Part shown: in pieces, positions 1 through 64,000 of the stretch
Position numbering within the stretch: position 1 is the stretch's first letter
Layout of the letters: each line of letters starts with the position of its first letter
Assembly (NCBI GenBank): GCA_937931165.1
Contig: CALHCI010000037.1
Location: 1 to 64,000, forward strand
Reading direction: 5' to 3'
From: an uncultured Granulosicoccaceae bacterium
Lineage (GTDB): Bacteria > Pseudomonadota > Gammaproteobacteria > Granulosicoccales > Granulosicoccaceae
DNA: 64,000 nucleotides
Notes under the pieces: generated by a model
What the model was told of the DNA's origin: nothing
Database searches by the model: none
What the model saw: the letters and a program-made list of their open reading frames with translations, nothing else
Translations under genes and position numbers: made by a program

Positions 1-3000
1 TGTCAGGCTGAAACTTGCTGGTGTGCTTTCAATTCCCGATAGCACCGGGGCATCATTGATGCTTGTGATGTCTATGCTAATGGTTTTAGCAGTGATTGAG
101 GTATCGATGCCTCCGTTAAGTTCGCCTGCGGAATCCCGTAACTTTACCTGAAAACTGTCAGCTGCGGTTCCTGTGACATTTGCGTTGGGGGTATAGGTAA
201 GATCTGCTATTGAGGAGGCGTTTATCTCCAGCGGTGCGGTAACATCAAATCCGGCCAGCTTTAATTTGCCAGCAGTCGGAAGCATGTCAATGACTAGATA
301 TTCCAGGCTGTGGTTTTCCGGGTCGGTATACGGGAAGTCAGAAAGTTTAAACGTATAGGGGGTATCTTCCGGTACTGAAACAGATACGCCGTCGTTCAGC
401 ACAGGTGGTTGATTTATTCCCTGATTGACAATCGTAAATGTATTGAAGTCCGGTGCTTTGGATAGTCCACCTCCGCCATTGTCTTCCACGAAAAATTCAA
501 AGGTGGTGTTAACATTGCCGTCGGTGTGTGATGGAGGGTAGTATTTTAATAATCCAGCGTTAATGTCTATAACACTGATGGCATTGTTAACTGCTGCTGG
601 CGATGTGCCCAGCATTAAAACGCCATCAGAGGGTAGATTTTGTAAATAAATATTTAAAAACCCGTGGCCGTCAATCGGATCTGCAAAACCGAAATCTGTA
701 CTGACAAAGGTGTGTACCGAACCCTCGTTTACCGAGACGGTCTTGTCAGTTCCGTTGGGTGGGTCATTCACCGGGGTGATGGCAACATCCATTCTGTAAG
801 AGGCAGAGGTATCTATACCACTATTGGCGGTGCCTCCTGTGTCTCTTACTGTGAAGTTGAAAAAGGTATCTGTTGTAGCGTTTGCTTCTGGCGTGTAGGT
901 TAACGATGACGCTATTTCGGAATAGAGAACCTCGTCTCCGGGGTACAAAGGAATATTGCTAAGGTTAAGGGTTCCGGAGAGTGGCATTGTTTCGATAATA
1001 ATACTGTAAGGGGCATTCCCGGAAGGATTGGCAGTGCTGATGTCATCAGGGTCACTGAAAGGGAAATCACCCGGGTCGAATGAGAGCGTGGTGTCCTCCA
1101 GTGTATTAACCAAACCCCCAGCCGATGCTGGCGGGTCGTTAACCGCAGTAAGGTTAAATGTGAGTGTGTTGGCCGTGGTATCTATGTTGTTAGAACCGTC
1201 ATCCATAACCTGAAACGTCATGGTTGCGGCCTGATCTGCCAGGTTTGGAGCTGGTGAAAACTTCAGACTATTTGCAGTAATATCCGCCACTGAAATCGTC
1301 GATGGCAAACTAACCACTCCGCTCGGAAGCGACAGAGACCCGTTTATAACATTTGTGATGTAGACACCTGTGAAGTTGTCTGAGTCGGCATCAGAAAACC
1401 CGAAATTATTCAAACTCAGTGTGTGGACTGAATCTTCTGGAATCTCAATGTTATTGTCAGTGCCGGTTGGTTCATCGCTGACTGAATTTACCTGAATATA
1501 AATAGATTCTTTGTTGGCTGATCTGGTGTCAAGGTCATCTTCTGCTTGTATATCGAATGCTTTAATCAGGCCGAAAGTATCAGGTGGTGGCGTCCAGAAA
1601 AAGTTATCTGATAGTGAAGTGCCTGAACCAGACACCACTGATAAACTGCCGTTGACCACGTTGGAACCAATAAAATCTTGAATGTCACCATCGATATCAG
1701 TGGCATAGGCGATCAGATCATTGCCCGTGATCTCTGCGTCTTCATCTTCATAGATAGTTTTCAAAGGACTGGGCAGCGTAGTTAACACCGGTGCGTCGTT
1801 GACCGGTGTGATATTTACGGTGGTATTTAAGGAGTCTGTCAGTGCGCCCCCGTCCCCCTGAGTACCGGTGTTGCCATCTGAAACACTCCAGGTCAGAGTG
1901 AACGTGGGATCCGGATTGTGGCTGGTATTCTGATACTTAATTGATTGCAGTACGGTTTCAACATCTGTTTTGGTTGCGCCTGAGTTGAATGTGATCTCAA
2001 GTCGGGAGCTTGTTTCATTGACGGTGAAAAGCGTTCCGGCAGTGGCAAAGAGATCAGAGCTGAATTGATCCTGAGGTTGTGGAGTGGGTGTATTACCGGT
2101 TGCATCCGTTCTTTCAATCGTGACGACGGTGCCTGCAAAGTCTGTGGCCTCGAGCTCTGTGTCCTGAATGGAAATGGACGGAGTGATGACGACAGGGTCA
2201 TCGCCTTCGGTCAGATTGATCGGGTTGTTTGCACCGGCGTTAATCACCGGTGCGTCGTTAATCGGAGTAATGTGTATAGGTACACGCTCCGACCAGTCCC
2301 CGCCATCAACAGAAACCCGCAGCGGATAAATATCCAGCCCGACAGGTAGATTTGCCGGATCAGATAGTGTTATCTCCCCGGTGCTGTTGTTAATTGAGAA
2401 TGGAGACGGTTTACCTGCTTCAGGGATGATGTCGTAAGTGTATCCGCTACTACTTGGATTGGGCTCTTGTGGAGTGATGTAACCTACGACTTCTCCGGCG
2501 ACCGAATCTTCATTGATAAATAATTCATCAGTGGGGCTCGATTTGACGAAGTTGTTATCCGTGGTATGAGCAGAAACCTCTGTCACGTGTCCGACCTTCA
2601 GGGTGGGTTGGACATCCTGGTTAGCCCCTACAGTCGCTGTTTCATCGATAAACTCGAAAGCAGTTTCGGCACCGTTGCGGTCATGCATATGCCAGTTGAC
2701 GATCAGATTAGGCTGTTCATCCGGAGACGCATCGTAGCGCGCAAATCTGTCATCATTGATTTCTGCATTTGACCGGATTGAGTTCCAGATCCGAATATCG
2801 TGCAGTGTGCCGGAGAACTGTTTTCCAGGATCGAATCGAAATCCGTCGAAGTCATTCGGGCCGGCAAATATACTTCCATCTATTAGTTGTTGGCCAAACA
2901 CCCGGGGGAAGTTCCCACCCCACACCCAGTTATCAGCACTAACGTTATTAGGTGCAGTTGCTACTCTTGCACCATCATAGAACAATTCAAGATCGCTATT

Positions 3001-6000
3001 TCTGCCCAGGTCAAAGGTGAGAGAGACAGTGTGCAATCTTCCGTCGAAAACGTCGTTGATGGTAGCGGATATCGCCGGAACGTTCGAGGATGGGTTAAAG
3101 ATTTTCTGGTTCCACTCTAATAACCCGTCGTTGGTACCAGGTATCTGGTTAATAACCAGGTGCTCAAAATGGTCATCATAAGGACCAAAATCGGTAGTGG
3201 ATATCCCGGAATATAGGGTAGATTCAAAGCCGGAGTCGTTTTTCTTTAACCCGGAAAAAGTGAATTCAAAAGTAAATTTAGTAAACGCGGTGGTGTTGGG
3301 GTCGTTGTCCATGAACTGGAACTGATTGGTATCTCCAAGAAATGCATCGTTTCCATCATCAAGATTCAGGCGCAACCCCGGCAGTAAATCTGATGGTTTG
3401 TTTACGTCGATCGCTATGTTGAAGGTGCCACTATCATTATTGCTATTTCCGATGATATCAAAATCAAAATGTTCGGATTCTGATGTAGTAGCAGTTGTAC
3501 CAACGGTGATTAGATCGAGATTAATATCGGCCTGAGTAAACTCATCGCCAATGTTAAGCGGTGTTCCGTTTTTCTTAACATAAACGTTAGCACTTGAATA
3601 ATCAGTGATCACGTACCTTAGTAAACTATCTGCAGTATCAGTATCAACAAACAGGAGATAACTTCGATCCAGAACTAAATCGTCTGAGCCGGCGTTCAGG
3701 GACAGCGTGTTATTTTCAATTTGAATAGGCTGGTTGTCAGAGGAAGTCAGATCAATATGGCTAAAGGCAATCGCTTCAAGTACCTTTGCAGGTTCTGCAG
3801 TGCCGTCGTTGTTAATGCCGGCATCGCTGAAAGTCCATTTCATCGTGGCTTCATCATGCGGCCAGCCGTTGCTGTCCGGTGGCCATGTGCTGGAGTTGGA
3901 GTATTCAATTGACTGCATAAGCATGTCAATACGACTTTTCGTTGCGTTGGCATTGAAGCTTATGTTGAGTAGACCATCACTGTTCTTAATCACCGTGCCG
4001 AAAACACCGCTACCATCAGTAACATCGCTGCCTTCGTTTAGATTTGAAGCTTGTGCGGATGATGAAAATCTGTCAGTCGGGTTGGTGATAAATTGTGGTG
4101 TCGGTGCATAGTCGACACCATCTGCTCTGTTGAGTGATAACGAGGTACCCGCAAAATTACCACTTGTCTCTAATTCGAAATCATTGATACTGATGATGGC
4201 GTCTATGATGGTTGGCGCGCCATTCATTTCATGGGTTACATACCCACCGACATTGTTGATAATCGGTGAATCATTGACGGGTGCAATGTTGATTGCTACC
4301 GAAGTGTTTTCAACTACCGGTGAGGCTCCAACTGATACAGAAATAGCGAGATCATCTGTGCCATTGACATCAGCTGACGGATGGTAGGTTAGAGACTGAA
4401 GCACATTGTTTACGTCTGCCAAATTTCCATTGAGCGTCATGTTGTTTGACATATCGCCATTGACTGTTACACCAGAGGTGGTGGTGATGGCCAGGGATCC
4501 CTGGCTCACCTGCAGCGTTACGTTGACCGGATCGGCGGGATCCTGGTCATGTGAGATTGAAATTGATTCGTTGAAGGCATAGGCAATGTCTTCATCGGTA
4601 TTTACGGCGGCAGTGGTCAGATTGATTGCAATGTCGGTGACATCTGTGATGTTTACAATGCTATTTCCTGCAACTGTTTCGGTCACACCGAATTCTGCAG
4701 GGCCGCTATAGCCGTCGGAGAATTGCCATTCAATAGAGACAAGTCCCGGTGGGGATTCACTGCTATTGAAATATCCAATGTTTTGCAGTGTTCGGTTAAC
4801 CAGATCTTCAGTGGCTTGTGCATTGAAATCCAATTGCAGCTTGCCGTTGCTGTTAGTAGTGACTGTCCCTATGTTTACCGACCCCAAAACCGCGTCTATG
4901 TAATCAAGTGGCTGTCCTTCGTTTAGCATGGAAAGATTGCCGGTGCCGCCGAACAGATCTTCTGTATTCGCACCACCACTTCGCATCAGTGTCAGTGTGG
5001 CGCCCGCATAGTTGTCTGCTACTGACAGTTCCGGATCAGTGACTGTGACATTACTATCCAGCACAACACCGGATCCGTTTTCGGTGAAATTTACGGTTCC
5101 TCCGAGCGCGGTAAACACCGGGCTCAAATTGGAACCTTTAATGTTTAAGGTGACTGTGGCGTTGCTGTAGTCAATATCTCTTGTCGCCACAAGCGGTGTG
5201 ACGTTATCGTTGTAGATTCTCAGGTCTTTTACATCATGCGTTGACAGAAAGTGAGTTTTACCTGCACCGTTGTCGTAAGCGCCAACTAAAATAGTACCTG
5301 CTGGATCGATAAAATCCCCGCCTCGTTGAGATGCCGGATAAGCGAGCTGATCAATTCCGTCGATGTATACCGAAAAAGCACCGGTGCCATCAACCGGGTT
5401 ATACGGCTCGTGGTTTATTTGCAGAATGTGCCAGTTGTTATCGTTGGCGTAGTTAGTGATATCGACCTGAAGTGGCGTAGTATCAATGCCGGCTTCAGTT
5501 GCGTCTGATAACGACACATAGAGTACATTCGCAACTATCCACGCTTGAATTGAGTTTTGTTCGTAACCCACTCCGTGCGATAAAAGCTGTTGTCTGTCGC
5601 TGGTCAGATTTCCTATTCTGAAATCAACAGCTAAGGTAAAACTCTGGGAGTAGTCGATATCTGTTAACTCGATAAAGTCATCAATACCATCAAAGTCGTA
5701 GCTGTCAGTTGCAAAGGCGGGCTCGTTTGTCGCTGAATTCACAACCGGCTGTGTGGTGCCGGTTTCATCAGCGATACGATTATTGTCAAGCGAGTAGTGG
5801 CTGAGTATCGGGTCTTCGTTGTCTGTGATGATGTAATCGAGGGTCTCGGTGCCTGTGTAGCCATTGTCCGGGTCGTAGGTGAAGAGACCATTGGTATGTG
5901 GTGAGATAGTGCCGTTGTCGGCACCCGAAACATCGAGCAGTCGAATAACCGGAGATGATGTTTGATCGTTCAGGGTAATGTTGGTGTCAGGGTCGGCTTC

Positions 6001-6795
6001 ACTGTTGAGCTCAACGGTAGTGTTTTCCGGTAAGTCGCCCAGATCGTCGTTAACCGCCAGCAGGTCGATGGCCAGTTGGTGCTGCCAGCGCGCCTGAAGC
6101 TCCGCTGAAAGTATGGTTTCAGATTCTACTGAACCGCTGGCGTATTCAAGATCCCAATCACCACTCAGACGTGTGTGTCCGGTGACGTTGTTGCTGGCTG
6201 CAATGTCCGCATTGGTATAACCGGCAAGTGTTGATAGTAAAGCCTGCCCGTCGGAATCTGCAGCCAGATTACATCCATACAGCAGTATGTCTGCGTCTTC
6301 TGTGAAGCTTTGCTGCCATTGGTTTATCTGTTGCTCATGCGCGTTGACAGAGACGTTGCTCAGCCACTGCGAGCCGAGGGCAATCCCGCTGTCAGTTCCG
6401 TGAGAAATAATATGTACAGTTTCGATCTGGCTGCGCGAAGCCAGTGTGTCAGAAATAACCGCAATACCATCTGTGTCTGGCGCTATCTGTATCACTTCCA
6501 GCGCGCGTCCGGCAGCAACTTGCGACTCAAGATCCGCCAGTATCTGATCGAATTCAGGGACGGAGGTATCAACAAATACGAGCTCGGATAATAATTTGCC
6601 GTCAGCAACCACTGTTGGCAATGGGCCGGCAAGTTCGGTGGAGTCATGCGGAGCATCCACCGGGCCTGTAACTCCAAGTATATCGGCGGAATACAGAATC
6701 CGGGGTTCCAGGGGCTCAAGCTGAGGCGAGCACGGAGTATCTGCGGGCACACCCACACACCTCGCAACTTCATCGCTGCAGTTTTTACAATCCAT
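1..6795 (-). CDS. Giant LEPR-XLL/DUF4347 repeat surface protein, 5' part only
   Basis: An open frame runs from ATG at 6795 to the left edge (2265 codons) without reaching a stop, so the 3' end lies outside. The start follows the last in-frame upstream stop; the ribosome site is weak. The N-terminus lacks a signal peptide and carries LEPRILYSAD (about residues 29-38), the LEPR-XLL motif of large secreted repeat proteins. A DUF4347-like domain spans about residues 70-240. Two LamG/concanavalin-like domains follow, about 325-530 and 1135-1345. The rest is many Ig/cadherin-like units joined by ITPVNDAP-type linkers. Several share an AG..L.L.R core and end in a TWxFSDG-like strand; others end in a LKYTP-like strand. 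Family knowledge suggests type I secretion with a signal at the missing C-terminus, and a role in adhesion or biofilm. The domain calls are by eye; frame continuity was cross-checked at 5933 and 2201. Confidence 0.85.
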   Translation of the reverse strand, partial: MDCKNCSDEVARCVGVPADTPCSPQLEPLEPRILYSADILGVTGPVDAPHDSTELAGPLPTVVADGKLLSELVFVDTSVPEFDQILADLESQVAAGRALEVIQIAPDTDGIAVISDTLASRSQIETVHIISHGTDSGIALGSQWLSNVSVNAHEQQINQWQQSFTEDADILLYGCNLAADSDGQALLSTLAGYTNADIAASNNVTGHTRLSGDWDLEYASGSVESETILSAELQARWQHQLAIDLLAVNDDLGDLPENTTVELNSEADPDTNITLNDQTSSPVIRLLDVSGADNGTISPHTNGLFTYDPDNGYTGTETLDYIITDNEDPILSHYSLDNNRIADETGTTQPVVNSATNEPAFATDSYDFDGIDDFIELTDIDYSQSFTLAVDFRIGNLTSDRQQLLSHGVGYEQNSIQAWIVANVLYVSLSDATEAGIDTTPLQVDITNYANDNNWHILQINHEPYNPVDGTGAFSVYIDGIDQLAYPASQRGGDFIDPAGTILVGAYDNGAGKTHFLSTHDVKDLRIYNDNVTPLVATRDIDYSNATVTLNIKGSNLSPVFTALGGTVNFTENGSGVVLDSNVTVTDPELSVADNYAGATLTLMRSGGANTEDLFGGTGNLSMLNEGQPLDYIDAVLGSVNIGTVTTNSNGKLQLDFNAQATEDLVNRTLQNIGYFNSSESPPGLVSIEWQFSDGYSGPAEFGVTETVAGNSIVNITDVTDIAINLTTAAVNTDEDIAYAFNESISISHDQDPADPVNVTLQVSQGSLAITTTSGVTVNGDMSNNMTLNGNLADVNNVLQSLTYHPSADVNGTDDLAISVSVGASPVVENTSVAINIAPVNDSPIINNVGGYVTHEMNGAPTIIDAIISINDFELETSGNFAGTSLSLNRADGVDYAPTPQFITNPTDRFSSSAQASNLNEGSDVTDGSGVFGTVIKNSDGLLNISFNANATKSRIDMLMQSIEYSNSSTWPPDSNGWPHDEATMKWTFSDAGINNDGTAEPAKVLEAIAFSHIDLTSSDNQPIQIENNTLSLNAGSDDLVLDRSYLLFVDTDTADSLLRYVITDYSSANVYVKKNGTPLNIGDEFTQADINLDLITVGTTATTSESEHFDFDIIGNSNNDSGTFNIAIDVNKPSDLLPGLRLNLDDGNDAFLGDTNQFQFMDNDPNTTAFTKFTFEFTFSGLKKNDSGFESTLYSGISTTDFGPYDDHFEHLVINQIPGTNDGLLEWNQKIFNPSSNVPAISATINDVFDGRLHTVSLTFDLGRNSDLELFYDGARVATAPNNVSADNWVWGGNFPRVFGQQLIDGSIFAGPNDFDGFRFDPGKQFSGTLHDIRIWNSIRSNAEINDDRFARYDASPDEQPNLIVNWHMHDRNGAETAFEFIDETATVGANQDVQPTLKVGHVTEVSAHTTDNNFVKSSPTDELFINEDSVAGEVVGYITPQEPNPSSSGYTYDIIPEAGKPSPFSINNSTGEITLSDPANLPVGLDIYPLRVSVDGGDWSERVPIHITPINDAPVINAGANNPINLTEGDDPVVITPSISIQDTELEATDFAGTVVTIERTDATGNTPTPQPQDQFSSDLFATAGTLFTVNETSSRLEITFNSGATKTDVETVLQSIKYQNTSHNPDPTFTLTWSVSDGNTGTQGDGGALTDSLNTTVNITPVNDAPVLTTLPSPLKTIYEDEDAEITGNDLIAYATDIDGDIQDFIGSNVVNGSLSVVSGSGTSLSDNFFWTPPPDTFGLIKAFDIQAEDDLDTRSANKESIYIQVNSVSDEPTGTDNNIEIPEDSVHTLSLNNFGFSDADSDNFTGVYITNVINGSLSLPSGVVSLPSTISVADITANSLKFSPAPNLADQAATMTFQVMDDGSNNIDTTANTLTFNLTAVNDPPASAGGLVNTLEDTTLSFDPGDFPFSDPDDISTANPSGNAPYSIIIETMPLSGTLNLSNIPLYPGDEVLYSEIASSLTYTPEANATTDTFFNFTVRDTGGTANSGIDTSASYRMDVAITPVNDPPNGTDKTVSVNEGSVHTFVSTDFGFADPIDGHGFLNIYLQNLPSDGVLMLGTSPAAVNNAISVIDINAGLLKYYPPSHTDGNVNTTFEFFVEDNGGGGLSKAPDFNTFTIVNQGINQPPVLNDGVSVSVPEDTPYTFKLSDFPYTDPENHSLEYLVIDMLPTAGKLKLAGFDVTAPLEINASSIADLTYTPNANVTGTAADSFQVKLRDSAGELNGGIDTSITAKTISIDITSINDAPVLSGIESTPASFSLT

Positions 6796-6949
6796 TCGCT
6801 CGTCGCCTGGACCCGGGAAAATTTGTGTCGGACTCCTCAAAAATGACGGTTCAACACTTCACGTATGAGTCAGGAATCGGCTGAAAGCGTTTGTTGTTTA
6901 ACGAAAAGTGTGGTTCAGCCCCCCGATTATGAATTCTGCATGAACCGCA

Positions 6950-8323
6950 CTAGCCAAATCGGGCATCAATAGCCTGCTGCACGCCGTCTACGCTGACCCG
7001 CTGAAACTGCTCGGGTTGCGCAAGCTGTGCCTGTACATGCTCGGGCACCGTTGGTTTCTGGCCGATAGCACGCTCGATCGCCGTTGAGAATTTCGCCGGA
7101 TGCGCAGTTTCAACAATCACGTTCTGCCCAGCGATTGAGTCTGCCATTTCTTCTATTGCATGGTAGGCGGTTGCGGTATGTGGGCAGATAATTTTGCTGT
7201 GTTGCTGCCAGGCGTGCTGAATCGCTGCCAGTGCCTGAGGTTCGCTGCAGCGTGCGGCTTTAAAGTCTGACATTAGGCTGTTCATTTCAGCGGAAGACAG
7301 CTCATAACCCCCGGCTGCTTCCAGCGACTGCTGTGCCTGATCGACGGCGTCTGTATCCCCCTGTTTAATATGCCATAGCAATCTTTCAAAGTTGCTCGAT
7401 ACCTGAATATCCATGCTAGGCGAGATGGTCTTTACGGTCTGTGTACCTTGCATTCGGTTGGTTTCGAAAAATCGTGGTAACACGTCATTATCATTCGAAG
7501 TCACCACCAGTGTATTAATTGGTGCGCCGAGTTGCTTCGCAATATAGGCAGCGTACACGTTGCCGAAATTACCCGTTGGTACAAAGTAGTTGCTGTGCTC
7601 GCCGGTTGATTGATGGATCAGACCGCTGGTTCTGAGGTAGTAGGCAGTTTGCAAAAGTATGCGAACAATGTTGATAGAATTTACTGCAGTGTATCCATAC
7701 TGACTGGCCGCTTTGGTCTGATAGAGCTTTTTAACGGTACGCTGACAATCGTCAAAATCACCATCAACACATAACGGTAGAATATTGCCGGCACCTGTGG
7801 TTGTCATCTGTAGCCGTTGAAAATCTGACACGCCGCCATCCGGAAACAGCACCACGGCATTGACACGCTCGCGATTGGCGAAAGCAGATACCGTAGCGGC
7901 CCCGGTATCACCGGAAGTAGCACACAATACCGTGGCGTGTTTGCCATCATGTTTTAGTTTGCTGTCTATGATCTCAGCCAGCGGTGCAAGTGCAAAGTCT
8001 TTGAAAGCCAGCGTCGGCCCATGCATGAGTTCCAGCGTCCACAGGTTGTTGCCAAGTGTGTTGACCGGTGGTCCAACAGGGGCGCTGAAATGTTGCATGG
8101 CAGTGTTGATTGCGTTGGCGATCAGTCGGTCAGGTAAGCTATCACCGCCAAACAACTGCAGCACTTTTGCGGCGATCTCTGCATATTCTCCTGCGAGTAA
8201 ATCAGGAGAGGCTTCGGGCCAATGCCGCGGCACAAACAGACCGCCGTTACTGGCGGTACCACGAGTAAGTAGCTCAGCCAGAGGTAGTGATTCGCTGCCG
8301 CCGCGCGTGCTGATATAGTTCAA
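6950..8323 (-). CDS. thrC: Threonine synthase
   Basis: PLP-dependent conversion of O-phosphohomoserine to threonine, a cytosolic step of the aspartate-family pathway. The N-terminus NYISTRGG after the chosen TTG start (8323) matches the usual ThrC beginning. The PLP lysine lies in LAFKDFAL, and ATSGDTGAAT and PTGNFGN are the phosphate-binding and active-site loops. The length of 457 residues is normal for the long bacterial form. An upstream in-frame TTG at 8365 would add 14 residues with no similarity to the family; neither start has a clear ribosome site. The gene stands alone, divergent from the RimK-like gene. The homoserine dehydrogenase and kinase genes are not in the window. Confidence 0.95.
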   Translation of the reverse strand: MNYISTRGGSESLPLAELLTRGTASNGGLFVPRHWPEASPDLLAGEYAEIAAKVLQLFGGDSLPDRLIANAINTAMQHFSAPVGPPVNTLGNNLWTLELMHGPTLAFKDFALAPLAEIIDSKLKHDGKHATVLCATSGDTGAATVSAFANRERVNAVVLFPDGGVSDFQRLQMTTTGAGNILPLCVDGDFDDCQRTVKKLYQTKAASQYGYTAVNSINIVRILLQTAYYLRTSGLIHQSTGEHSNYFVPTGNFGNVYAAYIAKQLGAPINTLVVTSNDNDVLPRFFETNRMQGTQTVKTISPSMDIQVSSNFERLLWHIKQGDTDAVDQAQQSLEAAGGYELSSAEMNSLMSDFKAARCSEPQALAAIQHAWQQHSKIICPHTATAYHAIEEMADSIAGQNVIVETAHPAKFSTAIERAIGQKPTVPEHVQAQLAQPEQFQRVSVDGVQQAIDARFG

Positions 8324-8538
8324 AGGTGTGTCTCGAGGAGGAAATCCAAAGCGCAATTCTAACAAGTTTTTGCGGCGAAAAGCGCTCCTGAAGCAGCCGC
8401 TGTGGTCGTGTTGAGCGCAAACGGGCGGTGGTAATGTTGCAGGCCTTGCAACTGAAATCGGAAACTGAAAGACTTGCGCTCCCTCCGGTGCTGAAGCACC
8501 AATCGATACAAATTTCTTTCTCTATCAGGACCGATATC

Positions 8539-9954
8539 ATGGATACAGGTGCGCACATCATTGCGGGATGCGAAGAATGGTGTGGCTTTCCGGAACTAGG
8601 CATTCCGGCAATTAAGGCACGGGTTGATTCCGGCGCCAGAACGTCTGCGCTGCACGCACTGAATATTCAGCCGTTTTCCCGCAACGATGCGCGCTGGGTG
8701 TCATTTGAGGTGCACCCGCTGCAGAATGATCGATCAGTGGTGCTGCGTTGTGAAGCTAAGGTCCACGACAGGCGCACGGTCAAAAACAGCGGCGGCTTTG
8801 CTGAAAAACGCTATGTGATCAAAACGGCTTTTAACATGGGGGATGATCGGTGGGATATTGAACTGACTCTGACCAATCGCGACAGTATGGGTTACCGCAT
8901 GCTGCTCGGTCGTGAAGCGATGAGTGGGAAAATGCTGGTAGATCCTGCCAGAAGCTTTGCGCTGGGCGACAGAACCGAGGCAGATATTGCTGTGGTATAC
9001 GCTCGCCATGATACGCACAAAGACGGGCTTAAAATCGGCTTGCTGGCGAGCAACCCCAATCTTTACAGTAATCAGCGAATTATTCAGGCGGGGCGTGAAC
9101 GCGGGCATGACATTCGTTTTTTCGATATTCGTCAGTGTTATATGAAACTCGATGCTGATGCTCCCGAAGTACATACCCGGGGTGGCATCATGCTGAATGA
9201 TCTGGATGCGGTCGTACCAAGAATAAAACCGTCGGTCACTTTTTACGGTTGTGCACTGACCCGTCACTTCGAAAGTATGGGTATTGCAGCACTGAATACG
9301 TCGCAGGCAATCAGTCGTTCACGTGACAAGTTGTACTCGTTACAACTGCTGCAGAAAGAGGGGCTCGACATTCCAACAACCGGATTTGCCTCTTCACCTA
9401 TTGATACTGATGATCTGATTCAGATGGTCGGTGGGGCACCACTCATTGTGAAGTTACTGGAAGGTACGCAGGGACGGGGAGTCGTATTGGCAGAAACCAG
9501 TAAGGCCGCAGAAAGTGTGATAAACGCTTTTAAATCTCTTAATGCTAATCTGCTTGTGCAGGAGTTTATTGCCGAGGCAGAGGGGCGGGATCTGCGGCTG
9601 TTTGTAGTGAACGGTAAAGTGGTTGCCGCAATGCAGCGTGAAGCGGCGCCAGGAGAGTATCGCGCCAATATGCATCGTGGTGGAAAGGCCACAAGCATTA
9701 AGCCTACGCCTCAGGAACGTAAAATTGCCGTGCGTGCCGCGCGTGCGATGGGCTTGCACGTTGCCGGAGTGGATATTATTCGTTCTAAAGACGGGCCATT
9801 ACTGTTGGAAATCAACTCTTCACCAGGTTTGCAGGGAATTGAAGATGCTACCGGAAAAGATATCGCAGGCTCTATGATCTCTGCCATCGAAAATATCTGC
9901 GACTGGAAACGTGAGCTAGGTGTCGAGATGCTCGATAGCAAAATGAGTAGTTGA
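8539..9954 (+). CDS. Fused retropepsin-like zinc protease (RimB-like) and RimK-like glutamate ligase
   Basis: Two domains in one chain of 471 residues. Residues about 8-150 form an ATP-dependent zinc protease (DUF785/RimB-like) domain with the retropepsin-type motif DSGARTS at 30-36 and LLGREAM near 120. Residues about 160-465 form a RimK-type ATP-grasp ligase: [13 protein letters not shown] at the start of the preATP-grasp part, [12 protein letters not shown] as the glycine-rich ATP loop (about 300) and [14 protein letters not shown] at the metal and substrate site (about 425). RimK adds glutamate to the C-terminus of ribosomal protein S6; in pseudomonads RimB and RimK are separate partners. 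ATG 8539 is preferred over the upstream ATG at 8428 because AGGA lies 8 bases before it and the domain starts just after. The actual substrate is unknown. Confidence 0.88.
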
Positions 9955-9990
9955 ATAGGTCTTTACTGTAGACCACATTCGCTTGTGTAA

Positions 9991-10611
9991 TTATCGCCAG
10001 GCAAATTCCGGTTGCTCATAGTCATTGACCCGTGTGTGCTTACCGCGTAGAGCAACTTCGGCAAACTGATAAATGATCGCCGCAGTGGGGCTGTATACAG
10101 AAGTGCCAACTGACTTCGGGCTGATTGAAAATACCTGTTGTAACGAATTATTTGCATGATCGGCCAGATCATCGTCGAGTAATTCTTCAAGTGGAATTTC
10201 GAAACAACGTGCCACTTCGTCAGGGTTTGGTTGCAGAATCTGTGTTGAGGGATTCCAGAGCACCACCGGTGTAATTGAAAAGCCTGAACGGCTTTGGAAA
10301 TCATCCAGTAGTCCGAGTACTGATTCGTCATTTAATGTAATGCCGAGCTCTTCGGCGAGCTCACGAAGTGCCGCTTGTTGTGGTGACTCTTCGTGGTCCA
10401 GCTTGCCACCAGGCAGTGCATACTGACCCGCGTGTTTGCGCAGCTTATTGCTTCTAAGCGTCAGATAAATACAAGGGTCATCGTTGTTGCTGTGTCTGCT
10501 GACAACTAACGCAACGGCAGCACGGGTGAGGCCGGTATCAGTTGGAATACGTTTATCACTGAATGACGTCAGGTTGTGCAGGATTGAGTTTCTAAGTGCC
10601 GGAGAGTGCAT
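9991..10611 (-). CDS. Nudix hydrolase, CoA pyrophosphatase (NudL/YeaB)-like
   Basis: The full Nudix box is visible at residues 69-91 (G, E75, R83-E84, E87-E88, G90), the Mg-binding helix that cleaves a nucleoside diphosphate linked to another moiety. The 206-residue length, a preceding LTLRSNKLRKHAGQYALPGG stretch and the later EVARCFEIPLEELL segment resemble NudL/YeaB enzymes that split CoA into 4'-phosphopantetheine and 3',5'-ADP. Assignment to CoA is by family resemblance only; other Nudix substrates are possible. The gene is convergent with the preceding RimK-like gene (36-base gap) and divergent from the M20 hydrolase gene. Confidence 0.85.
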   Translation of the reverse strand: MHSPALRNSILHNLTSFSDKRIPTDTGLTRAAVALVVSRHSNNDDPCIYLTLRSNKLRKHAGQYALPGGKLDHEESPQQAALRELAEELGITLNDESVLGLLDDFQSRSGFSITPVVLWNPSTQILQPNPDEVARCFEIPLEELLDDDLADHANNSLQQVFSISPKSVGTSVYSPTAAIIYQFAEVALRGKHTRVNDYEQPEFAWR

Positions 10612-10694
10612 AGCGTTTTAGTATAGCCATTTTTAGTGCCATCGTTTCTGCTGTGTTGCTACCATAGGCGTGTTATCAGTCAGGGGGAATAAAG

Positions 10695-11855
10695 TTGCCA
10701 GTAATAGAAAAAATAGCCCGGTATTCAGATGAGTTAGTTGCCATTCGGCGCGATTTACACGAACACCCGGAACTGGGGATGCAGGAAGTGCGAACCTCGG
10801 GTATTGTCGCGGACTTATTGCGTGAATGGGATATTGAGACGCATACAGGCATTGGCAACACCGGTGTAGTGGGTGTGTTAAACGGGCGCTCACCCGGACG
10901 TACTATTGGCTTAAGAGCAGATATGGACGCATTGCCGATAGATGAAAAAACCAATCTGGCCTTCGCATCTAAAACACCTGGTGTCATGCATGCCTGCGGT
11001 CATGATGCACACACGACGATGTTACTCGGCGCTGCGCGTTATCTGGCACAAAGCCGTGACTTTAACGGTACCGCGATATTTATTTTTCAGCCTGCAGAAG
11101 AGGGGCTGGGTGGTGCCCGGGCAATGCTTGCTGATGGATTGTTTGAACGGTTTCCGTGTGATGAAATTTACGGCATGCACAACAACCCGAACGGTGCGCC
11201 CGGCAGGGTAGGAGTGAAGCCGGGCGTAGCAATGGCCGGTGCAGATTTTTTTGATATACACATACGTGCCAGTGGCTCGCATGCGGCAATGCCACATCAG
11301 TCGGTTGATCCGATTGTTATCGGCTCGTCTCTGGTTGCACAGTTACAAACCATTGTCAGTCGCAATGTACCGCCTACAGAGCCGCTGGTATTGTCGGTAA
11401 CGCAGATACATGCAGGATCTGCCTACAATGTTATTCCGTCTGACTGCACACTGTCCGGGACTATGCGTTACTTTGAACCAAAGGTCGCAGATATGGTCAG
11501 GAAAAGAATAAGTGCGTTGTGTGATGGTGTTGCTGAAAGCTACGGTATTGAAGTTGAAATCGACAGCAGAAATATATTTGATGTGCTGGTGAACAACGAA
11601 GATTTATCACAGATAATGCTAGATGTTGCAGCTGATGTGGTGGGTAAAGACAACGTCGCAGTTACTTCAAATGTAGTCACCGGTTCTGAAGATTTTGCCG
11701 ATATGTTGCGAGTGATTCCCGGTGCTTATTGTACCGTTGGCCATGGCGGTACACTGCCGTTACACAACGATGGTTTTGTACTCGATGAATCAATCCTGCC
11801 GATAGGTGCTTCAATTTACGCAAAGCTGATTGAACAGCGCGCGGCGGCAGGTTAG
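10695..11855 (+). CDS. M20 family metal-dependent amidohydrolase (hippurate hydrolase-like)
   Basis: A 386-residue cytosolic amidohydrolase. The metal-site motifs of peptidase family M20D appear in order: LHEHPELG near residue 21, GLRADMDALPI near 75, HACGHDAHT near 99 and FQPAEEGLGGA near 130. HAAMPHQSVDPI marks the dimerisation and substrate-closing region. Members remove acyl groups from N-acyl amino acids (hippurate, N-acetyl or indole-acetyl conjugates); which is used here cannot be read from sequence. The start is TTG at 10695 with a purine-rich AGGGGG upstream, and it gives the family's usual MPVI.. beginning. The promoter must lie in the 83-base gap shared with the divergent Nudix gene. 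Confidence 0.9.
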   Translation: MPVIEKIARYSDELVAIRRDLHEHPELGMQEVRTSGIVADLLREWDIETHTGIGNTGVVGVLNGRSPGRTIGLRADMDALPIDEKTNLAFASKTPGVMHACGHDAHTTMLLGAARYLAQSRDFNGTAIFIFQPAEEGLGGARAMLADGLFERFPCDEIYGMHNNPNGAPGRVGVKPGVAMAGADFFDIHIRASGSHAAMPHQSVDPIVIGSSLVAQLQTIVSRNVPPTEPLVLSVTQIHAGSAYNVIPSDCTLSGTMRYFEPKVADMVRKRISALCDGVAESYGIEVEIDSRNIFDVLVNNEDLSQIMLDVAADVVGKDNVAVTSNVVTGSEDFADMLRVIPGAYCTVGHGGTLPLHNDGFVLDESILPIGASIYAKLIEQRAAAG

Positions 11856-11926
11856 CGGAGACTGAAAAGTTCTGCTGGTTAGTCTGAACCCGTTAGGCAA
11901 TCAGGTTAAGTTAACTAAAGACCTGT

Positions 11927-12694
11927 TCAGGCAATGCTGAACCATTCTCCAAGTGCTGCGCGTTTTAGTACCGTGACGTCGTCTCCGCCTTTTTTAAGGC
12001 GGTTTGCCACGCGGTCAAAAGCGCTTTCCGGTGTGTTGTTGTTTTCACTCAGATGACCGAGGAAAAGTCTTTGTAATCCCGGGTGCTCAAGCTTTGCAGC
12101 GAGTTCAGCTGACTGGTCATTACTCAGATGACCGTAGCGTCCGTCAATGCGTGTGCGCAGTGAATACGGGTAAGAACCGTTTTGCAGCATGTTGTGATCG
12201 TAGTTTGCTTCCAGTAGCAGCGCATCTACACCACCCAGTTGCTGATGCACGTAGGGTGTAACACATCCCATATCTGTCGCAATAGCAAAACGTTTTTTAC
12301 CATCGCTGACGATGTACTGACAGGGTTCTGCCGCATCGTGCGGGATTGGAAAAGGCGTTATTTTCGCATCACCAATGCAAAAAGAGCCGTGTGGATGGAT
12401 GAACTCAACATTTGGAATGTTGTTGTCTTTCATGCGTCCGAATGTTCCGCGCGTTAGCCACACCGGAATATGATGTTTGCGTGCAAGTACTGCGACACCT
12501 TTTACGTGGTCGGAATGTTCGTGGGAAACCAGTATGGCTGACAATTGCTCCGGAGCAACGCCTGCATCCTGCAGTCTTTGGCAAATGATACGCGCAGAAA
12601 ACCCGGCATCGATCAATAACAGCGTATCTGCAACACGAACCAGCGTGGAATTACCGTTGCTGCCGCTGCCGAGACTGATAAACGAAACACTCAC
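11927..12694 (-). CDS. MBL-fold metallohydrolase, WalJ/YycJ-like
   Basis: A 255-residue metallo-beta-lactamase-fold protein. SLGSGSNGNSTLV at the N-terminus is typical of the WalJ/VicX/YycJ group, and the metal ligands show as SHEHSDH at residues 57-63. A further metal-site Asp lies in ATDMGCVT and a His in LFLGHLS. Members are thought to act on nucleic acid or a cell-wall-linked step; the true substrate is not established. It lies 28 bases downstream of dapA on the same strand and is probably cotranscribed with it. It is not next to a WalKR two-component pair as in Firmicutes. Confidence 0.87.
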   Translation of the reverse strand: MSVSFISLGSGSNGNSTLVRVADTLLLIDAGFSARIICQRLQDAGVAPEQLSAILVSHEHSDHVKGVAVLARKHHIPVWLTRGTFGRMKDNNIPNVEFIHPHGSFCIGDAKITPFPIPHDAAEPCQYIVSDGKKRFAIATDMGCVTPYVHQQLGGVDALLLEANYDHNMLQNGSYPYSLRTRIDGRYGHLSNDQSAELAAKLEHPGLQRLFLGHLSENNNTPESAFDRVANRLKKGGDDVTVLKRAALGEWFSIA

Positions 12695-12722
12695 AGTAGT
12701 CTCTGTGGTTGCACTATATGCG

Positions 12723-13601
12723 CTAGATTTCTATTCCGGCTTTTCCAAGTGCACGTTTAACATCTGCGTGGCAATTTTCGCTAAGCCCGACCAGTGGCAG
12801 GCGGATACCTGTTTTTATCAGTCCCATTTGTTGCAGCGCCCACTTCGCAGGGATAGGGCTCGATTCAATAAATAACGTGCTGTTGAGGTCAGTGAGTTTG
12901 TTTTCAATTTCGCGTGCGGTACTTTCATCTTTCGACAGCGCAGCGGTGCACATCTGATGCATCAGTGCCGGTGCCACATTAGCGGTGACTGATATGTTGC
13001 CGCTGGCGCCCGCTAGTATGCTTTCCATCGCGGTGCCGTCATCGCCGGTAAGTATCAGAAAAGAATCGGGGCAAAGTGCCACCAGCTGCCGTATACGTTC
13101 TACCGTGCCATGCGCTTCCTTAGTACCGATAATGTTGTCAATTTCTGCCAGTCTTGCAGTGGTTTCCGGCGCCATGTCGACGGATGTTCTGCCAGGGACG
13201 TTGTAGAGAATCTGCGGAATATCGACGCTTTCGGCAATCTTGCGAAAGTGCTGGTACAAGCCTTCCTGAGGGGGTTTGTTGTAGTACGGCGTAACCAGCA
13301 GGCAGGCATCTGCACCGGCGGCTTTGGCGTTTTCAGTCAGTTCCAGTGCTTCGGTGGTGGAATTTGCGCCGGTACCGGCAATCACCGGTATATTGCCGCC
13401 AGCGAATTCAATGGTTTTGCGAATGACGGTGGAGTGTTCTTCCATGCTCAGCGTTGCTGATTCGCCGGTGGTGCCGACGGATACGATGGCGTCGGTGCCT
13501 TCTTTTACGTGAAATTCGACCAGGGTTTTCAGCGCATCAAAATCCACCGATCCGTCTTCAATCATCGGTGTGACTATCGCAACAATGCTGCCCTGAAACA
13601 T
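12723..13601 (-). CDS. dapA: 4-hydroxy-tetrahydrodipicolinate synthase
   Basis: Condenses pyruvate with aspartate semialdehyde, the first committed step of lysine and diaminopimelate synthesis. Of 292 residues, the Schiff-base lysine is K161 (IIGTKEAHG), the general acid tyrosine is Y133 (ILYNVPGRT) and the proton-relay threonines are T44-T45 (VGTTGES). TGDDGTA and GASGNISVTAN fit the pyruvate site and dimer interface. Length is normal. It lies between the PerM-family gene (140 bases upstream) and the MBL-fold gene, all on the minus strand. The alternative readings for this superfamily (N-acetylneuraminate lyase or an aldolase) are less likely because the lysine-pathway signature is intact. 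Confidence 0.96.
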   Translation of the reverse strand: MFQGSIVAIVTPMIEDGSVDFDALKTLVEFHVKEGTDAIVSVGTTGESATLSMEEHSTVIRKTIEFAGGNIPVIAGTGANSTTEALELTENAKAAGADACLLVTPYYNKPPQEGLYQHFRKIAESVDIPQILYNVPGRTSVDMAPETTARLAEIDNIIGTKEAHGTVERIRQLVALCPDSFLILTGDDGTAMESILAGASGNISVTANVAPALMHQMCTAALSKDESTAREIENKLTDLNSTLFIESSPIPAKWALQQMGLIKTGIRLPLVGLSENCHADVKRALGKAGIEI

Positions 13602-13713
13602 TTATGTGCCCTGTGGTGAGTAGTAAGCCGCTACACAGCGGCAAAGGGCGACAGCTTACTGACACGTTGCAGCTGTGACAAGCACAGCCGTCATCTGTGA
13701 GGGGCCGATCAAA

Positions 13714-13746
13714 CCGTATCAGGGCCCGTATCAGGGCCGTATCAGG
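13714..13746. repeat. Three tandem copies of an 11-bp repeat across the perM stop
   Basis: CCGTATCAGGG occurs at 13714-13724, 13726-13736 and, one base short, 13737-13746. The last copy contains the stop codon of the PerM-family gene (TCA at 13742-13744 on the plus strand). There is no coding role beyond the final codons. Confidence 0.9.
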
Positions 13747-14836
13747 CAGCCTTGTCGGAAGTGTTTTCAAGCAGCGGGTCGGGGTTGGCGCGATGCCTGG
13801 GCCAGGCGTCCAATACTGCCTGTGTCAGTGCGGCAAGCGGTATCGCAAAAAACACCCCCCAAAGTCCCCACAGGCCGCCGAAAAACAATACGGAGACAAT
13901 AATCGCCAGCGGGTGCAGATCGACCACCTCTGAAAACAGCAGCGGTACCAGTACGTTGCCGTCCAGTATCTGCACGATCTGATAGCCAGCCAGCAGGTAG
14001 CCGAACTTGGCCGTAAAGCCCCACTGGAAGTAGGCAATCATGGCAATTGGAATGGTCACAACGACCGCACCGATGTACGGAATGATGACTGAAAACCCGA
14101 CCAGCGCGCTTAACAGCACTGCGTAGTTAAGGCCCATAATAGCGAAAAATATATAGGTAAATACCCAGACGATCATAATTTCGATGAGCTTGCCGCGGAT
14201 GTAGTTGGCGATTTTTCCGTCTGCCTGGTCCCAGACTTTTTCAGCCAGCTCACTTTTGTTGGGCATAAACCCGGCGGCCCAGTCGAGCAGTTTCTGTTTG
14301 TCTTTGAGTGTAAAAAATACAATCAGTGGTACCAGCACTACGTAAATCGCCAGTACAAAGAGGTTGATGGCACTGGCGATGGAAAAGGACAAAAAGCGCT
14401 GTCCGATTTGTCCGACCTGGCGCTGACCGTTGGCGATGAGCTCATCGATTTGTTCAACGGTAAAGATCGCGGGATACAGCTCGGGCAGACGCAGCAGTTG
14501 TTGCTGCCCGGCAGCAATCATGTTCGGGAGTTCACGAATCAGCGAGGTTACCTGTTGGGACAGCAGCGGAATCACCCCGAACAGTACCACCAGACAGAAA
14601 AACACAAAAGCCAGCATCACGATAGATGCGGCCAGCGGGCGCGGTATGTGGTAGCGCTGCATAGCGGTGACGACGCCGTCGAGCAGATAGGCGAACACCA
14701 TGGCGACCATGACCGGCGCTAAAATATCGCCGAGCAGCCAGATCAGCATAAACGCTGAAATCAGCAGTAACGCCAGAATGACCGCCTGTGGATCAGAGAA
14801 ATTTCTCTGATACCACTCGCGAATTGGTTCGAGCAT
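13742..14836 (-). CDS. AI-2E family transporter / PerM-like membrane protein
   Basis: A 364-residue inner-membrane protein with about eight hydrophobic segments. There is a pair near the N-terminus (LLLISAFMLIWLLGDILAPV), a soluble stretch with LIRELPNMIAAGQQQLL in the middle, and a helical block ending FGGLWGLWGVFFAIPLAALTQAVL. GLWGVFFAIPLAA is the conserved C-terminal signature of the AI-2E exporter/PerM family (PF01594). Members include TqsA-like autoinducer exporters and Na+/H+-antiport-like proteins, so the substrate is open. It lies upstream of dapA on the same strand, an arrangement also seen for perM-type genes elsewhere. Confidence 0.9.
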   Translation of the reverse strand: MLEPIREWYQRNFSDPQAVILALLLISAFMLIWLLGDILAPVMVAMVFAYLLDGVVTAMQRYHIPRPLAASIVMLAFVFFCLVVLFGVIPLLSQQVTSLIRELPNMIAAGQQQLLRLPELYPAIFTVEQIDELIANGQRQVGQIGQRFLSFSIASAINLFVLAIYVVLVPLIVFFTLKDKQKLLDWAAGFMPNKSELAEKVWDQADGKIANYIRGKLIEIMIVWVFTYIFFAIMGLNYAVLLSALVGFSVIIPYIGAVVVTIPIAMIAYFQWGFTAKFGYLLAGYQIVQILDGNVLVPLLFSEVVDLHPLAIIVSVLFFGGLWGLWGVFFAIPLAALTQAVLDAWPRHRANPDPLLENTSDKAA

Positions 14837-15243
14837 TTTTATAGCGTATTACTCTTGTTTGTTGCAGGTTTTCAGACGTGCACGGTTGTCGCCATGACTG
14901 GCTGGTTAGTCAGCAGTAGCGACCAGATCATGATTTCCACGTTTTTCGTCTGAGAACCGTTATCTGAAGTGTAGGATAAACCACCAAAAGTGGGTCTGGT
15001 TATTAGCATTCTAAATATTGAAAATAACCTCTGACAATACAAGTTTGTCATGGTTGTTTGATTTATTTTGCACCAGCCGGTGCTACGCAATGCTACCGCC
15101 ACCTTCGACTGGTTCTGTTCGACTGGTTCTGGCAGTACCCTCGTGGGACAATGCATCGGCCAGGTCGATATCGTACAACAAGCGACTACGCTCTACATTA
15201 ACACTGACCCGAATTACCGATCCTTAAAGTCACAGGCTATTCA
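14837..15243. other. Intergenic region between perM-like gene and proS, divergent promoters expected
   Basis: A 407-base gap separating two divergent genes. The frame at 14872-15156 (-) has no family likeness and no ribosome site, so I leave it as non-coding. The one structured element I see is a 14-bp tandem duplication at 15104-15131. AT-rich blocks near 15000-15070 could hold a promoter, but none was convincing. Confidence 0.5.
15104..15131. repeat. 14-bp perfect tandem duplication
   Basis: TTCGACTGGTTCTG is present at 15104-15117 and again at 15118-15131 without a gap, about 110 bases upstream of proS. Confidence 0.9.
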
Positions 15244-16956
15244 ATGCGCACCAGTCAACTTCACTTGTCCACCACCAAGGAATCGCCAGCCGATGCTGAG
15301 GTTATCAGTCATCAGCTGATGTTGCGATCCGGGATGATTCGCAGGCTGGCTGCGGGACTGTATACCTGGATGCCCCTGGGCCTCAGAGTGCTGCGAAAAA
15401 TAGAGAAGATTGTTCGCGAAGAAATGGATGCCGCAGGCGCGTCCGAATTAATTATGCCAGCGGTGCAGCCCGCCGAGTTGTGGCACGAGTCGGGTCGATG
15501 GGGGCAGTTTGGGCCCGAGCTGTTGCGTCTGCAGGATCGGCACGGGCGGGATTACTGTGTCGGTCCGACACACGAGGAAGTCATTACCGATATCGCACGT
15601 CGGGATCTTCGCAGCTACAAACAGCTACCGGTTAATTACTACCAGATTCAAACCAAATTCCGCGATGAGGTACGGCCGCGTTTCGGTGTGATGCGCAGTC
15701 GCGAATTCATTATGAAAGATGCCTATTCATTTCATGCGTCACCGGAGTCATTGCAGCAGACTTTTGATGACATGCATCGTGCCTACACGAATATTTTCTC
15801 ACGCATGCATCTGACGTTTCGTGCGGTAGAGGCAGACAGCGGCGCGATAGGTGGTTCAGGATCAATGGAATTTCATGTGCTTGCTGAAAGCGGTGAAGAT
15901 GCAATTGCCTATTCCACCGGCGGCGATTACGCCGCCAACTTAGAAAAAGCCGAAGCGGTTTGCAGCGATACGCTCGCTGAGCCATCTGAAGAAATGACAC
16001 TTGTCGATACCCCGGATACCAAAACGATTCAGGCGCTGGTAGACAACTTCAGTATGCCGGTTGAAAAAACCATTAAAACGCTGATCTGTCATGCGAGTGA
16101 AGAGTGTGAATCTGATCTGGTTGCGTTGCTGGTGCGCGGTGATCATCAGCTTAATGAAACAAAAGCGAATAACCACCCGCTGGTTGCGTCGCCGCTTTGC
16201 TTTGCCAGTGAAGAGGAAATACGTGCGGCGGTTGGTGCCGGGCCGGGCTCACTGGGGCCGGTCAAGTTGCCGATGCCAGTGATTGCAGATCACACGGTGG
16301 CGGCAATGTCTGATTTTGGTGCCGGTGCAAACATAGAAGACAAACATTACTTCGGTATTAACTGGGGCAGAGATGCAGATCAACCCATCGTCGCAGACCT
16401 GCGTAACATTGAGGCCGGTGATCCTTCACCGGATGGTAAGGGCGAACTGCAGATTCTCAGAGGAATTGAGGTGGGGCACATCTTTCAACTGGGAGACAAA
16501 TATAGTCAGGCAATGAAAGCCACAGTGCTGGATGAAAACGGTAAGGACGTGGTGATGTCGATGGGTTGTTACGGCATTGGTGTAACCCGTGTTGCTGCGG
16601 CTGCCATAGAACAAAATAATGATGACAACGGCATTATCTGGCCATTGCCGATTGCACCTTTTGAAGTGGCGCTGGTGCCAATTAACATGCGTCGTTCTGA
16701 ATCGTTAAAAGAAGCGACTGAAAAACTCTATCAGCAGCTTAAAGATGAAGGCATAGATGTATTACTTGATGATCGTGAAAGCCGCCCCGGAGTTATGTTT
16801 GCCGATATGGAACTGATCGGTATACCAATGCGGGTTGTGCTAAGTGAAAAAGGACTGGCAAAGGGCATTGCTGAATTTAAAGGCAGAACGGATGAATCAG
16901 CCACCGAAATTGATGCTGACAACATTGTCGAATTTCTTAAATCGAAACTGGCATAA
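15244..16956 (+). CDS. proS: Prolyl-tRNA synthetase
   Basis: Charges tRNA-Pro with proline in the cytosol. The 570-residue length fits the bacterial-type class II enzyme. Motif 1 is in the N-terminal region, motif 2 lies near [25 protein letters not shown] and motif 3 near [17 protein letters not shown]. The segment between about residues 225 and 400 contains the INS (YbaK-like) editing domain that hydrolyses Ala-tRNA-Pro ([31 protein letters not shown]). The C-terminal anticodon-binding domain ends in [12 protein letters not shown] 15244 gives the family's [10 protein letters not shown]-like start, although no strong ribosome site is visible. It is followed 26 bases later by the selenoprotein gene, probably in the same transcript. 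Confidence 0.97.
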
Positions 16957-16968
16957 GCAACACTGCCT

Positions 16969-16973
16969 GAGGA
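16969..16973 (+). promoter_or_regulatory. Ribosome binding site for the TGA-containing gene
   Basis: GAGGA with a 9-base spacer before ATG 16983. It decides the start: translation begins upstream of the in-frame TGA at 17025, whereas the alternative start at GTG 17049 has no such site. Confidence 0.8.
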
Positions 16974-16982
16974 CAAAAAATA

Positions 16983-17594
16983 ATGAGTGATCCGCAAACA
17001 CTTGAAGTATTCAGCGACTACGTTTGACCGTGGTGTTATCTCAGTACCGTGCGTATTGAAAAGATAAAAACCAATCATAACGTCGCCATACATTACACCC
17101 ATTTTCCACTGCACCCGGAAACACCAAACGAAGGTAAAACACTCGAAGCGCTGTTTGGTACAGACGCCACTGAAATTGCCAAAAAGAATGCGCACATGAA
17201 AGGCTTGATGGACGCTGAAGGACTTCCCTATGGCGTGCGAACGCATACCTATAATAGCCGTCTGTCTCAGGAGCTGGCAGCGTGGGCGGTGACACAGGAA
17301 GGTGGCGACGCTATTCACGATGCGTTTTTCAGGGCTTATTTTGTCGATACGAAAAACATAGCACTGGTTGGTGTATTGCTGGATGTGGCGGAATCTGTTG
17401 GTCTTGACCGCACAGCGGCAGAAGAGGTGCTTGTTACCCGTTCTCACCAGCATGTTGTCGATGAAGACTGGAGCAAATCACGCCATTACGGGGTGACCGG
17501 TGTGCCGACTTATGTGGTAGGGCAAAATGGTGTTGTCGGTGCGCAGCCCTACGAAGTAATTGAAAAGCTTGTGGTGGACGCTGCTAAGGGTTAG
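16983..17594 (+). CDS. DsbA-family (FrnE-like) oxidoreductase, probable selenoprotein with UxxC active site
   Basis: From ATG 16983 the frame reads MSDPQTLEVFSDYV, then TGA at 17025-17027 (codon 15), then PWCYLSTVRIEK and on without interruption to TAG at 17592-17594: 203 residues if TGA is read through. FrnE-type DsbA proteins normally have FSDYVCPWC here, so the TGA sits exactly where the catalytic first cysteine belongs; selenocysteine gives a U-P-W-C redox motif. The rest fits the family: FPLHPETPNEG, the helical insert with FFRAYFVDTKNI, and the cis-proline loop GVTGVPTYVVG. GAGGA lies 9 bases before ATG, and a SECIS-like hairpin follows the TGA. A start at GTG 17049 would delete the first strand and the active site. 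Family members are cytosolic thiol oxidoreductases. The alternatives are a point-nonsense pseudogene or a sequencing error. The selenocysteine machinery (selA, selB, selC, selD) is not in the window. Confidence 0.85.
17032..17072 (+). promoter_or_regulatory. Candidate bacterial SECIS hairpin
   Basis: Inner stem CAGTAC (17042-17047) pairs with GTATTG (17053-17058), five Watson-Crick pairs and one G-U, around the 5-base loop CGTGC. The loop begins 20 bases after the TGA and has G at its second position; both match the published bacterial SECIS pattern (loop 16-37 bases from UGA, G in the first two loop bases). An outer helix can form between GGT/TTAT (17032-17039) and ATAA/ACC (17064-17072). 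A competing 6-bp stem (17029-17034 with 17046-17051, two wobbles) is weaker. Folding was done by eye. Confidence 0.6.
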
Positions 17595-17606
17595 CCACGC
17601 CTTTTA

Positions 17607-18827
17607 TTAGCATTCATCGGCTTTGGTAAATCGCTGCACGGTGCCCAGTGTTTCAGGTTCGCGTTGCGCTTCCGGCAGCATTTCACCGAGCTCGCCCACT
17701 CTGTACAACGGTGCTGCTATGGATGGCAAGCCGGCTCGTGCAAGCCCCAGGTAGCGCCACTTCAGAGATATTTTCTTGCTGACCTGATGCGGCTGAAAAT
17801 CATTAAATTCGTCTACCGAAATCTGTTTGCCTTGCGTCAGGTAGCCCGCTTGCACGGCTTCGCTTACCAGTGTTTCACCTCGCGGTGTACGAACAACAAT
17901 GCCATTGAAGCCTTCGTCTTCACCGCCCGGGCTGCCACCAGGCCAGACATCGGCGGCAGCAATATCTGCGCATTCACCCAGTGCGTCGGGGCAAAGCTTA
18001 CAACGCGATTCGAGACACCAGCCCGCTTCATCTGCCCACAATTCCTGATAGGAAATCTCAACACTTTGATTGTCGCGTGTTTCGATTCTGGTCGGACCCG
18101 GATTGCCGTAGCCGCGATGGCGGTATAGCGTGACTCGTGATTCATCAATATCGAAGTGGTTCAGTACATGCTGAGCTTTTGTCATCGTCGACTGCCCACC
18201 GCAAACCATAGTCAGTCTGAACTTAATCAGCCGGTTAATGCGCTCGTCTTGCTGCGCGAGATTTTCAATGGCATTCAGATCACAGGGCTTGGCGATAATG
18301 GCAAAAGGCTGCTCGCGATCCAGCGCTGTGCCTAGTGCGCTTAGCGGAGCAACCGGTGCATAGCGTGAACCGGCAGCGGCCAGTACCTGTTCTTCGTTTT
18401 CACTGATACACGGATTGCTGTGTAATGGATAATCACTATCTGCTTTTACATGGTAAATAAATTTAGCCTGCTGGCTTGCGATCAGATACTGACCCAGTGC
18501 AGTCAGCACGCCCCCTGTCGAGCCGATAAAGCGGGTGTTGTTGTCTGTTGCCCAGGCATAGTGCATCTGCAGATACTGCCCCCATACAGTATCGGATTTT
18601 ATTGCATCCGTTGGCGTCGTGTTTAAAGCTGGCCGCACATGAATACCAGGGCACATGCGGCTGCATAGATCCTCTTCTTTAGTGGTAAATCCATTGATGG
18701 GAAACGGACGTAGTGAGCCGTTGGCATTGGCTTGCATAGACACGCCGTTTGTCAGTGTTTCGCAGAGTCCGCAGCCAATGCATAACCCTGCTTCCACTAT
18801 GGATTTTATGGTGATTGTTTCTGTCAT
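17607..18827 (-). CDS. FrhB-family iron-sulfur flavoprotein (coenzyme F420 hydrogenase/dehydrogenase beta subunit-like)
   Basis: A 406-residue protein of the FrhB family. The N-terminal ferredoxin-like part has CIGCGLC (about 17-23) and CSRMCPG (about 55-61); a second cysteine cluster, SRCKLCPDALGECADIAAAD, lies near 275-295. The middle carries the family's FIAKPCDLNAIENL-like stretch and STGGVLTALGQYLI. Relatives reduce F420, nitrite/sulfite-type or chlorophyll-type substrates using FAD and Fe-S centres; many proteobacterial members have no known reaction, and F420 use should not be assumed. It starts 7 bases after the lepB stop and is the last gene of the sigma-factor operon. It converges with the selenoprotein gene. 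Confidence 0.82.
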   Translation of the reverse strand: MTETITIKSIVEAGLCIGCGLCETLTNGVSMQANANGSLRPFPINGFTTKEEDLCSRMCPGIHVRPALNTTPTDAIKSDTVWGQYLQMHYAWATDNNTRFIGSTGGVLTALGQYLIASQQAKFIYHVKADSDYPLHSNPCISENEEQVLAAAGSRYAPVAPLSALGTALDREQPFAIIAKPCDLNAIENLAQQDERINRLIKFRLTMVCGGQSTMTKAQHVLNHFDIDESRVTLYRHRGYGNPGPTRIETRDNQSVEISYQELWADEAGWCLESRCKLCPDALGECADIAAADVWPGGSPGGEDEGFNGIVVRTPRGETLVSEAVQAGYLTQGKQISVDEFNDFQPHQVSKKISLKWRYLGLARAGLPSIAAPLYRVGELGEMLPEAQREPETLGTVQRFTKADEC

Positions 18828-18834
18828 TGAAAAA

Positions 18835-19737
18835 TCAGTTTAACAGCTGACCGATTCTGGACCAGCGAATGTTGTCTTTTGATTTAGAGAACCATACCTG
18901 TCTGGCTTTGCCAACGATATCTGACAGCGGCACCTGGCCAAACTTGCGTGAGTCGTTGCTGCGAGATCGATTGTCTCCCAATACAAAAGCATGACCGGGT
19001 TTAACAGTAACCTCGTAGCTATTGTCGTTATCTTCTGCAGTCCATTGTACCTGCCATGATTTGCCATCATAGGTTTCTGTGTCGGGTGCCGCATCGCTAT
19101 TGAGTCGCATGCCGTTAACTGACACATTGTTGCCATCTATAGTTATTGTGTCTCCCGGTAATCCGATGACTCTCTTTACGTAGTGAAGTGTACGATTGTC
19201 CGGGTAGACAAAAATTGCCACATCTCCGCGCTTCACAGCACTCCGGCAATTCGGGCAGTTATAGTTTTTGTTCGCAAAGATAAAGTCCCCCTGCAGCACT
19301 GACGGGTGCATGCTGGCACTGGGAATTTGAAACGGTTCTACCTGGTGTTTGCGTACCCATAGCAGTGTTGCCGGGAGAATAACCGTGGCGCAAATAATAA
19401 ACACCAGTGTGTATACGCCGCTGGTCTGCCATGCTTTAGTTTGAAAGTGTTGGAGTCGGGAAGCGACCCGCCAACCATCGATTATGGCAAATATCCAGAT
19501 ACCGATGGTAAGCGCAGTGGACAGTGCTACAAGCGGCATTGTCAGCGTAGCCGGGAGCAACAGCGCAATAATCATAATCAGTGGAATTGCTGTGATAGAA
19601 AACAACAAAAATATCCAGATCGCTTTGTTGAACTCGCCGTTGTAGAGCTGTCCGAGACCGGGTAACGCGGTGGACATCAGTGCGGCAAACAGCGGCTTGC
19701 GGGGTTTAATTCGGTCCATATCGGGATTGTCTTGCAT
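18835..19737 (-). CDS. lepB: Signal peptidase I
   Basis: Membrane serine protease that removes Sec and Tat signal peptides. The start at 19737 is chosen because AGGAGA lies just upstream; a longer frame to 19776 lacks a ribosome site. Of 300 residues, the N-terminal third has four hydrophobic segments (about 17-125, including PGLGQLYNGEF), more than the two of E. coli LepB. Box B, with catalytic S142, is in QIPSASMHP. Box D, with general-base K188, is in HYVKRVIGLPGDT. Box E is GDNRSRSNDSRKFG near 265-280. A CPNC pair at 161-164 in the periplasmic part could form a small metal or disulfide knuckle. It lies third in the ECF sigma operon, so it may be controlled by that sigma factor. Confidence 0.93.
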   Translation of the reverse strand: MQDNPDMDRIKPRKPLFAALMSTALPGLGQLYNGEFNKAIWIFLLFSITAIPLIMIIALLLPATLTMPLVALSTALTIGIWIFAIIDGWRVASRLQHFQTKAWQTSGVYTLVFIICATVILPATLLWVRKHQVEPFQIPSASMHPSVLQGDFIFANKNYNCPNCRSAVKRGDVAIFVYPDNRTLHYVKRVIGLPGDTITIDGNNVSVNGMRLNSDAAPDTETYDGKSWQVQWTAEDNDNSYEVTVKPGHAFVLGDNRSRSNDSRKFGQVPLSDIVGKARQVWFSKSKDNIRWSRIGQLLN

Positions 19738-19751
19738 AGGGTTCTCCTTGG

Positions 19752-20060
19752 TTAACCTGCGACGGTGGGAATCCACAAGCCGAAGATAAAGCCAACCACT
19801 TGAAACACCCCGAGTGCGGCGCTGGCTGCCAGTGCCAGTGATGGCCAGACAGTTTTTGTGCTCGAGGACGGTGGTCGCGAGTAGTCGTACGGTGTTTGCT
19901 GTGCAATTCGACTTAACACCGTATCGGTAAAGTGATCCGGGGGCTTCGGCATGCCATCGGTCAGTAACTTGTCTAGTTGATCTCTGGGTTGATCTTTGGG
20001 TTGATCTCTGGGTCGATCTTTGGGTGAATCTGATAGTTGATCATTATGATGGTTGGTCAT
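19752..20060 (-). CDS. Small membrane protein, putative anti-sigma partner of the ECF sigma factor
   Basis: A 102-residue protein overlapping the sigma gene by 4 bases (ATGA), so the two are translationally coupled. The N-terminal 30 residues are hydrophilic and repetitive (P-K/R-D-Q units). Residues about 30-55 contain DGMPKPPDHFTDTVLSRI, like the short helix by which anti-sigma factors contact sigma. One membrane segment (LALAASAALGVFQVVGFIFGLW) ends at the C-terminus with almost nothing beyond it. There is no ZAS (HxxxCxxC) zinc motif. The role is inferred from position only; an unrelated membrane protein cannot be excluded. Confidence 0.7.
   Translation of the reverse strand: MTNHHNDQLSDSPKDRPRDQPKDQPRDQLDKLLTDGMPKPPDHFTDTVLSRIAQQTPYDYSRPPSSSTKTVWPSLALAASAALGVFQVVGFIFGLWIPTVAG
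19977..20024 (-). repeat. Four tandem 12-bp repeats within the putative anti-sigma gene
   Basis: Four copies of TTGATCTCTGGG-like units (plus-strand view) at 19977-19988, 19989-20000, 20001-20012 and 20013-20024, differing by one or two bases. Each unit encodes four residues (P-K/R-D-Q/R), so copy-number change alters linker length without a frameshift. Confidence 0.92.
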
Positions 20061-20614
20061 TGTGTGTCATCCAGTTCATCAAAAATGGTTTTAAGTTTAT
20101 TTCTGGCACGCGACAATCGCGTTTTAAATGCGCTGGTGCTGCACTGCAATATGTCGGCGGCTTGCGCAACAGACAGTTCGTCAATGTAAAAAAGCGCAAT
20201 GGCACTTCGGTCGTCAACAGGTAGCTGTTGAATTGCGCTTAATAATGTTTGCTGTGATTGCTGTTGTGACAGCACTTGTTCGGGTTGGTGGCGCACTGCT
20301 GCTTTCAATTCCACTTCATGAAGTGGTACCTGAGCCGGTTTATAGCTTTGCAACTTACTCAATGCGGTATTACGGGCAATGGTAAAAAGCCAGGTGGAAA
20401 CCAGAGCTTTAGCCGGGTTGTAAGAGGCGCGGTATCGCCAGACTTTGAGAAAGACGTCTTGTGCGATATCTTCGGCGTCGGTCTGGGTGAACCCCATTCT
20501 GCCGAGAAAACCGAATAGCGAATGCTGATACTGCTCAACCACAACGCGGAATCGTTGCGGGTCATGCGCTGACAACGCGGAGACAGCATCAGTGTTGGAA
20601 AATTTTGATTCCAT
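20057..20614 (-). CDS. ECF-type RNA polymerase sigma factor (RpoE-like)
   Basis: A 185-residue sigma-70-family factor with only regions 2 and 4. Region 2 has RMGFTQTDAEDIAQDVFLKVWR (about 39-60) and the STWLFTIARNTALSKL segment that binds the -10 element. Region 4 has LPVDDRSAIALFYIDELSVAQAADIL and the helix-turn-helix CSTSAFKTRLSRARNKL (about 158-175). It heads an operon with the putative anti-sigma, lepB and the FrhB-like gene. The start at 20614 has no ribosome site; see the possible leaderless promoter. The inducing signal is not evident, but coupling to lepB suggests envelope or secretion stress. Confidence 0.92.
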   Translation of the reverse strand: MESKFSNTDAVSALSAHDPQRFRVVVEQYQHSLFGFLGRMGFTQTDAEDIAQDVFLKVWRYRASYNPAKALVSTWLFTIARNTALSKLQSYKPAQVPLHEVELKAAVRHQPEQVLSQQQSQQTLLSAIQQLPVDDRSAIALFYIDELSVAQAADILQCSTSAFKTRLSRARNKLKTIFDELDDTQ

Positions 20615-20619
20615 ACTGA

Positions 20620-20648
20620 GTTGTACCGGCCTGATGGAAAAAGGTTAC
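20620..20648 (-). promoter_or_regulatory. Possible ECF-type promoter just upstream of the sigma gene
   Basis: On the minus strand GTAACC (20648-20643) and TACAAC (20625-20620) are separated by 17 bases. GTAACC has the AAC core usual in ECF -35 elements. If used, transcription would start at or next to the ATG at 20614 and give a leaderless message, which would explain the missing ribosome site. Speculative. Confidence 0.25.
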
Positions 20649-20746
20649 AGCGTACTGCGGAAAGGGGGGTGAAATGTTAGGTCAGTCGGAAACTGTCAGT
20701 TAAGTCACTGATCCCTGGCGTTGCGCGAAGGAAGCCTGAAGTATTG

Positions 20747-20774
20747 CAGGCCGCTAACCTCTGCCAGCGGCCTG
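20747..20774 (-). terminator. Hairpin downstream of the clpP-like gene
   Basis: Perfect 9-bp inverted repeat CAGGCCGCT / AGCGGCCTG with a 10-base loop, 15 bases after the clpP-like stop on the minus strand. No T run follows, so it may be a 3'-end stabiliser or a Rho-assisted terminator rather than a classic intrinsic one. Confidence 0.5.
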
Positions 20775-20788
20775 AAGAAAGGTGTTGC

Positions 20789-21355
20789 TTATGCCAGTTC
20801 GGTGCTTTGGTTGATGACGCGGCTCACAATGCCGTACTCGATGGCCTCGTCGGTATCCATCCACTTATCACGCTCGATGTCGAGCTTGACCCGATCAATA
20901 TCGGTGCCGGTACGCGTACTGATAACGTTGGCCAGCCGTTCACGCATTTTAATAATCTGCTCTGCCTGAATGGCGATATCTGATGCACTGCCGCCTGCAC
21001 CGCCACTTGGCTGATGGATCAGGAATCGGGTATTTGGCAGGCAGTAGCGATCTTCCTTTTCTGCAGCAAGAAAGATATGGGTGCCGGCGCTGGCCACGTA
21101 GCCGGTACCAATAACCTGAACCTTCGGAGCGATATATCCAATCACATCGTGAATGCTGTCACCGGCTTCAACGTGGCCACCCTGGCTATTCACAAAAAGC
21201 TGGATCGGGTCAGAGGAATCTTCTGCCATGGCCAGCAGCTGGCTCATTACGCGCTTGGCCATGGTCTGATTTATTTCTTCACAGATGATGACCTTGCGCG
21301 CTTTGAGTAGTTTTTCGGCAACGGTAGGATCATTTTTTGGCTTGTCGTCTGCCAT
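20789..21355 (-). CDS. ClpP-family serine peptidase (ATP-dependent Clp protease proteolytic subunit-like)
   Basis: A 188-residue ClpP homologue. Catalytic Ser is S89 in GYVASAGTHIFLAA, catalytic His is H114 in NTRFLIHQPSGG, and the Asp should lie in the ERDKWMDTDEAIEYG stretch. VNSQGGHVEAGDSI forms the oxyanion-loop region. The start at 21355 is chosen because GGAGA precedes it; the longer frame to 21391 lacks a ribosome site. ClpP chambers degrade proteins fed by ClpX or ClpA, but no clpX, tig or lon is adjacent, so this is probably a second, stand-alone ClpP paralogue rather than the housekeeping one. A hairpin follows the gene. Confidence 0.85.
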   Translation of the reverse strand: MADDKPKNDPTVAEKLLKARKVIICEEINQTMAKRVMSQLLAMAEDSSDPIQLFVNSQGGHVEAGDSIHDVIGYIAPKVQVIGTGYVASAGTHIFLAAEKEDRYCLPNTRFLIHQPSGGAGGSASDIAIQAEQIIKMRERLANVISTRTGTDIDRVKLDIERDKWMDTDEAIEYGIVSRVINQSTELA

Positions 21356-21523
21356 CGGGTTCTCCGGGGTATAAGCAACTGGTTGTAGCAATGGAAAGGT
21401 GGTGCACGTTAAGTGCCTAGTTTATCTCTCTGCCATTCACTATGGTGGTTAAATAGCGGAAATCGAGTGCAATTTGAGTGTCAATTGCATGTCACTTGCG
21501 AGCAGGCCTGGATGTTACCGGTG

Positions 21524-22246
21524 CTATGGCGGTGAATAGTGGCCGAGCTGTGCGAGTCGCATACGCAGGTAGTCGACTTCAATATCAACGGTAACATCAA
21601 TCATAAACTGAAAGACTTCAACTGCGTATTGTTTGTTGAGGTCGTAGTGGCTTGCCAGTGCTTCGGCCAGTTCTATCACTTTTCCTTCTCTGTCCTTACG
21701 GACGATCAGATCAAGCATGCCCTGTCGATCTCCTTTGGTGTCGGCAAAAGCCTCTGGCATTTCTGTTAATTTGGACTCTGCCACCAGCTTGCCAAGATTG
21801 ACTCGCTCCATGATAGCGAGCAATGCCGAAACATCGGCGGTAACCGTTTCTCCGAAAGTGTTTGAATCTTCGCCTTCCGGACACGCTGCTGAAGTCCAGT
21901 TTCGGTAAAACGCGATCAACCGTTCGCCGACGCCGCTTGCCATTTTTTGTACCGGGCTATCGGGCGCTGTGCGATTGATTACGTTGTTAATGCGGCTAAC
22001 ATCGCTGAAGGCGTCCTGGGTTGCAAACGCATAACGGCCCAGCTCGGCGTGACATTGTTCGATTTTGGCCAGCTCATAGTCGAGCAGCGATATGGCGGGA
22101 TCAGTGAGCACCAGTCCCGGCTCGTAGACTTTGTTATTTGCGTGGAAGCGGGTGCGTTTTTTTAAACCAATGACGATCTCGTTGGCGAGTATGTCGAGGC
22201 CCGGTCGAATGGTTTTGTTGAGATCGAGGTCAGGATGTGTGGTCAT
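21524..22246 (-). CDS. Conserved protein, chorismate-mutase-like
   Basis: A 240-residue soluble, helix-rich protein. The start is ATG 22246 (MTTHPDLDLNKT); the open frame extends to 22717 but that extension overlaps the divergent dehydratase gene and looks random. The N-terminal stretch IRPGLDILANEIVIGLKKRTRF resembles the first helix of AroQ-type chorismate mutases, where basic residues bind chorismate. Proteins of this length and composition are, to my recollection, annotated as chorismate mutase in other proteobacteria, but the later segments (DTFGETVTADVSALLAIMERVNLGK, IVRKDREGKVIELAEAL) are not standard AroQ. The function is therefore tentative; a profile search would settle it. It is divergent from the sugar-acid dehydratase gene. 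Confidence 0.6.
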   Translation of the reverse strand: MTTHPDLDLNKTIRPGLDILANEIVIGLKKRTRFHANNKVYEPGLVLTDPAISLLDYELAKIEQCHAELGRYAFATQDAFSDVSRINNVINRTAPDSPVQKMASGVGERLIAFYRNWTSAACPEGEDSNTFGETVTADVSALLAIMERVNLGKLVAESKLTEMPEAFADTKGDRQGMLDLIVRKDREGKVIELAEALASHYDLNKQYAVEVFQFMIDVTVDIEVDYLRMRLAQLGHYSPP

Positions 22247-22369
22247 GGTGCCTACTGGTTTTTTGTTGCCGGTATTTTGCGCCTGCCGCCGTTGCGATGC
22301 CATACCTTGTCTGCTTACAGACCGGACTGATACCCTACAGGACAAAATTAAAAAAACACCGGAGGAATT

Positions 22370-24151
22370 ATGGCCGAAGAAAACAAGCGTTTTAAGCGCC
22401 GCAGTCAGGCCTGGTTTGACAATCCCGGCAACCCGTCCATGACAGCGCTGTACGTCGAGCGCTATCTGAACTACGGATTGACCCGCCAGGAACTGCAATC
22501 GGGTAAGCCTGTCATTGGTATTGCGCAAACCGGCAGTGATCTGTCGCCTTGTAATCGCGCTCATCTGGAAAATGCCAAGCGGGTTCGTGAAGGCATTCGT
22601 GAGGCCGGCGGTATAGCGATTGAATTCCCCGTGCACCCGATCCAGGAAACCTCTCGTCGTCCAACTGCAGCCATTGATAGAAATCTGGCTTATCTTGGAT
22701 TGGTGGAGGTGCTGCATGGCTATCCGATAGATGGGGTCGTGCTGACAACCGGCTGTGACAAAACCACTCCCGCTTGTCTGATGGCTGCCGCCACTGCCAA
22801 TCTGCCTGCGATTGTTTTATCCGGCGGGCCGATGCTGGATGGCTGGTACGACGGTAAACTTGCCGGATCGGGCACCATTGTCTGGGAGTCGCGCCTGAAG
22901 CTTGCGGCAGGTGAAATAGACTATGAGCAGTTCATGGAAATCACGGCGTCGTCTGCTACTTCTCCGGGACACTGCAATACCATGGGTACGGCTTCAACGA
23001 TGAACGCACTGGCAGAGGGGCTGGGTATGTCATTACCGGGTTGTGCGGCAATACCGGCACCTTACAGAGAGCGGTTACAGATCGCCTATGAAACCGGCAA
23101 GCGTATTGTTGAAATGGTTGAAGAAGATCTGACACCGGCAAAAATTATGACGCGCGAGGCGTTTGAAAACACCATCGCACTGAACTCGGCGATTGGTGGT
23201 TCGACTAATGCGCCTGTCCATGTGAATGCGATTGCCAAGTGTATGAATGTGCCACTGACCATTCAGGATTGGGAGACGCATGGTTACGACATTCCTTTAT
23301 TAGTAAACATGCAGCCGGCGGGTGAGTATCTGGGAGAGTCGTTTCATCGCTCGGGTGGAGTGCCCGCGGTACTTGGTGAGTTGCAGCGACACGGTAAGCT
23401 GAAAGAGGCCATGACAGCGAATGGAAAAAGCATTGTCGCTAACACGGCAAACGTGGAATCCAGTGATCACCGGGTGATCAAATCGTACACCGAGCCTATG
23501 CGTGAAAAGGCCGGGTTTCTGGTGATGTCGGGTAATCTGTTTGATTCAGCGGTGCTCAAGTCCAGTGTGATCAGTGATGAATTTGCGCAGCGCTTTTTAA
23601 ATTCTCCGGGTAGCGAAGGGGTGTTTGAAGGCCGGGCAATTGTTTTTGAAGGCTCGGAAGATTATCACGAACGGCTTAATGATCCGTCTTTGAATATTGA
23701 TGCCAGTTGTATTCTGGTGATGCGCGGTGCAGGCCCTGTTGGCTGGCCGGGTTCTGCAGAGGTAGTTAACATGCAGCCACCGGATGCGTTAATTAAAGCC
23801 GGTGTTACCGAGTTACCCTGTATAGGCGATGGCCGCCAGTCGGGTACGTCGGCAAGCCCTTCAATACTGAATGCCTCACCTGAATCTGCTACCGGTGGCG
23901 GGCTGTCACTGCTACAGACTAACGATGTGATTCGTATTGATATGAATAACCGGTCGGTAAACATGCTGGTAGACGGTGATGAATTGAAGCGTCGTGCAGA
24001 GCAAAATACTCCGCCACAGATACCACCTGATCAAACGCCCTGGCAGAACATCTATCGCACAACAGTGGGGCAGTTATCACACGGTGCATGTGTTGAATTG
24101 TCAGAGGCGTTTCATCGGGTCACCGAAGAATTGCCGCGGCATAATCATTAA
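22370..24151 (+). CDS. IlvD/Edd-family sugar-acid (aldonate) dehydratase
   Basis: A 593-residue Fe-S dehydratase. Cluster cysteines are in DLSPCNRAH (about 62), LTTGCDKTTPAC (about 128) and SPGHCNTMGT (about 201). The substrate- and Mg-binding stretches SSATSPGHCNTMGTAST and IGGSTNAPVH are present, as is the C-terminal GDGRQSGTSASPSILNASPE. FPVHPIQETSRRPTAA matches the arabinonate/xylonate/gluconate-type enzymes rather than IlvD of branched-chain synthesis. The likely reaction is loss of water from an aldonate to a 2-keto-3-deoxy acid. The ribosome site GGAGGA lies close before ATG 22370. It is the first of four same-strand genes for sugar-acid use. The exact substrate is unknown. Confidence 0.9.
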   Translation: MAEENKRFKRRSQAWFDNPGNPSMTALYVERYLNYGLTRQELQSGKPVIGIAQTGSDLSPCNRAHLENAKRVREGIREAGGIAIEFPVHPIQETSRRPTAAIDRNLAYLGLVEVLHGYPIDGVVLTTGCDKTTPACLMAAATANLPAIVLSGGPMLDGWYDGKLAGSGTIVWESRLKLAAGEIDYEQFMEITASSATSPGHCNTMGTASTMNALAEGLGMSLPGCAAIPAPYRERLQIAYETGKRIVEMVEEDLTPAKIMTREAFENTIALNSAIGGSTNAPVHVNAIAKCMNVPLTIQDWETHGYDIPLLVNMQPAGEYLGESFHRSGGVPAVLGELQRHGKLKEAMTANGKSIVANTANVESSDHRVIKSYTEPMREKAGFLVMSGNLFDSAVLKSSVISDEFAQRFLNSPGSEGVFEGRAIVFEGSEDYHERLNDPSLNIDASCILVMRGAGPVGWPGSAEVVNMQPPDALIKAGVTELPCIGDGRQSGTSASPSILNASPESATGGGLSLLQTNDVIRIDMNNRSVNMLVDGDELKRRAEQNTPPQIPPDQTPWQNIYRTTVGQLSHGACVELSEAFHRVTEELPRHNH

Positions 24152-24260
24152 CACAGGTTCAGGCACGCCAAATGACGCCGTCTCATTCAAATCTTTGTAA
24201 GAATCGCAACGCGCTGGGTATTTTGCTGGCTATTCTCCAGTTGTGTATTTCGGAACCACT

Positions 24261-25247
24261 ATGAAAATTTTAATCACCGGCGGTGCTGGATTCGTTGGTC
24301 AGCGCATTGCGATGGAGTGCCTGCGCCGCGGCGAACTGGATATCGCAGACAAGTCTATTGAAACGATTGTACTTACCGATAATGCAGACCCGCCATTCTG
24401 GCACGATGGCATACGTGAAGACTCGAGAGTCACCACAAGCTTCGGTGATATTAGTGGCAATCACTATGTTCAGTCACTTTTTAATGATCAGTTTGATGTG
24501 ATCTTCCATCTGGCCTCGATTGTCAGCGGCCATGGCGAGACAGATTTTGACCTTGCGATGCGGGTAAACCTTGATGGTACCCGCTATCTGTTTGAGCAAG
24601 TTCGTGCGCAGGAAAATAATGCCAGAGTGGTGTTTGCAAGTTCTGTTGCGTCGTTTGGTGGAGATGGTATGCCGGACAGCATTGATGACAACACCAAACA
24701 AACTCCGCGCACTACCTATGGCATGACTAAAGTCATTGGAGAATTACTGGTTAACGACTACAGCCGTAAAGGATTCTTTGATGGCCGTAGTGCACGCCTG
24801 CCTACGGTTATTGTCCGACCTGGTAAGCCCAATCTTGCAGCGTCCAGTTTTATCAGCGGATTGTTTCGTGAACCGCTGAATGGTGAGAACGGCGTTATTC
24901 CGGTTGACCCGTCACTGCAGACTCCGGTCCTGGGTTACCGAAGTGTGGCTAATGGCATCATTAAACTTGCCGAGCTTGACCCCGATGTTCTGGGGACGGA
25001 CAGGGCGGTTGGATTGCCTGCTTTTAATGTGTCGGTACAGGAAATGATGGATGCACTCAAACGAGCGGCCGGCAATCGTCACTTGGGTGAACACGTACTG
25101 AAACGGGACGAAGCCATTGCGGCAATCTGTGAGAGCTGGCCTAAACACGCCAACACAAAACGCGGATTGGAAATGGGATTACCGATGGAGAGTTCACTGG
25201 ATGAAATTGTTACTCACTATATTGAAGATTACCTGGATGCCTCATGA
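24261..25247 (+). CDS. NAD-dependent SDR dehydrogenase, D-erythronate dehydrogenase (DenD)-like
   Basis: A 328-residue extended short-chain dehydrogenase. The Rossmann motif TGGAGFVG is at residues 6-13, and FASSVASFGG and the catalytic YGMTK (Tyr-x-x-x-Lys, about 153-157) follow. RLPTVIVRPGKPN is the DenD-group signature that precedes the substrate pocket. DenD oxidises D-erythronate at C2 in tetronate catabolism; relatives also act on other sugar acids. ATG 24261 is preferred over the upstream TTG/GTG frame because the Rossmann strand begins right after it. Its stop overlaps the start of the next gene (ATGA), so the two are coupled. The kinase and isomerase partners of a full tetronate pathway are absent here. 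Confidence 0.85.
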   Translation: MKILITGGAGFVGQRIAMECLRRGELDIADKSIETIVLTDNADPPFWHDGIREDSRVTTSFGDISGNHYVQSLFNDQFDVIFHLASIVSGHGETDFDLAMRVNLDGTRYLFEQVRAQENNARVVFASSVASFGGDGMPDSIDDNTKQTPRTTYGMTKVIGELLVNDYSRKGFFDGRSARLPTVIVRPGKPNLAASSFISGLFREPLNGENGVIPVDPSLQTPVLGYRSVANGIIKLAELDPDVLGTDRAVGLPAFNVSVQEMMDALKRAAGNRHLGEHVLKRDEAIAAICESWPKHANTKRGLEMGLPMESSLDEIVTHYIEDYLDAS

Positions 25248-26803
25248 GTTCGTCTGAAACCGTTATTAGTTTTCACACAAAACCCGATCAGAGTATTGGA
25301 ACGATTCGTTTGTCCGATAAAGACAATGTTGTCGTAGCGCTGCGTGACCTCGCCGCTAAAGAGTCTGTTGATGGTGTGGAGTTAATCGATGATGTGGCCA
25401 GAGGGCACAAGCTTGCGGTTGCAGACATTGCCGCTGGCGACGCGGTCATAAAATACGCACAAACCATCGGGTTTGCTACACGTAAGGTCAGTAAAGGCGA
25501 GCATATCCACACGCATAACATAGAGTTTAGAGGTACGGAGCACAACTATGAGTACAGCACAGACGCTGTACAGCCAACGTTGTTGCCCGAGTCGGAGCAG
25601 GCGCAGTTTATGGGTTATAAACGTGCTGACGGGCAAGTAGGAACGCGTAACTTTATTGCCATACTCTCCAGCGTAAATTGTTCAGCCACTGCAGTGCAAC
25701 ATATCGCCAACACGTTTGATCATAATCTGCTTGGTGATTATCCGAACATAGATGGTGTGGTGGCTTTCTCTCACAGCACTGGCTGCGGGCTTGCCGATAG
25801 CGGGGATGGCTTTGATAATTTGCAGCGAGTGCTGTGGGGATTTGCGCAACATGCAAACGTCGCCGGTGTATTGATGGTTGGTCTTGGCTGCGAGGTGAAC
25901 CAGATATCAAGCCTTGCCGAAAAATACCGCCTGGAGCGCGGTACATTGTTTCGAACCATGAATATTCAGTCGGTCGGCGGACATCAGAAAACCGTGGCCG
26001 CAGGTGTGGCACGTATCAAGGAAATGTTGCCGCTTGCCAACGATGTAAAGCGCGAAGCCTGTCCGGCATCTGCACTTAAGCTGGCGCTGCAATGTGGCGG
26101 GTCTGACGGTTGGTCTGGTATTACGGCGAATCCGGCGCTCGGGTACGCGGCGGATTTACTGGTGCGCAATGGTGGTACTGCGGTGCTGGCCGAGACGCCT
26201 GAAGTTTATGGTGCCGAGCACCTGCTGACACGTCGCGCTGTCGACGAAGCCACCGGGAAAAAACTGATCGACCGGATACTATGGTGGGAGCAATACGTCG
26301 AGCGCAATGGCGGGTCGATGGATAACAATCCGTCCCCCGGCAATAAGCTTGGCGGATTAACCACTATTTTGGAAAAATCACTTGGTGCTGTTGCCAAGGG
26401 TGGTACCACTCGGCTTAACGGAGTTTATCGCTATGCAGAAAAAATAGACAACAACGGTTTTGTGTTTATGGACACGCCCGGCTACGATCCAGCATCAATT
26501 ACCGGTGAAGTCGCCGGCGGTTGTAATCTGGTCGCGTTTACCACCGGCAGGGGATCTACTTATGGTTGCAAGCCGGCACCCAGTATAAAAATCGCCACCA
26601 ATACGACCATGTACGATCGTATGACCGACGATATGGATATTAATGCCGGCCGGATTGTGTCGCACGGCGCGAGTATTCCTGAAGTCGGTGAAGAGATTTT
26701 CAATCTGTTGCTGTCGGTTGCCTCCGGAGAAAAATCTCTAAGCGAACAACATGGCCTCGGTGATCACGAGTTTGTACCGTGGCAGGTCGGGGCTACCATG
26801 TGA
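25244..26803 (+). CDS. UxaA-family altronate/galactarate-type dehydratase
   Basis: A 519-residue full-length member combining the SAF domain (residues about 15-95, with GHKLAVADIAAGDAVIKYAQTIGFAT) and the large D-galactarate dehydratase/altronate hydrolase part. Conserved metal and substrate stretches include GYKRADGQVGTRNF near 125, FSHSTGCG near 170, MVGLGCEVNQ near 210, CGGSDGWSGITANPALG near 280 and TTGRGSTYGCKPAPSIKIATNT near 430. The enzyme removes water from altronate or a related hexonate to give a 2-keto-3-deoxy acid. Coupled to the DenD-like gene upstream and overlapping the DUF3303-like gene downstream, so it lies in one operon. Confidence 0.9.
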   Translation: MSSSETVISFHTKPDQSIGTIRLSDKDNVVVALRDLAAKESVDGVELIDDVARGHKLAVADIAAGDAVIKYAQTIGFATRKVSKGEHIHTHNIEFRGTEHNYEYSTDAVQPTLLPESEQAQFMGYKRADGQVGTRNFIAILSSVNCSATAVQHIANTFDHNLLGDYPNIDGVVAFSHSTGCGLADSGDGFDNLQRVLWGFAQHANVAGVLMVGLGCEVNQISSLAEKYRLERGTLFRTMNIQSVGGHQKTVAAGVARIKEMLPLANDVKREACPASALKLALQCGGSDGWSGITANPALGYAADLLVRNGGTAVLAETPEVYGAEHLLTRRAVDEATGKKLIDRILWWEQYVERNGGSMDNNPSPGNKLGGLTTILEKSLGAVAKGGTTRLNGVYRYAEKIDNNGFVFMDTPGYDPASITGEVAGGCNLVAFTTGRGSTYGCKPAPSIKIATNTTMYDRMTDDMDINAGRIVSHGASIPEVGEEIFNLLLSVASGEKSLSEQHGLGDHEFVPWQVGATM

Positions 26804-27039
26804 AAAAATATATGGTGGTCGAAACATTCAAGGACGGAGCCATCGATGCGATCTATGATCGCCTCGCGACTAATGGACGAATGTTGCCGGAAGGGCTGTA
26901 CTATCTGAACTCATGGGTAAACCGCGAAAATAGCGTCTGTTTTCAGTTAATGGAAACGGATAGTCCGGAATTGTTTGATGACTGGTTTAGCTTCTGGAAC
27001 GAACTGGTTGACTTTGAGCTTTTCCCCATAGATGACTGA
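26800..27039 (+). CDS. Small DUF3303-like protein
   Basis: A 79-residue acidic, ferredoxin-fold-sized protein starting at GTG 26800, which overlaps the stop of the UxaA-like gene (ATGTGA) with GGGG upstream. Key features are KKYMVVETFKDGAIDAIYDR, MLPEGLYYLNSW, CFQLMET and the C-terminal DWFSFWNELVDFELFPI, as in DUF3303 proteins, which resemble antibiotic-biosynthesis-monooxygenase-type dimers. No catalytic role is known. Tight coupling suggests it serves the sugar-acid pathway. An internal ATG at 26812 is a possible alternative start. Confidence 0.75.
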   Translation: MKKYMVVETFKDGAIDAIYDRLATNGRMLPEGLYYLNSWVNRENSVCFQLMETDSPELFDDWFSFWNELVDFELFPIDD

Positions 27040-27054
27040 GTGATGGCTGAGTTT

Positions 27055-28077
27055 TTATACCGGGCTGTTTAATAGCTCGGTGATGGTTGCTTCAATTAAC
27101 GCCGTTTCCTCTTTAAACCGACCCGGCCCTGCCGAACAATGCCCGAACACAGACTGATAACCACGATACTCTGCGTTGCTTAAGTGATTGAGTTCAGCGC
27201 GGTTATCTTCATGGCGAAAATACAGATCCTGTTCACACGGCATTAGCCATATTTTACTTTGAATACTTTTAAGTGCAGCTATAGTGTTGCCGTTGTGGTC
27301 ATGGTGGTTGCCAATATCTGCGGTTTGCCATGTGTTTAATGCACAAAGCAGATCGTTGGCATCGTGGGTGAGATGATCATTCTCCCAGTCTTGCAAGAGT
27401 GCTTCTGCTGTTTCAAACCCCAGATCGTTATATTTTCTATTTCGGTAGAATTCCTGCGAATAGGCCCAGCCGGCATAGACTCTGGCAAAGGCTTTAAGTC
27501 CGGTGACTGGTGGTGTGTGATAGTTACCGTTGTTAAAGTTTTGGTCAGCGGTGAGTGCCGCCTTGACTCCTTCCAGAAAAACATGGTTGTGCGTGGATGT
27601 TTTTGCGGTGGCGCAGATGATCAGTGCACGCTCTACCATGGTTGGCCGGTGAACACACCAGTGATAGGCCTGCAAACCACCCATTGACCAGCCCACCACC
27701 AGCTTGATTTTATTTACGCCAAGACTTTCCAGCAGCTGATACTGCGCAACAATATTTTGGTGGATTGTGGCAGCTGGAAAGTCTGCGCCGCTGCATGGTG
27801 GCGGGGTATTGCCTGGAGATGATGACACACCGTTGCCGATCAGATTGGGTACGACGATAAAGTATTTATCGGTGTCGAGTGCTCTGCCGGGACCTATTAG
27901 TCTTTCGTTATCTGTATGTGTGCCTGTGTAGTACGTCGGGAATACAATGGCATTGTCGGCAGCATGGTTGAGCCTGCCATGCGTGGTGTATGCGATATAA
28001 AGCTCAACGGCATTGGAGGTGATACCGTCACCGGCAATCGGAAACGTATTCAGTGCTGGCATTCCTCTCTCATGCAA
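27055..28077 (-). CDS. Alpha/beta hydrolase, homoserine O-acetyltransferase (MetX)-like
   Basis: A 340-residue alpha/beta-hydrolase-fold protein. The nucleophile elbow is VVGWSMGGLQAYHW (about 128-141) and the C-terminal catalytic His is in SVFGHCSAGPG. N-terminal FPTYYTGTHTDNERLIGPGRALDTDKYF and VPNLIGNGVSSSPGNT match the MetX/Cgi121-neighbouring group in which homoserine or serine acetyltransferases and simple esterases are hard to tell apart. The Asp of the triad is probably in MPCEQDLYF (Glu/Asp there). It is not adjacent to methionine genes; it lies 37 bases downstream of the GlnT-type synthetase on the same strand, so it may act on a product of that enzyme. Confidence 0.75.
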   Translation of the reverse strand: MHERGMPALNTFPIAGDGITSNAVELYIAYTTHGRLNHAADNAIVFPTYYTGTHTDNERLIGPGRALDTDKYFIVVPNLIGNGVSSSPGNTPPPCSGADFPAATIHQNIVAQYQLLESLGVNKIKLVVGWSMGGLQAYHWCVHRPTMVERALIICATAKTSTHNHVFLEGVKAALTADQNFNNGNYHTPPVTGLKAFARVYAGWAYSQEFYRNRKYNDLGFETAEALLQDWENDHLTHDANDLLCALNTWQTADIGNHHDHNGNTIAALKSIQSKIWLMPCEQDLYFRHEDNRAELNHLSNAEYRGYQSVFGHCSAGPGRFKEETALIEATITELLNSPV

Positions 28078-28114
28078 TTTCTTTTGCGGTTTCTGGTACA
28101 GATTCAGATGTGGG

Positions 28115-29500
28115 TCAGAACATTTTCAAATAACGGTCGCGTTCCCACTGACTGACATGATTGGTATAGGTAAAAACCTCTTCTCTTTTGGTGAATACCC
28201 ATGATTCGAGCATCTTGTCGCCAAGCACAGATCGACTCAGTGGGTCGGACTCAAGAGCGGTAATCGCTTCATCGAGGTTTCTTGGTAACCACTGAATTTT
28301 TTTGTCTTGTCTGAACTGTTCGGTTTGTTCAAACAGGTTAACGTCGTTGGCAGGGTCGGGTGTGAGCGATTGTTCGATCCCTTCCAGTCCGGCCGCGATC
28401 ATTAAGGCCATGCCGAGGTACGGATTGCAGGCGCTGTCTGCAGCACGTAATTCTATTCTTGCGCCATCAGATGGAATGCGCACGGTATTGGAGCGGTTGT
28501 TACCTCCCCACGAGGTAAAGCACGGGGCCCAGGTGTAGCCGGATGTGCTGCCTTTCATGATCAGCCGTTTATAGCTGTTAATGGTTGGTGCTGAAAGCGC
28601 GAGTATGGCCGGCAGGTGTTTCATAACGCCCGCGGTAAACTGATAACCCAGTTCTGATATCCCTAAACCGTGGGCATCCGGCAGGTTGCCGGGTTCGAAT
28701 AAATTGGCACCGGTATTAACGTCTGCCAGAGACATATTAAAGTGCGCGCCGCTGCCGGCTTTATCTGCAAATGGTTTTGGCATAAACGACGCAAAACAAT
28801 CGTGCTGCCGGGCAAACTCGTTGGCCATCACTCTTAGAAATACAAAACGATCGCTCATGGTTAGCGCATCTGCATACTGGAAATCAATCTCGAACTGACC
28901 AACACCGTCTTCGTGATCAAATGAGTAGACGCTCCAGCCAAGATCATTCATGGCATCAACGGTTTTGCCCAGCCACGAGTCCAGATTATCCATCAGGCGG
29001 GCGCTGTCGTAAGCAGGCTTGTCGAGAATCTGGAGATCGCTGATGGCATTTGGCTCGGCAGCGCCATCATTCTTGAAAACAAAGAACTCAGCTTCTATGC
29101 CGCAGTTAACCTGGTAGCCACGGCTCGCCGCATCTGCCAGTACCCGTTTGAGTATGCCTCGATTACAAGGTTCGAATGGTTTACCAAGATACCAGAGATC
29201 GCTGGCGAACCAGCCTGTATCGTCACGCCAGGGCACGACCATAAATGAATCCGGATCGGGTACTGCGGCGACTTCATCATCGGCCATGTTTTGTGGTACC
29301 CCATCGAGTGCTGCACCAGTGAACAGCTCAGACCCGCCAAGCATCCGCTTAAGGTAAGCCGAAGGCACCATTTTGGCTTTGGGAATCCCGTGCATATCAA
29401 CATAGCTTGGCACCAGATATTTGATACCGTGTTGTTGTATTTGCGATTCGAGATCGGCAACGACTTCGGGTGTGACATTAACCGATGCACTACTGCTCAT
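28115..29500 (-). CDS. glnT: Glutamine synthetase type III (GlnT-like)
   Basis: A 461-residue ATP-dependent ligase of the GlnT group. VPSYVDMHGIPKAKMVP near the N-terminus is typical. The glutamate and metal site appears as GIEAEFFVF (about 132), the second metal site as DHEDGVGQFEIDF (about 198), and AHFNMSL, NSYKRL, NNRSNTVRIP and RIELRAADSACNPYLG complete the catalytic core. Close relatives make glutamine or couple glutamate to other amines, for instance gamma-glutamylmethylamide, so the amine is uncertain. No adenylylation-type tyrosine loop was obvious. Head of a two-gene unit with the MetX-like hydrolase. Confidence 0.87.
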   Translation of the reverse strand: MSSSASVNVTPEVVADLESQIQQHGIKYLVPSYVDMHGIPKAKMVPSAYLKRMLGGSELFTGAALDGVPQNMADDEVAAVPDPDSFMVVPWRDDTGWFASDLWYLGKPFEPCNRGILKRVLADAASRGYQVNCGIEAEFFVFKNDGAAEPNAISDLQILDKPAYDSARLMDNLDSWLGKTVDAMNDLGWSVYSFDHEDGVGQFEIDFQYADALTMSDRFVFLRVMANEFARQHDCFASFMPKPFADKAGSGAHFNMSLADVNTGANLFEPGNLPDAHGLGISELGYQFTAGVMKHLPAILALSAPTINSYKRLIMKGSTSGYTWAPCFTSWGGNNRSNTVRIPSDGARIELRAADSACNPYLGMALMIAAGLEGIEQSLTPDPANDVNLFEQTEQFRQDKKIQWLPRNLDEAITALESDPLSRSVLGDKMLESWVFTKREEVFTYTNHVSQWERDRYLKMF

Positions 29501-29610
29501 CGGTTGGCACCGTGGTTTTGTGTTGTGATGTGCAGCGCATGGTTATCCTCCTGTTAACCACACTTTACCGAATCAGGGCAACAATGTCTTGGTCATTCCC
29601 CATTCATAGT

Positions 29611-29640
29611 AGCCATGACAGCGTTATCGCTGTCATGGCT
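29611..29640. terminator. Perfect 13-bp hairpin between proQ-like gene and glnT
   Basis: AGCCATGACAGCG (29611-29623), loop TTAT, CGCTGTCATGGCT (29628-29640). It lies 9 bases after the ProQ-like stop (minus strand) and would end that transcript. Only a short TTTA follows on the plus strand and no T run on the minus strand, so termination strength is uncertain. Confidence 0.75.
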
Positions 29641-29649
29641 TTAGAAGTA

Positions 29650-30153
29650 TCAGGCTGCGACAGAAGGGCTCGGGGTTCTTGGCTTTAACAAAATTCTGCG
29701 TCGCGTTTTTTTGTACGTTATTTGAGTGGCTGGCGCGCGCTTTTGCACTGTGCGTGTTTTAGCGGTTCTGACCGTTGGTGTGGCAACTTTACGGTTGCGT
29801 GCGCTGCGTTTGCTGGTTGCCTGAGCCAGTTTCTGGGCGCGCCTCAGTGTCATTTTTGCCCACTGTTTGTGCGCCGGTGAGAGCAGCTCTACCGCTTCGC
29901 CGTTCAGGTTGTGGCGATGGGTTGATTTGACTACGCCATAAAGGTAACCGAAGCTCGTGACGTGTCGCTTAAGTGCTTCCATTAACGCTCTTCGTGACAC
30001 TGAGTCCGGTCTGCCTGGCTGTTGCAGAATCTCTTTATGAATTTTGAGCGTCACCGGTTTCAGGTCTCTGCCATCTTCAAACAGGTGTGGCCATGTAGCA
30101 CTAAGCCATAGTTGCGCTGCGCGAACCTGATCTGAATTCCACTTATTTTTCAT
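29650..30153 (-). CDS. ProQ/FinO-family RNA-binding protein
   Basis: A 167-residue protein. Residues about 5-110 form the FinO domain: AAQLWLSATWPHLFEDGRDLKPVTLKIHKEIL, RRALMEALKRHVTSFGYLYGV and the basic RHNLNGEAVELLSPAHKQWA stretch that contacts RNA. The C-terminal 55 residues are a very basic tail rich in K, R, T and A, probably disordered and adding RNA affinity. There is no KOW/Tudor-like C-terminal domain as in E. coli ProQ. Members bind structured sRNAs and mRNA 3' ends. The gene stands alone with a hairpin after it. Confidence 0.9.
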   Translation of the reverse strand: MKNKWNSDQVRAAQLWLSATWPHLFEDGRDLKPVTLKIHKEILQQPGRPDSVSRRALMEALKRHVTSFGYLYGVVKSTHRHNLNGEAVELLSPAHKQWAKMTLRRAQKLAQATSKRSARNRKVATPTVRTAKTRTVQKRAPATQITYKKTRRRILLKPRTPSPSVAA

Positions 30154-30318
30154 GTCTGCAAAATACCTATACGATGGGGTACATAGTGGGATTCAGCTCT
30201 CGAAAGGAAAACCTTTGTACGGAATAACACCTGTGATCCCTGTTCAGTAATACGTGATATGGAGGCAAACGGTTTTGCTTGCAATAGCAACCGACTCTGG
30301 TTAACGACAGGTAGAGCA

Positions 30319-30972
30319 ATGACTGATAAACAAGGTAAGCAGGCACAAGCAGAAAAGCTGTTGAAGGGCGCTTATGCATTAAAGAACAGTAAGGATAACG
30401 CTCGCTACTACCGAGACTTTGCGCCGATCTATGATGAGCAGTTTGCCGAAGCGCTCGGGTATTCATACCCGTCGGCGCTTGCTGGCATTTACATGGAGCA
30501 ACAACAACCTGATGACAATACACCGGTGCTGGATGTCGGTTGTGGTACCGGGCTGGTGGCAGAAGCACTCACATCGAATTCAAAAATTGACGGTGTTGAC
30601 CTGTCTGCAGACATGTTGTCGATTGCGGAGACTAAACGCTGTTATCGTCAATTGTATTGTCACGATCTGACTACCGGGCCCGGTCCGTTACCCGGCGATT
30701 ACGGCGGCGTTGTATCGGCGGGCACTTTTACTCACGGGCATCTTGGTCCGGATGCATTAAAGGATTTGCTGGTAGTGGGGCGCCCCGGTGCTCTATTTTG
30801 TATTGGAATCAATGCGCATCACTTTGAACAGGCTGACTTTAAAAAAGCTTTTGCTGGATTGCTCGAAAATCTTGCGATCTCTGACTACACAGAGGTGGTG
30901 TGTGACATTTTTACGGGTTCAAGCTCGCATGTTGGTGACCAGGCAATAGTGACTGTTTTTCGTAAAATGTAA
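30319..30972 (+). CDS. Class I SAM-dependent methyltransferase
   Basis: A 217-residue methyltransferase. The SAM-binding motif I VLDVGCGTGLVAEAL lies near residue 73, the acidic motif is IDGVDLSADML, and motif post-I/II are GGVVSAGTFTHGHL and VGRPGALFCIGINAHHF. The N-terminal RYYRDFAPIYDEQF resembles the UbiE/Williams-Beuren-type group. The substrate is unknown. ATG 30319 is preferred over the frame opening at 30259, since AGGTAG lies 5-10 bases before it and the longer N-terminus looks random. The gene stands alone. Confidence 0.85.
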   Translation: MTDKQGKQAQAEKLLKGAYALKNSKDNARYYRDFAPIYDEQFAEALGYSYPSALAGIYMEQQQPDDNTPVLDVGCGTGLVAEALTSNSKIDGVDLSADMLSIAETKRCYRQLYCHDLTTGPGPLPGDYGGVVSAGTFTHGHLGPDALKDLLVVGRPGALFCIGINAHHFEQADFKKAFAGLLENLAISDYTEVVCDIFTGSSSHVGDQAIVTVFRKM

Positions 30973-31141
30973 GGTCAAATAGTGGCTAGCGTGCCGGTAC
31001 GGATAGAAGTTCGCTGATTTATATATTCCGGGAAAGGTAAAAATCCGCAACATAATCAAAGAGATAGGGTTTTTTTTGCTACTATTCTCGTGCTCAAACA
31101 GCGCCAAGGCGGTGCTGTAGCCCATTGTTAAGGAGGTCCTC

Positions 31142-31414
31142 ATGGATCCTGTAGGTTTAATAATTTGGCTGGTTCTCGGCGCAGTAGCTGGTTGGCTGGC
31201 TGGAATAATAATGAAAACAGGCACTGGCAGTGTTGTTACTAACATTATTGTCGGCATAGTCGGGGCATTTCTCGGCGGCTGGCTGGCAAATATGCTCGGC
31301 TTTGCATCTGCGACAGGCGGGTTTTCCATCGCCTCGGTCATAACGGCTGTGATTGGAGCCTGTGTGCTGTTGTTTGTACTGGGGTTAATCCAGAAAGGTC
31401 GCTCCAGCGTGTAG
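31142..31414 (+). CDS. GlsB/YeaQ/YmgE-family stress-response membrane protein
   Basis: A 90-residue inner-membrane protein with three hydrophobic helices: IIWLVLGAVAGWLAGIIMK, IIVGIVGAFLGGWLANML and SVITAVIGACVLLFVLGLI. The glycine-rich GAVAGWLAG and GIVGAFLGGWL repeats are typical of the transglycosylase-associated (GlsB/YeaQ) family. The ribosome site AAGGAGGT is essentially perfect, so expression may be high. The family is induced by stress in enterobacteria; its mechanism is unknown. A strong intrinsic terminator follows. Confidence 0.9.
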   Translation: MDPVGLIIWLVLGAVAGWLAGIIMKTGTGSVVTNIIVGIVGAFLGGWLANMLGFASATGGFSIASVITAVIGACVLLFVLGLIQKGRSSV

Positions 31415-31440
31415 GCTGGCGATTACAATCTGTAAAAACA

Positions 31441-31463
31441 GGGCGCTCCGGCGCCCTTATTTG
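31441..31463 (+). terminator. Intrinsic terminator of the GlsB-like gene
   Basis: GGGCGC / GCGCCC stem (31441-31456) with loop TCCG, followed by TTATTTG; preceded by an A run. Confidence 0.85.
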
Positions 31464-31703
31464 TGTTTGAAGCAGCAGGTTTGTCAGCCTCACACGCTAT
31501 TTATTGTCGTTTTTGTGATTGAGTTTGAAATTTTCTTCTGAATACTTCTATTCCGTAACAGAAATTTGCAAAGATTTCTGAATGTAGATAGTCTGCCCAT
31601 GCGAGCGTGTCTGCATTTCTGGGCTCATTCCTGGACACCCTCTTTATTTTCCAACCTACTAAAACACATATAGCCAAACGAACATTTGGGGGTTCGCAAA
31701 CCA

Positions 31704-32594
31704 ATGAAACTATCTAAGATTGCAGTTGCACTCGTTGTCGCAGGCGCCGCTGTAGCGCCCGTTGCGCATGCCGATGTAACCTTGAGTGGGTATGTCGGTA
31801 TTATTCTGGGTGGCAGCGATGCTGATCCGGTAAGGGATCCGGATACCGGCTTGATCACATCTGAGCCTGGCGAACTCGCATTTTCATCTGATGACTCCAC
31901 GCTGAACGTTGCAGCTTCTCACGAGCTGAACAATGGCCTAACCGGATACGGTAACTGGCGTGTGGACCTTGGGCTCTCTAATGATGGATCCGCTTCTGCT
32001 GACAATATCTACGTTGGCTTCAAGGGCGATTTCGGCGATATCCGGATTGGTGAAGTGCCGGATGCTGTCGAGTTCGGTCAGGTTGCCGGTGACATCCTTT
32101 CGGACATCGGCGGTGAAGACCGCGGCATTAGCTATACCGGTTCTTTCGGCTCGGCCACTGTCGGTCTGAACTGGTCTCCCGTGGGTTCACTGAATGGTGA
32201 AACAGAAGGCGGTGGAAGCGACAAAATTGCTGCGGGTGTTAAATTCAATGCTGGTGGTTTCGGTATCGGGCTTGGTTTCGCAAACCACGACGAATTAACT
32301 CAAATGTCTGCCGGTGCAACATTCTCCTTTGCTGGTGCATCCGTCGGCGTGGCTTTCAAAGATTTTGATAATGATAGGCAGACCATCGGTGCAAAGGCTT
32401 CATGGGCCGCTGGTGATATCAGTCTGGGTCTGACTTATGAGGCAGACCAGGGCGATGTCGGTGATGACAGCAAGATTCGTTTCGACGCCGGTTATGACCT
32501 GGGTGGCGACATGAACATCAGCACACGGGTTAATGTTCTGGATAGCGCAACTGACGTCACTGACTACCGCGTTCTGTTCGCAAAATCATTCTAG
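31704..32594 (+). CDS. Outer-membrane porin (gram-negative porin family)
   Basis: A 296-residue precursor. A signal peptide (KLSKIAVALVVAGAAVAPVAHA, cleavage before DVTLSGY, about residue 23) precedes an acidic beta-barrel with alternating strands rich in G and aromatic ends, such as GYVGIILGG, ENYVGFKG-like NIYVGFKGDFGDIRIG, ASVGVAFKDF and DISLGLTYEAD. The last residue is Phe (YRVLFAKSF), the usual BAM recognition signature. GDFGDIRIGEVPD is the conserved loop-strand of general porins. It probably allows passive diffusion of small solutes; selectivity cannot be read. ATG 31704 is favoured over TTG 31686 because the signal peptide begins there. Confidence 0.88.
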   Translation: MKLSKIAVALVVAGAAVAPVAHADVTLSGYVGIILGGSDADPVRDPDTGLITSEPGELAFSSDDSTLNVAASHELNNGLTGYGNWRVDLGLSNDGSASADNIYVGFKGDFGDIRIGEVPDAVEFGQVAGDILSDIGGEDRGISYTGSFGSATVGLNWSPVGSLNGETEGGGSDKIAAGVKFNAGGFGIGLGFANHDELTQMSAGATFSFAGASVGVAFKDFDNDRQTIGAKASWAAGDISLGLTYEADQGDVGDDSKIRFDAGYDLGGDMNISTRVNVLDSATDVTDYRVLFAKSF

Positions 32595-32620
32595 ATCTAA
32601 TTTCTTAAGATCCAGAATGT

Positions 32621-32647
32621 AAAAAGCCCTCGTGAGAGGGCTTTTTT
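32621..32647 (+). terminator. Bidirectional intrinsic terminator after the porin gene
   Basis: AAAAAGCCCTC / GAGGGCTTTTTT stem with loop GTGA. It serves the porin on the plus strand, and its A/T symmetry lets it also end minus-strand transcription of the EPS priming gene. Confidence 0.93.
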
Positions 32648-32686
32648 ATGCCTGTATGAGGTGCTACAGGTCGTTAAGGATTCTTT

Positions 32687-34081
32687 TTATCTTGCGCCGG
32701 CAGCAAAGCTGGAAACTGTTCTCAACAGTACTCGCAGGTCCAGACCAAAAGACATGTTCTTAATATAGTACAGGTCAAATGACAGCTTGGTGGCCGCTTC
32801 GGCTTCACTCGCCGCATAGCCCGCATTTACCTGAGCCCACCCGGTGATGCCCGGCTTTACCAGCACACGGTGTACGAAATAGGGAATTCGTGATTCGAGC
32901 TCTGTGGTGAATTCCGGGCGCTCTGGGCGTGGTCCTACCAGCGACATATCCCCCATTAATACGTTGACCAGTTGTGGGATTTCGTCGATGCGGCTTTTAC
33001 GCAGAAATAACCCGACCTTTGTGATTCTGTTGTCTGCTTGTGTTGCCCATTGAGCGCCGTCCTGCTCGGCATGCTGCACCATCGTTCGAATTTTGAACAT
33101 AGTGAAAAGCTTGCCAAATTGCCCGACTCGCGTTTGACGGAAAATGATAGGTCCCGGGCTGTCTAGCTTGACGCAGACCATTGCGATCAAAAATACCGGC
33201 GTCAGTAATACCAACGCAATTGCGGCGACAACAATATCCAGAGCGCGTTTAATAGCACTGTTATACACAACGGTATGATCCGCCTGGCAGTCAATAACCC
33301 ACTTTGCGTTTATGTGCTTGTTTGGAATGCGCTGGTATAGCTTTTCGATAAAGTTGGTGTAGGTCGAGACATTCAGGTTGTTGTTCAGTAAACCCAGAAG
33401 TTCTGACTCACTTGGAGACATTGGATCATCCGGGTCTACTACTACTTGATCTACACCGTTTTTCATCGCCCAGTGACGCAGTGAAAATGGCTCCTGATCA
33501 TCCATAACCAATGACACTGTTCGCACGCCCTGCGCAATCAACAAAGAATCGACACCTGGTGCTTGTTCTACGAATTTTCGTGAACCAACAAATCCGACAA
33601 CATGTTGATCAGCCATGCCCACAACAAGTGCACGAACAATAAACAATCCCAGTGCCGTGGAGGCAAAGGTGAAGATCGTGATGTAACGCCCTACGACAAG
33701 AAAGTGAACAAGCAAAAGTTCAACGGCAAGGACAAGAATGGCACTAAACGAAATCAACGCACACAGGCCGAGCAGCTTTACAGAAGTGCGTTTTTGTTTT
33801 GGCTCATGGAGTCCGGCGATATGAGCAATCAGTGCAAGGCATAAACCAAAGCCGAAGCAAAAAGCCATCTGCCCGACGTGCTCGCCGGCAGCATCGTTTT
33901 GGATTATTGCACTATGAGGTGTTAGCCAGAATGCCATTGCTGCGCAAACATAGGCGATTGCATAATCCAGTACAAACCATGACCACGGACCAATGTTGGA
34001 AAGCGTTAGCTTGCCAGCAGGTTTTACGTGATCGTGCTGCCGGTCCGGCTGCTGATCAATAAGGGCGGTTTCTGATTTCAT
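32687..34081 (-). CDS. Priming polyprenyl glycosylphosphotransferase (XrtA/PEP-CTERM-type EPS)
   Basis: Initiates EPS repeat assembly by moving a sugar phosphate to undecaprenyl phosphate at the inner membrane. Of 464 residues, four N-terminal membrane segments (about 30-155) precede a CoA-binding-like domain, a fifth segment (ALDIVVAAIALVLLTPVFLIAMV, about 265-290) and the catalytic sugar-transferase domain. That domain has DSPGPIIFRQTRVGQFGK, FKIRTM, RKSRIDEIPQLVNVLMGDMSLVGPRPE and VKPGITGWAQV. The length and order match the TIGR03013-type PEP-CTERM sugar transferase. It is the outermost gene of the EPS locus and ends beside the porin terminator. Confidence 0.9.
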   Translation of the reverse strand: MKSETALIDQQPDRQHDHVKPAGKLTLSNIGPWSWFVLDYAIAYVCAAMAFWLTPHSAIIQNDAAGEHVGQMAFCFGFGLCLALIAHIAGLHEPKQKRTSVKLLGLCALISFSAILVLAVELLLVHFLVVGRYITIFTFASTALGLFIVRALVVGMADQHVVGFVGSRKFVEQAPGVDSLLIAQGVRTVSLVMDDQEPFSLRHWAMKNGVDQVVVDPDDPMSPSESELLGLLNNNLNVSTYTNFIEKLYQRIPNKHINAKWVIDCQADHTVVYNSAIKRALDIVVAAIALVLLTPVFLIAMVCVKLDSPGPIIFRQTRVGQFGKLFTMFKIRTMVQHAEQDGAQWATQADNRITKVGLFLRKSRIDEIPQLVNVLMGDMSLVGPRPERPEFTTELESRIPYFVHRVLVKPGITGWAQVNAGYAASEAEAATKLSFDLYYIKNMSFGLDLRVLLRTVSSFAAGAR

Positions 34082-34462
34082 GCAGGGTATACAGCTGGAG
34101 TCTTGGTGGCCGGAGGTTACTGATAATTCACAATAAATACAGTGAATTAGTTCTCACAACCTGGCTACTGACTGGCGCTGACCGTTAGTGCTTTAGAGTG
34201 CGGCATCATACCCTAACAATGGCCATTTCCTGTGTGTACTAACAGCTTTGTTGATTAATTTTTACATTCGATAGGAAAGTGATTTAACGTGATAATTGCA
34301 CGCGTTTTAATATAGTGCAGTGAATCACGATAAGTATGCCGTATAGACCAAACTTAGGAATTAAGTTTGCCGATGGTGGGATGTCTTTCCAGGATAGTTT
34401 ACAAATGTAAACGGCGCTTAAAAGCGCCGTTATCAGGAAGGTTTGTTGCCGCGAGGTTTTAG
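34082..34462. other. Intergenic region upstream of the priming transferase gene
   Basis: A 381-base stretch without a gene. It should hold the promoter of the priming transferase gene and contains the terminator hairpin of the barrel-protein gene at 34410-34431. A 7-bp inverted repeat AAACTTA/TAAGTTT (34350-34368) could be an operator. I found no clear sigma-54 -24/-12 element, though PrsR-type sigma-54 control is known for XrtA loci. Confidence 0.5.
34410..34431 (-). terminator. Hairpin downstream of the EPS outer-membrane protein gene
   Basis: AACGGCGCTT / AAGCGCCGTT inverted repeat just after the stop at 34463, followed on the minus strand by a moderately T-rich stretch. Confidence 0.75.
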
Positions 34463-35812
34463 TTACTCGGCAAATTCGTCATCTCTTGATGAGTCAATTT
34501 TGTCGAAATTCAGAATAAACTTAACGGCAAAGCGATTTTCTGTGTAGTTGCGGTTTGCACGTTGTGGCGCATCGCTTTGCTGATGGTCATATTGAAGGCG
34601 TAACAGTGTGAGATCAGACAACTTACGATCAAACACCAGCCGGCCAAGCCAGGTCTTGATGGTTTCGTCACCTGAAATTTGATCCTGCACTGAATAGACA
34701 ACGTCGGCGATGACATCAGAGCGACGACCGTTGAGCTTGTAAGAAAGTTGTAAGCGGTTGTCTACAAATGGCTCATCAAGCTCAGATGCCAGATTCGAAC
34801 TGTCTATAGTGACAGTTTCCGGATCTACCAAAGAGGTATCAGTGTTGTTGCTGAGCGGTGAAATCGTGTTAAGTGATGGTCCTGAGCGTGTCACATCTCG
34901 AGTATAAGTCGCTTTGAAATCTGAACTCAACGCACGGTGTCGAAACTGCAAGCTTGGACCCCGACCAAAGAAACGTTCACCATAACCTGCATATAAGCTG
35001 GTGCTTTCACTTGGAGACCAGGTAAGACCGGCTTCCCACAGTGAAGAATTTTCATCTTCTACTGTCGTCGGGTTTACGGTGTCTGTGCCGGTGACAAATT
35101 CTCGAAATTCTGTTCCGGCCGACACTTCAGCGTAGAGCGTCTTCGAGATTGTGGTTCCGATAGAACCATAAAGACTGCTGTTTTTAAAGAAATTTGTATC
35201 GGATTCATCTTCACTGTAGTAACCACCTACGCCCCAGAGCAAACCGCCATACTTCGGGTTGCGTCCAAGTGAAAAGTCGATGCCGTTATCCTGAGATGTT
35301 GCTGCCTCATCGGCTTGTTCAAAAAACGATGCATGGTTTAAACCGACGTATAGTTCTGCCAGTTGTCCAAACTCCCTGTAAATAAACAAGCGTGCTTTCA
35401 GGTTTAGCGCCGGATCGCTGTCATCGGCAGGTCTTAGGAAGTTGCTATCTGGTGATAGTTTTGAGTAGGTAGCAGTGGTGTCGAGATATAGGAGGTTGTC
35501 GATTAGTGTGCCGCGAACTCTGGCAAACAATCTGGGATCGGTGACATCTCGTTTAGAATCGGTGTATTGAAAATGCTCTACCTCACCAACGATGACCGAG
35601 CCGAACCGGTTGCCGGTGAATTGAAGTTCGACCGAGGGCTTCACGGTTAGCACCAGTTCCGAGTCGCCGCCGTTTTCCAGTAAATCAGGGTTGTCTGTGG
35701 CAGTTGCGCCGAATTCCAGGTAGCGGGCAACCACTGTCTCGGCAATAGACATGCCGGAGTAGGCCGACAATGAGATTGCAAGCAGCCCGAGTTTAAAGAT
35801 TCGCTTGGTCAA
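34463..35812 (-). CDS. XrtA/PEP-CTERM-associated outer-membrane beta-barrel protein (TIGR03016-type)
   Basis: A 449-residue precursor with a signal peptide (FKLGLLAISLSAYSGMSIAE, about residues 5-25), then an acidic barrel made of alternating strands such as SVELQFTGNRFGSVIVGEVEHFQY, LYVGLNHASFF, GLLWGVGGYYSEDE and FAVKFILNF. ATATDNPDLL near the mature N-terminus is typical of the TIGR03016 family found only in XrtA-type EPS loci. It probably serves as or supports the outer-membrane export path; experimental evidence is lacking. The C-terminus ends DDEFAE rather than in Phe. It lies downstream of the tyrosine-kinase gene with 239 bases between. Confidence 0.85.
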   Translation of the reverse strand: MTKRIFKLGLLAISLSAYSGMSIAETVVARYLEFGATATDNPDLLENGGDSELVLTVKPSVELQFTGNRFGSVIVGEVEHFQYTDSKRDVTDPRLFARVRGTLIDNLLYLDTTATYSKLSPDSNFLRPADDSDPALNLKARLFIYREFGQLAELYVGLNHASFFEQADEAATSQDNGIDFSLGRNPKYGGLLWGVGGYYSEDESDTNFFKNSSLYGSIGTTISKTLYAEVSAGTEFREFVTGTDTVNPTTVEDENSSLWEAGLTWSPSESTSLYAGYGERFFGRGPSLQFRHRALSSDFKATYTRDVTRSGPSLNTISPLSNNTDTSLVDPETVTIDSSNLASELDEPFVDNRLQLSYKLNGRRSDVIADVVYSVQDQISGDETIKTWLGRLVFDRKLSDLTLLRLQYDHQQSDAPQRANRNYTENRFAVKFILNFDKIDSSRDDEFAE

Positions 35813-35839
35813 CTGATGTCTCCGGAGATTTCGCCAAGA

Positions 35840-35894
35840 GGCCTGATGATACAGGCCGCAACTAAAGTTTCTATGCGAAGTCTATGCCTTCGCA
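35840..35894. promoter_or_regulatory. Two inverted repeats in the leader of the outer-membrane protein gene
   Basis: GGCCTG/CAGGCC around ATGATA (35840-35857) and TGCGAAG/CTTCGCA around a 7-base loop (35874-35894), 28-82 bases upstream of the start at 35812. They could be leader-RNA hairpins or operators. Confidence 0.4.
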
Positions 35895-36005
35895 GAACTC
35901 AATGCACAAAGATGTTGGGCGAAATGCTACCCGGTGCGCTGTAATTGCCGTCTGTTGTCGGGAATTACGCGTTTGATCACAGGTGTACTTCAGTCTGTGA
36001 GGGCA

Positions 36006-36027
36006 GTGGCACGCGAGTGCATGCCAC
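36006..36027 (-). terminator. Hairpin downstream of the tyrosine-autokinase gene
   Basis: GTGGCACGC (36006-36014) pairs with GCATGCCAC (36019-36027), 9 bp with one wobble and a 4-base loop, 25 bases beyond the stop at 36052. No T run follows. Confidence 0.55.
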
Positions 36028-36051
36028 CTTTGAGGGGCGTGTTAGCAGTGT

Positions 36052-36957
36052 TTACTTGGACCCGTAGCCATAGCCGTAGCCATAACCGTAAATGTTTGAC
36101 TGCTTCTTACGGGTTTTGTTCAACACATAGCCAACACGGCTGTGATTGTTGACCATTTTCAGCGCGTCGGAAACCATACCCTGAGTGGTCGATTCCGCAG
36201 CTACTACAAAGACTATCTGGCCCGCCAGGTCGGCAATGATCGATGCCTCACTGGTAAGTAGAATAGGGGCAGTATCAAACACGATTACGCGATCTTTGTA
36301 GTTTTTTGACAAGCTTTCTACCAGCTCTGCCATTGCGCGGCTGGACAGTAGCTCGGTGACATGGTGAGTTGAGCTGCCGGCCGGTAAAAACTTAAGATTT
36401 TTAATGTCTGACTGACAAACCACATCTTCGACGTGCAGGTTGGGGTTCAATAACAAGTCTGTCAGACCGCGTTGTTTGGGCGGAAATCCCAGTCTTTCGC
36501 CTGCGCTTGGGTTGGTGACGTCTCCGTCTATCAACAGTACTGATCTGTCTCTTTCCATCGCAATACTGATTGCCAGGTTGATCGCTGAGAAAGTCTTTCC
36601 TTCACCGGATACGCAACTGGTGACCATGACAATATTTGAATTTTTTATACCATCAAACTCGGCAACGTCGATTGCAGAAAGTATAGGACGTTTGATCGCT
36701 CGGTATTCTTCAGACAGCTGGTTACGTGTACCGGCAGCAGCAACCAGGCCTTCGGCGTCGAGTTTGTCGTAAGGTAGTTCAAAGTAACCGTCATTAGAAG
36801 GCCGACCTGATGAGCGCCCGCTGTCACGTGGCGCTAAATCTTCCTGCGTAATGTTGTCTTCGAGTTGCGGTCGCTGCCGGACAGGTTCATCAGCAGGTCT
36901 GCGATCGCGTGACTGCGGGTTACTTTTGCGGGCAAAGGCTTGTTCTATCGCGCTCAT
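36052..36957 (-). CDS. XrtA-associated bacterial tyrosine autokinase
   Basis: A 301-residue cytosolic BY-kinase. Walker A is SCVSGEGKTFSAINL (about 133-147), Walker A' is VLLIDGDVTNPS (about 160-171), and Walker B VIVFDTAPILL is near 243. The C-terminal tail has five tyrosines in a Y-G alternation (NIYGYGYGYGYGSK), the likely autophosphorylation cluster that controls oligomer assembly with the chain-length protein. The first 90 residues are polar and probably disordered. It matches the TIGR03018 group, where kinase and membrane activator are separate. The activator is the next gene upstream, 24 bases away. Confidence 0.92.
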   Translation of the reverse strand: MSAIEQAFARKSNPQSRDRRPADEPVRQRPQLEDNITQEDLAPRDSGRSSGRPSNDGYFELPYDKLDAEGLVAAAGTRNQLSEEYRAIKRPILSAIDVAEFDGIKNSNIVMVTSCVSGEGKTFSAINLAISIAMERDRSVLLIDGDVTNPSAGERLGFPPKQRGLTDLLLNPNLHVEDVVCQSDIKNLKFLPAGSSTHHVTELLSSRAMAELVESLSKNYKDRVIVFDTAPILLTSEASIIADLAGQIVFVVAAESTTQGMVSDALKMVNNHSRVGYVLNKTRKKQSNIYGYGYGYGYGSK

Positions 36958-36981
36958 AGTATTACTCGTTTAAACGACCTG

Positions 36982-38562
36982 TTATTGCTTTTCGAGCGCA
37001 GCGACAGTGGTGTCGCCGTCAGCGGAAAACTTCAGGTTTTCGTATAAGGTTGTATTGTTTATCAGGGTATACAGCAGAGCTCCGCAGGTAATGGGAAGCA
37101 GTGCTGCCAGCGCGGTAAACTTAATGTGTTTCATGAAGTTGCCAACGCGTTCGGAGCGACTGTGGTTAAGTGTCACAACACCCAGTACCGGCAGTTGTGT
37201 TACATGCTCCAGTGAGCGCTTGTTGTAGAATACCGGGTTTAGCAGCGACAGGAAGAAAGCAATAAGAACGCCCGCCACAATGCTGCCGATCAGTGTCAAA
37301 GCAGTGAGCAGCAGTCGATCGGGATCGGTGGGTCGTGATGGGACGAAAGGTGGATCAATCGCACGGATAAGTGTGTCGTTAGAGTCCTTTTCAATATTGC
37401 CGGTAAGGCGCGCAGCTTCGCGTTTGTTCAGAAGAATCTGGTGTTGTTCACGAACGGTTTCATAGTCACGATCGAGCTGGGTGAGTTCTGCTTCCACTGC
37501 AGGAATACTGTCAACGGTACTTTCCAGGTTCTGCACACGGCTTGAATAATTGGAGGTTCGTACGCGCAGCTTGGCAACTGCTGCTTCTGCTTCAGCCAAT
37601 AAGGTAGAGAGTTCCTGGTAGACGATACTGCCTTGCACCAGGCGTGAAGAATTACTGCTGCCACCACCGGATGCAGCCTTTTGCTGCCGTAAATCTTCGA
37701 TCGATTGCTGCAAAATGGAAACTTGTGGATGCCGTTGGGTGTAGCGAACTAAAAGCTCATCAAGCTGTGCCTGAAGCTCTCTGATTCTGGCGTCGTACGG
37801 GCTGCTGTTGCTTGCAGAGCTTCTGATCTTGCGCTCTTCTTCTGAAAGATTGGCGCGAAGCGTATTGCGTTCGTTGATCGCTTCCTGTAACTCGAGTTCT
37901 GCGGTGCGCTCGAGCTGTACAAGATTCTCTAAACGTTGGTAGTAACCGCCGGATTCGCCGGGGAGTGATCCCGCATGCTTGCGTTTGAACTGGGCAAGTC
38001 GTTGCTCTGCAGCAATCAAACGTTCTTCGTAGTCTTCGATTTGAATGTCCAGAAAGCGTTGTGCAGTCTGGTTGTCAGAGCGGTCAGCGTTTTGTGAGCT
38101 GCTAACAAATATATCGATCATGTGCTGCACCACGTCGATCGCAACCTGCGGATCTTCGTGTGAGTAGCTAACCACATAGATTGACTTGCTCTCGTTGGTA
38201 TCGAGAATCTCGATGTCATTCTGCAACGACTTTAACAGGCCTTCCTTAGTGACGCCGTCAAACGTAGAAAGCAGATCGAGGTCATCGATCAGTTCTTCGA
38301 GGTTAGGGCGGTTCAACAGGGTTTTACTGATGAGAGAGACCTGCTGCTTCAGATTTGGCTTGACCGCTATGTCGTTTAGCAGTGGTTCCAGAATTCTGTT
38401 TGAGTCAACAAACAGTCTGGCCGTGGCGGGGTAGCGTGCATCTATCTGTGCTACCATAAGCCAACCCAGCAATGCAACAATCCAGGCTGTTAGCAACGCG
38501 GTCCACCGGTAGCGCCAGACGCCCCAGATAAACTCGCTTACTTTGTCAAATAACTCATGCAT
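36982..38562 (-). CDS. XrtA-type polysaccharide chain-length determinant (Wzz/GNVR family)
   Basis: A 526-residue inner-membrane co-polymerase. Membrane helix 1 is WTALLTAWIVALLGWLMV (about 19-36). A long periplasmic coiled coil spans roughly 150-400, with YTQRHPQVSILQQSI and RTSNYSSRVQNLE. The conserved GNVR-region is followed by FVPSRPTDPDRLLLTALTLIGSIVAGVLIAFFLSLL (about 420-455) and a third helix LTALAALLPITCGALLYTL near 495. The Wzz family sets polymer length and activates the BY-kinase. It fits TIGR03007. Between the export lipoprotein and the kinase gene in one minus-strand operon. Confidence 0.92.
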   Translation of the reverse strand: MHELFDKVSEFIWGVWRYRWTALLTAWIVALLGWLMVAQIDARYPATARLFVDSNRILEPLLNDIAVKPNLKQQVSLISKTLLNRPNLEELIDDLDLLSTFDGVTKEGLLKSLQNDIEILDTNESKSIYVVSYSHEDPQVAIDVVQHMIDIFVSSSQNADRSDNQTAQRFLDIQIEDYEERLIAAEQRLAQFKRKHAGSLPGESGGYYQRLENLVQLERTAELELQEAINERNTLRANLSEEERKIRSSASNSSPYDARIRELQAQLDELLVRYTQRHPQVSILQQSIEDLRQQKAASGGGSSNSSRLVQGSIVYQELSTLLAEAEAAVAKLRVRTSNYSSRVQNLESTVDSIPAVEAELTQLDRDYETVREQHQILLNKREAARLTGNIEKDSNDTLIRAIDPPFVPSRPTDPDRLLLTALTLIGSIVAGVLIAFFLSLLNPVFYNKRSLEHVTQLPVLGVVTLNHSRSERVGNFMKHIKFTALAALLPITCGALLYTLINNTTLYENLKFSADGDTTVAALEKQ

Positions 38563-38612
38563 TATAGAATCATCGTAAGGTGTGAACTGAAAGGATTACC
38601 AGGCTAACTGCC

Positions 38613-39257
38613 TTAGAACCAGGACTCAGGGATGATAATGGTGTCACCAGGTCTAACAGCGCGGTTAGCTGAAATGTCACCCTTCTTTAACAAGTTGTGT
38701 AGTCGCAGACGATAAGACTTACTTGCTCCGTTTTCGTTGCGAACCAATACCGCTTTGTTTCCGCTTGAGAACTTTTTAAGGCCGCCGACCTCAATCATTA
38801 CATCGAGTACCGTCATACCGTTAACATACGGGACAGTTCTTGGTTGCGTACCGCCACCAACCACTTTGATTTGTTGTGAAGGCGCACCCTTAAACTTGTT
38901 TACAGTGACAGTAACGGTCGGGTTTTTAACGTAGCTTTTGTATTGATCTTCAAGCTCACGCGCGAGTACCGTTGGTGTTTTCCCGCTTGCTGCCATGTCT
39001 TCAACCAGACGTGTGGTGATTTTACCGTCAGGGCGTACCGGGATAGAAACAGACAGGTCTTTGTAGCCCCATACGAATATATCCAGCGTATCACCAGGGC
39101 CGATCACGTATTTGTAGTCTGGCTCTGAGGCTTGCGTCGCGGTAGTCGCGGCTTCTGCGGCACCCGGGTTCTCAGTTGAGACTTGCTGGGTGTTTGGTGT
39201 TGCGCAGCCGACCAGGAAAGAAGTCATCAACGCGGTGTAGAGAATTTTTATCTTCAT
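38613..39257 (-). CDS. XrtA-type polysaccharide export lipoprotein (Wza-like)
   Basis: A 214-residue precursor with the lipobox LVGCATP (Cys at about residue 18), so it should be an outer-membrane lipoprotein. The Poly_export domain starts at YVIGPGDTLDIFVWGYKDLSVSIPVRPDGKITTRLVEDM (about 50-88). It is followed by an SLBB-type part with TVPYVNGMTVLDVMIEVGGL and NGASKSYRLRLHNLLKKGD, and ends RPGDTIIIPESWF. It is shorter than E. coli Wza, as usual for XrtA loci (TIGR03027). It forms the periplasm-to-outer-membrane export channel with the barrel protein. Confidence 0.92.
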   Translation of the reverse strand: MKIKILYTALMTSFLVGCATPNTQQVSTENPGAAEAATTATQASEPDYKYVIGPGDTLDIFVWGYKDLSVSIPVRPDGKITTRLVEDMAASGKTPTVLARELEDQYKSYVKNPTVTVTVNKFKGAPSQQIKVVGGGTQPRTVPYVNGMTVLDVMIEVGGLKKFSSGNKAVLVRNENGASKSYRLRLHNLLKKGDISANRAVRPGDTIIIPESWF

Positions 39258-39267
39258 GGCTTCAGTA

Positions 39268-40122
39268 TCACGCAGCTATTAGGTTTGATTCGCGAATTTC
39301 CTGCGGCAGTAGTCCCTCGCTGATCAGATCACTGATCACCTCGCAAAGGTCCGGCAATTCAAGTTCTTGCCGGTCATGCGCCATCGCATGGAGCATAAGG
39401 CGGCTGCAGATGAGGTTGATCCAGCGTCTGATTCCGAGGCTGGATCGGTGGACGGCAGTATAAACGTTTGATGCTATAACTGGGTTGTTATTCCACCCGA
39501 CAGCTTGTAAATTTTGTAAAATATAATCCTTTGTTTCTTCGTCTGTTAACGGTGCAATCTCGCATGTTGCTGACAATCGTTGGTGAAGCTGTTCATGTTG
39601 TGGCTGAGATATCTTTTGCCATAAATCCGGTTGACCGACTAAAAACAACTGCACTAATGGATATCCATTAACCCGCTGGTTCGCCAGTGCCGTGAGCTTG
39701 ATCAGCGCATCGCAGGTCAGCTGGTGTGCCTCGTCCAGTACCAGAACAGGCTGCTTGTTTTGTTCGTGCAGATGTTTCAACGATTGTGTGACAGAGAACA
39801 TCGCATCTGTAAGACTAAGCTGGCGGTTATCATCGCCGAGCAGCCGTGCATAGTACGACAGTAGCTGCGTACCATCATAGTCAAGGCATTCGATAACCAT
39901 AGCGTCGTGGTTGTGATCACGTGAGTCAACCAGCACACTGTTAACAAGCGAGGATTTTCCCGTGCCAGCCTTCCCGGTAATCAGTACGATACCGTCTGAC
40001 GACTGCATTCCGTATTGCAGGTATGAGGCAGCCTTGGTAAACACGGGCTGGGAATACAGGTTTCGATAGTCTGTCGCAAGACGGAAAGGGTCTCCGCTTA
40101 ACCCGTAGTATTCCATATACAT
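39268..40122 (-). CDS. XrtA-associated AAA ATPase (ExeA/GspA-like)
   Basis: A 284-residue ATPase starting MYMEYYGLSGDPFRLATD, the hallmark of ExeA/TIGR03015 proteins. Walker A is LITGKAGTGKSSLVN (about 48-62), Walker B is PVLVLDEAHQLT (about 128-139), and sensor residues follow in LVQLFLVGQPDLW. The C-terminal helical domain contains the SSLGIRRWINLICSRLMLHAMAHD arm. There is no peptidoglycan-binding domain as in full ExeA. It is thought to help assemble the EPS export apparatus; the mechanism is unknown. Its stop is 10 bases before the export-lipoprotein start, so it is the first gene of that operon. Confidence 0.88.
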   Translation of the reverse strand: MYMEYYGLSGDPFRLATDYRNLYSQPVFTKAASYLQYGMQSSDGIVLITGKAGTGKSSLVNSVLVDSRDHNHDAMVIECLDYDGTQLLSYYARLLGDDNRQLSLTDAMFSVTQSLKHLHEQNKQPVLVLDEAHQLTCDALIKLTALANQRVNGYPLVQLFLVGQPDLWQKISQPQHEQLHQRLSATCEIAPLTDEETKDYILQNLQAVGWNNNPVIASNVYTAVHRSSLGIRRWINLICSRLMLHAMAHDRQELELPDLCEVISDLISEGLLPQEIRESNLIAA

Positions 40123-40439
40123 ATATCAATTCTCGATTTGTCGATGCTTTCAGGCGCGTTTCGAGCCACACAGCTTCTTGTTGTTATTGTTTAAGAGCGT
40201 ACGCCTCTGTCGAACATTACCTGACACAAAACGACGCTCCGCTGACTACAACACAGCTTTTAGATTGTGGCGGCAATCATCTGTAGAACTGTCGTTTGAT
40301 GTGTTCGTTCAGGGCACTACCCCCCAATTTGTAATCCAGACGCTGACTGAGCAACCAGATAGTTTATCTATTATGTACCGGAAATAATTCTCAATTGGTC
40401 ACAGTTTTATAAATTTTGCTTTGTAAAACAATTTGTTGC
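40123..40439. other. Intergenic region upstream of the EPS export operon
   Basis: A 317-base stretch. It should contain the minus-strand promoter of the ATPase/export/Wzz/kinase operon. An AT-rich block near 40395-40432 (TATAAA on the minus strand) may be a -10 region, without a convincing -35. The frame at 40178-40387 (+) has no family likeness. Confidence 0.4.
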
Positions 40440-41303
40440 CTAAGCTGCCGACTTCAGCTGGTCTGCATATACCTGAGGAATGGTCTGCCAGTCGAAATCC
40501 TTCAGCAGTTTAACGACCTTACCTTCCATTTTTTCAAGGTTCTGGTAATGACGGAACCGGGTGCGAGTATCCAGATTGTCGATTTTTGGCTGATCCGGGT
40601 CAATTTCCCAGGGGTGAAAGTAAAAGATTGCTGGCTCCTGATCTTTGTGGTTTACCCGGTTGATTGCCCACTTACTCACTCCGTATGGGTACAGTCGAAA
40701 CCAGCCGCCACCACCGCACGGATAATTTTTATTGAGTAACCGCACTGTCGTAATCGGTAGTTCCAGAATTCGCTGTTCGGCATACCGATGCGAAAATCTG
40801 GGTGCATCCGGTATGCCGTACAGGTCGTGTTTTATCGGTGCAATACTCGAACTGTACGCGTACCCTTGTTCAAGCAACACGTCGTGTGTCCATTCGTTTT
40901 CTCGGGTAAATGAATAACTGGGTGCCCGGTATCCGTTAACCTCAGTGCCCGAAACATCTTCAAGCTTCTCTTTAGACATTTTCAGATCAGTGGCAAATTC
41001 CTGTCTGGTGAGGTTGGTTACGCGGCGGTGATCCCAGCCATGACTGGCGAGGTCGTGGCCGGCGCTGACAATCCGTTTGACCAGATCCGGGTAGTGCTCA
41101 GCAACCCAGCCGAGCGTAAAGAATGTCGCCTGAACCTGGTGAGCACTGAACATTTCAAGTATGCGATCAGTGTTGTGTTCCACCCTGCCGGCGAAATTTT
41201 TCCAGTTTTCCCTTGAGACATAGGACTCAAAGGCCGAAACCTGAAAGTAGTCTTCGACGTCTACCGTCATCGCGTTAGCAGTTGGAGCTGAGTGTTCGTT
41301 CAT
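40440..41303 (-). CDS. XrtA-associated polysaccharide deacetylase
   Basis: A 287-residue NodB-fold deacetylase. MTVDVEDYFQV (about 12-22) is the XrtA-group start carrying the catalytic Asp, ATFFTLGWVAEHYPDLVKRIVSAGHDLASHGWDHR (about 59-93) holds the metal-binding His pair, and GYRAPSYSFT (about 123) is motif 3. PCGGGGWFRLYP and FYFHPWEIDPDQP complete the active site. No signal peptide is evident, unlike many secreted deacetylases, which suits members of TIGR03006. It probably removes N- or O-acetyl groups from the EPS or its lipid-linked unit. It is divergent from the amidotransferase gene. Confidence 0.9.
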   Translation of the reverse strand: MNEHSAPTANAMTVDVEDYFQVSAFESYVSRENWKNFAGRVEHNTDRILEMFSAHQVQATFFTLGWVAEHYPDLVKRIVSAGHDLASHGWDHRRVTNLTRQEFATDLKMSKEKLEDVSGTEVNGYRAPSYSFTRENEWTHDVLLEQGYAYSSSIAPIKHDLYGIPDAPRFSHRYAEQRILELPITTVRLLNKNYPCGGGGWFRLYPYGVSKWAINRVNHKDQEPAIFYFHPWEIDPDQPKIDNLDTRTRFRHYQNLEKMEGKVVKLLKDFDWQTIPQVYADQLKSAA

Positions 41304-41468
41304 GTCTGGGCAGTTTCGAGCTAATAAAATACAGTGGGCGCAGCTTACACGGCGGATAACGCTATGTGCTGGTTTACTAGCGGAACTTTGTAAGTTTTCT
41401 AAAAGATTGCATCAGGTGGCGGCCGGCTTTGTTACCGTATGGTCGATTAACCGGTTTAAGAATCAACT

Positions 41469-41495
41469 ATGAAAAATCTAAGGCGGTATTGTTGA
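41469..41495 (+). CDS. Possible 8-codon leader ORF before the amidotransferase gene
   Basis: ATG AAA AAT CTA AGG CGG TAT TGT TGA (MKNLRRYC) ends one base before ATG 41497. The AAGGCGG that serves as ribosome site for the main gene lies inside it, so translation of the leader could affect main-gene initiation. It may be fortuitous. Confidence 0.25.
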   Translation: MKNLRRYC

Positions 41496-41496
41496 A

Positions 41497-43380
41497 ATGT
41501 GTGGAATTGCAGGGTTTACCCGATACCGCAACCCGAGTGATGGAGCGCCTGAGCTGCTATCGAGAATGGGGGAGGCAATACGTCATCGCGGGCCTGATGC
41601 CGGTGATATCTACTGCGATGAGCAGGTTGGTCTTTGCCATAGAAGGCTGAGTATTATTGATCTCAGTGAGGCGGGTGCACAGCCGATGCATTCCGCCAGC
41701 GGGCGCTATGTCACTGTGTATAACGGTGAGATATACAACTTTCAGGTCCATAAACAACAGCTTGAATCTGAAGGTGTAGTGTTCCGAGGGTCATCAGACA
41801 CAGAAGTGCTGCTGGCACTTTATGAGAAGCATGGCGCAAACTGTTTGGAAATGCTTAACGGAATGTTTGCCATTGCAATCTGGGACAAGCAGCAGAAGTC
41901 TCTGTTTCTGGCCCGAGACCGGCTGGGTAAAAAGCCGCTTTACTACTACAGCAAAAACGATCAGTTCATTTTTGCCTCGGAAATTAAATCAATCCTTTGT
42001 GCTCCAGGTGTAGATAAGTCAATTCGTCCTGATGCGGTGATGGATTTCTTTCATTATCAATATGTCCCCGATCCTAAATCTATCTTCAGTTCTATACACA
42101 AGCTTTCTCCGGGTCACTGGATGCGGGTCAATGAAAGCGGTATTGATTCAGGGTGCTACTGGGACGTGTCGTTTGCCGACGTGAGAAGCGACAGCAGAGA
42201 TAAGATTCACGAGGATCTTTTTGATCTGGTTGAAGACAGCACCCGGCTGCGTATGATCAGTGATGTGCCACTCGGAGCCTTTCTCAGTGGTGGTGTCGAT
42301 TCGAGCGCGGTTGTCGGCATGATGGCCCGCAACAGTGCCGAGCCCGTGACTACCTGTGCGATCGGATTTAATGATAAAAAGTTCGATGAAGTTGAATTTG
42401 CCGAAAAAGTAGCCAACCAGTTCAAAACCAGTCATCACGAATTTACTGTGAAGGAAAAAGTTGAGTCTCATCTGCTCGACATCACCCGCATGTTTGATGA
42501 GCCATTTTCAGACCCTTCATTTGTGCCTACCTATTTTGTGTCGCAACTGGCTCGTACCATGGTAACTGTAGCGCTGGCGGGCGATGGCGGTGATGAAAAC
42601 TTTGCCGGCTACAGTAAATATTTAAACGATCAGTTTGAAAATCGGTTGCGCAACTGCGTACCGTCCATGCTGCGTAAGTCTGTACTATCCGGGCTTTCCG
42701 GGCATTTAGTAAACAGCCAGCTCAATTCCTTCCGGCGTGCCGGTTCGTTGTTGCACTCGTTATCATGCGAGCCATCCCACGCGTTTTTTCTGTCCAACTC
42801 GTTCTTCAGAACCCATCTGTGGGACACCATGCTTACAGATTCTTTTAGGCAGGATTTATCTGGTTACGATGTCTCTGAGCTAACCAGAAATTACTATAAT
42901 GCCGCGGATACCGATGATCATCTGGCTAAGCTTTTGTACACAGATATTAAAAGTTATCTGCCTGGGGATATTCTCGTCAAGGTTGATCGAATGAGTATGG
43001 CAAATTCACTGGAGACCAGAGCGCCATTGCTGGACTATCGCGTGGTTGAATACGCAGCGTCTATTCCATCTTCCATGAAAATTGAAAACAAGCAGGGTAA
43101 GAGTGTACTGAAAACATCTCTAGAAGGCTTCTTAACGGACGAAACACTGTACCGGAAGAAAATGGGGTTTTCGGTGCCGCTTGCTGCATGGTTGCGCAAT
43201 GAAATTCGTGAGCTGGCTGAGCAACACCTGCTGGCGGCCGACAGCGGTTTATCAAATTTTTTCAAGGTGAGTGAAATCACTTCCATTTGGGAGCTGCACA
43301 AATCCGGAGAAAGAGATTACTCACAGGAATTGTGGAGCTTGCTAACATTCGAAATATGGTGGCAGCACTATGTACAGTAA
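41497..43380 (+). CDS. XrtA/PEP-CTERM-type amidotransferase (asparagine synthase family)
   Basis: A 627-residue two-domain enzyme. The N-terminal glutaminase (Ntn) domain exposes catalytic Cys2 in MCGIAGFTR and has IRHRGPDAGD and HRRLSIIDLSEAGAQPM (residues 1-190). The C-terminal synthetase domain has the PP-loop FLSGGVDSSAVV (about 265) and ALAGDGGDENFAGY (about 355), plus KVDRMSMANSLETRAPLLD. In XrtA loci (TIGR03108) such enzymes are thought to amidate a uronic acid or other sugar carboxylate of the EPS rather than make asparagine. AAGGCGG lies upstream of ATG. First gene of the plus-strand arm. Confidence 0.92.
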   Translation: MCGIAGFTRYRNPSDGAPELLSRMGEAIRHRGPDAGDIYCDEQVGLCHRRLSIIDLSEAGAQPMHSASGRYVTVYNGEIYNFQVHKQQLESEGVVFRGSSDTEVLLALYEKHGANCLEMLNGMFAIAIWDKQQKSLFLARDRLGKKPLYYYSKNDQFIFASEIKSILCAPGVDKSIRPDAVMDFFHYQYVPDPKSIFSSIHKLSPGHWMRVNESGIDSGCYWDVSFADVRSDSRDKIHEDLFDLVEDSTRLRMISDVPLGAFLSGGVDSSAVVGMMARNSAEPVTTCAIGFNDKKFDEVEFAEKVANQFKTSHHEFTVKEKVESHLLDITRMFDEPFSDPSFVPTYFVSQLARTMVTVALAGDGGDENFAGYSKYLNDQFENRLRNCVPSMLRKSVLSGLSGHLVNSQLNSFRRAGSLLHSLSCEPSHAFFLSNSFFRTHLWDTMLTDSFRQDLSGYDVSELTRNYYNAADTDDHLAKLLYTDIKSYLPGDILVKVDRMSMANSLETRAPLLDYRVVEYAASIPSSMKIENKQGKSVLKTSLEGFLTDETLYRKKMGFSVPLAAWLRNEIRELAEQHLLAADSGLSNFFKVSEITSIWELHKSGERDYSQELWSLLTFEIWWQHYVQ

Positions 43381-43425
43381 ATTCTGTGCAACGATGTCGA
43401 TTTATAGAATCGTAGAGAAACAAGT

Positions 43426-44547
43426 TTGAATTCCGTTAGAAAACGCTTTCGTGTATTGCACGTGACTCATGAAATGGGCGTTGGCGGCACACAACAAGTG
43501 ATCAGTCAGCTCGTCAAGAATCTGGATAGTTCGCGCTTTGAGTGCAGCATTGCCTGCCTCGACGGCGAGGTAGGGATGATTGGTGAGGCGTTGCAGCAGG
43601 ATGGCGTGGCGTTCCATGTATTTGACAGAACAGCAGGTTTTGATCGGGCATTGATTAGCAAATTAAGAGCCTTATTAAAGCAGCAGCAGATTGATATTAT
43701 TCACTGTCATCAGTACACGCCGTATGTGTATGGTGCGCTCGCTGCACTATTTACCGGTGTGCGTATTGTATTTACCGAGCATGGACGATTTTACCCGGAT
43801 AGTTATAGCTGGAAGCGCAGGTTGGTGAACCCTGTGCTAGGCGGTTTCACTCATTCTATCGTGGCAATTTCTGCGGCCACCGCTGATGCACTCGGGCACT
43901 ATGAGTGGTTTTCGCGAAAGTCTATCAAGGTTATCTATAATGGCACGTCAGTCCCCACTGCCGATGAGGCGGGTGATTACTTTCGTGCTGACGTTGGTAT
44001 AGATTCAGAAGATCTGGTGTTTGGAACCATTGCCCGTTTCGACGAAATCAAGAATCTTCCGATGATGATTGAAGGTTTTAGCAAGGTGCATCAGAAGAAT
44101 CCGCACACGAAACTATTGATGGTTGGAGACGGCGATGAACGCAAGTCGCTTGAGGAGCTAGTGCAGAAATTTGCCATTAGCGATAGCGTTATTTTCACCG
44201 GGTATCAATCCGATACTGCAAAGTATATGGCGATTATTGATCTCTACCTGCTGACATCTTTTAGCGAAGGTACATCAATGACTTTGCTGGAAGCGATGGC
44301 AAACGGTACGTGTTCGATAGTGACAGCAGTCGGCGGGAACGTAGAGCTTATCGAAGATCAGAAAAACGGCGTGGTTGTCGCCTCGGGTGACACTGCAGCG
44401 TTGGCGGAATGGATGAGTAAATTGACCAATGCGCCGCAACAGAGGCGTCAGTTTGGAGAGCAGGCAAAGCGCACTTACGAGCAGAAATTCTCCGTCACCA
44501 CCATGGCTAATCAATATGCCACCACCTATGAAAAGGTGATGGCCTGA
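43426..44547 (+). CDS. Glycosyltransferase family 4 (EPS locus)
   Basis: A 373-residue GT-B enzyme starting at TTG 43426. The N-terminal domain opens with RVLHVTHEMGVGGTQQVISQLVKNL, the acceptor-side loop typical of GT4. The C-terminal domain has FGTIARFDEIKNLPMMIEGF, LLMVGDGDERKSLEEL and the donor site SFSEGTSMTLLEAMANG, with the two Glu of the E-x7-E motif. The start is supported by AGAGAAAC upstream and by the first beta strand. It adds one sugar of the EPS repeat at the cytosolic face; donor and acceptor are unknown. It stands where TIGR03088-type transferases are found in XrtA loci, but I could not confirm that subgroup. Confidence 0.88.
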   Translation: MNSVRKRFRVLHVTHEMGVGGTQQVISQLVKNLDSSRFECSIACLDGEVGMIGEALQQDGVAFHVFDRTAGFDRALISKLRALLKQQQIDIIHCHQYTPYVYGALAALFTGVRIVFTEHGRFYPDSYSWKRRLVNPVLGGFTHSIVAISAATADALGHYEWFSRKSIKVIYNGTSVPTADEAGDYFRADVGIDSEDLVFGTIARFDEIKNLPMMIEGFSKVHQKNPHTKLLMVGDGDERKSLEELVQKFAISDSVIFTGYQSDTAKYMAIIDLYLLTSFSEGTSMTLLEAMANGTCSIVTAVGGNVELIEDQKNGVVVASGDTAALAEWMSKLTNAPQQRRQFGEQAKRTYEQKFSVTTMANQYATTYEKVMA

Positions 44548-44551
44548 GCTG

Positions 44552-45952
44552 TTACCGGGTATAAGTTGTCTCAGCTTCTGCCGGTTGATCTGGTACAGGT
44601 TCCCGCTGGCCGATCCTGTAAATAGATTTTTTTGGTTTCCGGTAGTTGTCCGGTACCTTGTAATCAATCACGTACTTGCTGAATGACAGCAGAAATATGA
44701 AATACAATATTTCGAAAATCATCAGATCAAGAAATATAGCGAGCATGAACAAGCCGATGTACAGGCTGTTGAGTAGATCTTCCAGATAGTCCCTGTGCAG
44801 ACCTGCCGGGAACTTCGCATCCGGTGGAGGCTTCTTAAAGAAGTTTTTGAAGCGCATCCAGAACCACCACAGGTAAATGAGTCCGGTTAATAGACCACAC
44901 TCGGCAGCCAGTTGGATGAACGTGTTGTGTGCGACGTGTCGTTTGGTATTGCTGTAGTCTGGAAATGCCACGGTAAAATTGCCAACGCCTACCCCGAAGA
45001 CCGGATAGTCTCGAATAATCTCCATGCCCACCTTCCATGACACAAGGCGTGGATCTAATGCCTCTTCTTCGGAAATAACGTCGTCTTCAACCTGGGCGGC
45101 ATTGTCTATGGTTTCATCGACTCGATTCAGTAACACACCACTTTGGTAAATAATCGCGACGGTAAGGCCAATGACGATTCCGATAGACGCTAGTTTGTGG
45201 AAGCTGCGGAAAAAAATGTAAGTGATGACAAAGCCAAGTGCCAACAGCCCTCCGCGTGAACCGGTCAAAAACAGTGCATGCCAGGTTAGCGGGATGATTA
45301 ACCAGATGCCGTATCTTAAGTAGAAATTCTGGAATGAGATGCCAATGTAGTAGAGCACCGGGGTGGCAAATACATACAGCATTGCCAGATAGTTCTCATC
45401 GAAGTACACGCTTTTCGGCATGCCACCGAGTCTTCCGTTGATGCCGAACAGCCAATATTGACCGGACAAGTACATAACGTTTGCCCAATAGGTGTAATAA
45501 ACCAGTATTAACGCAAATCCATAGATCAACCAAATCAACTTTTTTCGCGTGTCGATAAGCAAAGCAGCAATTAAGTAGAAGATGATGATCTTGTTAAAGA
45601 TTTCGACGATTTCGCTGGTGGTCAGCTCGCCTGGTAGCGGGTTGTAGTAAACCGAGAAACTCGTGTAGGGAATAGACAGATTCACCCAGGCCGCAAAAAT
45701 CACAATTGCGATGGTATGCGGGTACAACAGGATCCGATAATTGATACCACGGATGGCGGTTGCGCCACAAAGTCCGATCAGAGTTGCTGCCGTCATCAAC
45801 AGCGCAACTCTGCTTTCTGCACCAAAATGATGAGGCCACATAGACTGCATCTGCCCGACACTGAACAGGTAATAAAATATCACCCCGAGCCAGGGAGCAA
45901 ACAGGCTCATCACGCAGGCGAATGCGACGTAAATTAACGCTGCGATACTCAT
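44552..45952 (-). CDS. O-antigen ligase/polymerase-family membrane protein (Wzy_C)
   Basis: A 466-residue membrane protein with about 10-11 hydrophobic segments, including AALIYVAFACVMSLFAPWLGVIFYYLF, TLIGLCGATAI, IIFYLIAALLI and ASIGIVIGLTVAIIY. The large periplasmic loop near 280-350 holds DPRLVSWKVGMEIIRDYPVFGVGVGNF and HVAHNTFIQLAAECGLLTGLIYL, the Wzy_C/O-antigen-ligase signature (TGSRGGLLAL precedes it). In an EPS locus it is best read as the repeat-unit polymerase. It differs from the exosortase-linked O-glycosylation ligase TIGR03097, as its N-terminus lacks that group's features. It ends 4 bases from the convergent GT4 gene. Confidence 0.87.
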   Translation of the reverse strand: MSIAALIYVAFACVMSLFAPWLGVIFYYLFSVGQMQSMWPHHFGAESRVALLMTAATLIGLCGATAIRGINYRILLYPHTIAIVIFAAWVNLSIPYTSFSVYYNPLPGELTTSEIVEIFNKIIIFYLIAALLIDTRKKLIWLIYGFALILVYYTYWANVMYLSGQYWLFGINGRLGGMPKSVYFDENYLAMLYVFATPVLYYIGISFQNFYLRYGIWLIIPLTWHALFLTGSRGGLLALGFVITYIFFRSFHKLASIGIVIGLTVAIIYQSGVLLNRVDETIDNAAQVEDDVISEEEALDPRLVSWKVGMEIIRDYPVFGVGVGNFTVAFPDYSNTKRHVAHNTFIQLAAECGLLTGLIYLWWFWMRFKNFFKKPPPDAKFPAGLHRDYLEDLLNSLYIGLFMLAIFLDLMIFEILYFIFLLSFSKYVIDYKVPDNYRKPKKSIYRIGQREPVPDQPAEAETTYTR

Positions 45953-46545
45953 TGTTAGTTTGCCTTTCGTCTGCGGTCAGACGAGTGAGGCTCAATTGAC
46001 GCGCTGTAGTTCAATATCTTTCACTGTGTGTATGAACAGGATTTGCTGCGTTAATATTCTTTGCTGACCCGGGCGTTGCGGCCGCTGGTTGGTAATACCA
46101 TCATGCTGGAACGCGGATTTTCAGGATGCGCCGAATTATCTGGCAATCGATTTACGACAGCAATATCTGCGCCCCCGTCTTGTGAGCGGGGTAGCCGACC
46201 AGATAAGATTTTGCGCCAAGATATACCGTCACACTGTAATCAGCAATTAGCCACGTAACATTGTTCACGTTGTTTTATTGCGTTAGCCGCCGTAAGTGAT
46301 CGGTAGCGGGCTGAAATGTGATCAGAATTACGGTTACCGTGACTGTACGCGCCGCGACTGCCTGGTTATTAGTTGTTTTCAATCAGAGCTTGCGGTCGAT
46401 ATTGTAGAGTTGCAGACTTCAGGCCGATACAGGCTTGGGGAGCAGTATATCCCTGTCTTACCTCATCAAACCTCCGCCAATTGGCATTCCTCCGCCAACG
46501 GGCATTTTAGTGACTTCAATCACAAAAACTACAAAGTTAATCTGA
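45953..46545. other. Intergenic region between the polymerase and lyase-like genes
   Basis: A 593-base stretch between divergent genes, the largest gap in the EPS locus. Frames at 46061-46258 and 46296-46565 (+) and 46458-46688 (-) have no family likeness. It contains an 18-bp tandem duplication at 46471-46506 and a small CCCCG/CGGGG repeat near 46173-46191. Promoters for both neighbours are expected here. Confidence 0.5.
46471..46506. repeat. 18-bp tandem duplication with two differences
   Basis: CCTCCGCCAATTGGCATT (46471-46488) followed by CCTCCGCCAACGGGCATT (46489-46506), about 40-75 bases before the lyase-like start. Confidence 0.9.
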
Positions 46546-49146
46546 GTGGGCAACGAAAAATTTAATCCGATTCGGTTACGAGTTGCGTCGAGCACTCCGG
46601 ATAATACCGGGCGCGTGTTCGTCGTGGGCGTACCATTGCCTGCGGGCGGTACCGACGATGCTGCCGGGCTGTGCGTTCGCAGTGGCAACGGTCAGTGTCT
46701 GCCGTCTGTCGTCGAGGTTAAATCTCGGTGGAGTGATGGCAGTATTCGATGGAGTCTGGTGAAATTTGCTGGCAACTCAGCGACAGCGGATATTTACCTC
46801 GATAAGGCATCAGCGAGTGAGATGCCAGTGCTTAGCGGGTTTGAGATATCACAGCATAATGGTTTAACGGTGACTCACGAGGAAATCTCGTATCGGTTTA
46901 CCGAAGGTCGGGGGTTTCCCGAAATACTTTTATCGGACGTGCTGCTGCACGGGGAGGGCGCCGGGTTTTATATAACCGATGAAGAAGGCCGACCTTGTCA
47001 AATCACCTATAAGAGTCCATCGCTTGAATTCAGCGACGCACTCTCTGCGGTGGTTGATGTAGAGGGCCATGTGCGGTTTAGCGATGATCGGGAATTAATC
47101 CTCAACGTTGAGTTTCATCTTTTTGCAGATAACAGTTTCTCCGTGAAAGCAGGTATCCACAATCCGCAACGGGCGCAGCACCGTGATGGTATCTGGGATC
47201 TTGGAGATCCCGGCTCCGTTTTATTTGAGCGGTTTGCTCTGGAGTTGCCGTTCGCAGATCAGGATGAGATTCTGTTTCAGAAAGAATGCGGCAATGACTG
47301 GATTTCTCATCGTGTGCATCCTTCCATTTCTCTGTATCAGGCTTCAAGTGGCGGCGAACACTGGCAAAGTCCGGCACATGTAAACCGGTACAATGAGTGT
47401 CGTAACGAATTTTGTGGTTATCAACTGGAGTTGACTGGTGGTGCTGTACAGTCCGGGGCAAGGGCGGAGCCTGCAATTGTCATCAACGGTGGTGCAAATC
47501 GGTACTTGTCGATCACACCGGACGAGTACTGGCAAAACTTCCCGAAAAAAACCACTATCGACAGTTCGATTGAGTTTGACATTTTTCCGGCGATTGCCGG
47601 CGATTGCCATGAGCTTCAGGGCGGCGAACGGAAACAACACACTTTTCATTTTTCTGTCGCTGACAATCTCGACGCATCGAAAATGCGGGTATTGAGTGAC
47701 AGAGACCGCTGCTTTGTATCTGTTGATGCAGCGGCGTTCGAGCAGGCACAGGTGCTGGGTACGCCAGTTGGTGCATCCTGTGAGCCGTATGAAAAACTAC
47801 TGGAGCAATCTTTTGATCCGGATAAGGGATTTTTTGCAAAAAGAGAACAACAGGATGAGTTCGGCTGGCGCAACTTTGGCGATGTAGTCGCAGATCATGA
47901 AACGCTGTATCACGATGATGGCAGCTATTTTATATCTCACTATAACAATCAGTACGACTGTGTTTACGGATTTGCCCGACAGTATCTGCTCACCGGGGAC
48001 GCGCGCTGGTACAAGCTTATGGATGAGCTGGCACGTCATGTTGTTGATATTGATATTTACCACACTGATCAGGATCGTGCCGAGTACAATCACGGTTTGT
48101 TCTGGCATACAGATCATTATCAAAAGGCGTCCACGGCCAGTCATCGTACTTACTCAAAAGATCACTATGCAGATGACTGGACAGGTCCGCGTGGTGGTGG
48201 CCCCGGTCCGGAGCACTGTTACACCAGCGGGTTAAAGACTTACTACTTTCTCACTGGCAACATGGATGCGAGAAATGCGGTTATTGGCATGACGTCATGG
48301 ATTGCAAATTACTATGAAGGCACAGGCACTTTCGTCGAGTTTTGCAAAACGTTGTTGTCAAGAGATGTTAAAAAACTGATCGCGTCATTGCGTGGTCAGA
48401 GAGTTTTTAAATATCTTTACCCGTTTGATAGAGGTGTTGGCAATTACATAAGAGCGTTGCTAGACAGTTTTGAGCTGACAGGAAATCAGGCGTATTTAGA
48501 CAAGGCCGAGTTTGTTATTGTCAATACGTTTGGGGCGGCAGACGATATCGAACAGCGTGATCTGCACGATATAGAACATACCTGGTATTACACGGTATTT
48601 CTGCAGGAGGTAGTGCGTTTTCTGGACACAAGGCGTGAGCAAAAGAATTTTAACGCAGGTTTCCAGCACGCTCGTGATGGACTGCTGCATTATGCAACAT
48701 GGATGGAAGCGAACGAGCAGCCCTATCTGGAGCAGCCTGACAAACTCGAGTATCCAAACGATACCTGGGCCGCGCAGGAAATCCGCAAAGCAAATGTACT
48801 GTATGCAGCCTACCTTTACGCAGTAGAAGACAGGCAGGCGTTTCTGAAACGCGCATGCTTTTTCAGAGATTATGTGGTCCGTACTCTGTCAAAATCAGAT
48901 ACGTTATATTTTGCTCGTATTCAGGCCTTGTTGCTGCAGAACCATGGCCCCTCTGGCCTAATGGACACTGAGTCCCCGGCCCATTCAGAGCTGGATCAAC
49001 TCACTGTCAATGCTACGCATGGACAATATAGTCATTATCGCGTCGGTGATTTTTTTGGTGCGGTGACATCCGGATTATCCAGAGTGGTTAAAACAACAAA
49101 CCCGAAACGTGAGTATGAATGGGTGAGGACACGTCTTGGACAGTAA
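46546..49146 (+). CDS. PcRGLX/YetA-like RIFT-barrel protein, putative polysaccharide lyase
   Basis: An 866-residue protein starting at GTG 46546 with no signal peptide. The first 350 residues are beta-rich: FVVGVPLPAGGTDDAAGLCVR, KSRWSDGSIRWSLVKFAG and the FSDDRELILNVEFHLFADNSFSVKAGIHN strands, as in the N-terminal RIFT barrel of PcRGLX/YetA-like proteins (exo-rhamnogalacturonan lyase relatives, PL26-type). The middle and C-terminal parts are alpha-helical toroid-like: GFARQYLLTGDARWYKLMDELARHVVDIDIYHT, HYADDWTGPRGGGPGPEHCYTSGLKTYYFLTG, DIEHTWYYTVFLQEVVRFL. Such enzymes cleave rhamnose/uronic-acid bonds, so here it might trim EPS or its lipid-linked precursor, or a product entering from outside. 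Catalytic residues were not identified. It overlaps the next gene by 11 bases. Confidence 0.75.
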   Translation: MGNEKFNPIRLRVASSTPDNTGRVFVVGVPLPAGGTDDAAGLCVRSGNGQCLPSVVEVKSRWSDGSIRWSLVKFAGNSATADIYLDKASASEMPVLSGFEISQHNGLTVTHEEISYRFTEGRGFPEILLSDVLLHGEGAGFYITDEEGRPCQITYKSPSLEFSDALSAVVDVEGHVRFSDDRELILNVEFHLFADNSFSVKAGIHNPQRAQHRDGIWDLGDPGSVLFERFALELPFADQDEILFQKECGNDWISHRVHPSISLYQASSGGEHWQSPAHVNRYNECRNEFCGYQLELTGGAVQSGARAEPAIVINGGANRYLSITPDEYWQNFPKKTTIDSSIEFDIFPAIAGDCHELQGGERKQHTFHFSVADNLDASKMRVLSDRDRCFVSVDAAAFEQAQVLGTPVGASCEPYEKLLEQSFDPDKGFFAKREQQDEFGWRNFGDVVADHETLYHDDGSYFISHYNNQYDCVYGFARQYLLTGDARWYKLMDELARHVVDIDIYHTDQDRAEYNHGLFWHTDHYQKASTASHRTYSKDHYADDWTGPRGGGPGPEHCYTSGLKTYYFLTGNMDARNAVIGMTSWIANYYEGTGTFVEFCKTLLSRDVKKLIASLRGQRVFKYLYPFDRGVGNYIRALLDSFELTGNQAYLDKAEFVIVNTFGAADDIEQRDLHDIEHTWYYTVFLQEVVRFLDTRREQKNFNAGFQHARDGLLHYATWMEANEQPYLEQPDKLEYPNDTWAAQEIRKANVLYAAYLYAVEDRQAFLKRACFFRDYVVRTLSKSDTLYFARIQALLLQNHGPSGLMDTESPAHSELDQLTVNATHGQYSHYRVGDFFGAVTSGLSRVVKTTNPKREYEWVRTRLGQ

Positions 49147-50131
49147 AAACACAAACGATGTGTTAGTCAGTTTTGTTATTCCGCATCATGGTAGAGATGC
49201 GTTATTGGTAGAAACGGTGACGTCGATCTCCCGTCAAGTGATTGAAGGGGCAATTGAAGTCATCATTATTTCAAAAGATGCGCATCATGATACCTCTCTA
49301 CAGTCGCGGTTAACGCAAATGTTTGATAGTGGTGGGGTGGATTTTGTTGCTATTCCACCTGGTAAAACTATCTCCTTTGGTCGGAACCTTGGTGCAGAGC
49401 GCGCAAACGGACAGTACCTGGCATTTATTGATGCTGACGTTCGGTTGGCAGAAGACTGGGTTTCGGTGATGATAAAAACATTACAGGATAACCAAAACTG
49501 TCTGCTGAGTGGTGCAGTTCAACAGGCTGATACTGACAAGACAACGGTAGATGTCATTAAGAGTTCGATGAGCCAGGCGAATGCCGGTAACGTCAATGCC
49601 TTACCTGGTAATGCTTTATTTATCGAAAAATCGGTGTTTAATCAACATCCCAAATTTCCGGAGCATCTTGAGACCTGCGAAGACTGGGTGTTTACCAATA
49701 CGCTGGCTCAGTCGGGTGAGATTGCGTTATCTGATGATTCCTGGTTTGTACATCTGGGAGAAGACAAAAACTATAGTACGCTGTTTCGCAAGGAAATCTG
49801 GCGTGGGACCTCCAACCTTGATTCTATTCGTGGGCGTAAAATAGAAATAGCAGAGTGGCCAAGCTTTATTGTGCCGGTGGTGGTTGGTGTGAGTTTTCTG
49901 ATTGCAATGATTTTATTGATATCTGGAAAGATACTGTTAAGTGTTGCGTTAATGTTGTTTGTACTACTGGCACCGTTCCTCTATGCCATTCGACTAAAAA
50001 GAAAATCATCTGTACCGGTTGGGTTGCCGGTGCTCGTGTATTTTTACCTCGTATACTTTTTGGCACGTGCTGTTGGTATGGTCAAGGGTGTGTTTTCCGG
50101 CGTACCACATAAAGAAAGCAAGAGTGCCTAA
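49136..50131 (+). CDS. Glycosyltransferase family 2, membrane-bound
   Basis: A 331-residue GT-A enzyme. It begins at TTG 49136 inside the end of the lyase-like gene (11-base overlap). N-terminal VSFVIPHHGRDALLVETVTSISRQV, GRNLGAERANGQYLAFIDADVRLAEDW (DxD, about 96-100) and the CEDWVFTNTLA acid pair are clear. Two C-terminal hydrophobic segments (PSFIVPVVVGVSFLIAMILLI, VALMLFVLLAPFLYAI) and a third near LVYFYLVYFLARAVGM anchor it. It adds an EPS sugar; the specificity is unknown. Confidence 0.88.
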   Translation: MDSKNTNDVLVSFVIPHHGRDALLVETVTSISRQVIEGAIEVIIISKDAHHDTSLQSRLTQMFDSGGVDFVAIPPGKTISFGRNLGAERANGQYLAFIDADVRLAEDWVSVMIKTLQDNQNCLLSGAVQQADTDKTTVDVIKSSMSQANAGNVNALPGNALFIEKSVFNQHPKFPEHLETCEDWVFTNTLAQSGEIALSDDSWFVHLGEDKNYSTLFRKEIWRGTSNLDSIRGRKIEIAEWPSFIVPVVVGVSFLIAMILLISGKILLSVALMLFVLLAPFLYAIRLKRKSSVPVGLPVLVYFYLVYFLARAVGMVKGVFSGVPHKESKSA

Positions 50132-50132
50132 T

Positions 50133-51287
50133 ATGACTAATGACAGAAAAGTAAAAGTTCTCCATTTTATTTGCTCTACCGGATTTTACGGGGCGGAAAA
50201 ATGGATATTGGCGTTGGTCAATAATCAGGATAACGACACGGTTCATTCGGAACTGGTTGTGACCAAAGAAGCAGAGAATCAGGATTTACAGCTGACCAGA
50301 GCTTTTCGTGAATTGGGTCATCCGGTGCATGAGGTGCCGATGTCATTCAAGTTTGACCCGCGTGCGGTAAGCGCGTTAGCAAAGTTACTCAAAGATCGAC
50401 AAATAGACATCATACATACGCATGGTTATAAGTCGGATATTCTGGGTATTCTCGCTGCCAAAAAAGCCGGAGTGAAATCGATTTCAACGCCACACGGATT
50501 TGAAAAACTCGATGACTGGAAGCTCAATCTGTTTATTGGTATGGGGTGTCGAACATTTCGTTTTTTTGATTATGTAGCACCATTGTCTGTCGAGCTATGT
50601 GAGGATGTGCGCAAGTACAATGTTGCTGAAGAAAAAATTGAGTACATCAGAAACGGCGTAGATCTCACCAGCATACAAAACCGGTTGCCTTCGGAAAATC
50701 CCGCACGCAGTGAAAACCGGACAATTGGTTTTATCGGTCAGTTAATCGGTAGAAAAAACGTTGCAGACATTCTCGATGTTTTTGATCGCATTGCTGAGGA
50801 TCGTCCGGGCACCAGATTGGTACTGCTGGGTGACGGAGATGCCAGAAAAGAGTACGAAGAGTACGCTGGTTCAAAGAAGCACAAAGCGAATATTGAGTTT
50901 TTAGGGTTTAAAAACAATCCTCTGGATTATCTGACTACTTTTGATTTGTTTGTTATGACTTCAACGCTTGAGGGAATACCACGCTGTTTAATGGAATCAA
51001 TGGCGATGGGTGTACCGGTCGCTGCCTATGATATTCCGGGCGTGGATCAGCTAATAGAGTCTGGAAAAACCGGAATGCTTGCACCATTGGGAGACAAAGA
51101 TGTGCTCACAGAGTGTTGGCAAAAACTGCTGTGGAACGATGATTTTGCCGATGAGATTTCCCGTAACGCATCTGATCTTGTGAATTCAAAATTCTCTGCG
51201 AAGCGTATGGCAGATGAATACAACGATCTGTACTACAAAGTGCTGTCACAAACCGGTGCGCTCGAAACCGGTGTGATGGGTGGCTAG
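50133..51287 (+). CDS. Glycosyltransferase family 4 (EPS locus)
   Basis: A 384-residue GT-B enzyme. ATG 50133 is preferred over the longer frame from 50019, which overlaps the previous gene and has no family likeness. KVLHFICSTGFYGAEKWILALVNN and DIIHTHGYKSDILGILAAKKAG mark the N-terminal domain; TIGFIGQLIGRKNVADILDVF, LVLLGDGDARKEYEEYAG and TSTLEGIPRCLMESMAMGVPVAAYDIPG mark the donor-binding domain with the E-x7-E motif. It starts 1 base after the preceding stop, so is cotranscribed. Confidence 0.9.
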   Translation: MTNDRKVKVLHFICSTGFYGAEKWILALVNNQDNDTVHSELVVTKEAENQDLQLTRAFRELGHPVHEVPMSFKFDPRAVSALAKLLKDRQIDIIHTHGYKSDILGILAAKKAGVKSISTPHGFEKLDDWKLNLFIGMGCRTFRFFDYVAPLSVELCEDVRKYNVAEEKIEYIRNGVDLTSIQNRLPSENPARSENRTIGFIGQLIGRKNVADILDVFDRIAEDRPGTRLVLLGDGDARKEYEEYAGSKKHKANIEFLGFKNNPLDYLTTFDLFVMTSTLEGIPRCLMESMAMGVPVAAYDIPGVDQLIESGKTGMLAPLGDKDVLTECWQKLLWNDDFADEISRNASDLVNSKFSAKRMADEYNDLYYKVLSQTGALETGVMGG

Positions 51288-51322
51288 TACCTGGCCAAAA
51301 GGCACGACGCAATTCATAAAAG

Positions 51323-52765
51323 CTAAGGAAGATTCCGCGCAATCAACGGTCCGATAATTCTGGTGATAAATACCGGAATTCGCTTCCAGACGGCAATGAC
51401 CAGCTTGTACTTCGGGTTATCCGGATTGATTTCGGGCAGCTCACCGGACTCAGTCCAGTAGTGCCACGATAGCGGATATTCTTCGGCGCCCCATTGTTTT
51501 TTAAATTTGTAAGTGTTTGCTTCTTTAGTCGAGCGACCGAAGTCGAAATATTCGTAGTTACGTGAGATCGCTTCAGACAAAATCGAACGGTAGAGAAACA
51601 TGTTGGCGCCAAGATGATTGTGCTTTCTTAGCGATGAGGCCCATGGAATCTCCAGCTTATCGTTGTAACCAATAAGAAATCCCGCCGCCAGTGCCTGGTT
51701 GTCCTTTCTCACTACAGTAATAAATGACTCCTGTGGAAAGGTCTTCAGGATATCTGCAAAGAAATGTTTGCCGTAGGCCGGGGTACCCAGGTCTCGCATG
51801 TTGCGGCTGTATACTGCATAGAATTCGTTTAGCAGTTCAGTGCTGCCGGTAAGCGTCGTCATTTCATGGCTGGCAGCGCGTTTAACTTGCGCTCTTAGTT
51901 TGGAACCAAGCTGCTTGTTCAGCGCTTCGTCGTCCTGTGGCAATCTGAGCACCATACTGACTTTTTTCTGTGATGATGGCCAGTCACTGCGTAACCGCGT
52001 CTCTCTGATCTCCATATGGCTGCAGCCCAGTCGTTTGGACTGCTCTGCACCGTATTGCATCAGTTTTTGCTCTACAGCTTCGGTGCCGGCTAGTGGTCCG
52101 CCGTAGTTGAAGTAGGGCATTGAAATTGTAAACGATCCGAATATTTTGCTACTCAGGTGGGTCAGTGACATCACCCCGAGAATGGTCCCGTCCTGAGATC
52201 TGCAGACCAGAGGTAATGTCTGGTGGGTAAAATTACGCTCGATAAGCGCGTGCCAGCGAGCATCGTGATATACCGTCGCATGGCTACAGGATTGCACAAA
52301 TTTCTGCCAGTCATTGCCGCCCGTTTCGGTTGTCAGTAACAGCTCATCTTCTTTGGTGTTCTGCTGTGCTGGTGCGGCAATAAAATGACGCGGCGAGCTA
52401 CTGCCACTTTGATTGTTGTCATCAGCCGAAGCGCACAGAGCTGCGACCTCATCAATGGTTGTGGCGCGCTTGGCTTCAATCGTTTTTATTTGTTCACTGA
52501 GCGCAGATACCTCAGAAATGAGATCCTGGCAGTCGAGATTCTGCTTACGTGCCGGCCCGATCTGACGGGACAGTGTTTTCCTGTGTGTGTCCTTGTCGGA
52601 AAGTTGCTGCTGAAGGTCTTGAATCTGGCTCAGCTTTGCTTTTGCGGCTGTCAGGCTTGAAGCATCTGAAAGGTGTTGGTCAAGTGCTGATTCAACGCGT
52701 CGCGGGTCTTTTTTGAGATATTTCTTTATCTCGGCTTTGATGTCGAATTGGGAGGCTTCTGGCAT
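51323..52765 (-). CDS. FemAB/GNAT-family XrtA-associated protein with N-terminal coiled coil
   Basis: A 480-residue protein. The C-terminal ~320 residues are FemAB-type acyltransferase: TGGNDWQKFVQSCSHATVYHDARWHALIERNF, LVCRSQDGTILGVMSLTHL, ACGSGHMEIRETRL-like CSHMEIRETRLRSD, RAQVKRAASHEMTTL, FIGYNDKLEIPWASSLRKHNHLGANMFLYRSILSEAI and YFDFGRSTKEANTYKFKKQWGAEEYPLSW, as in TIGR03019. The N-terminal ~120 residues form a coiled coil (about 35-110, SQIQDLQQQLSDKDTHRK, RQIGPARKQNLDCQDLISEVSALSEQI) like the tRNA-binding arm of seryl-tRNA synthetase. ATG 52765 is chosen over a frame from 52861 whose beginning looks random; neither has a strong ribosome site. It may transfer an amino acid from aminoacyl-tRNA to the EPS. 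Substrate unproven. Confidence 0.83.
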   Translation of the reverse strand: MPEASQFDIKAEIKKYLKKDPRRVESALDQHLSDASSLTAAKAKLSQIQDLQQQLSDKDTHRKTLSRQIGPARKQNLDCQDLISEVSALSEQIKTIEAKRATTIDEVAALCASADDNNQSGSSSPRHFIAAPAQQNTKEDELLLTTETGGNDWQKFVQSCSHATVYHDARWHALIERNFTHQTLPLVCRSQDGTILGVMSLTHLSSKIFGSFTISMPYFNYGGPLAGTEAVEQKLMQYGAEQSKRLGCSHMEIRETRLRSDWPSSQKKVSMVLRLPQDDEALNKQLGSKLRAQVKRAASHEMTTLTGSTELLNEFYAVYSRNMRDLGTPAYGKHFFADILKTFPQESFITVVRKDNQALAAGFLIGYNDKLEIPWASSLRKHNHLGANMFLYRSILSEAISRNYEYFDFGRSTKEANTYKFKKQWGAEEYPLSWHYWTESGELPEINPDNPKYKLVIAVWKRIPVFITRIIGPLIARNLP

Positions 52766-53081
52766 GTTCGGTGTGTTTTTGACCTGGTTCGAAAACGTTT
52801 GGGAATGTGCAGCAATTGGAGAACCGCCCGGGTGAGAAGTGCAACGCAGATTTCCCGCCAACCGTTGCTGGCGCGACAGTTTGAGCCCCGGATCGTAAAA
52901 TTAGTTTACACGGAGTGTCTAGTTTGGATTTTAACAACAGTAAATGATGTGAGAGGACTAATGATTGTTATACTAACGGCCGCTGATGATAGTAGGTCCG
53001 GTGTGCCTGGCGGCCAAGGTTTTAAACACATTCTCGACCACCATAGCGCTATCTCCCTGAACGTTTAATCGGAATACTTGT
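52766..53081. other. Intergenic region between FemAB-like and TIGR03087-type genes
   Basis: A 316-base stretch between divergent genes, where both promoters are expected. Nothing coding or structured was recognised. If the FemAB-like start lies at 52861 the gap shrinks to 220 bases. Confidence 0.45.
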
Positions 53082-54284
53082 GTGAAAATTGTGGTGTTGA
53101 GCCATAGGGTGCCGTATCCCCCGATAAAAGGGGAAAAAATACGCACCTATCATCAACTCGAGGCTCTTAGAGAGGCCGGGTGTGATGTGACGCTGTTTTG
53201 TCCGATGCACGAGCCTGAAGACGAAGCGCTGGTCGCTGAGTATGCATCCAAAACCTCGTTTAAAGTCATTGCCAGTCACTCTGGTAGAAGCTCGCTGCGT
53301 ATGTTGCGGAACCTCTTTACCGGACAGTCGCTCAGTGTCGCAAAGTTTCACTTCCGGGAACTACAAAACAAACTGAATTCGCATCTTGCAGAGCACGAGG
53401 CAGATGTTTTGTATTGCACCAGTTCGGCAATGGCGGAGTATGCCCTGATTGCCGATAACCGCAATTCCAGATGCAAAGTTCTGGTCGATTTTATGGATCT
53501 TGACTCCGACAAATGGCAGCGCTTCAGCGAAGTTTCAAAGCTGCCAATGTCGTTTATTTACCGCTATGAAGCCAGAGTGCTTGGTCGCTACGAAAAAAAG
53601 GTACAGCGGCTGGTTGACCATTGCGTGTTTGTATCACAGGCAGAAGCAGATTTGTTTTGTACTAAACACAACAGTTTTGGTGAAAATCTTGAAGTGATCG
53701 GAAACGGTGTAGATCTCTCTGACTTTTATCCGCCCGCCAGCACTGAGCACTCTCAGTCACCCACGTTGCTGTTCACGGGTGTCATGGACTATCTGCCAAA
53801 CGAAAGCGCTATCTGCTGGTTTGCAGAAAACGTCTGGGAGCAGATTGTCGAAAAATATCCGGATGCCCGGTTGATAGTCGCCGGAATGAAACCCACCCAG
53901 CGTGTGCTTGATCTGGAGCACTATAAAAACGTCAAAGTTACAGGCTACGTTGATGACATGCTGCCGTATTATCATCAGGCAGATGTATTTATTGCACCTT
54001 TTCAGATAGCGCGCGGCGTGCAGAATAAGATCCTGCAGGCGTTTGCCTGTGGCCTGCCGGTAGTGACTACGCCGTTGGGGGCAGAGGGTATTGATGGCGA
54101 GGGTGATGTACATTTTCTTATTGCAGATTCACCTGACCATTTTGCACAGCGCATAGAGGAGCTGGTTAACGAACCTGAAAAGTACAAACAGCTTTCCGAA
54201 TCTGCCAGCCGGCTCATCAACGAAGAATATAGATGGGAAGCCAAGAATCGGCCACTGGTCGACCTGATACTTTCGAATTCCTGA
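53082..54284 (+). CDS. XrtA/PEP-CTERM-type glycosyltransferase (TIGR03087)
   Basis: A 400-residue GT-B enzyme starting at GTG 53082. KIVVLSHRVPYPPIKGEKIRTYHQLEAL is the signature beginning of the TIGR03087 group, present only in XrtA-type EPS loci. VDFMDLDSDKWQRFSE and RYEKKVQRLVDHCVFVSQAEADLF follow, and the C-terminal donor domain has LLFTGVMDYLPNESAICWF, RLIVAGMKPTQRVLDL and FIAPFQIARGVQNKILQAFACGLPVVTTPLGAEGI. It adds a sugar to the lipid-linked EPS unit. First of three tightly spaced plus-strand genes. Confidence 0.92.
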   Translation: MKIVVLSHRVPYPPIKGEKIRTYHQLEALREAGCDVTLFCPMHEPEDEALVAEYASKTSFKVIASHSGRSSLRMLRNLFTGQSLSVAKFHFRELQNKLNSHLAEHEADVLYCTSSAMAEYALIADNRNSRCKVLVDFMDLDSDKWQRFSEVSKLPMSFIYRYEARVLGRYEKKVQRLVDHCVFVSQAEADLFCTKHNSFGENLEVIGNGVDLSDFYPPASTEHSQSPTLLFTGVMDYLPNESAICWFAENVWEQIVEKYPDARLIVAGMKPTQRVLDLEHYKNVKVTGYVDDMLPYYHQADVFIAPFQIARGVQNKILQAFACGLPVVTTPLGAEGIDGEGDVHFLIADSPDHFAQRIEELVNEPEKYKQLSESASRLINEEYRWEAKNRPLVDLILSNS

Positions 54285-54294
54285 CGGATAATCC

Positions 54295-54894
54295 ATGCGA
54301 TCCAAAGATGCGATCTCTGTTGTCTCCAGCATTCTGGTGTTTCCGCTGTTTATTTTTTTCAAATTGCTGTCGAGTGTTAGTGACACCAACAGTGTTTTCG
54401 CTTCTCATGCGCAGTTCCTGAGTCTTTTCCCTGGAAAGATCGGCAGTTATCTACGCAACAGTTTTTACCGTATGACCATGACGCGCTGTGAGCCCGAGGT
54501 GGTCATATCGTTTGCAACACTTTTCTCTCAGCAGGACACCGAAATCGGTAGTGGCACCTATATTGGCCCGCAATGCAACATCGGCAGTTGCAGCATTGGC
54601 AAAGATTGCCTGCTAGGTAGCGGCGTACATGTGCTCAGCGGTAAAAACCAGCATGCAATCGATGATCTGGACACGCCGATTCGGGAGCAGGGTGGAAAAA
54701 TCACCAAAGTGAAAATCGGCGATGACTGCTGGATTGGTAATGGTGCGGTCGTGATGGCCGATATCGGATCTAAGACGGTGGTTGCCGCGGGAGCGGTTGT
54801 GGTTAACCCGGTAGGTGACAAGGTCATCGTGGCTGGCAACCCCGCCGTTGTTATCAAAAACAGAGTAGTGGACGCCTCGCCGAGCGCCACGTAA
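54295..54894 (+). CDS. Left-handed beta-helix (hexapeptide) acyltransferase
   Basis: A 199-residue LbH acyltransferase. Hexapeptide turns are TEIGSGTYIGPQCNIGSCSIGKDCLLGSG and VKIGDDCWIGNGAVVMADIGSKTVVAAGAVVV, ending in the GNPAVVIKNR coil. The catalytic His is probably in LSGKNQHAIDD. Two N-terminal hydrophobic stretches (ISVVSSILVFPLFIFFKLL) may tether it to the membrane, unusual for this group. It likely O- or N-acetylates an EPS sugar, the opposite action to the deacetylase in the locus. It starts 10 bases after the preceding stop. Confidence 0.85.
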   Translation: MRSKDAISVVSSILVFPLFIFFKLLSSVSDTNSVFASHAQFLSLFPGKIGSYLRNSFYRMTMTRCEPEVVISFATLFSQQDTEIGSGTYIGPQCNIGSCSIGKDCLLGSGVHVLSGKNQHAIDDLDTPIREQGGKITKVKIGDDCWIGNGAVVMADIGSKTVVAAGAVVVNPVGDKVIVAGNPAVVIKNRVVDASPSAT

Positions 54895-54909
54895 CGAGAA
54901 TCAGTACCA

Positions 54910-56433
54910 GTGTCCGTACTTAAAACTATTTCCAGGAATATATTCTCGAATTACGTGGGAATTGGCGGTGCGATTGTTATCGCCTTCCTGTTGTCTCCGT
55001 TCTTAATCCATACCCTTGGTGATACAAAGTACGGGGTCTGGTCGGTCATTGCTGCACTGACCGGATATATGGCGCTGCTGGATCTTGGTGTTAGCTCTGC
55101 AGTCGCCAAATATGTGTCCAAATATAAAGCGTTGAATGATTACCGGTCTCTGAACATTGTAATGAGCACCGGATTATTAATTCTGCTGTGTGTAGCCACA
55201 GCGCTCATTGTTTTCAGCCCACTGATTTCCAGTGGAATGGTGCGGTTTTTTGGCTTTGATGATGCGTTGGGAGATACGGTATCAAAGCTTATTATTATTG
55301 CTTCAATTGATATCGCCATTTTTGTTACCACCAACGTGCTTGTTGGCGCGTACTACGGTTTTCAGCGATACGAAGTCATCAATGCAGTTAATCTTTCAGT
55401 AGGCGTGTTCAAGGCGCTGGCGTTTTATTATGCATTAACCCATGGCTATGGGCTTCTGGCGATGGGGGTCATTTCCCTGATTGGTAACGTCATCGCCACC
55501 ACCTCGTTGTATCTGGTGTTAAAAAAGATCGAGCCTGAAGTGAAAATGAGCCCGGCCAAGGCGGAAAAAGAAACTGCCAAAAGCATCTATGACTACAGTA
55601 AATACACGTTCCTATCGATGGTTGCCATGCAACTGGTGTACTACAGCGATGCTTTTGTTATTGGTTATTTTCTTTCGGCAGCAGCAATTACCATATACAC
55701 GATTCCATGGAGTCTGTCGGAGTACACCAACAAGCTTATGTTGGCGGTGGCACAGACCTTTGTTCCGGTTTTTAGTGAGCAGGATGCCACGCAGGGTAAT
55801 CAGGCGATCTACAATACCTACGTAACCGGAACCAAGTTTGTGCTTGTGTTATCGAACTTGCTGTGTCTTGGCGTTCTGGCAACGGGTGATTATTTTGTTG
55901 GATTATGGATGGGCCCCAGGTATGCAGTCGAGTGTTCAGCAATTCTGGCTGTGTTGTTTACGACGCAGTTAATTAAAGGGCCTCAGCTGCTTAGTTATTC
56001 AATATTGCTTGGAACTTCCAATCACAAGCGGTACTCTTTTTATAATTTTTCCTTTTCTATCTTAAACCTGATACTTAGTATCATTCTGGTGCAGAAATTC
56101 GGCTTGATTGGTGTTGCGGTCGGTACCGCCATAACGCAGATTACCCTGTATGGAATAGTCACCCCCATTCTCACGGCTCGCGCAATTAACTCAAGCCTCG
56201 TTGACTATTTCAAAAGAACTTATTTGAGAATCTTGCCGTCGAGTGTCTTGTTGTTTGTACTGTTGAAGTACTTTGCTTCGGTCAGAGCACCTGATTCTTA
56301 CGCAATCCTGTTGTTACAAGCAGCCGGAGCCACCGTTGTTTATTTGGTGAGTGTGTATTTTGTGCTGCTGGACAGTAACGAGCGCAGCATTATCAATTCA
56401 GGTGGCAGGAAGGTACTGGCAAAAGTTTTTTAA
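54910..56433 (+). CDS. Polysaccharide flippase (Wzx/MATE-like)
   Basis: A 507-residue inner-membrane protein from GTG 54910 with about 14 hydrophobic segments. The N-terminus IFSNYVGIGGAIVIAFLLSPFLIHTLGDTKYGVWSVI is typical of polysaccharide_synt flippases. Later stretches include LLDLGVSSAVAKYVSKY and the FSEQDATQGNQA loop. It would flip the undecaprenyl-linked EPS repeat to the periplasm for the polymerase at 44552-45952. This makes the locus Wzx/Wzy-type rather than ABC-type. It starts 15 bases after the acyltransferase stop. Confidence 0.9.
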   Translation: MSVLKTISRNIFSNYVGIGGAIVIAFLLSPFLIHTLGDTKYGVWSVIAALTGYMALLDLGVSSAVAKYVSKYKALNDYRSLNIVMSTGLLILLCVATALIVFSPLISSGMVRFFGFDDALGDTVSKLIIIASIDIAIFVTTNVLVGAYYGFQRYEVINAVNLSVGVFKALAFYYALTHGYGLLAMGVISLIGNVIATTSLYLVLKKIEPEVKMSPAKAEKETAKSIYDYSKYTFLSMVAMQLVYYSDAFVIGYFLSAAAITIYTIPWSLSEYTNKLMLAVAQTFVPVFSEQDATQGNQAIYNTYVTGTKFVLVLSNLLCLGVLATGDYFVGLWMGPRYAVECSAILAVLFTTQLIKGPQLLSYSILLGTSNHKRYSFYNFSFSILNLILSIILVQKFGLIGVAVGTAITQITLYGIVTPILTARAINSSLVDYFKRTYLRILPSSVLLFVLLKYFASVRAPDSYAILLLQAAGATVVYLVSVYFVLLDSNERSIINSGGRKVLAKVF

Positions 56434-56530
56434 TTCATTAATGATTTGCGTTAATAAACTGCCAAGTGAAAAATACCGACTGGCGGAATAAGTGGTAGTC
56501 TGTGCTTTTGGTTTTTGTTCAGCCTTTGCC

Positions 56531-57784
56531 ATGAATCCTCTCTCCATACCTGACAGGTTTGACCCGGCTGCAGTCTCCGGTTTGCGATCTTACCCGATCT
56601 GTTTTCTGGTATTTCTGCTCGTGCTTACCGGTTGTGCCACACCTGTGCCACCACCAACTTATCCTCAAACGTTGTTAAGCAAAGATGACTTTATCTTTGA
56701 AGGCGGGTTCGTTCTACCGGATGAGCAATACGGCGTTTCAAGTACCAACTGGACTCAGGGCGTTATAGAAGTACATAACGGCGCTTTGTATATTGTTGGC
56801 AATGAGCAGGAAGATGCGATTGCCCAGTTTACTATACCGCAGACACTTGGTTTCACTGGTGATGTTGAATCACTTCCAACCATTGGCAATCCACTGCAAC
56901 CCTTTGCCGGTGTTTTTGATCGGATACAAAACAATCGCGATGGAATGGACAGTATTGTCGGGCTTGAGGTGTTTGAAGGTAAGCTGTTTGCGAATGCTAT
57001 CGAATATTATGATGCACCCGCTGACAATCGCCAGACTACGTTTGTGATTAATGAGTCTTCAAATCTAGCCCGCTCTTCGATTCGCGGCCCTTATGCATTA
57101 AAGGGCAGTGCCAAGGCAGCCGGATGGCTCAGTGCTGTCCCTGTTGAGTGGCAGAAGCAACTAGGTTGTTCGCATATTTCCGGCAGCTCCAGTGGCAGGC
57201 CAATTATTACCCGGTTCAGCATTGGACCATCGGCCTGGTGCGTAGATCTGCAGGTGTTTGATGAAAAAACCCCCAAACAAACCATACCCGCACGTGAACT
57301 GCTGGGCTTTGATTTAAAATACCCGTTAGCAGAAGATTTACTTAATGAATCACTTGACAACGAACTCTGGACGCATCTAAGCCAGGCAACCTACGGCTTT
57401 ATCGTACCCGGTACCGCGACTTACGCGACATTCGGGTATTCTGGTGGTCATCGCAGCGGAGTTGGTTACAAATTGACTCGAAATAATGGTGAGGATTGCT
57501 CGGGCTACTGCGCTGCTAACCCAGCGGATACTGAAAACTACTATTGGTTCTGGGACGTCAGAGACTTATGGCGTGTGGCACTGGGGCGAAAAGCAGCCAG
57601 TGAGGTGCGTCCCTATGAGTGGGGAGAATGGAATGTACCGCTTAACGCGCGTGACTTCAGGTTTGGTGGCGGTGCTTATGACGATGTTACCGGCCGACTT
57701 TACTTCACGTTGCTCAATTTGAAATACGACGCCGAGAGGGGCGTTAACCCTCCGGCGGTTATCGGATATCGTATTGGCGGTTAA
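56531..57784 (+). CDS. Lipoprotein of unknown function
   Basis: A 417-residue precursor. A hydrophobic stretch (YPICFLVFLLVLTGCATP) ends in the lipobox LTGC at about residue 35; the N-terminus before it is unusually long. The mature protein is beta-rich and has repeated short motifs such as GVIEVHNGALYIVGNEQEDAIAQF, GLEVFEGKLFANAIEYYD and DDVTGRLYFTLLNLKYD, suggestive of a beta-propeller, plus four Cys near 350 (EDCSGYCAAN). No family was recognised. It follows the flippase gene by 97 bases on the same strand and may serve EPS attachment. An upstream in-frame start at 56492 is possible. Confidence 0.75.
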   Translation: MNPLSIPDRFDPAAVSGLRSYPICFLVFLLVLTGCATPVPPPTYPQTLLSKDDFIFEGGFVLPDEQYGVSSTNWTQGVIEVHNGALYIVGNEQEDAIAQFTIPQTLGFTGDVESLPTIGNPLQPFAGVFDRIQNNRDGMDSIVGLEVFEGKLFANAIEYYDAPADNRQTTFVINESSNLARSSIRGPYALKGSAKAAGWLSAVPVEWQKQLGCSHISGSSSGRPIITRFSIGPSAWCVDLQVFDEKTPKQTIPARELLGFDLKYPLAEDLLNESLDNELWTHLSQATYGFIVPGTATYATFGYSGGHRSGVGYKLTRNNGEDCSGYCAANPADTENYYWFWDVRDLWRVALGRKAASEVRPYEWGEWNVPLNARDFRFGGGAYDDVTGRLYFTLLNLKYDAERGVNPPAVIGYRIGG

Positions 57785-57799
57785 ACAGGCAAAGCCGGT

Positions 57800-59647
57800 T
57801 TAGCAGTTGATGCCAAGCCGTGTGCCCTGAGAAACGTTTATTGGCACACCGGTTGCCGTCACCGCACCACTTGCATTGACAGTTGACGTTCCTGATTGCA
57901 GTGTTTGACCATTCGAAATGCTGACAGCGCTCCACTGGCACTGCGTACCACTTGCAGGTCGGAAGGCGGTAGTGCGTCGTGGTGTGATGTTCGCAGACTG
58001 GGCACCGCCTGTTGACCTGAGAGAAATCTCGTAGCGGTTGTTAGTATCTACAATACCGTCAGCAAAAGAGTTTTGCGGGGTTGACCATTCTATATTCAGG
58101 TTATAACCGTCATTGCCGGTTACCGTTGGATTGATCGCACCTGATCCACTTGCATTGGTTATCGACGGGTAACTCAGTGATTGCGGATAGCGCCACGGCG
58201 CTTCGTCTCCAAAGCCCAGTCCGAACACAGGCTTCACTACCGCAGCAAATGCCTGCCAGCCATGACCCACACCTTCCAGGGCATTGGCAGTAAAACCGGC
58301 ATTGGCGTCAGTCAGCGCCTGAACCAGCGGGGCGCCCTGTGTTTGCCAGTCGATGGTTGTATCTGCTTTGCCATGGTCGATAGCCAGAAACGCAAAATCA
58401 TCCGCTGTTCTTCTTCTCATTTGATCCAGGTGGTTCATCCAGTTCCATGCAGTGGTTGGCACGTTACCACCGGCACCATAACGTTGAATGGTTTCACTGT
58501 TGGGGCCTGAATTTACCACCTGTAGCGCGGAAGGTTGTTGTCCCCACAGTTGAATGAAGTTTGATTGAAACGTTGGGCTGGCCGGATAGTTGGTCATTGG
58601 CTGGCTGGCGTAAATACCGGATACGATGTTTGGATAATGCAGCCCGAGTGATAGTGCGCCGGATGCACCCATGGAGTTACCAATGACATGAATCAGATCA
58701 GCGTTAACGTTAAAAGCAGAATCACGGATGACTTCACCGACCGCTGCCATTAAGCGTCGCTCGGTATAGTTTGCGACGGTGCCGCTCGCTGGTACCTGAC
58801 CCTGTGTTTGATAATTATGATCTGCAGCGTGCCCAAACCACCAGGTGTGCACGGTGCCCTGTTGTTCACCCGGGTCGTGTGCGAATAGCTGAATAATTTC
58901 CCAGTCTTCAAATTCAGTTTGCGGGAGGTACGTTAAGCCTTCTCCAAAAGCATGCAGGTTAAGTTGCAGCGGGTAGCTTTGGCTTGCATTGTAGTTTGCA
59001 GGAAGTGCGACCGTATAGCTGAAGGCATAACCGTTGAGTGTCGGGTTCCAGTTCTGGTAGTCCATGTAATGTGTGTACAGGCGTCCCTTGCCACTGTTTT
59101 GAGATGCAACCAATACCGGTCTGGGTGTTGCCACAGATTCTGTCACAGGTGTGTCCAGCGTGTTACGCGCGATTAGTGTTTCTGTATCGTTGCCGGTGAC
59201 AGTGGTAATGCCGTAGTAAGCAGAACCTTGTTGTCCCGCTTGTATGGTATGTACAAACAGGCCGGTGTTGTCTGCCAATGGAGATCCCAGATCTTCCACC
59301 ACAAAGTTGGCAGGTTCCTGACTGGATCTGTAAGTGTTTCTGGACGTGTTTGAGTCCAGTGCCCCCCAGCGACCGGTAAGCCTCTGAGCGTTTGACAGGT
59401 TTGCTTCGGTAATTGGCGCGCTGTGTCGATAAACGTGGTAACTGGCGCCACCGGATTCAGGCCAGACCAGAAATGTCTGACCGCTTCGGTGCAGCGCAGT
59501 CAATTCTGTGATTACCTGTGGCAGCACCTGGTTCGGATTGACTGGCTCACCACTGCTGCCGGTTGCGGTGGTTAAAGTGCCGTCCGAGCCGGCGCAAGCT
59601 GTCAGTGTGAGCAGCATTACAAGCGTTGACAGATATCGTAAGTTCAA
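57800..59647 (-). CDS. Alpha/beta-hydrolase-fold lipoprotein, putative carbohydrate esterase
   Basis: A 615-residue precursor with lipobox LTACAGS (Cys at about residue 18). A fibronectin-like N-terminal domain (about 45-160, HRSGQTFLVWPESGGASYHVYR) is followed by an esterase domain (about 195-475): FSYTVALPANYNASQSYPLQLNLHAFG, then the nucleophile elbow VIGNSMGASGALSLGLHYP (Ser in GNSMG, about 320), and a likely catalytic His in NALEGVGHGWQAF. The last ~130 residues are beta-rich (EISLRSTGGAQSANITPRRTTAFRP). It resembles secreted esterases acting on sugar-linked esters. It converges on the unknown lipoprotein with 15 bases between stops; a role at the EPS is inferred from position. Confidence 0.78.
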   Translation of the reverse strand: MNLRYLSTLVMLLTLTACAGSDGTLTTATGSSGEPVNPNQVLPQVITELTALHRSGQTFLVWPESGGASYHVYRHSAPITEANLSNAQRLTGRWGALDSNTSRNTYRSSQEPANFVVEDLGSPLADNTGLFVHTIQAGQQGSAYYGITTVTGNDTETLIARNTLDTPVTESVATPRPVLVASQNSGKGRLYTHYMDYQNWNPTLNGYAFSYTVALPANYNASQSYPLQLNLHAFGEGLTYLPQTEFEDWEIIQLFAHDPGEQQGTVHTWWFGHAADHNYQTQGQVPASGTVANYTERRLMAAVGEVIRDSAFNVNADLIHVIGNSMGASGALSLGLHYPNIVSGIYASQPMTNYPASPTFQSNFIQLWGQQPSALQVVNSGPNSETIQRYGAGGNVPTTAWNWMNHLDQMRRRTADDFAFLAIDHGKADTTIDWQTQGAPLVQALTDANAGFTANALEGVGHGWQAFAAVVKPVFGLGFGDEAPWRYPQSLSYPSITNASGSGAINPTVTGNDGYNLNIEWSTPQNSFADGIVDTNNRYEISLRSTGGAQSANITPRRTTAFRPASGTQCQWSAVSISNGQTLQSGTSTVNASGAVTATGVPINVSQGTRLGINC

Positions 59648-59851
59648 TGTGTGTGTTTCCGTTTCACTGGACTGGATTGGCCCGGTGCATAGTCAGGAGA
59701 TGGCGTCAGAGACGGCCTGAGTAACCAGATAAGTAGCGGCGGCTGGTCAGTTAAATGACACGTCGTATAGAACCTGTGCGCTGTGCACAGGAAGTTGCAG
59801 TGTACTGTCAGACGAAATTCATGCCAGTCGAATGGCAAAATCTTTTGTGGA

Positions 59852-62152
59852 TTAATGTTTCTTACGCTGGTTTTGTGCCTGAAGCAGGGCCGCACCAAGC
59901 GAACCCACATCCGCCTGCTTCGGTTTCCGGTTGTTTTGATGCTGCTTCTGCTGTTTTAACCTGGCTGCCGGACGCTCAGCTGGCTTCGTGTCCATTTGGT
60001 CCTGTGCGCGATCGGAAAGTTTCATAGTGAGCGCGATGCGTTTTCGCTTTTCATCAATTGACATTACTTTTACTTTCACCACATCGCCGGTGGCAACAAC
60101 ATCATGCGGGTCTGATACAAATTTGTCAGCCAGGGCAGAAATATGCACCAGCCCGTCCTGGTGTACGCCGATATCGACAAATGCACCAAACTGCGTCACG
60201 TTGCTGACTACCCCTTCCAGTATCATGTCAGGTTTCAGGTCTGACAGCTTATCTACCCCTTTCTTGAAAGTGGCTGTTTTAAATTCCGGTCTGGGATCGC
60301 GACCGGGTTTTTCGAGTTCACTGAGAATATCCCGGATAGTCGGAACGCCGAATTGGTTATCGGTATATTGTTTTGGATCGATTTGATTGAGTGATGCAGT
60401 ATCACCGATCAGATCTCCTACTTGCTTGTTAATGTCTCGTGCAATCTTCTCAACAAGGCCATAGGCCTCCGGGTGTACAGCGGAGGCGTCGAGCTGATTC
60501 TTACCCTCACTAATGCGTAAAAAACCAGCGCATTGTTCAAAGGCTTTGGGACCTAGTCTTGGTACTTTGAGTAGCTCTTTGCGGCTTGCGTACCGGCCAA
60601 TCGATTCACGGTGGGCAATGATATTTTTTGCAAGAGATTCAGATAGTCCGGAAACATAGGCGAGAAGCTCGGCTGATGCGCTGTTTAAATCGACGCCAAC
60701 CGAGTTCACACAGTCTTCAACAACACCACTCAGTGAATTCATTAATTCAGTTTGATTAACATCGTGCTGGTACTGACCGACACCGATCGCTTTAGGGTCA
60801 ACCTTAACCAGTTCAGCCAGTGGATCCTGTAGTCGACGTGCGATTGAAACTGCGCCGCGAAGTGACACATCAATATCAGGCATTTCCTGTGCAGCACTTT
60901 CAGAGGCGGAATACACTGACGCACCGGCTTCACTGACAATGACCTTTTGAATCCCTAAATCCGGATGCGCTGTTATCAGATCAGCGGCGAGCTGATCGGT
61001 TTCCCGTGACGCGGTACCGTTACCAATAGCAATAAGATTTGCTTTGTGTTTTTTGGCAAGCTTTGCCAGTTCGCTGACAGATTGATCCCATTTTTTTACT
61101 GGCGCATGTGGGTAAATAGTAGCAGTGTCGAGTAGTTTGCCTGTTTCATCGGTTACTGCGACCTTTACGCCGGTGCGCAAACCCGGATCAAGTCCGATGG
61201 TTGCGCGATTACCCGCTGGCGCGGCAAGTAACAACGCCCGCAGGTTTTTCGCAAACACTTCAATAGCGGTAAGTTCTGCCTGTTTGCGCATACGCATTTT
61301 TAAATCAGTTTCAATACGTGTGTGCAGCTTGATGCGCCAGCACCAGCGAAGCGTTTCCTGTAGCCAGGTTGCGGTATGCGGAACATTAAGTGCTCTTGCA
61401 ATCTTGACAACACACGGGTGCGGTTGTTGTTTGTCCAGTTCGGGGAGTTCCAGCGTCAGTCGAAGTACGCTTTCTTTCTGCCCGCGCAACAGGGCTAATG
61501 CTCTGTGTGACGGGATTTTGCAAATCACTTCTGAATAATCAAAGTAGTCCGAAAATTTTGCTGCACTGTCTTTCTGGTCTGGTGCGACTTTGCTGATCAG
61601 ATGTGCATTTTTCCAAAAGAACTCTCTGAGCTCATTGCTGAGTTCCGGCTGTTCCGAAATCTCTTCCATTAGAATCTGTCGCGCACCTTCCAGCGCTGCC
61701 TCGGTGTTTTCGATCTCTTTGTTGATATAGCCGGCGGCCGCCTTTTCTGTGTCTTGCGTATAGTCTTTCAGAAGCAAGTCGGCCAATGGTTGCAGACCTG
61801 CTTCGCGGGCGATCTGCGCTTTGGTTCGACGCCTTGGTTTATATGGCAGGTATAAATCTTCAAGCTCGGTTTTGCTAAGCACACCAACCAGTTTCTTCTG
61901 CAGCGCTTCAGTCAGATGCCCCTGTTCTTTGATGCTTGCCAGAATGGTGTTGCGTCTTTCATTTAATTCCCGCAGGTAAGTTAATCGGCTTAACAGTGTT
62001 CGCAACTGAGTGTCGTCAAGCCCACCGGTTGCTTCTTTTCTATAGCGCGCAACAAAAGGGACAGTTGAGCCGTTATCAATAAGGTCTACAGCAGCATTAA
62101 CCTGGTGTTGTTTGACACCCAGTTCTGATGCGATTATCGGATTTGGATCCAT
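59852..62152 (-). CDS. tex: Tex-family RNA-binding transcription accessory protein
   Basis: A 766-residue protein. The N-terminal Tex domain begins NPIIASELGVKQHQVNAAVDLIDNGSTVPFVARYRKEATGGLDD. A YqgF/RNaseH-like domain lies near 325-455 (NRATIGLDPGLRTGVKVAVTD, ATIYPHAPVKKW), a helix-hairpin-helix pair near 500-560 (SAELLAYVSGLSESLAKNIIAHRESIGRYASRKELLKVPRLGPKAFEQCAGFLRI) and an S1 domain near 645-720 (MILEGVVSNVTQFGAFVDIGVHQDGLVHIS). The C-terminal ~45 residues are basic, Q/K-rich and probably disordered. Tex binds RNA and influences transcription and translation. Full length, single gene. Confidence 0.96.
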   Translation of the reverse strand: MDPNPIIASELGVKQHQVNAAVDLIDNGSTVPFVARYRKEATGGLDDTQLRTLLSRLTYLRELNERRNTILASIKEQGHLTEALQKKLVGVLSKTELEDLYLPYKPRRRTKAQIAREAGLQPLADLLLKDYTQDTEKAAAGYINKEIENTEAALEGARQILMEEISEQPELSNELREFFWKNAHLISKVAPDQKDSAAKFSDYFDYSEVICKIPSHRALALLRGQKESVLRLTLELPELDKQQPHPCVVKIARALNVPHTATWLQETLRWCWRIKLHTRIETDLKMRMRKQAELTAIEVFAKNLRALLLAAPAGNRATIGLDPGLRTGVKVAVTDETGKLLDTATIYPHAPVKKWDQSVSELAKLAKKHKANLIAIGNGTASRETDQLAADLITAHPDLGIQKVIVSEAGASVYSASESAAQEMPDIDVSLRGAVSIARRLQDPLAELVKVDPKAIGVGQYQHDVNQTELMNSLSGVVEDCVNSVGVDLNSASAELLAYVSGLSESLAKNIIAHRESIGRYASRKELLKVPRLGPKAFEQCAGFLRISEGKNQLDASAVHPEAYGLVEKIARDINKQVGDLIGDTASLNQIDPKQYTDNQFGVPTIRDILSELEKPGRDPRPEFKTATFKKGVDKLSDLKPDMILEGVVSNVTQFGAFVDIGVHQDGLVHISALADKFVSDPHDVVATGDVVKVKVMSIDEKRKRIALTMKLSDRAQDQMDTKPAERPAARLKQQKQHQNNRKPKQADVGSLGAALLQAQNQRKKH

Positions 62153-62253
62153 GGCGGGAGTTTACACAGTGCAAATGAAATGGAGGTTATTGCCGGAACT
62201 ATAACAAGAAATAAACTTAACAATAGTTAGCAAAACTCAAGGATAGGCAATAG

Positions 62254-62742
62254 CTAACCGGTATACTTTTGCAGGTACTTATCAAGCTGATTGGCAAACT
62301 GTCTGCGATCTGCTGCAGACATCGGCGGGGCTCCGCCGGTATCTATGCCACTGCCGCGCAGTGTGTCCATAAAATCCCGCATATTGAGACGCTGACGGAT
62401 ATTATTTTCGGTGTACATTTCGCCACGCGGATTCAGCGCATGTGCACCTTTCTCCAACACTTCGGCTGCCAATGGAATGTCTCCGGTGATGACCAGATCG
62501 TTGTGATTGACGCGTTTAACGATTTCGTTATCAGCGATATCGAAACCGGCTTGCACCTGAACCAGTGTTATCCATGCAGCAGGGGGGATATTCATTGCAT
62601 GATTTGCGACCAGCGTCAGCTTTATGCTGGTTCGCAGTGACGCTTTAAACAAAATTTCCTTAATCACCGTCGGGCAGGCATCGGCGTCTACCCAGATGGT
62701 GACTTTGGACTGCAATTTATCAGGTTGTTGTTCAGTTGCCAT
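62254..62742 (-). CDS. YaiI/YqxD-family (DUF188, UPF0178) protein
   Basis: A 162-residue protein. [22 protein letters not shown] (about 14-35) is the family signature, with Asp residues suggestive of a PIN/NYN-like nuclease fold; [38 protein letters not shown] and the terminal [22 protein letters not shown] follow. No activity is proven for the family. The gene is divergent from the sugar dehydrogenase gene. Confidence 0.92.
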
Positions 62743-62813
62743 GGTTTGATCTGCGTATTAATCACGCTCGGTGTTATTATGTAGGACCCTGTAAATGTTC
62801 GCTTAATAATATC

Positions 62814-63944
62814 ATGAAGATATTCAGAGCCCTGATGTTACTCGCTTGCAGTGTCACCTGTGGTTTCACGGCTGCAAATGAATCGGATGTCATTGCAACT
62901 GAGCAGCAGAGCTTTAGGCTCGAAACGGTTATAGAAGGGTTGCGTAATCCCTGGGCGATAGCTTTTCTACCGAATGGGAATATGCTTTTTACAGAGCGCT
63001 CTGGTGGTTTATATCTGGTGCAAGACGGTGTCGCACAGCCGATAAAAGGGGTGCCGGAGGTACTGGCCGGTGGGCAGGGTGGTCTGCTCGATATTGAATT
63101 GCATCCACAGTACGAGCAGCCGGGTAAAGACTGGATCTACCTGACTTACTCCTCGCCACGCCAGACTGGTGAACCCGGTCGCGGTGCAAACACGGCGTTA
63201 ATGCGGGCCAGGCTTAAGGATGGTGCGTTGATCGAACAACAGCGTATTTTTAAAGCACTGCCAAATTATTCCGGAGGCAGGCACTACGGTTCACGTGTGG
63301 TTTTTGATCGCAAAGGATTTTTGTACCTGACAGTGGGGGATCGTGGTGACCGTGATCAGGTACAGCGTCTTGATAATACCCGTGGAAAAATATTCAGATT
63401 AAATGATGATGGCTCGGTCCCTGAAGACAATCCGTTTACTGCCACTGATAATGCGATCGATTCAATCTGGAGTACCGGCCACCGCAATCCACAGGGGTTA
63501 GCGCTACACCCTGTGACCGGTGAGCTGTGGTCGCATGAACACGGGCCTCGCGGTGGTGACGAACTTAATATCATTAGCAAAGGCAAAAACTATGGCTGGC
63601 CCGTCATCACCTATGGTGTGAATTACAGCGGAACGAAAATTACCGATGACACTGCTATGCAAGGGATGGAACAACCGGTCACTTACTGGGTGCCTTCTAT
63701 CGCACCCTGCGGTATGGCCTTTGTAACCGGTAATCGTTATCCGGGATGGAAAGGCAATGTGCTTGTCGGGTCATTGAAATTTCAGAGGTTGCAGCGTGTC
63801 GCACTGGAGGGTAACCAGGTGACACATCAGGAAGCCATGCTGGAAGGTATTGGTCGTGTCCGGGCGATTGAGCAGGGACCTGACGGACTGATCTACGTTG
63901 CCACAGAAAGTCCGGGTCGGATAATCCGATTGTTGCCAGAATAA
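62814..63944 (+). CDS. PQQ-dependent aldose sugar dehydrogenase (GSDH/YliI-like)
   Basis: A 376-residue precursor with a signal peptide (RALMLLACSVTCGFTAANES, cleavage near residue 20), so periplasmic. The six-bladed GSDH propeller shows as LRNPWAIAFLPNGNMLFTERSGGLYLV, GGLLDIELHPQYE, YGSRVVFDRKGFLYLTVGDRGDRDQ, STGHRNPQGLALHPVTGELWSHEHGPRGGDELNII (catalytic His region and PQQ contacts) and GYPGWKGNVLVGSLKF-like RYPGWKGNVLVGSLKFQRL. It oxidises aldoses to lactones with PQQ. ATG 62814 is preferred because the signal peptide starts there; a frame from 62736 looks random. No ribosome site was clear. Confidence 0.92.
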   Translation: MKIFRALMLLACSVTCGFTAANESDVIATEQQSFRLETVIEGLRNPWAIAFLPNGNMLFTERSGGLYLVQDGVAQPIKGVPEVLAGGQGGLLDIELHPQYEQPGKDWIYLTYSSPRQTGEPGRGANTALMRARLKDGALIEQQRIFKALPNYSGGRHYGSRVVFDRKGFLYLTVGDRGDRDQVQRLDNTRGKIFRLNDDGSVPEDNPFTATDNAIDSIWSTGHRNPQGLALHPVTGELWSHEHGPRGGDELNIISKGKNYGWPVITYGVNYSGTKITDDTAMQGMEQPVTYWVPSIAPCGMAFVTGNRYPGWKGNVLVGSLKFQRLQRVALEGNQVTHQEAMLEGIGRVRAIEQGPDGLIYVATESPGRIIRLLPE

Positions 63945-64000
63945 GTTCCCGAGGTAGCTGGCAGAATAATAGCCTGAACTATATTCTGAGTAACAGTGTG

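Follow-up and report, generated by a model that had tools for sequence, protein, structure and literature searches.

A probable selenocysteine-containing FrnE-type oxidoreductase gene in an uncultured Granulosicoccaceae bacterium

The window analysed here, a 64,000-nucleotide stretch of DNA from an uncultured Granulosicoccaceae bacterium, contains a gene whose UGA codon 15 is very probably read as selenocysteine (Sec) by means of a SECIS-like hairpin, and whose product is probably a cytosolic thiol-disulfide oxidoreductase of the FrnE type with a UPWC active site. The evidence consists of the reading frame itself, its homology and fold, an exact correspondence between the TGA codon and the first active-site cysteine of its relatives, a constrained hairpin behind this codon, and Sec machinery in the genome and in related genomes. 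The gene adds a genus of uncultured Gammaproteobacteria in which a cytosolic disulfide enzyme is predicted to contain Sec, and its full frame corrects an annotation that would drop the entire catalytic motif. The features of the locus are listed in Table 1.

Table 1. Features of the predicted selenoprotein gene (positions in the window)
Feature	Position	Strand	Description
Probable Shine-Dalgarno sequence GAGGA	16969..16973	+	9 nt 5′ of ATG 16983
Predicted FrnE/DsbA-like selenoprotein gene	16983..17594	+	203 residues, U15-P-W-C18; PF01323, 122 bits; AlphaFold/PDB matches
In-frame TGA, putative Sec codon	17025..17027	+	shared by all 15 distinct Sec-type homologues; the 78 others have TGC/TGT
TGT, Cys18, resolving Cys of UxxC	17034..17036	+	three codons after the TGA; Cys in 94/94 loci
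SECIS-like hairpin	17041..17059	+	7-bp stem, 5-nt loop CGTGC (17048-17052) at a distance of 20 nt from the TGA
GTG, start that a gene finder would pick, not the likely start	17049..17051	+	in the hairpin loop
Pro175 codon of GVPT	17505..17507	+	invariant in a 30-sequence alignment

The reading frame and the codon at the active site

The frame opens with an ATG, ends at a TAG (17592-17594) and is interrupted only by the TGA at codon 15. The first-pass annotation had described a GAGGA ribosome site ahead of this ATG, and it is found there; several relatives likewise have a purine-rich site 5′ of a start codon that precedes the TGA by 42-45 nt. The frame had further been described as open and typical of its family on both sides of the TGA, which agrees with the match of the read-through product to the DSBA domain (PF01323) over residues 6-196. 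The AlphaFold model has a mean pLDDT of 95.3, and its best PDB matches are the FrnE structures 5coh, 5cnw and 5cp1 (TM 0.88-0.92). The TGA falls, as claimed, on the first cysteine of CPWC when aligned with FrnE (5cnw) and SCO1869 (3gl5), and in the model residue 15 is placed where the first long helix (residues 16-31) begins, as in thioredoxin-fold enzymes. The N-terminal CxxC in a DsbA-like thioredoxin domain, by which the FrnE subfamily is recognised, is present as U/CPWC. Pro175 of GVPT corresponds to the cis-proline position of the family, which in the thioredoxin fold faces the active site. NCBIfam has no model specific to this protein. The 14 residues that precede the motif show no evident signal peptide, so the product is probably cytosolic. 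In a search for a conserved operon, an upstream proS was common only to G016 and G007, which are the nearest relatives, and an FrhB-like neighbour occurred in G007 alone, the locus L021 ending before that position; since these neighbours are limited to the nearest relatives, no functional link is claimed.

Within the order, the gene occurs in 13 of the 48 genomes searched, in 14 copies that each contain exactly one stop, a TGA, and a scan of public genomes gave 80 loci. There are 15 distinct Sec-type genes (L020-L033 and L054; L034 is a duplicate of L022), which come from a Rokubacteria MAG and from 13 genomes belonging to the same family as the window. In each of these genes the TGA at codon 15 is the sole in-frame stop. 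The 78 more distant homologues all have TGC or TGT at this position, and no homologue has any other codon, while Cys18 is universal. The first-pass annotation had proposed this comparison and had named unrelated premature stops in close relatives as an observation against its reading; codon 15 proves to be either TGA or a cysteine codon, and the only stop met is the TGA at that codon. No further close homologue was found in a phylum-wide draw of 399 genomes, indicating that the Sec form is sparse, and a tblastn search against plasmids gave no match.

The SECIS-like hairpin and the selenocysteine machinery

The 19-nt hairpin sequence (TCAGTAC-CGTGC-GTATTGA) is almost letter-identical in every TGA gene, silent sites included. 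It folds in 15 of 15 Sec genes against 4 of 78 Cys genes, and RNAalifold finds the 17041-17059 helix as the sole helix. At codons +4 to +10, counted from the TGA, pairs of the 15 TGA genes with the same residue share the codon in 91% of cases; elsewhere the share is 52% upstream and 47% downstream in the Sec genes, and 52% in the Cys genes. In L025 an A-U pair is replaced by G-C through changes on both sides of the stem, and a mismatch is also present. The hairpin varies so little that covariation is otherwise thin. The bacterial SECIS model comprises a stem of 4-16 bp, a loop of 3-9 nt with a G within its first two positions, and 16-37 nt between UGA and loop (PMC13188914). The hairpin of the window falls within this model, with 7 bp, 20 nt of spacing and the 5-nt loop CGUGC, in which the G at position 2 is followed by U. 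The folding energy is -12.7 kcal/mol for 54 nt and -5.9 kcal/mol for 30 nt around the hairpin, to be read against a SECIS limit of ≤ -7.5 with the caveat that these windows are not matched to the published length. An Rfam scan at the site gave no match to a SECIS family, its sole match (E=5) being due to chance. The hairpin dictates the protein sequence, which accounts for LSTVRI after the motif in Sec members as opposed to LGDNRV in the Cys-type homologues L035-L093.

The genome of the window is a draft of 238 contigs, estimated as 94.9% complete. It encodes a tRNA-Sec (78 bits), which ARAGORN confirms as SeC with a TCA anticodon, and SelD as part of a 721-aa fusion, with the SelD domain scoring 245 bits (cut-off 125). 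In this protein (G000:C132:5775-6698, L019) a pyridine nucleotide-disulfide oxidoreductase domain (Nterm_to_SelD) precedes the SelD part, and the NCBIfam fusion_not_SelD model gives the fusion 435 bits, under its cut-off of 700. SelB is represented by its C-terminal 298 aa, truncated where contig C227 begins, and scores below the whole-protein cut-off. SelA was not found in this draft. Since 13 of 13 other genomes of the genus carry SelA, each together with tRNA-Sec, its absence is probably an assembly gap. The survey of selA, selB, selC and selD proposed by the first-pass annotation is therefore positive for tRNA-Sec and SelD, partly positive for SelB, with the C-terminal half at a contig edge, and negative for SelA. 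Genomes of the order with the TGA gene have tRNA-Sec in 12 of 13 cases and SelA in 11 of 13; G003, which is 84% complete, has the TGA gene and neither of the two. The genus g5 (27 genomes) is without the FrnE-like TGA gene and mostly without tRNA-Sec. The genome of L054, far outside the order, has a tRNA-Sec.

A second TGA selenoprotein was sought in the window's genome in two families and found in neither. The search with TIGR01591 for a TGA-containing formate dehydrogenase gave an uninterrupted family-level match. For the GrdB/PrdB-like selenoprotein that is linked to selA in a sister genome there is only a 28% paralogue without TGA, so this selA-linked block is absent from the assembly or from the genome itself. 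The sister genome in question, G014 of the same genus, has a second TGA-interrupted frame directly upstream of selA (L114:2866-4119, minus strand), with U184 in LPVUPNC, which resembles known GrdB/PrdB-like selenoproteins.

The earlier claim that the codon is translated with Sec is thus supported by tRNA-Sec, SelD, a partial SelB, the TGA and Cys relatives and the SECIS-like hairpin. In the mechanism that we infer, SelB and tRNA-Sec would read the UGA as selenocysteine, directed by the hairpin with its loop 20 nt downstream. The reaction would probably begin with attack of the U15 selenolate on a substrate disulfide or oxidised thiol; Cys18 would resolve the mixed selenide-sulfide, and an external cytosolic reductant, such as thioredoxin or glutathione, may reset the predicted enzyme.

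Other readings of the TGA codon

When a draft metagenome assembly shows one in-frame stop within a gene, this usually marks a pseudogene or a sequencing error. That the TGA is such a nonsense mutation or artefact is nevertheless almost inconceivable, because the same TGA, and no other stop, is present in 15 distinct genes that range down to 60% protein identity, and a codon-by-codon comparison places the codons both 5′ and 3′ of it under purifying selection, with differences mostly at third positions. A TGA shared across relatives, among codons that evolve as protein, rules out both a nonsense mutation of recent date and a sequencing error. The TGA could also be a true stop, followed by a functional protein that starts at the GTG at 17049 and has no catalytic motif. 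This GTG opens a 181-aa frame and, being part of CGTGC, does not vary among the 15 Sec genes. However, it forms the middle of the hairpin loop, which explains both its conservation and the absence of a ribosome site, and the 14 codons before the TGA are also conserved as protein, including a DYV that is invariant in the 30-sequence alignment. The first-pass annotation had argued that no ribosome site precedes the GTG and that a product starting there would lose the catalytic motif; both points are confirmed, the missing motif being UPWC, and translation from the GTG is exceedingly unlikely.

Recoding of the UGA as another residue, either tryptophan by a code change or suppressor, or cysteine, would keep the frame open as well, as read-through alone has this effect, and the absence of SelA from the window's own assembly is in keeping with it. 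Several observations make this reading very improbable. TGA is the stop codon of 11 of the 40 mechanically called ORFs of at least 200 aa in the window, the relatives have cysteine and never tryptophan at codon 15, and the hairpin is accompanied by tRNA-Sec, SelD and part of SelB, with SelA in every one of the 13 sister genomes. The gene could instead encode a selenoprotein of other function with the same fold, such as a glutathione-dependent isomerase or a kappa-class GST-like enzyme, since HCCA isomerase and GST-kappa structures also match the model (TM 0.75-0.80). We consider this unlikely: the FrnE structures match far better and can be aligned by sequence, and U/C15 and C18 are both invariant in the 30-sequence alignment, as expected of a dithiol enzyme. 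The preferred reading remains a selenoprotein of the FrnE type.

Evolution and relation to known proteins

The Sec genes do not group together in trees, whether the hairpin codons are included or left out, and in the tree without these codons, in which some branches are long, a single Sec clade is rejected (p-AU 0.0003). Since the Sec genes do not form one clade, Sec and Cys appear to have switched several times. As the hairpin is almost the same in all Sec genes, repeated loss of Sec to Cys, or lateral transfer, is a better fit than repeated gain. Tentatively, Sec may even be the older state in the FrnE subfamily, lost to Cys repeatedly, with SECIS relics in L102 and perhaps L058, a view that we regard as possible rather than established. 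If it is true, the frozen hairpin, which is identical in the Rokubacteria MAG, would mark a single Sec gene of old origin or the lateral transfer of that gene. A SECIS-like hairpin persists in the Cys-type gene L102:1501-2091, from a Geobacteraceae MAG; its loop is likewise CGTGC, its stem is compensated, and it may be left over from a change of Sec to Cys. The Cys gene L058:964-1557, in a genome without tRNA-Sec, retains 15 of the 19 bases of the Sec hairpin consensus but has lost the fold. L039 (Cys, Betaproteobacteria MAG) and L054 (Sec, Rokubacteria MAG) are sister genes, and both bins are labelled 14_0903_12_30cm, which suggests lateral transfer or misbinning. Sec/Cys gene pairs of this kind, in which the SECIS hardly varies, allow the direction of Sec/Cys switching to be studied.

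The Cys-type homologues of Rhodospirillales and SAR116 (L035-L093) have 42-60% identity to the window protein over the full length and differ by a Cys codon, giving CPWC instead of UPWC, and by the lack of the conserved hairpin. FrnE of Deinococcus radiodurans (DR_0659; 5cnw, 5coh) and SCO1869 of Streptomyces (3gl5) are more distant in sequence, with 27% identity, but have closely similar structures (TM ~0.9) and CPWC at the same position, where the window protein has a predicted Sec for the first Cys; all are predicted to be cytosolic. D. radiodurans FrnE is described as a cytosolic disulfide reductase/isomerase that is reset via a C-terminal CX4C, a motif found in many but not all FrnE members and missing from those of D. 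maricopensis and S. roseofulvus (PMC8945050). The window protein has no Cys after residue 18 and thus lacks the CX4C of D. radiodurans FrnE, implying that it is reset in a different way.

COG2761 is presumably the FrnE group. DsbA-like selenoproteins of COG2761 with a UxxC motif were described in 2005 from nine sequences of the Sargasso Sea selenoproteome (PMC1088965), and a 2026 review still lists a 'DsbA-like protein form 1' with PF01323 and UxxC (PMC13188914). Compared by description, the Sargasso Sea family and the window gene share the Pfam domain, the Sec at the first position of UxxC and a SECIS right after the UGA. The window gene is distinguished by its origin in a probable Granulosicoccaceae-type gammaproteobacterial lineage and by a SECIS that is nearly invariant and is also present in a Rokubacteria MAG. 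The first-pass description as a probable new selenoprotein accordingly holds for this gene, which is new, but not for its kind, known since 2005 (PMC1088965). The idea of a Sec-containing FrnE is not new, and the gene is a well-supported addition to a family that has been predicted since then.
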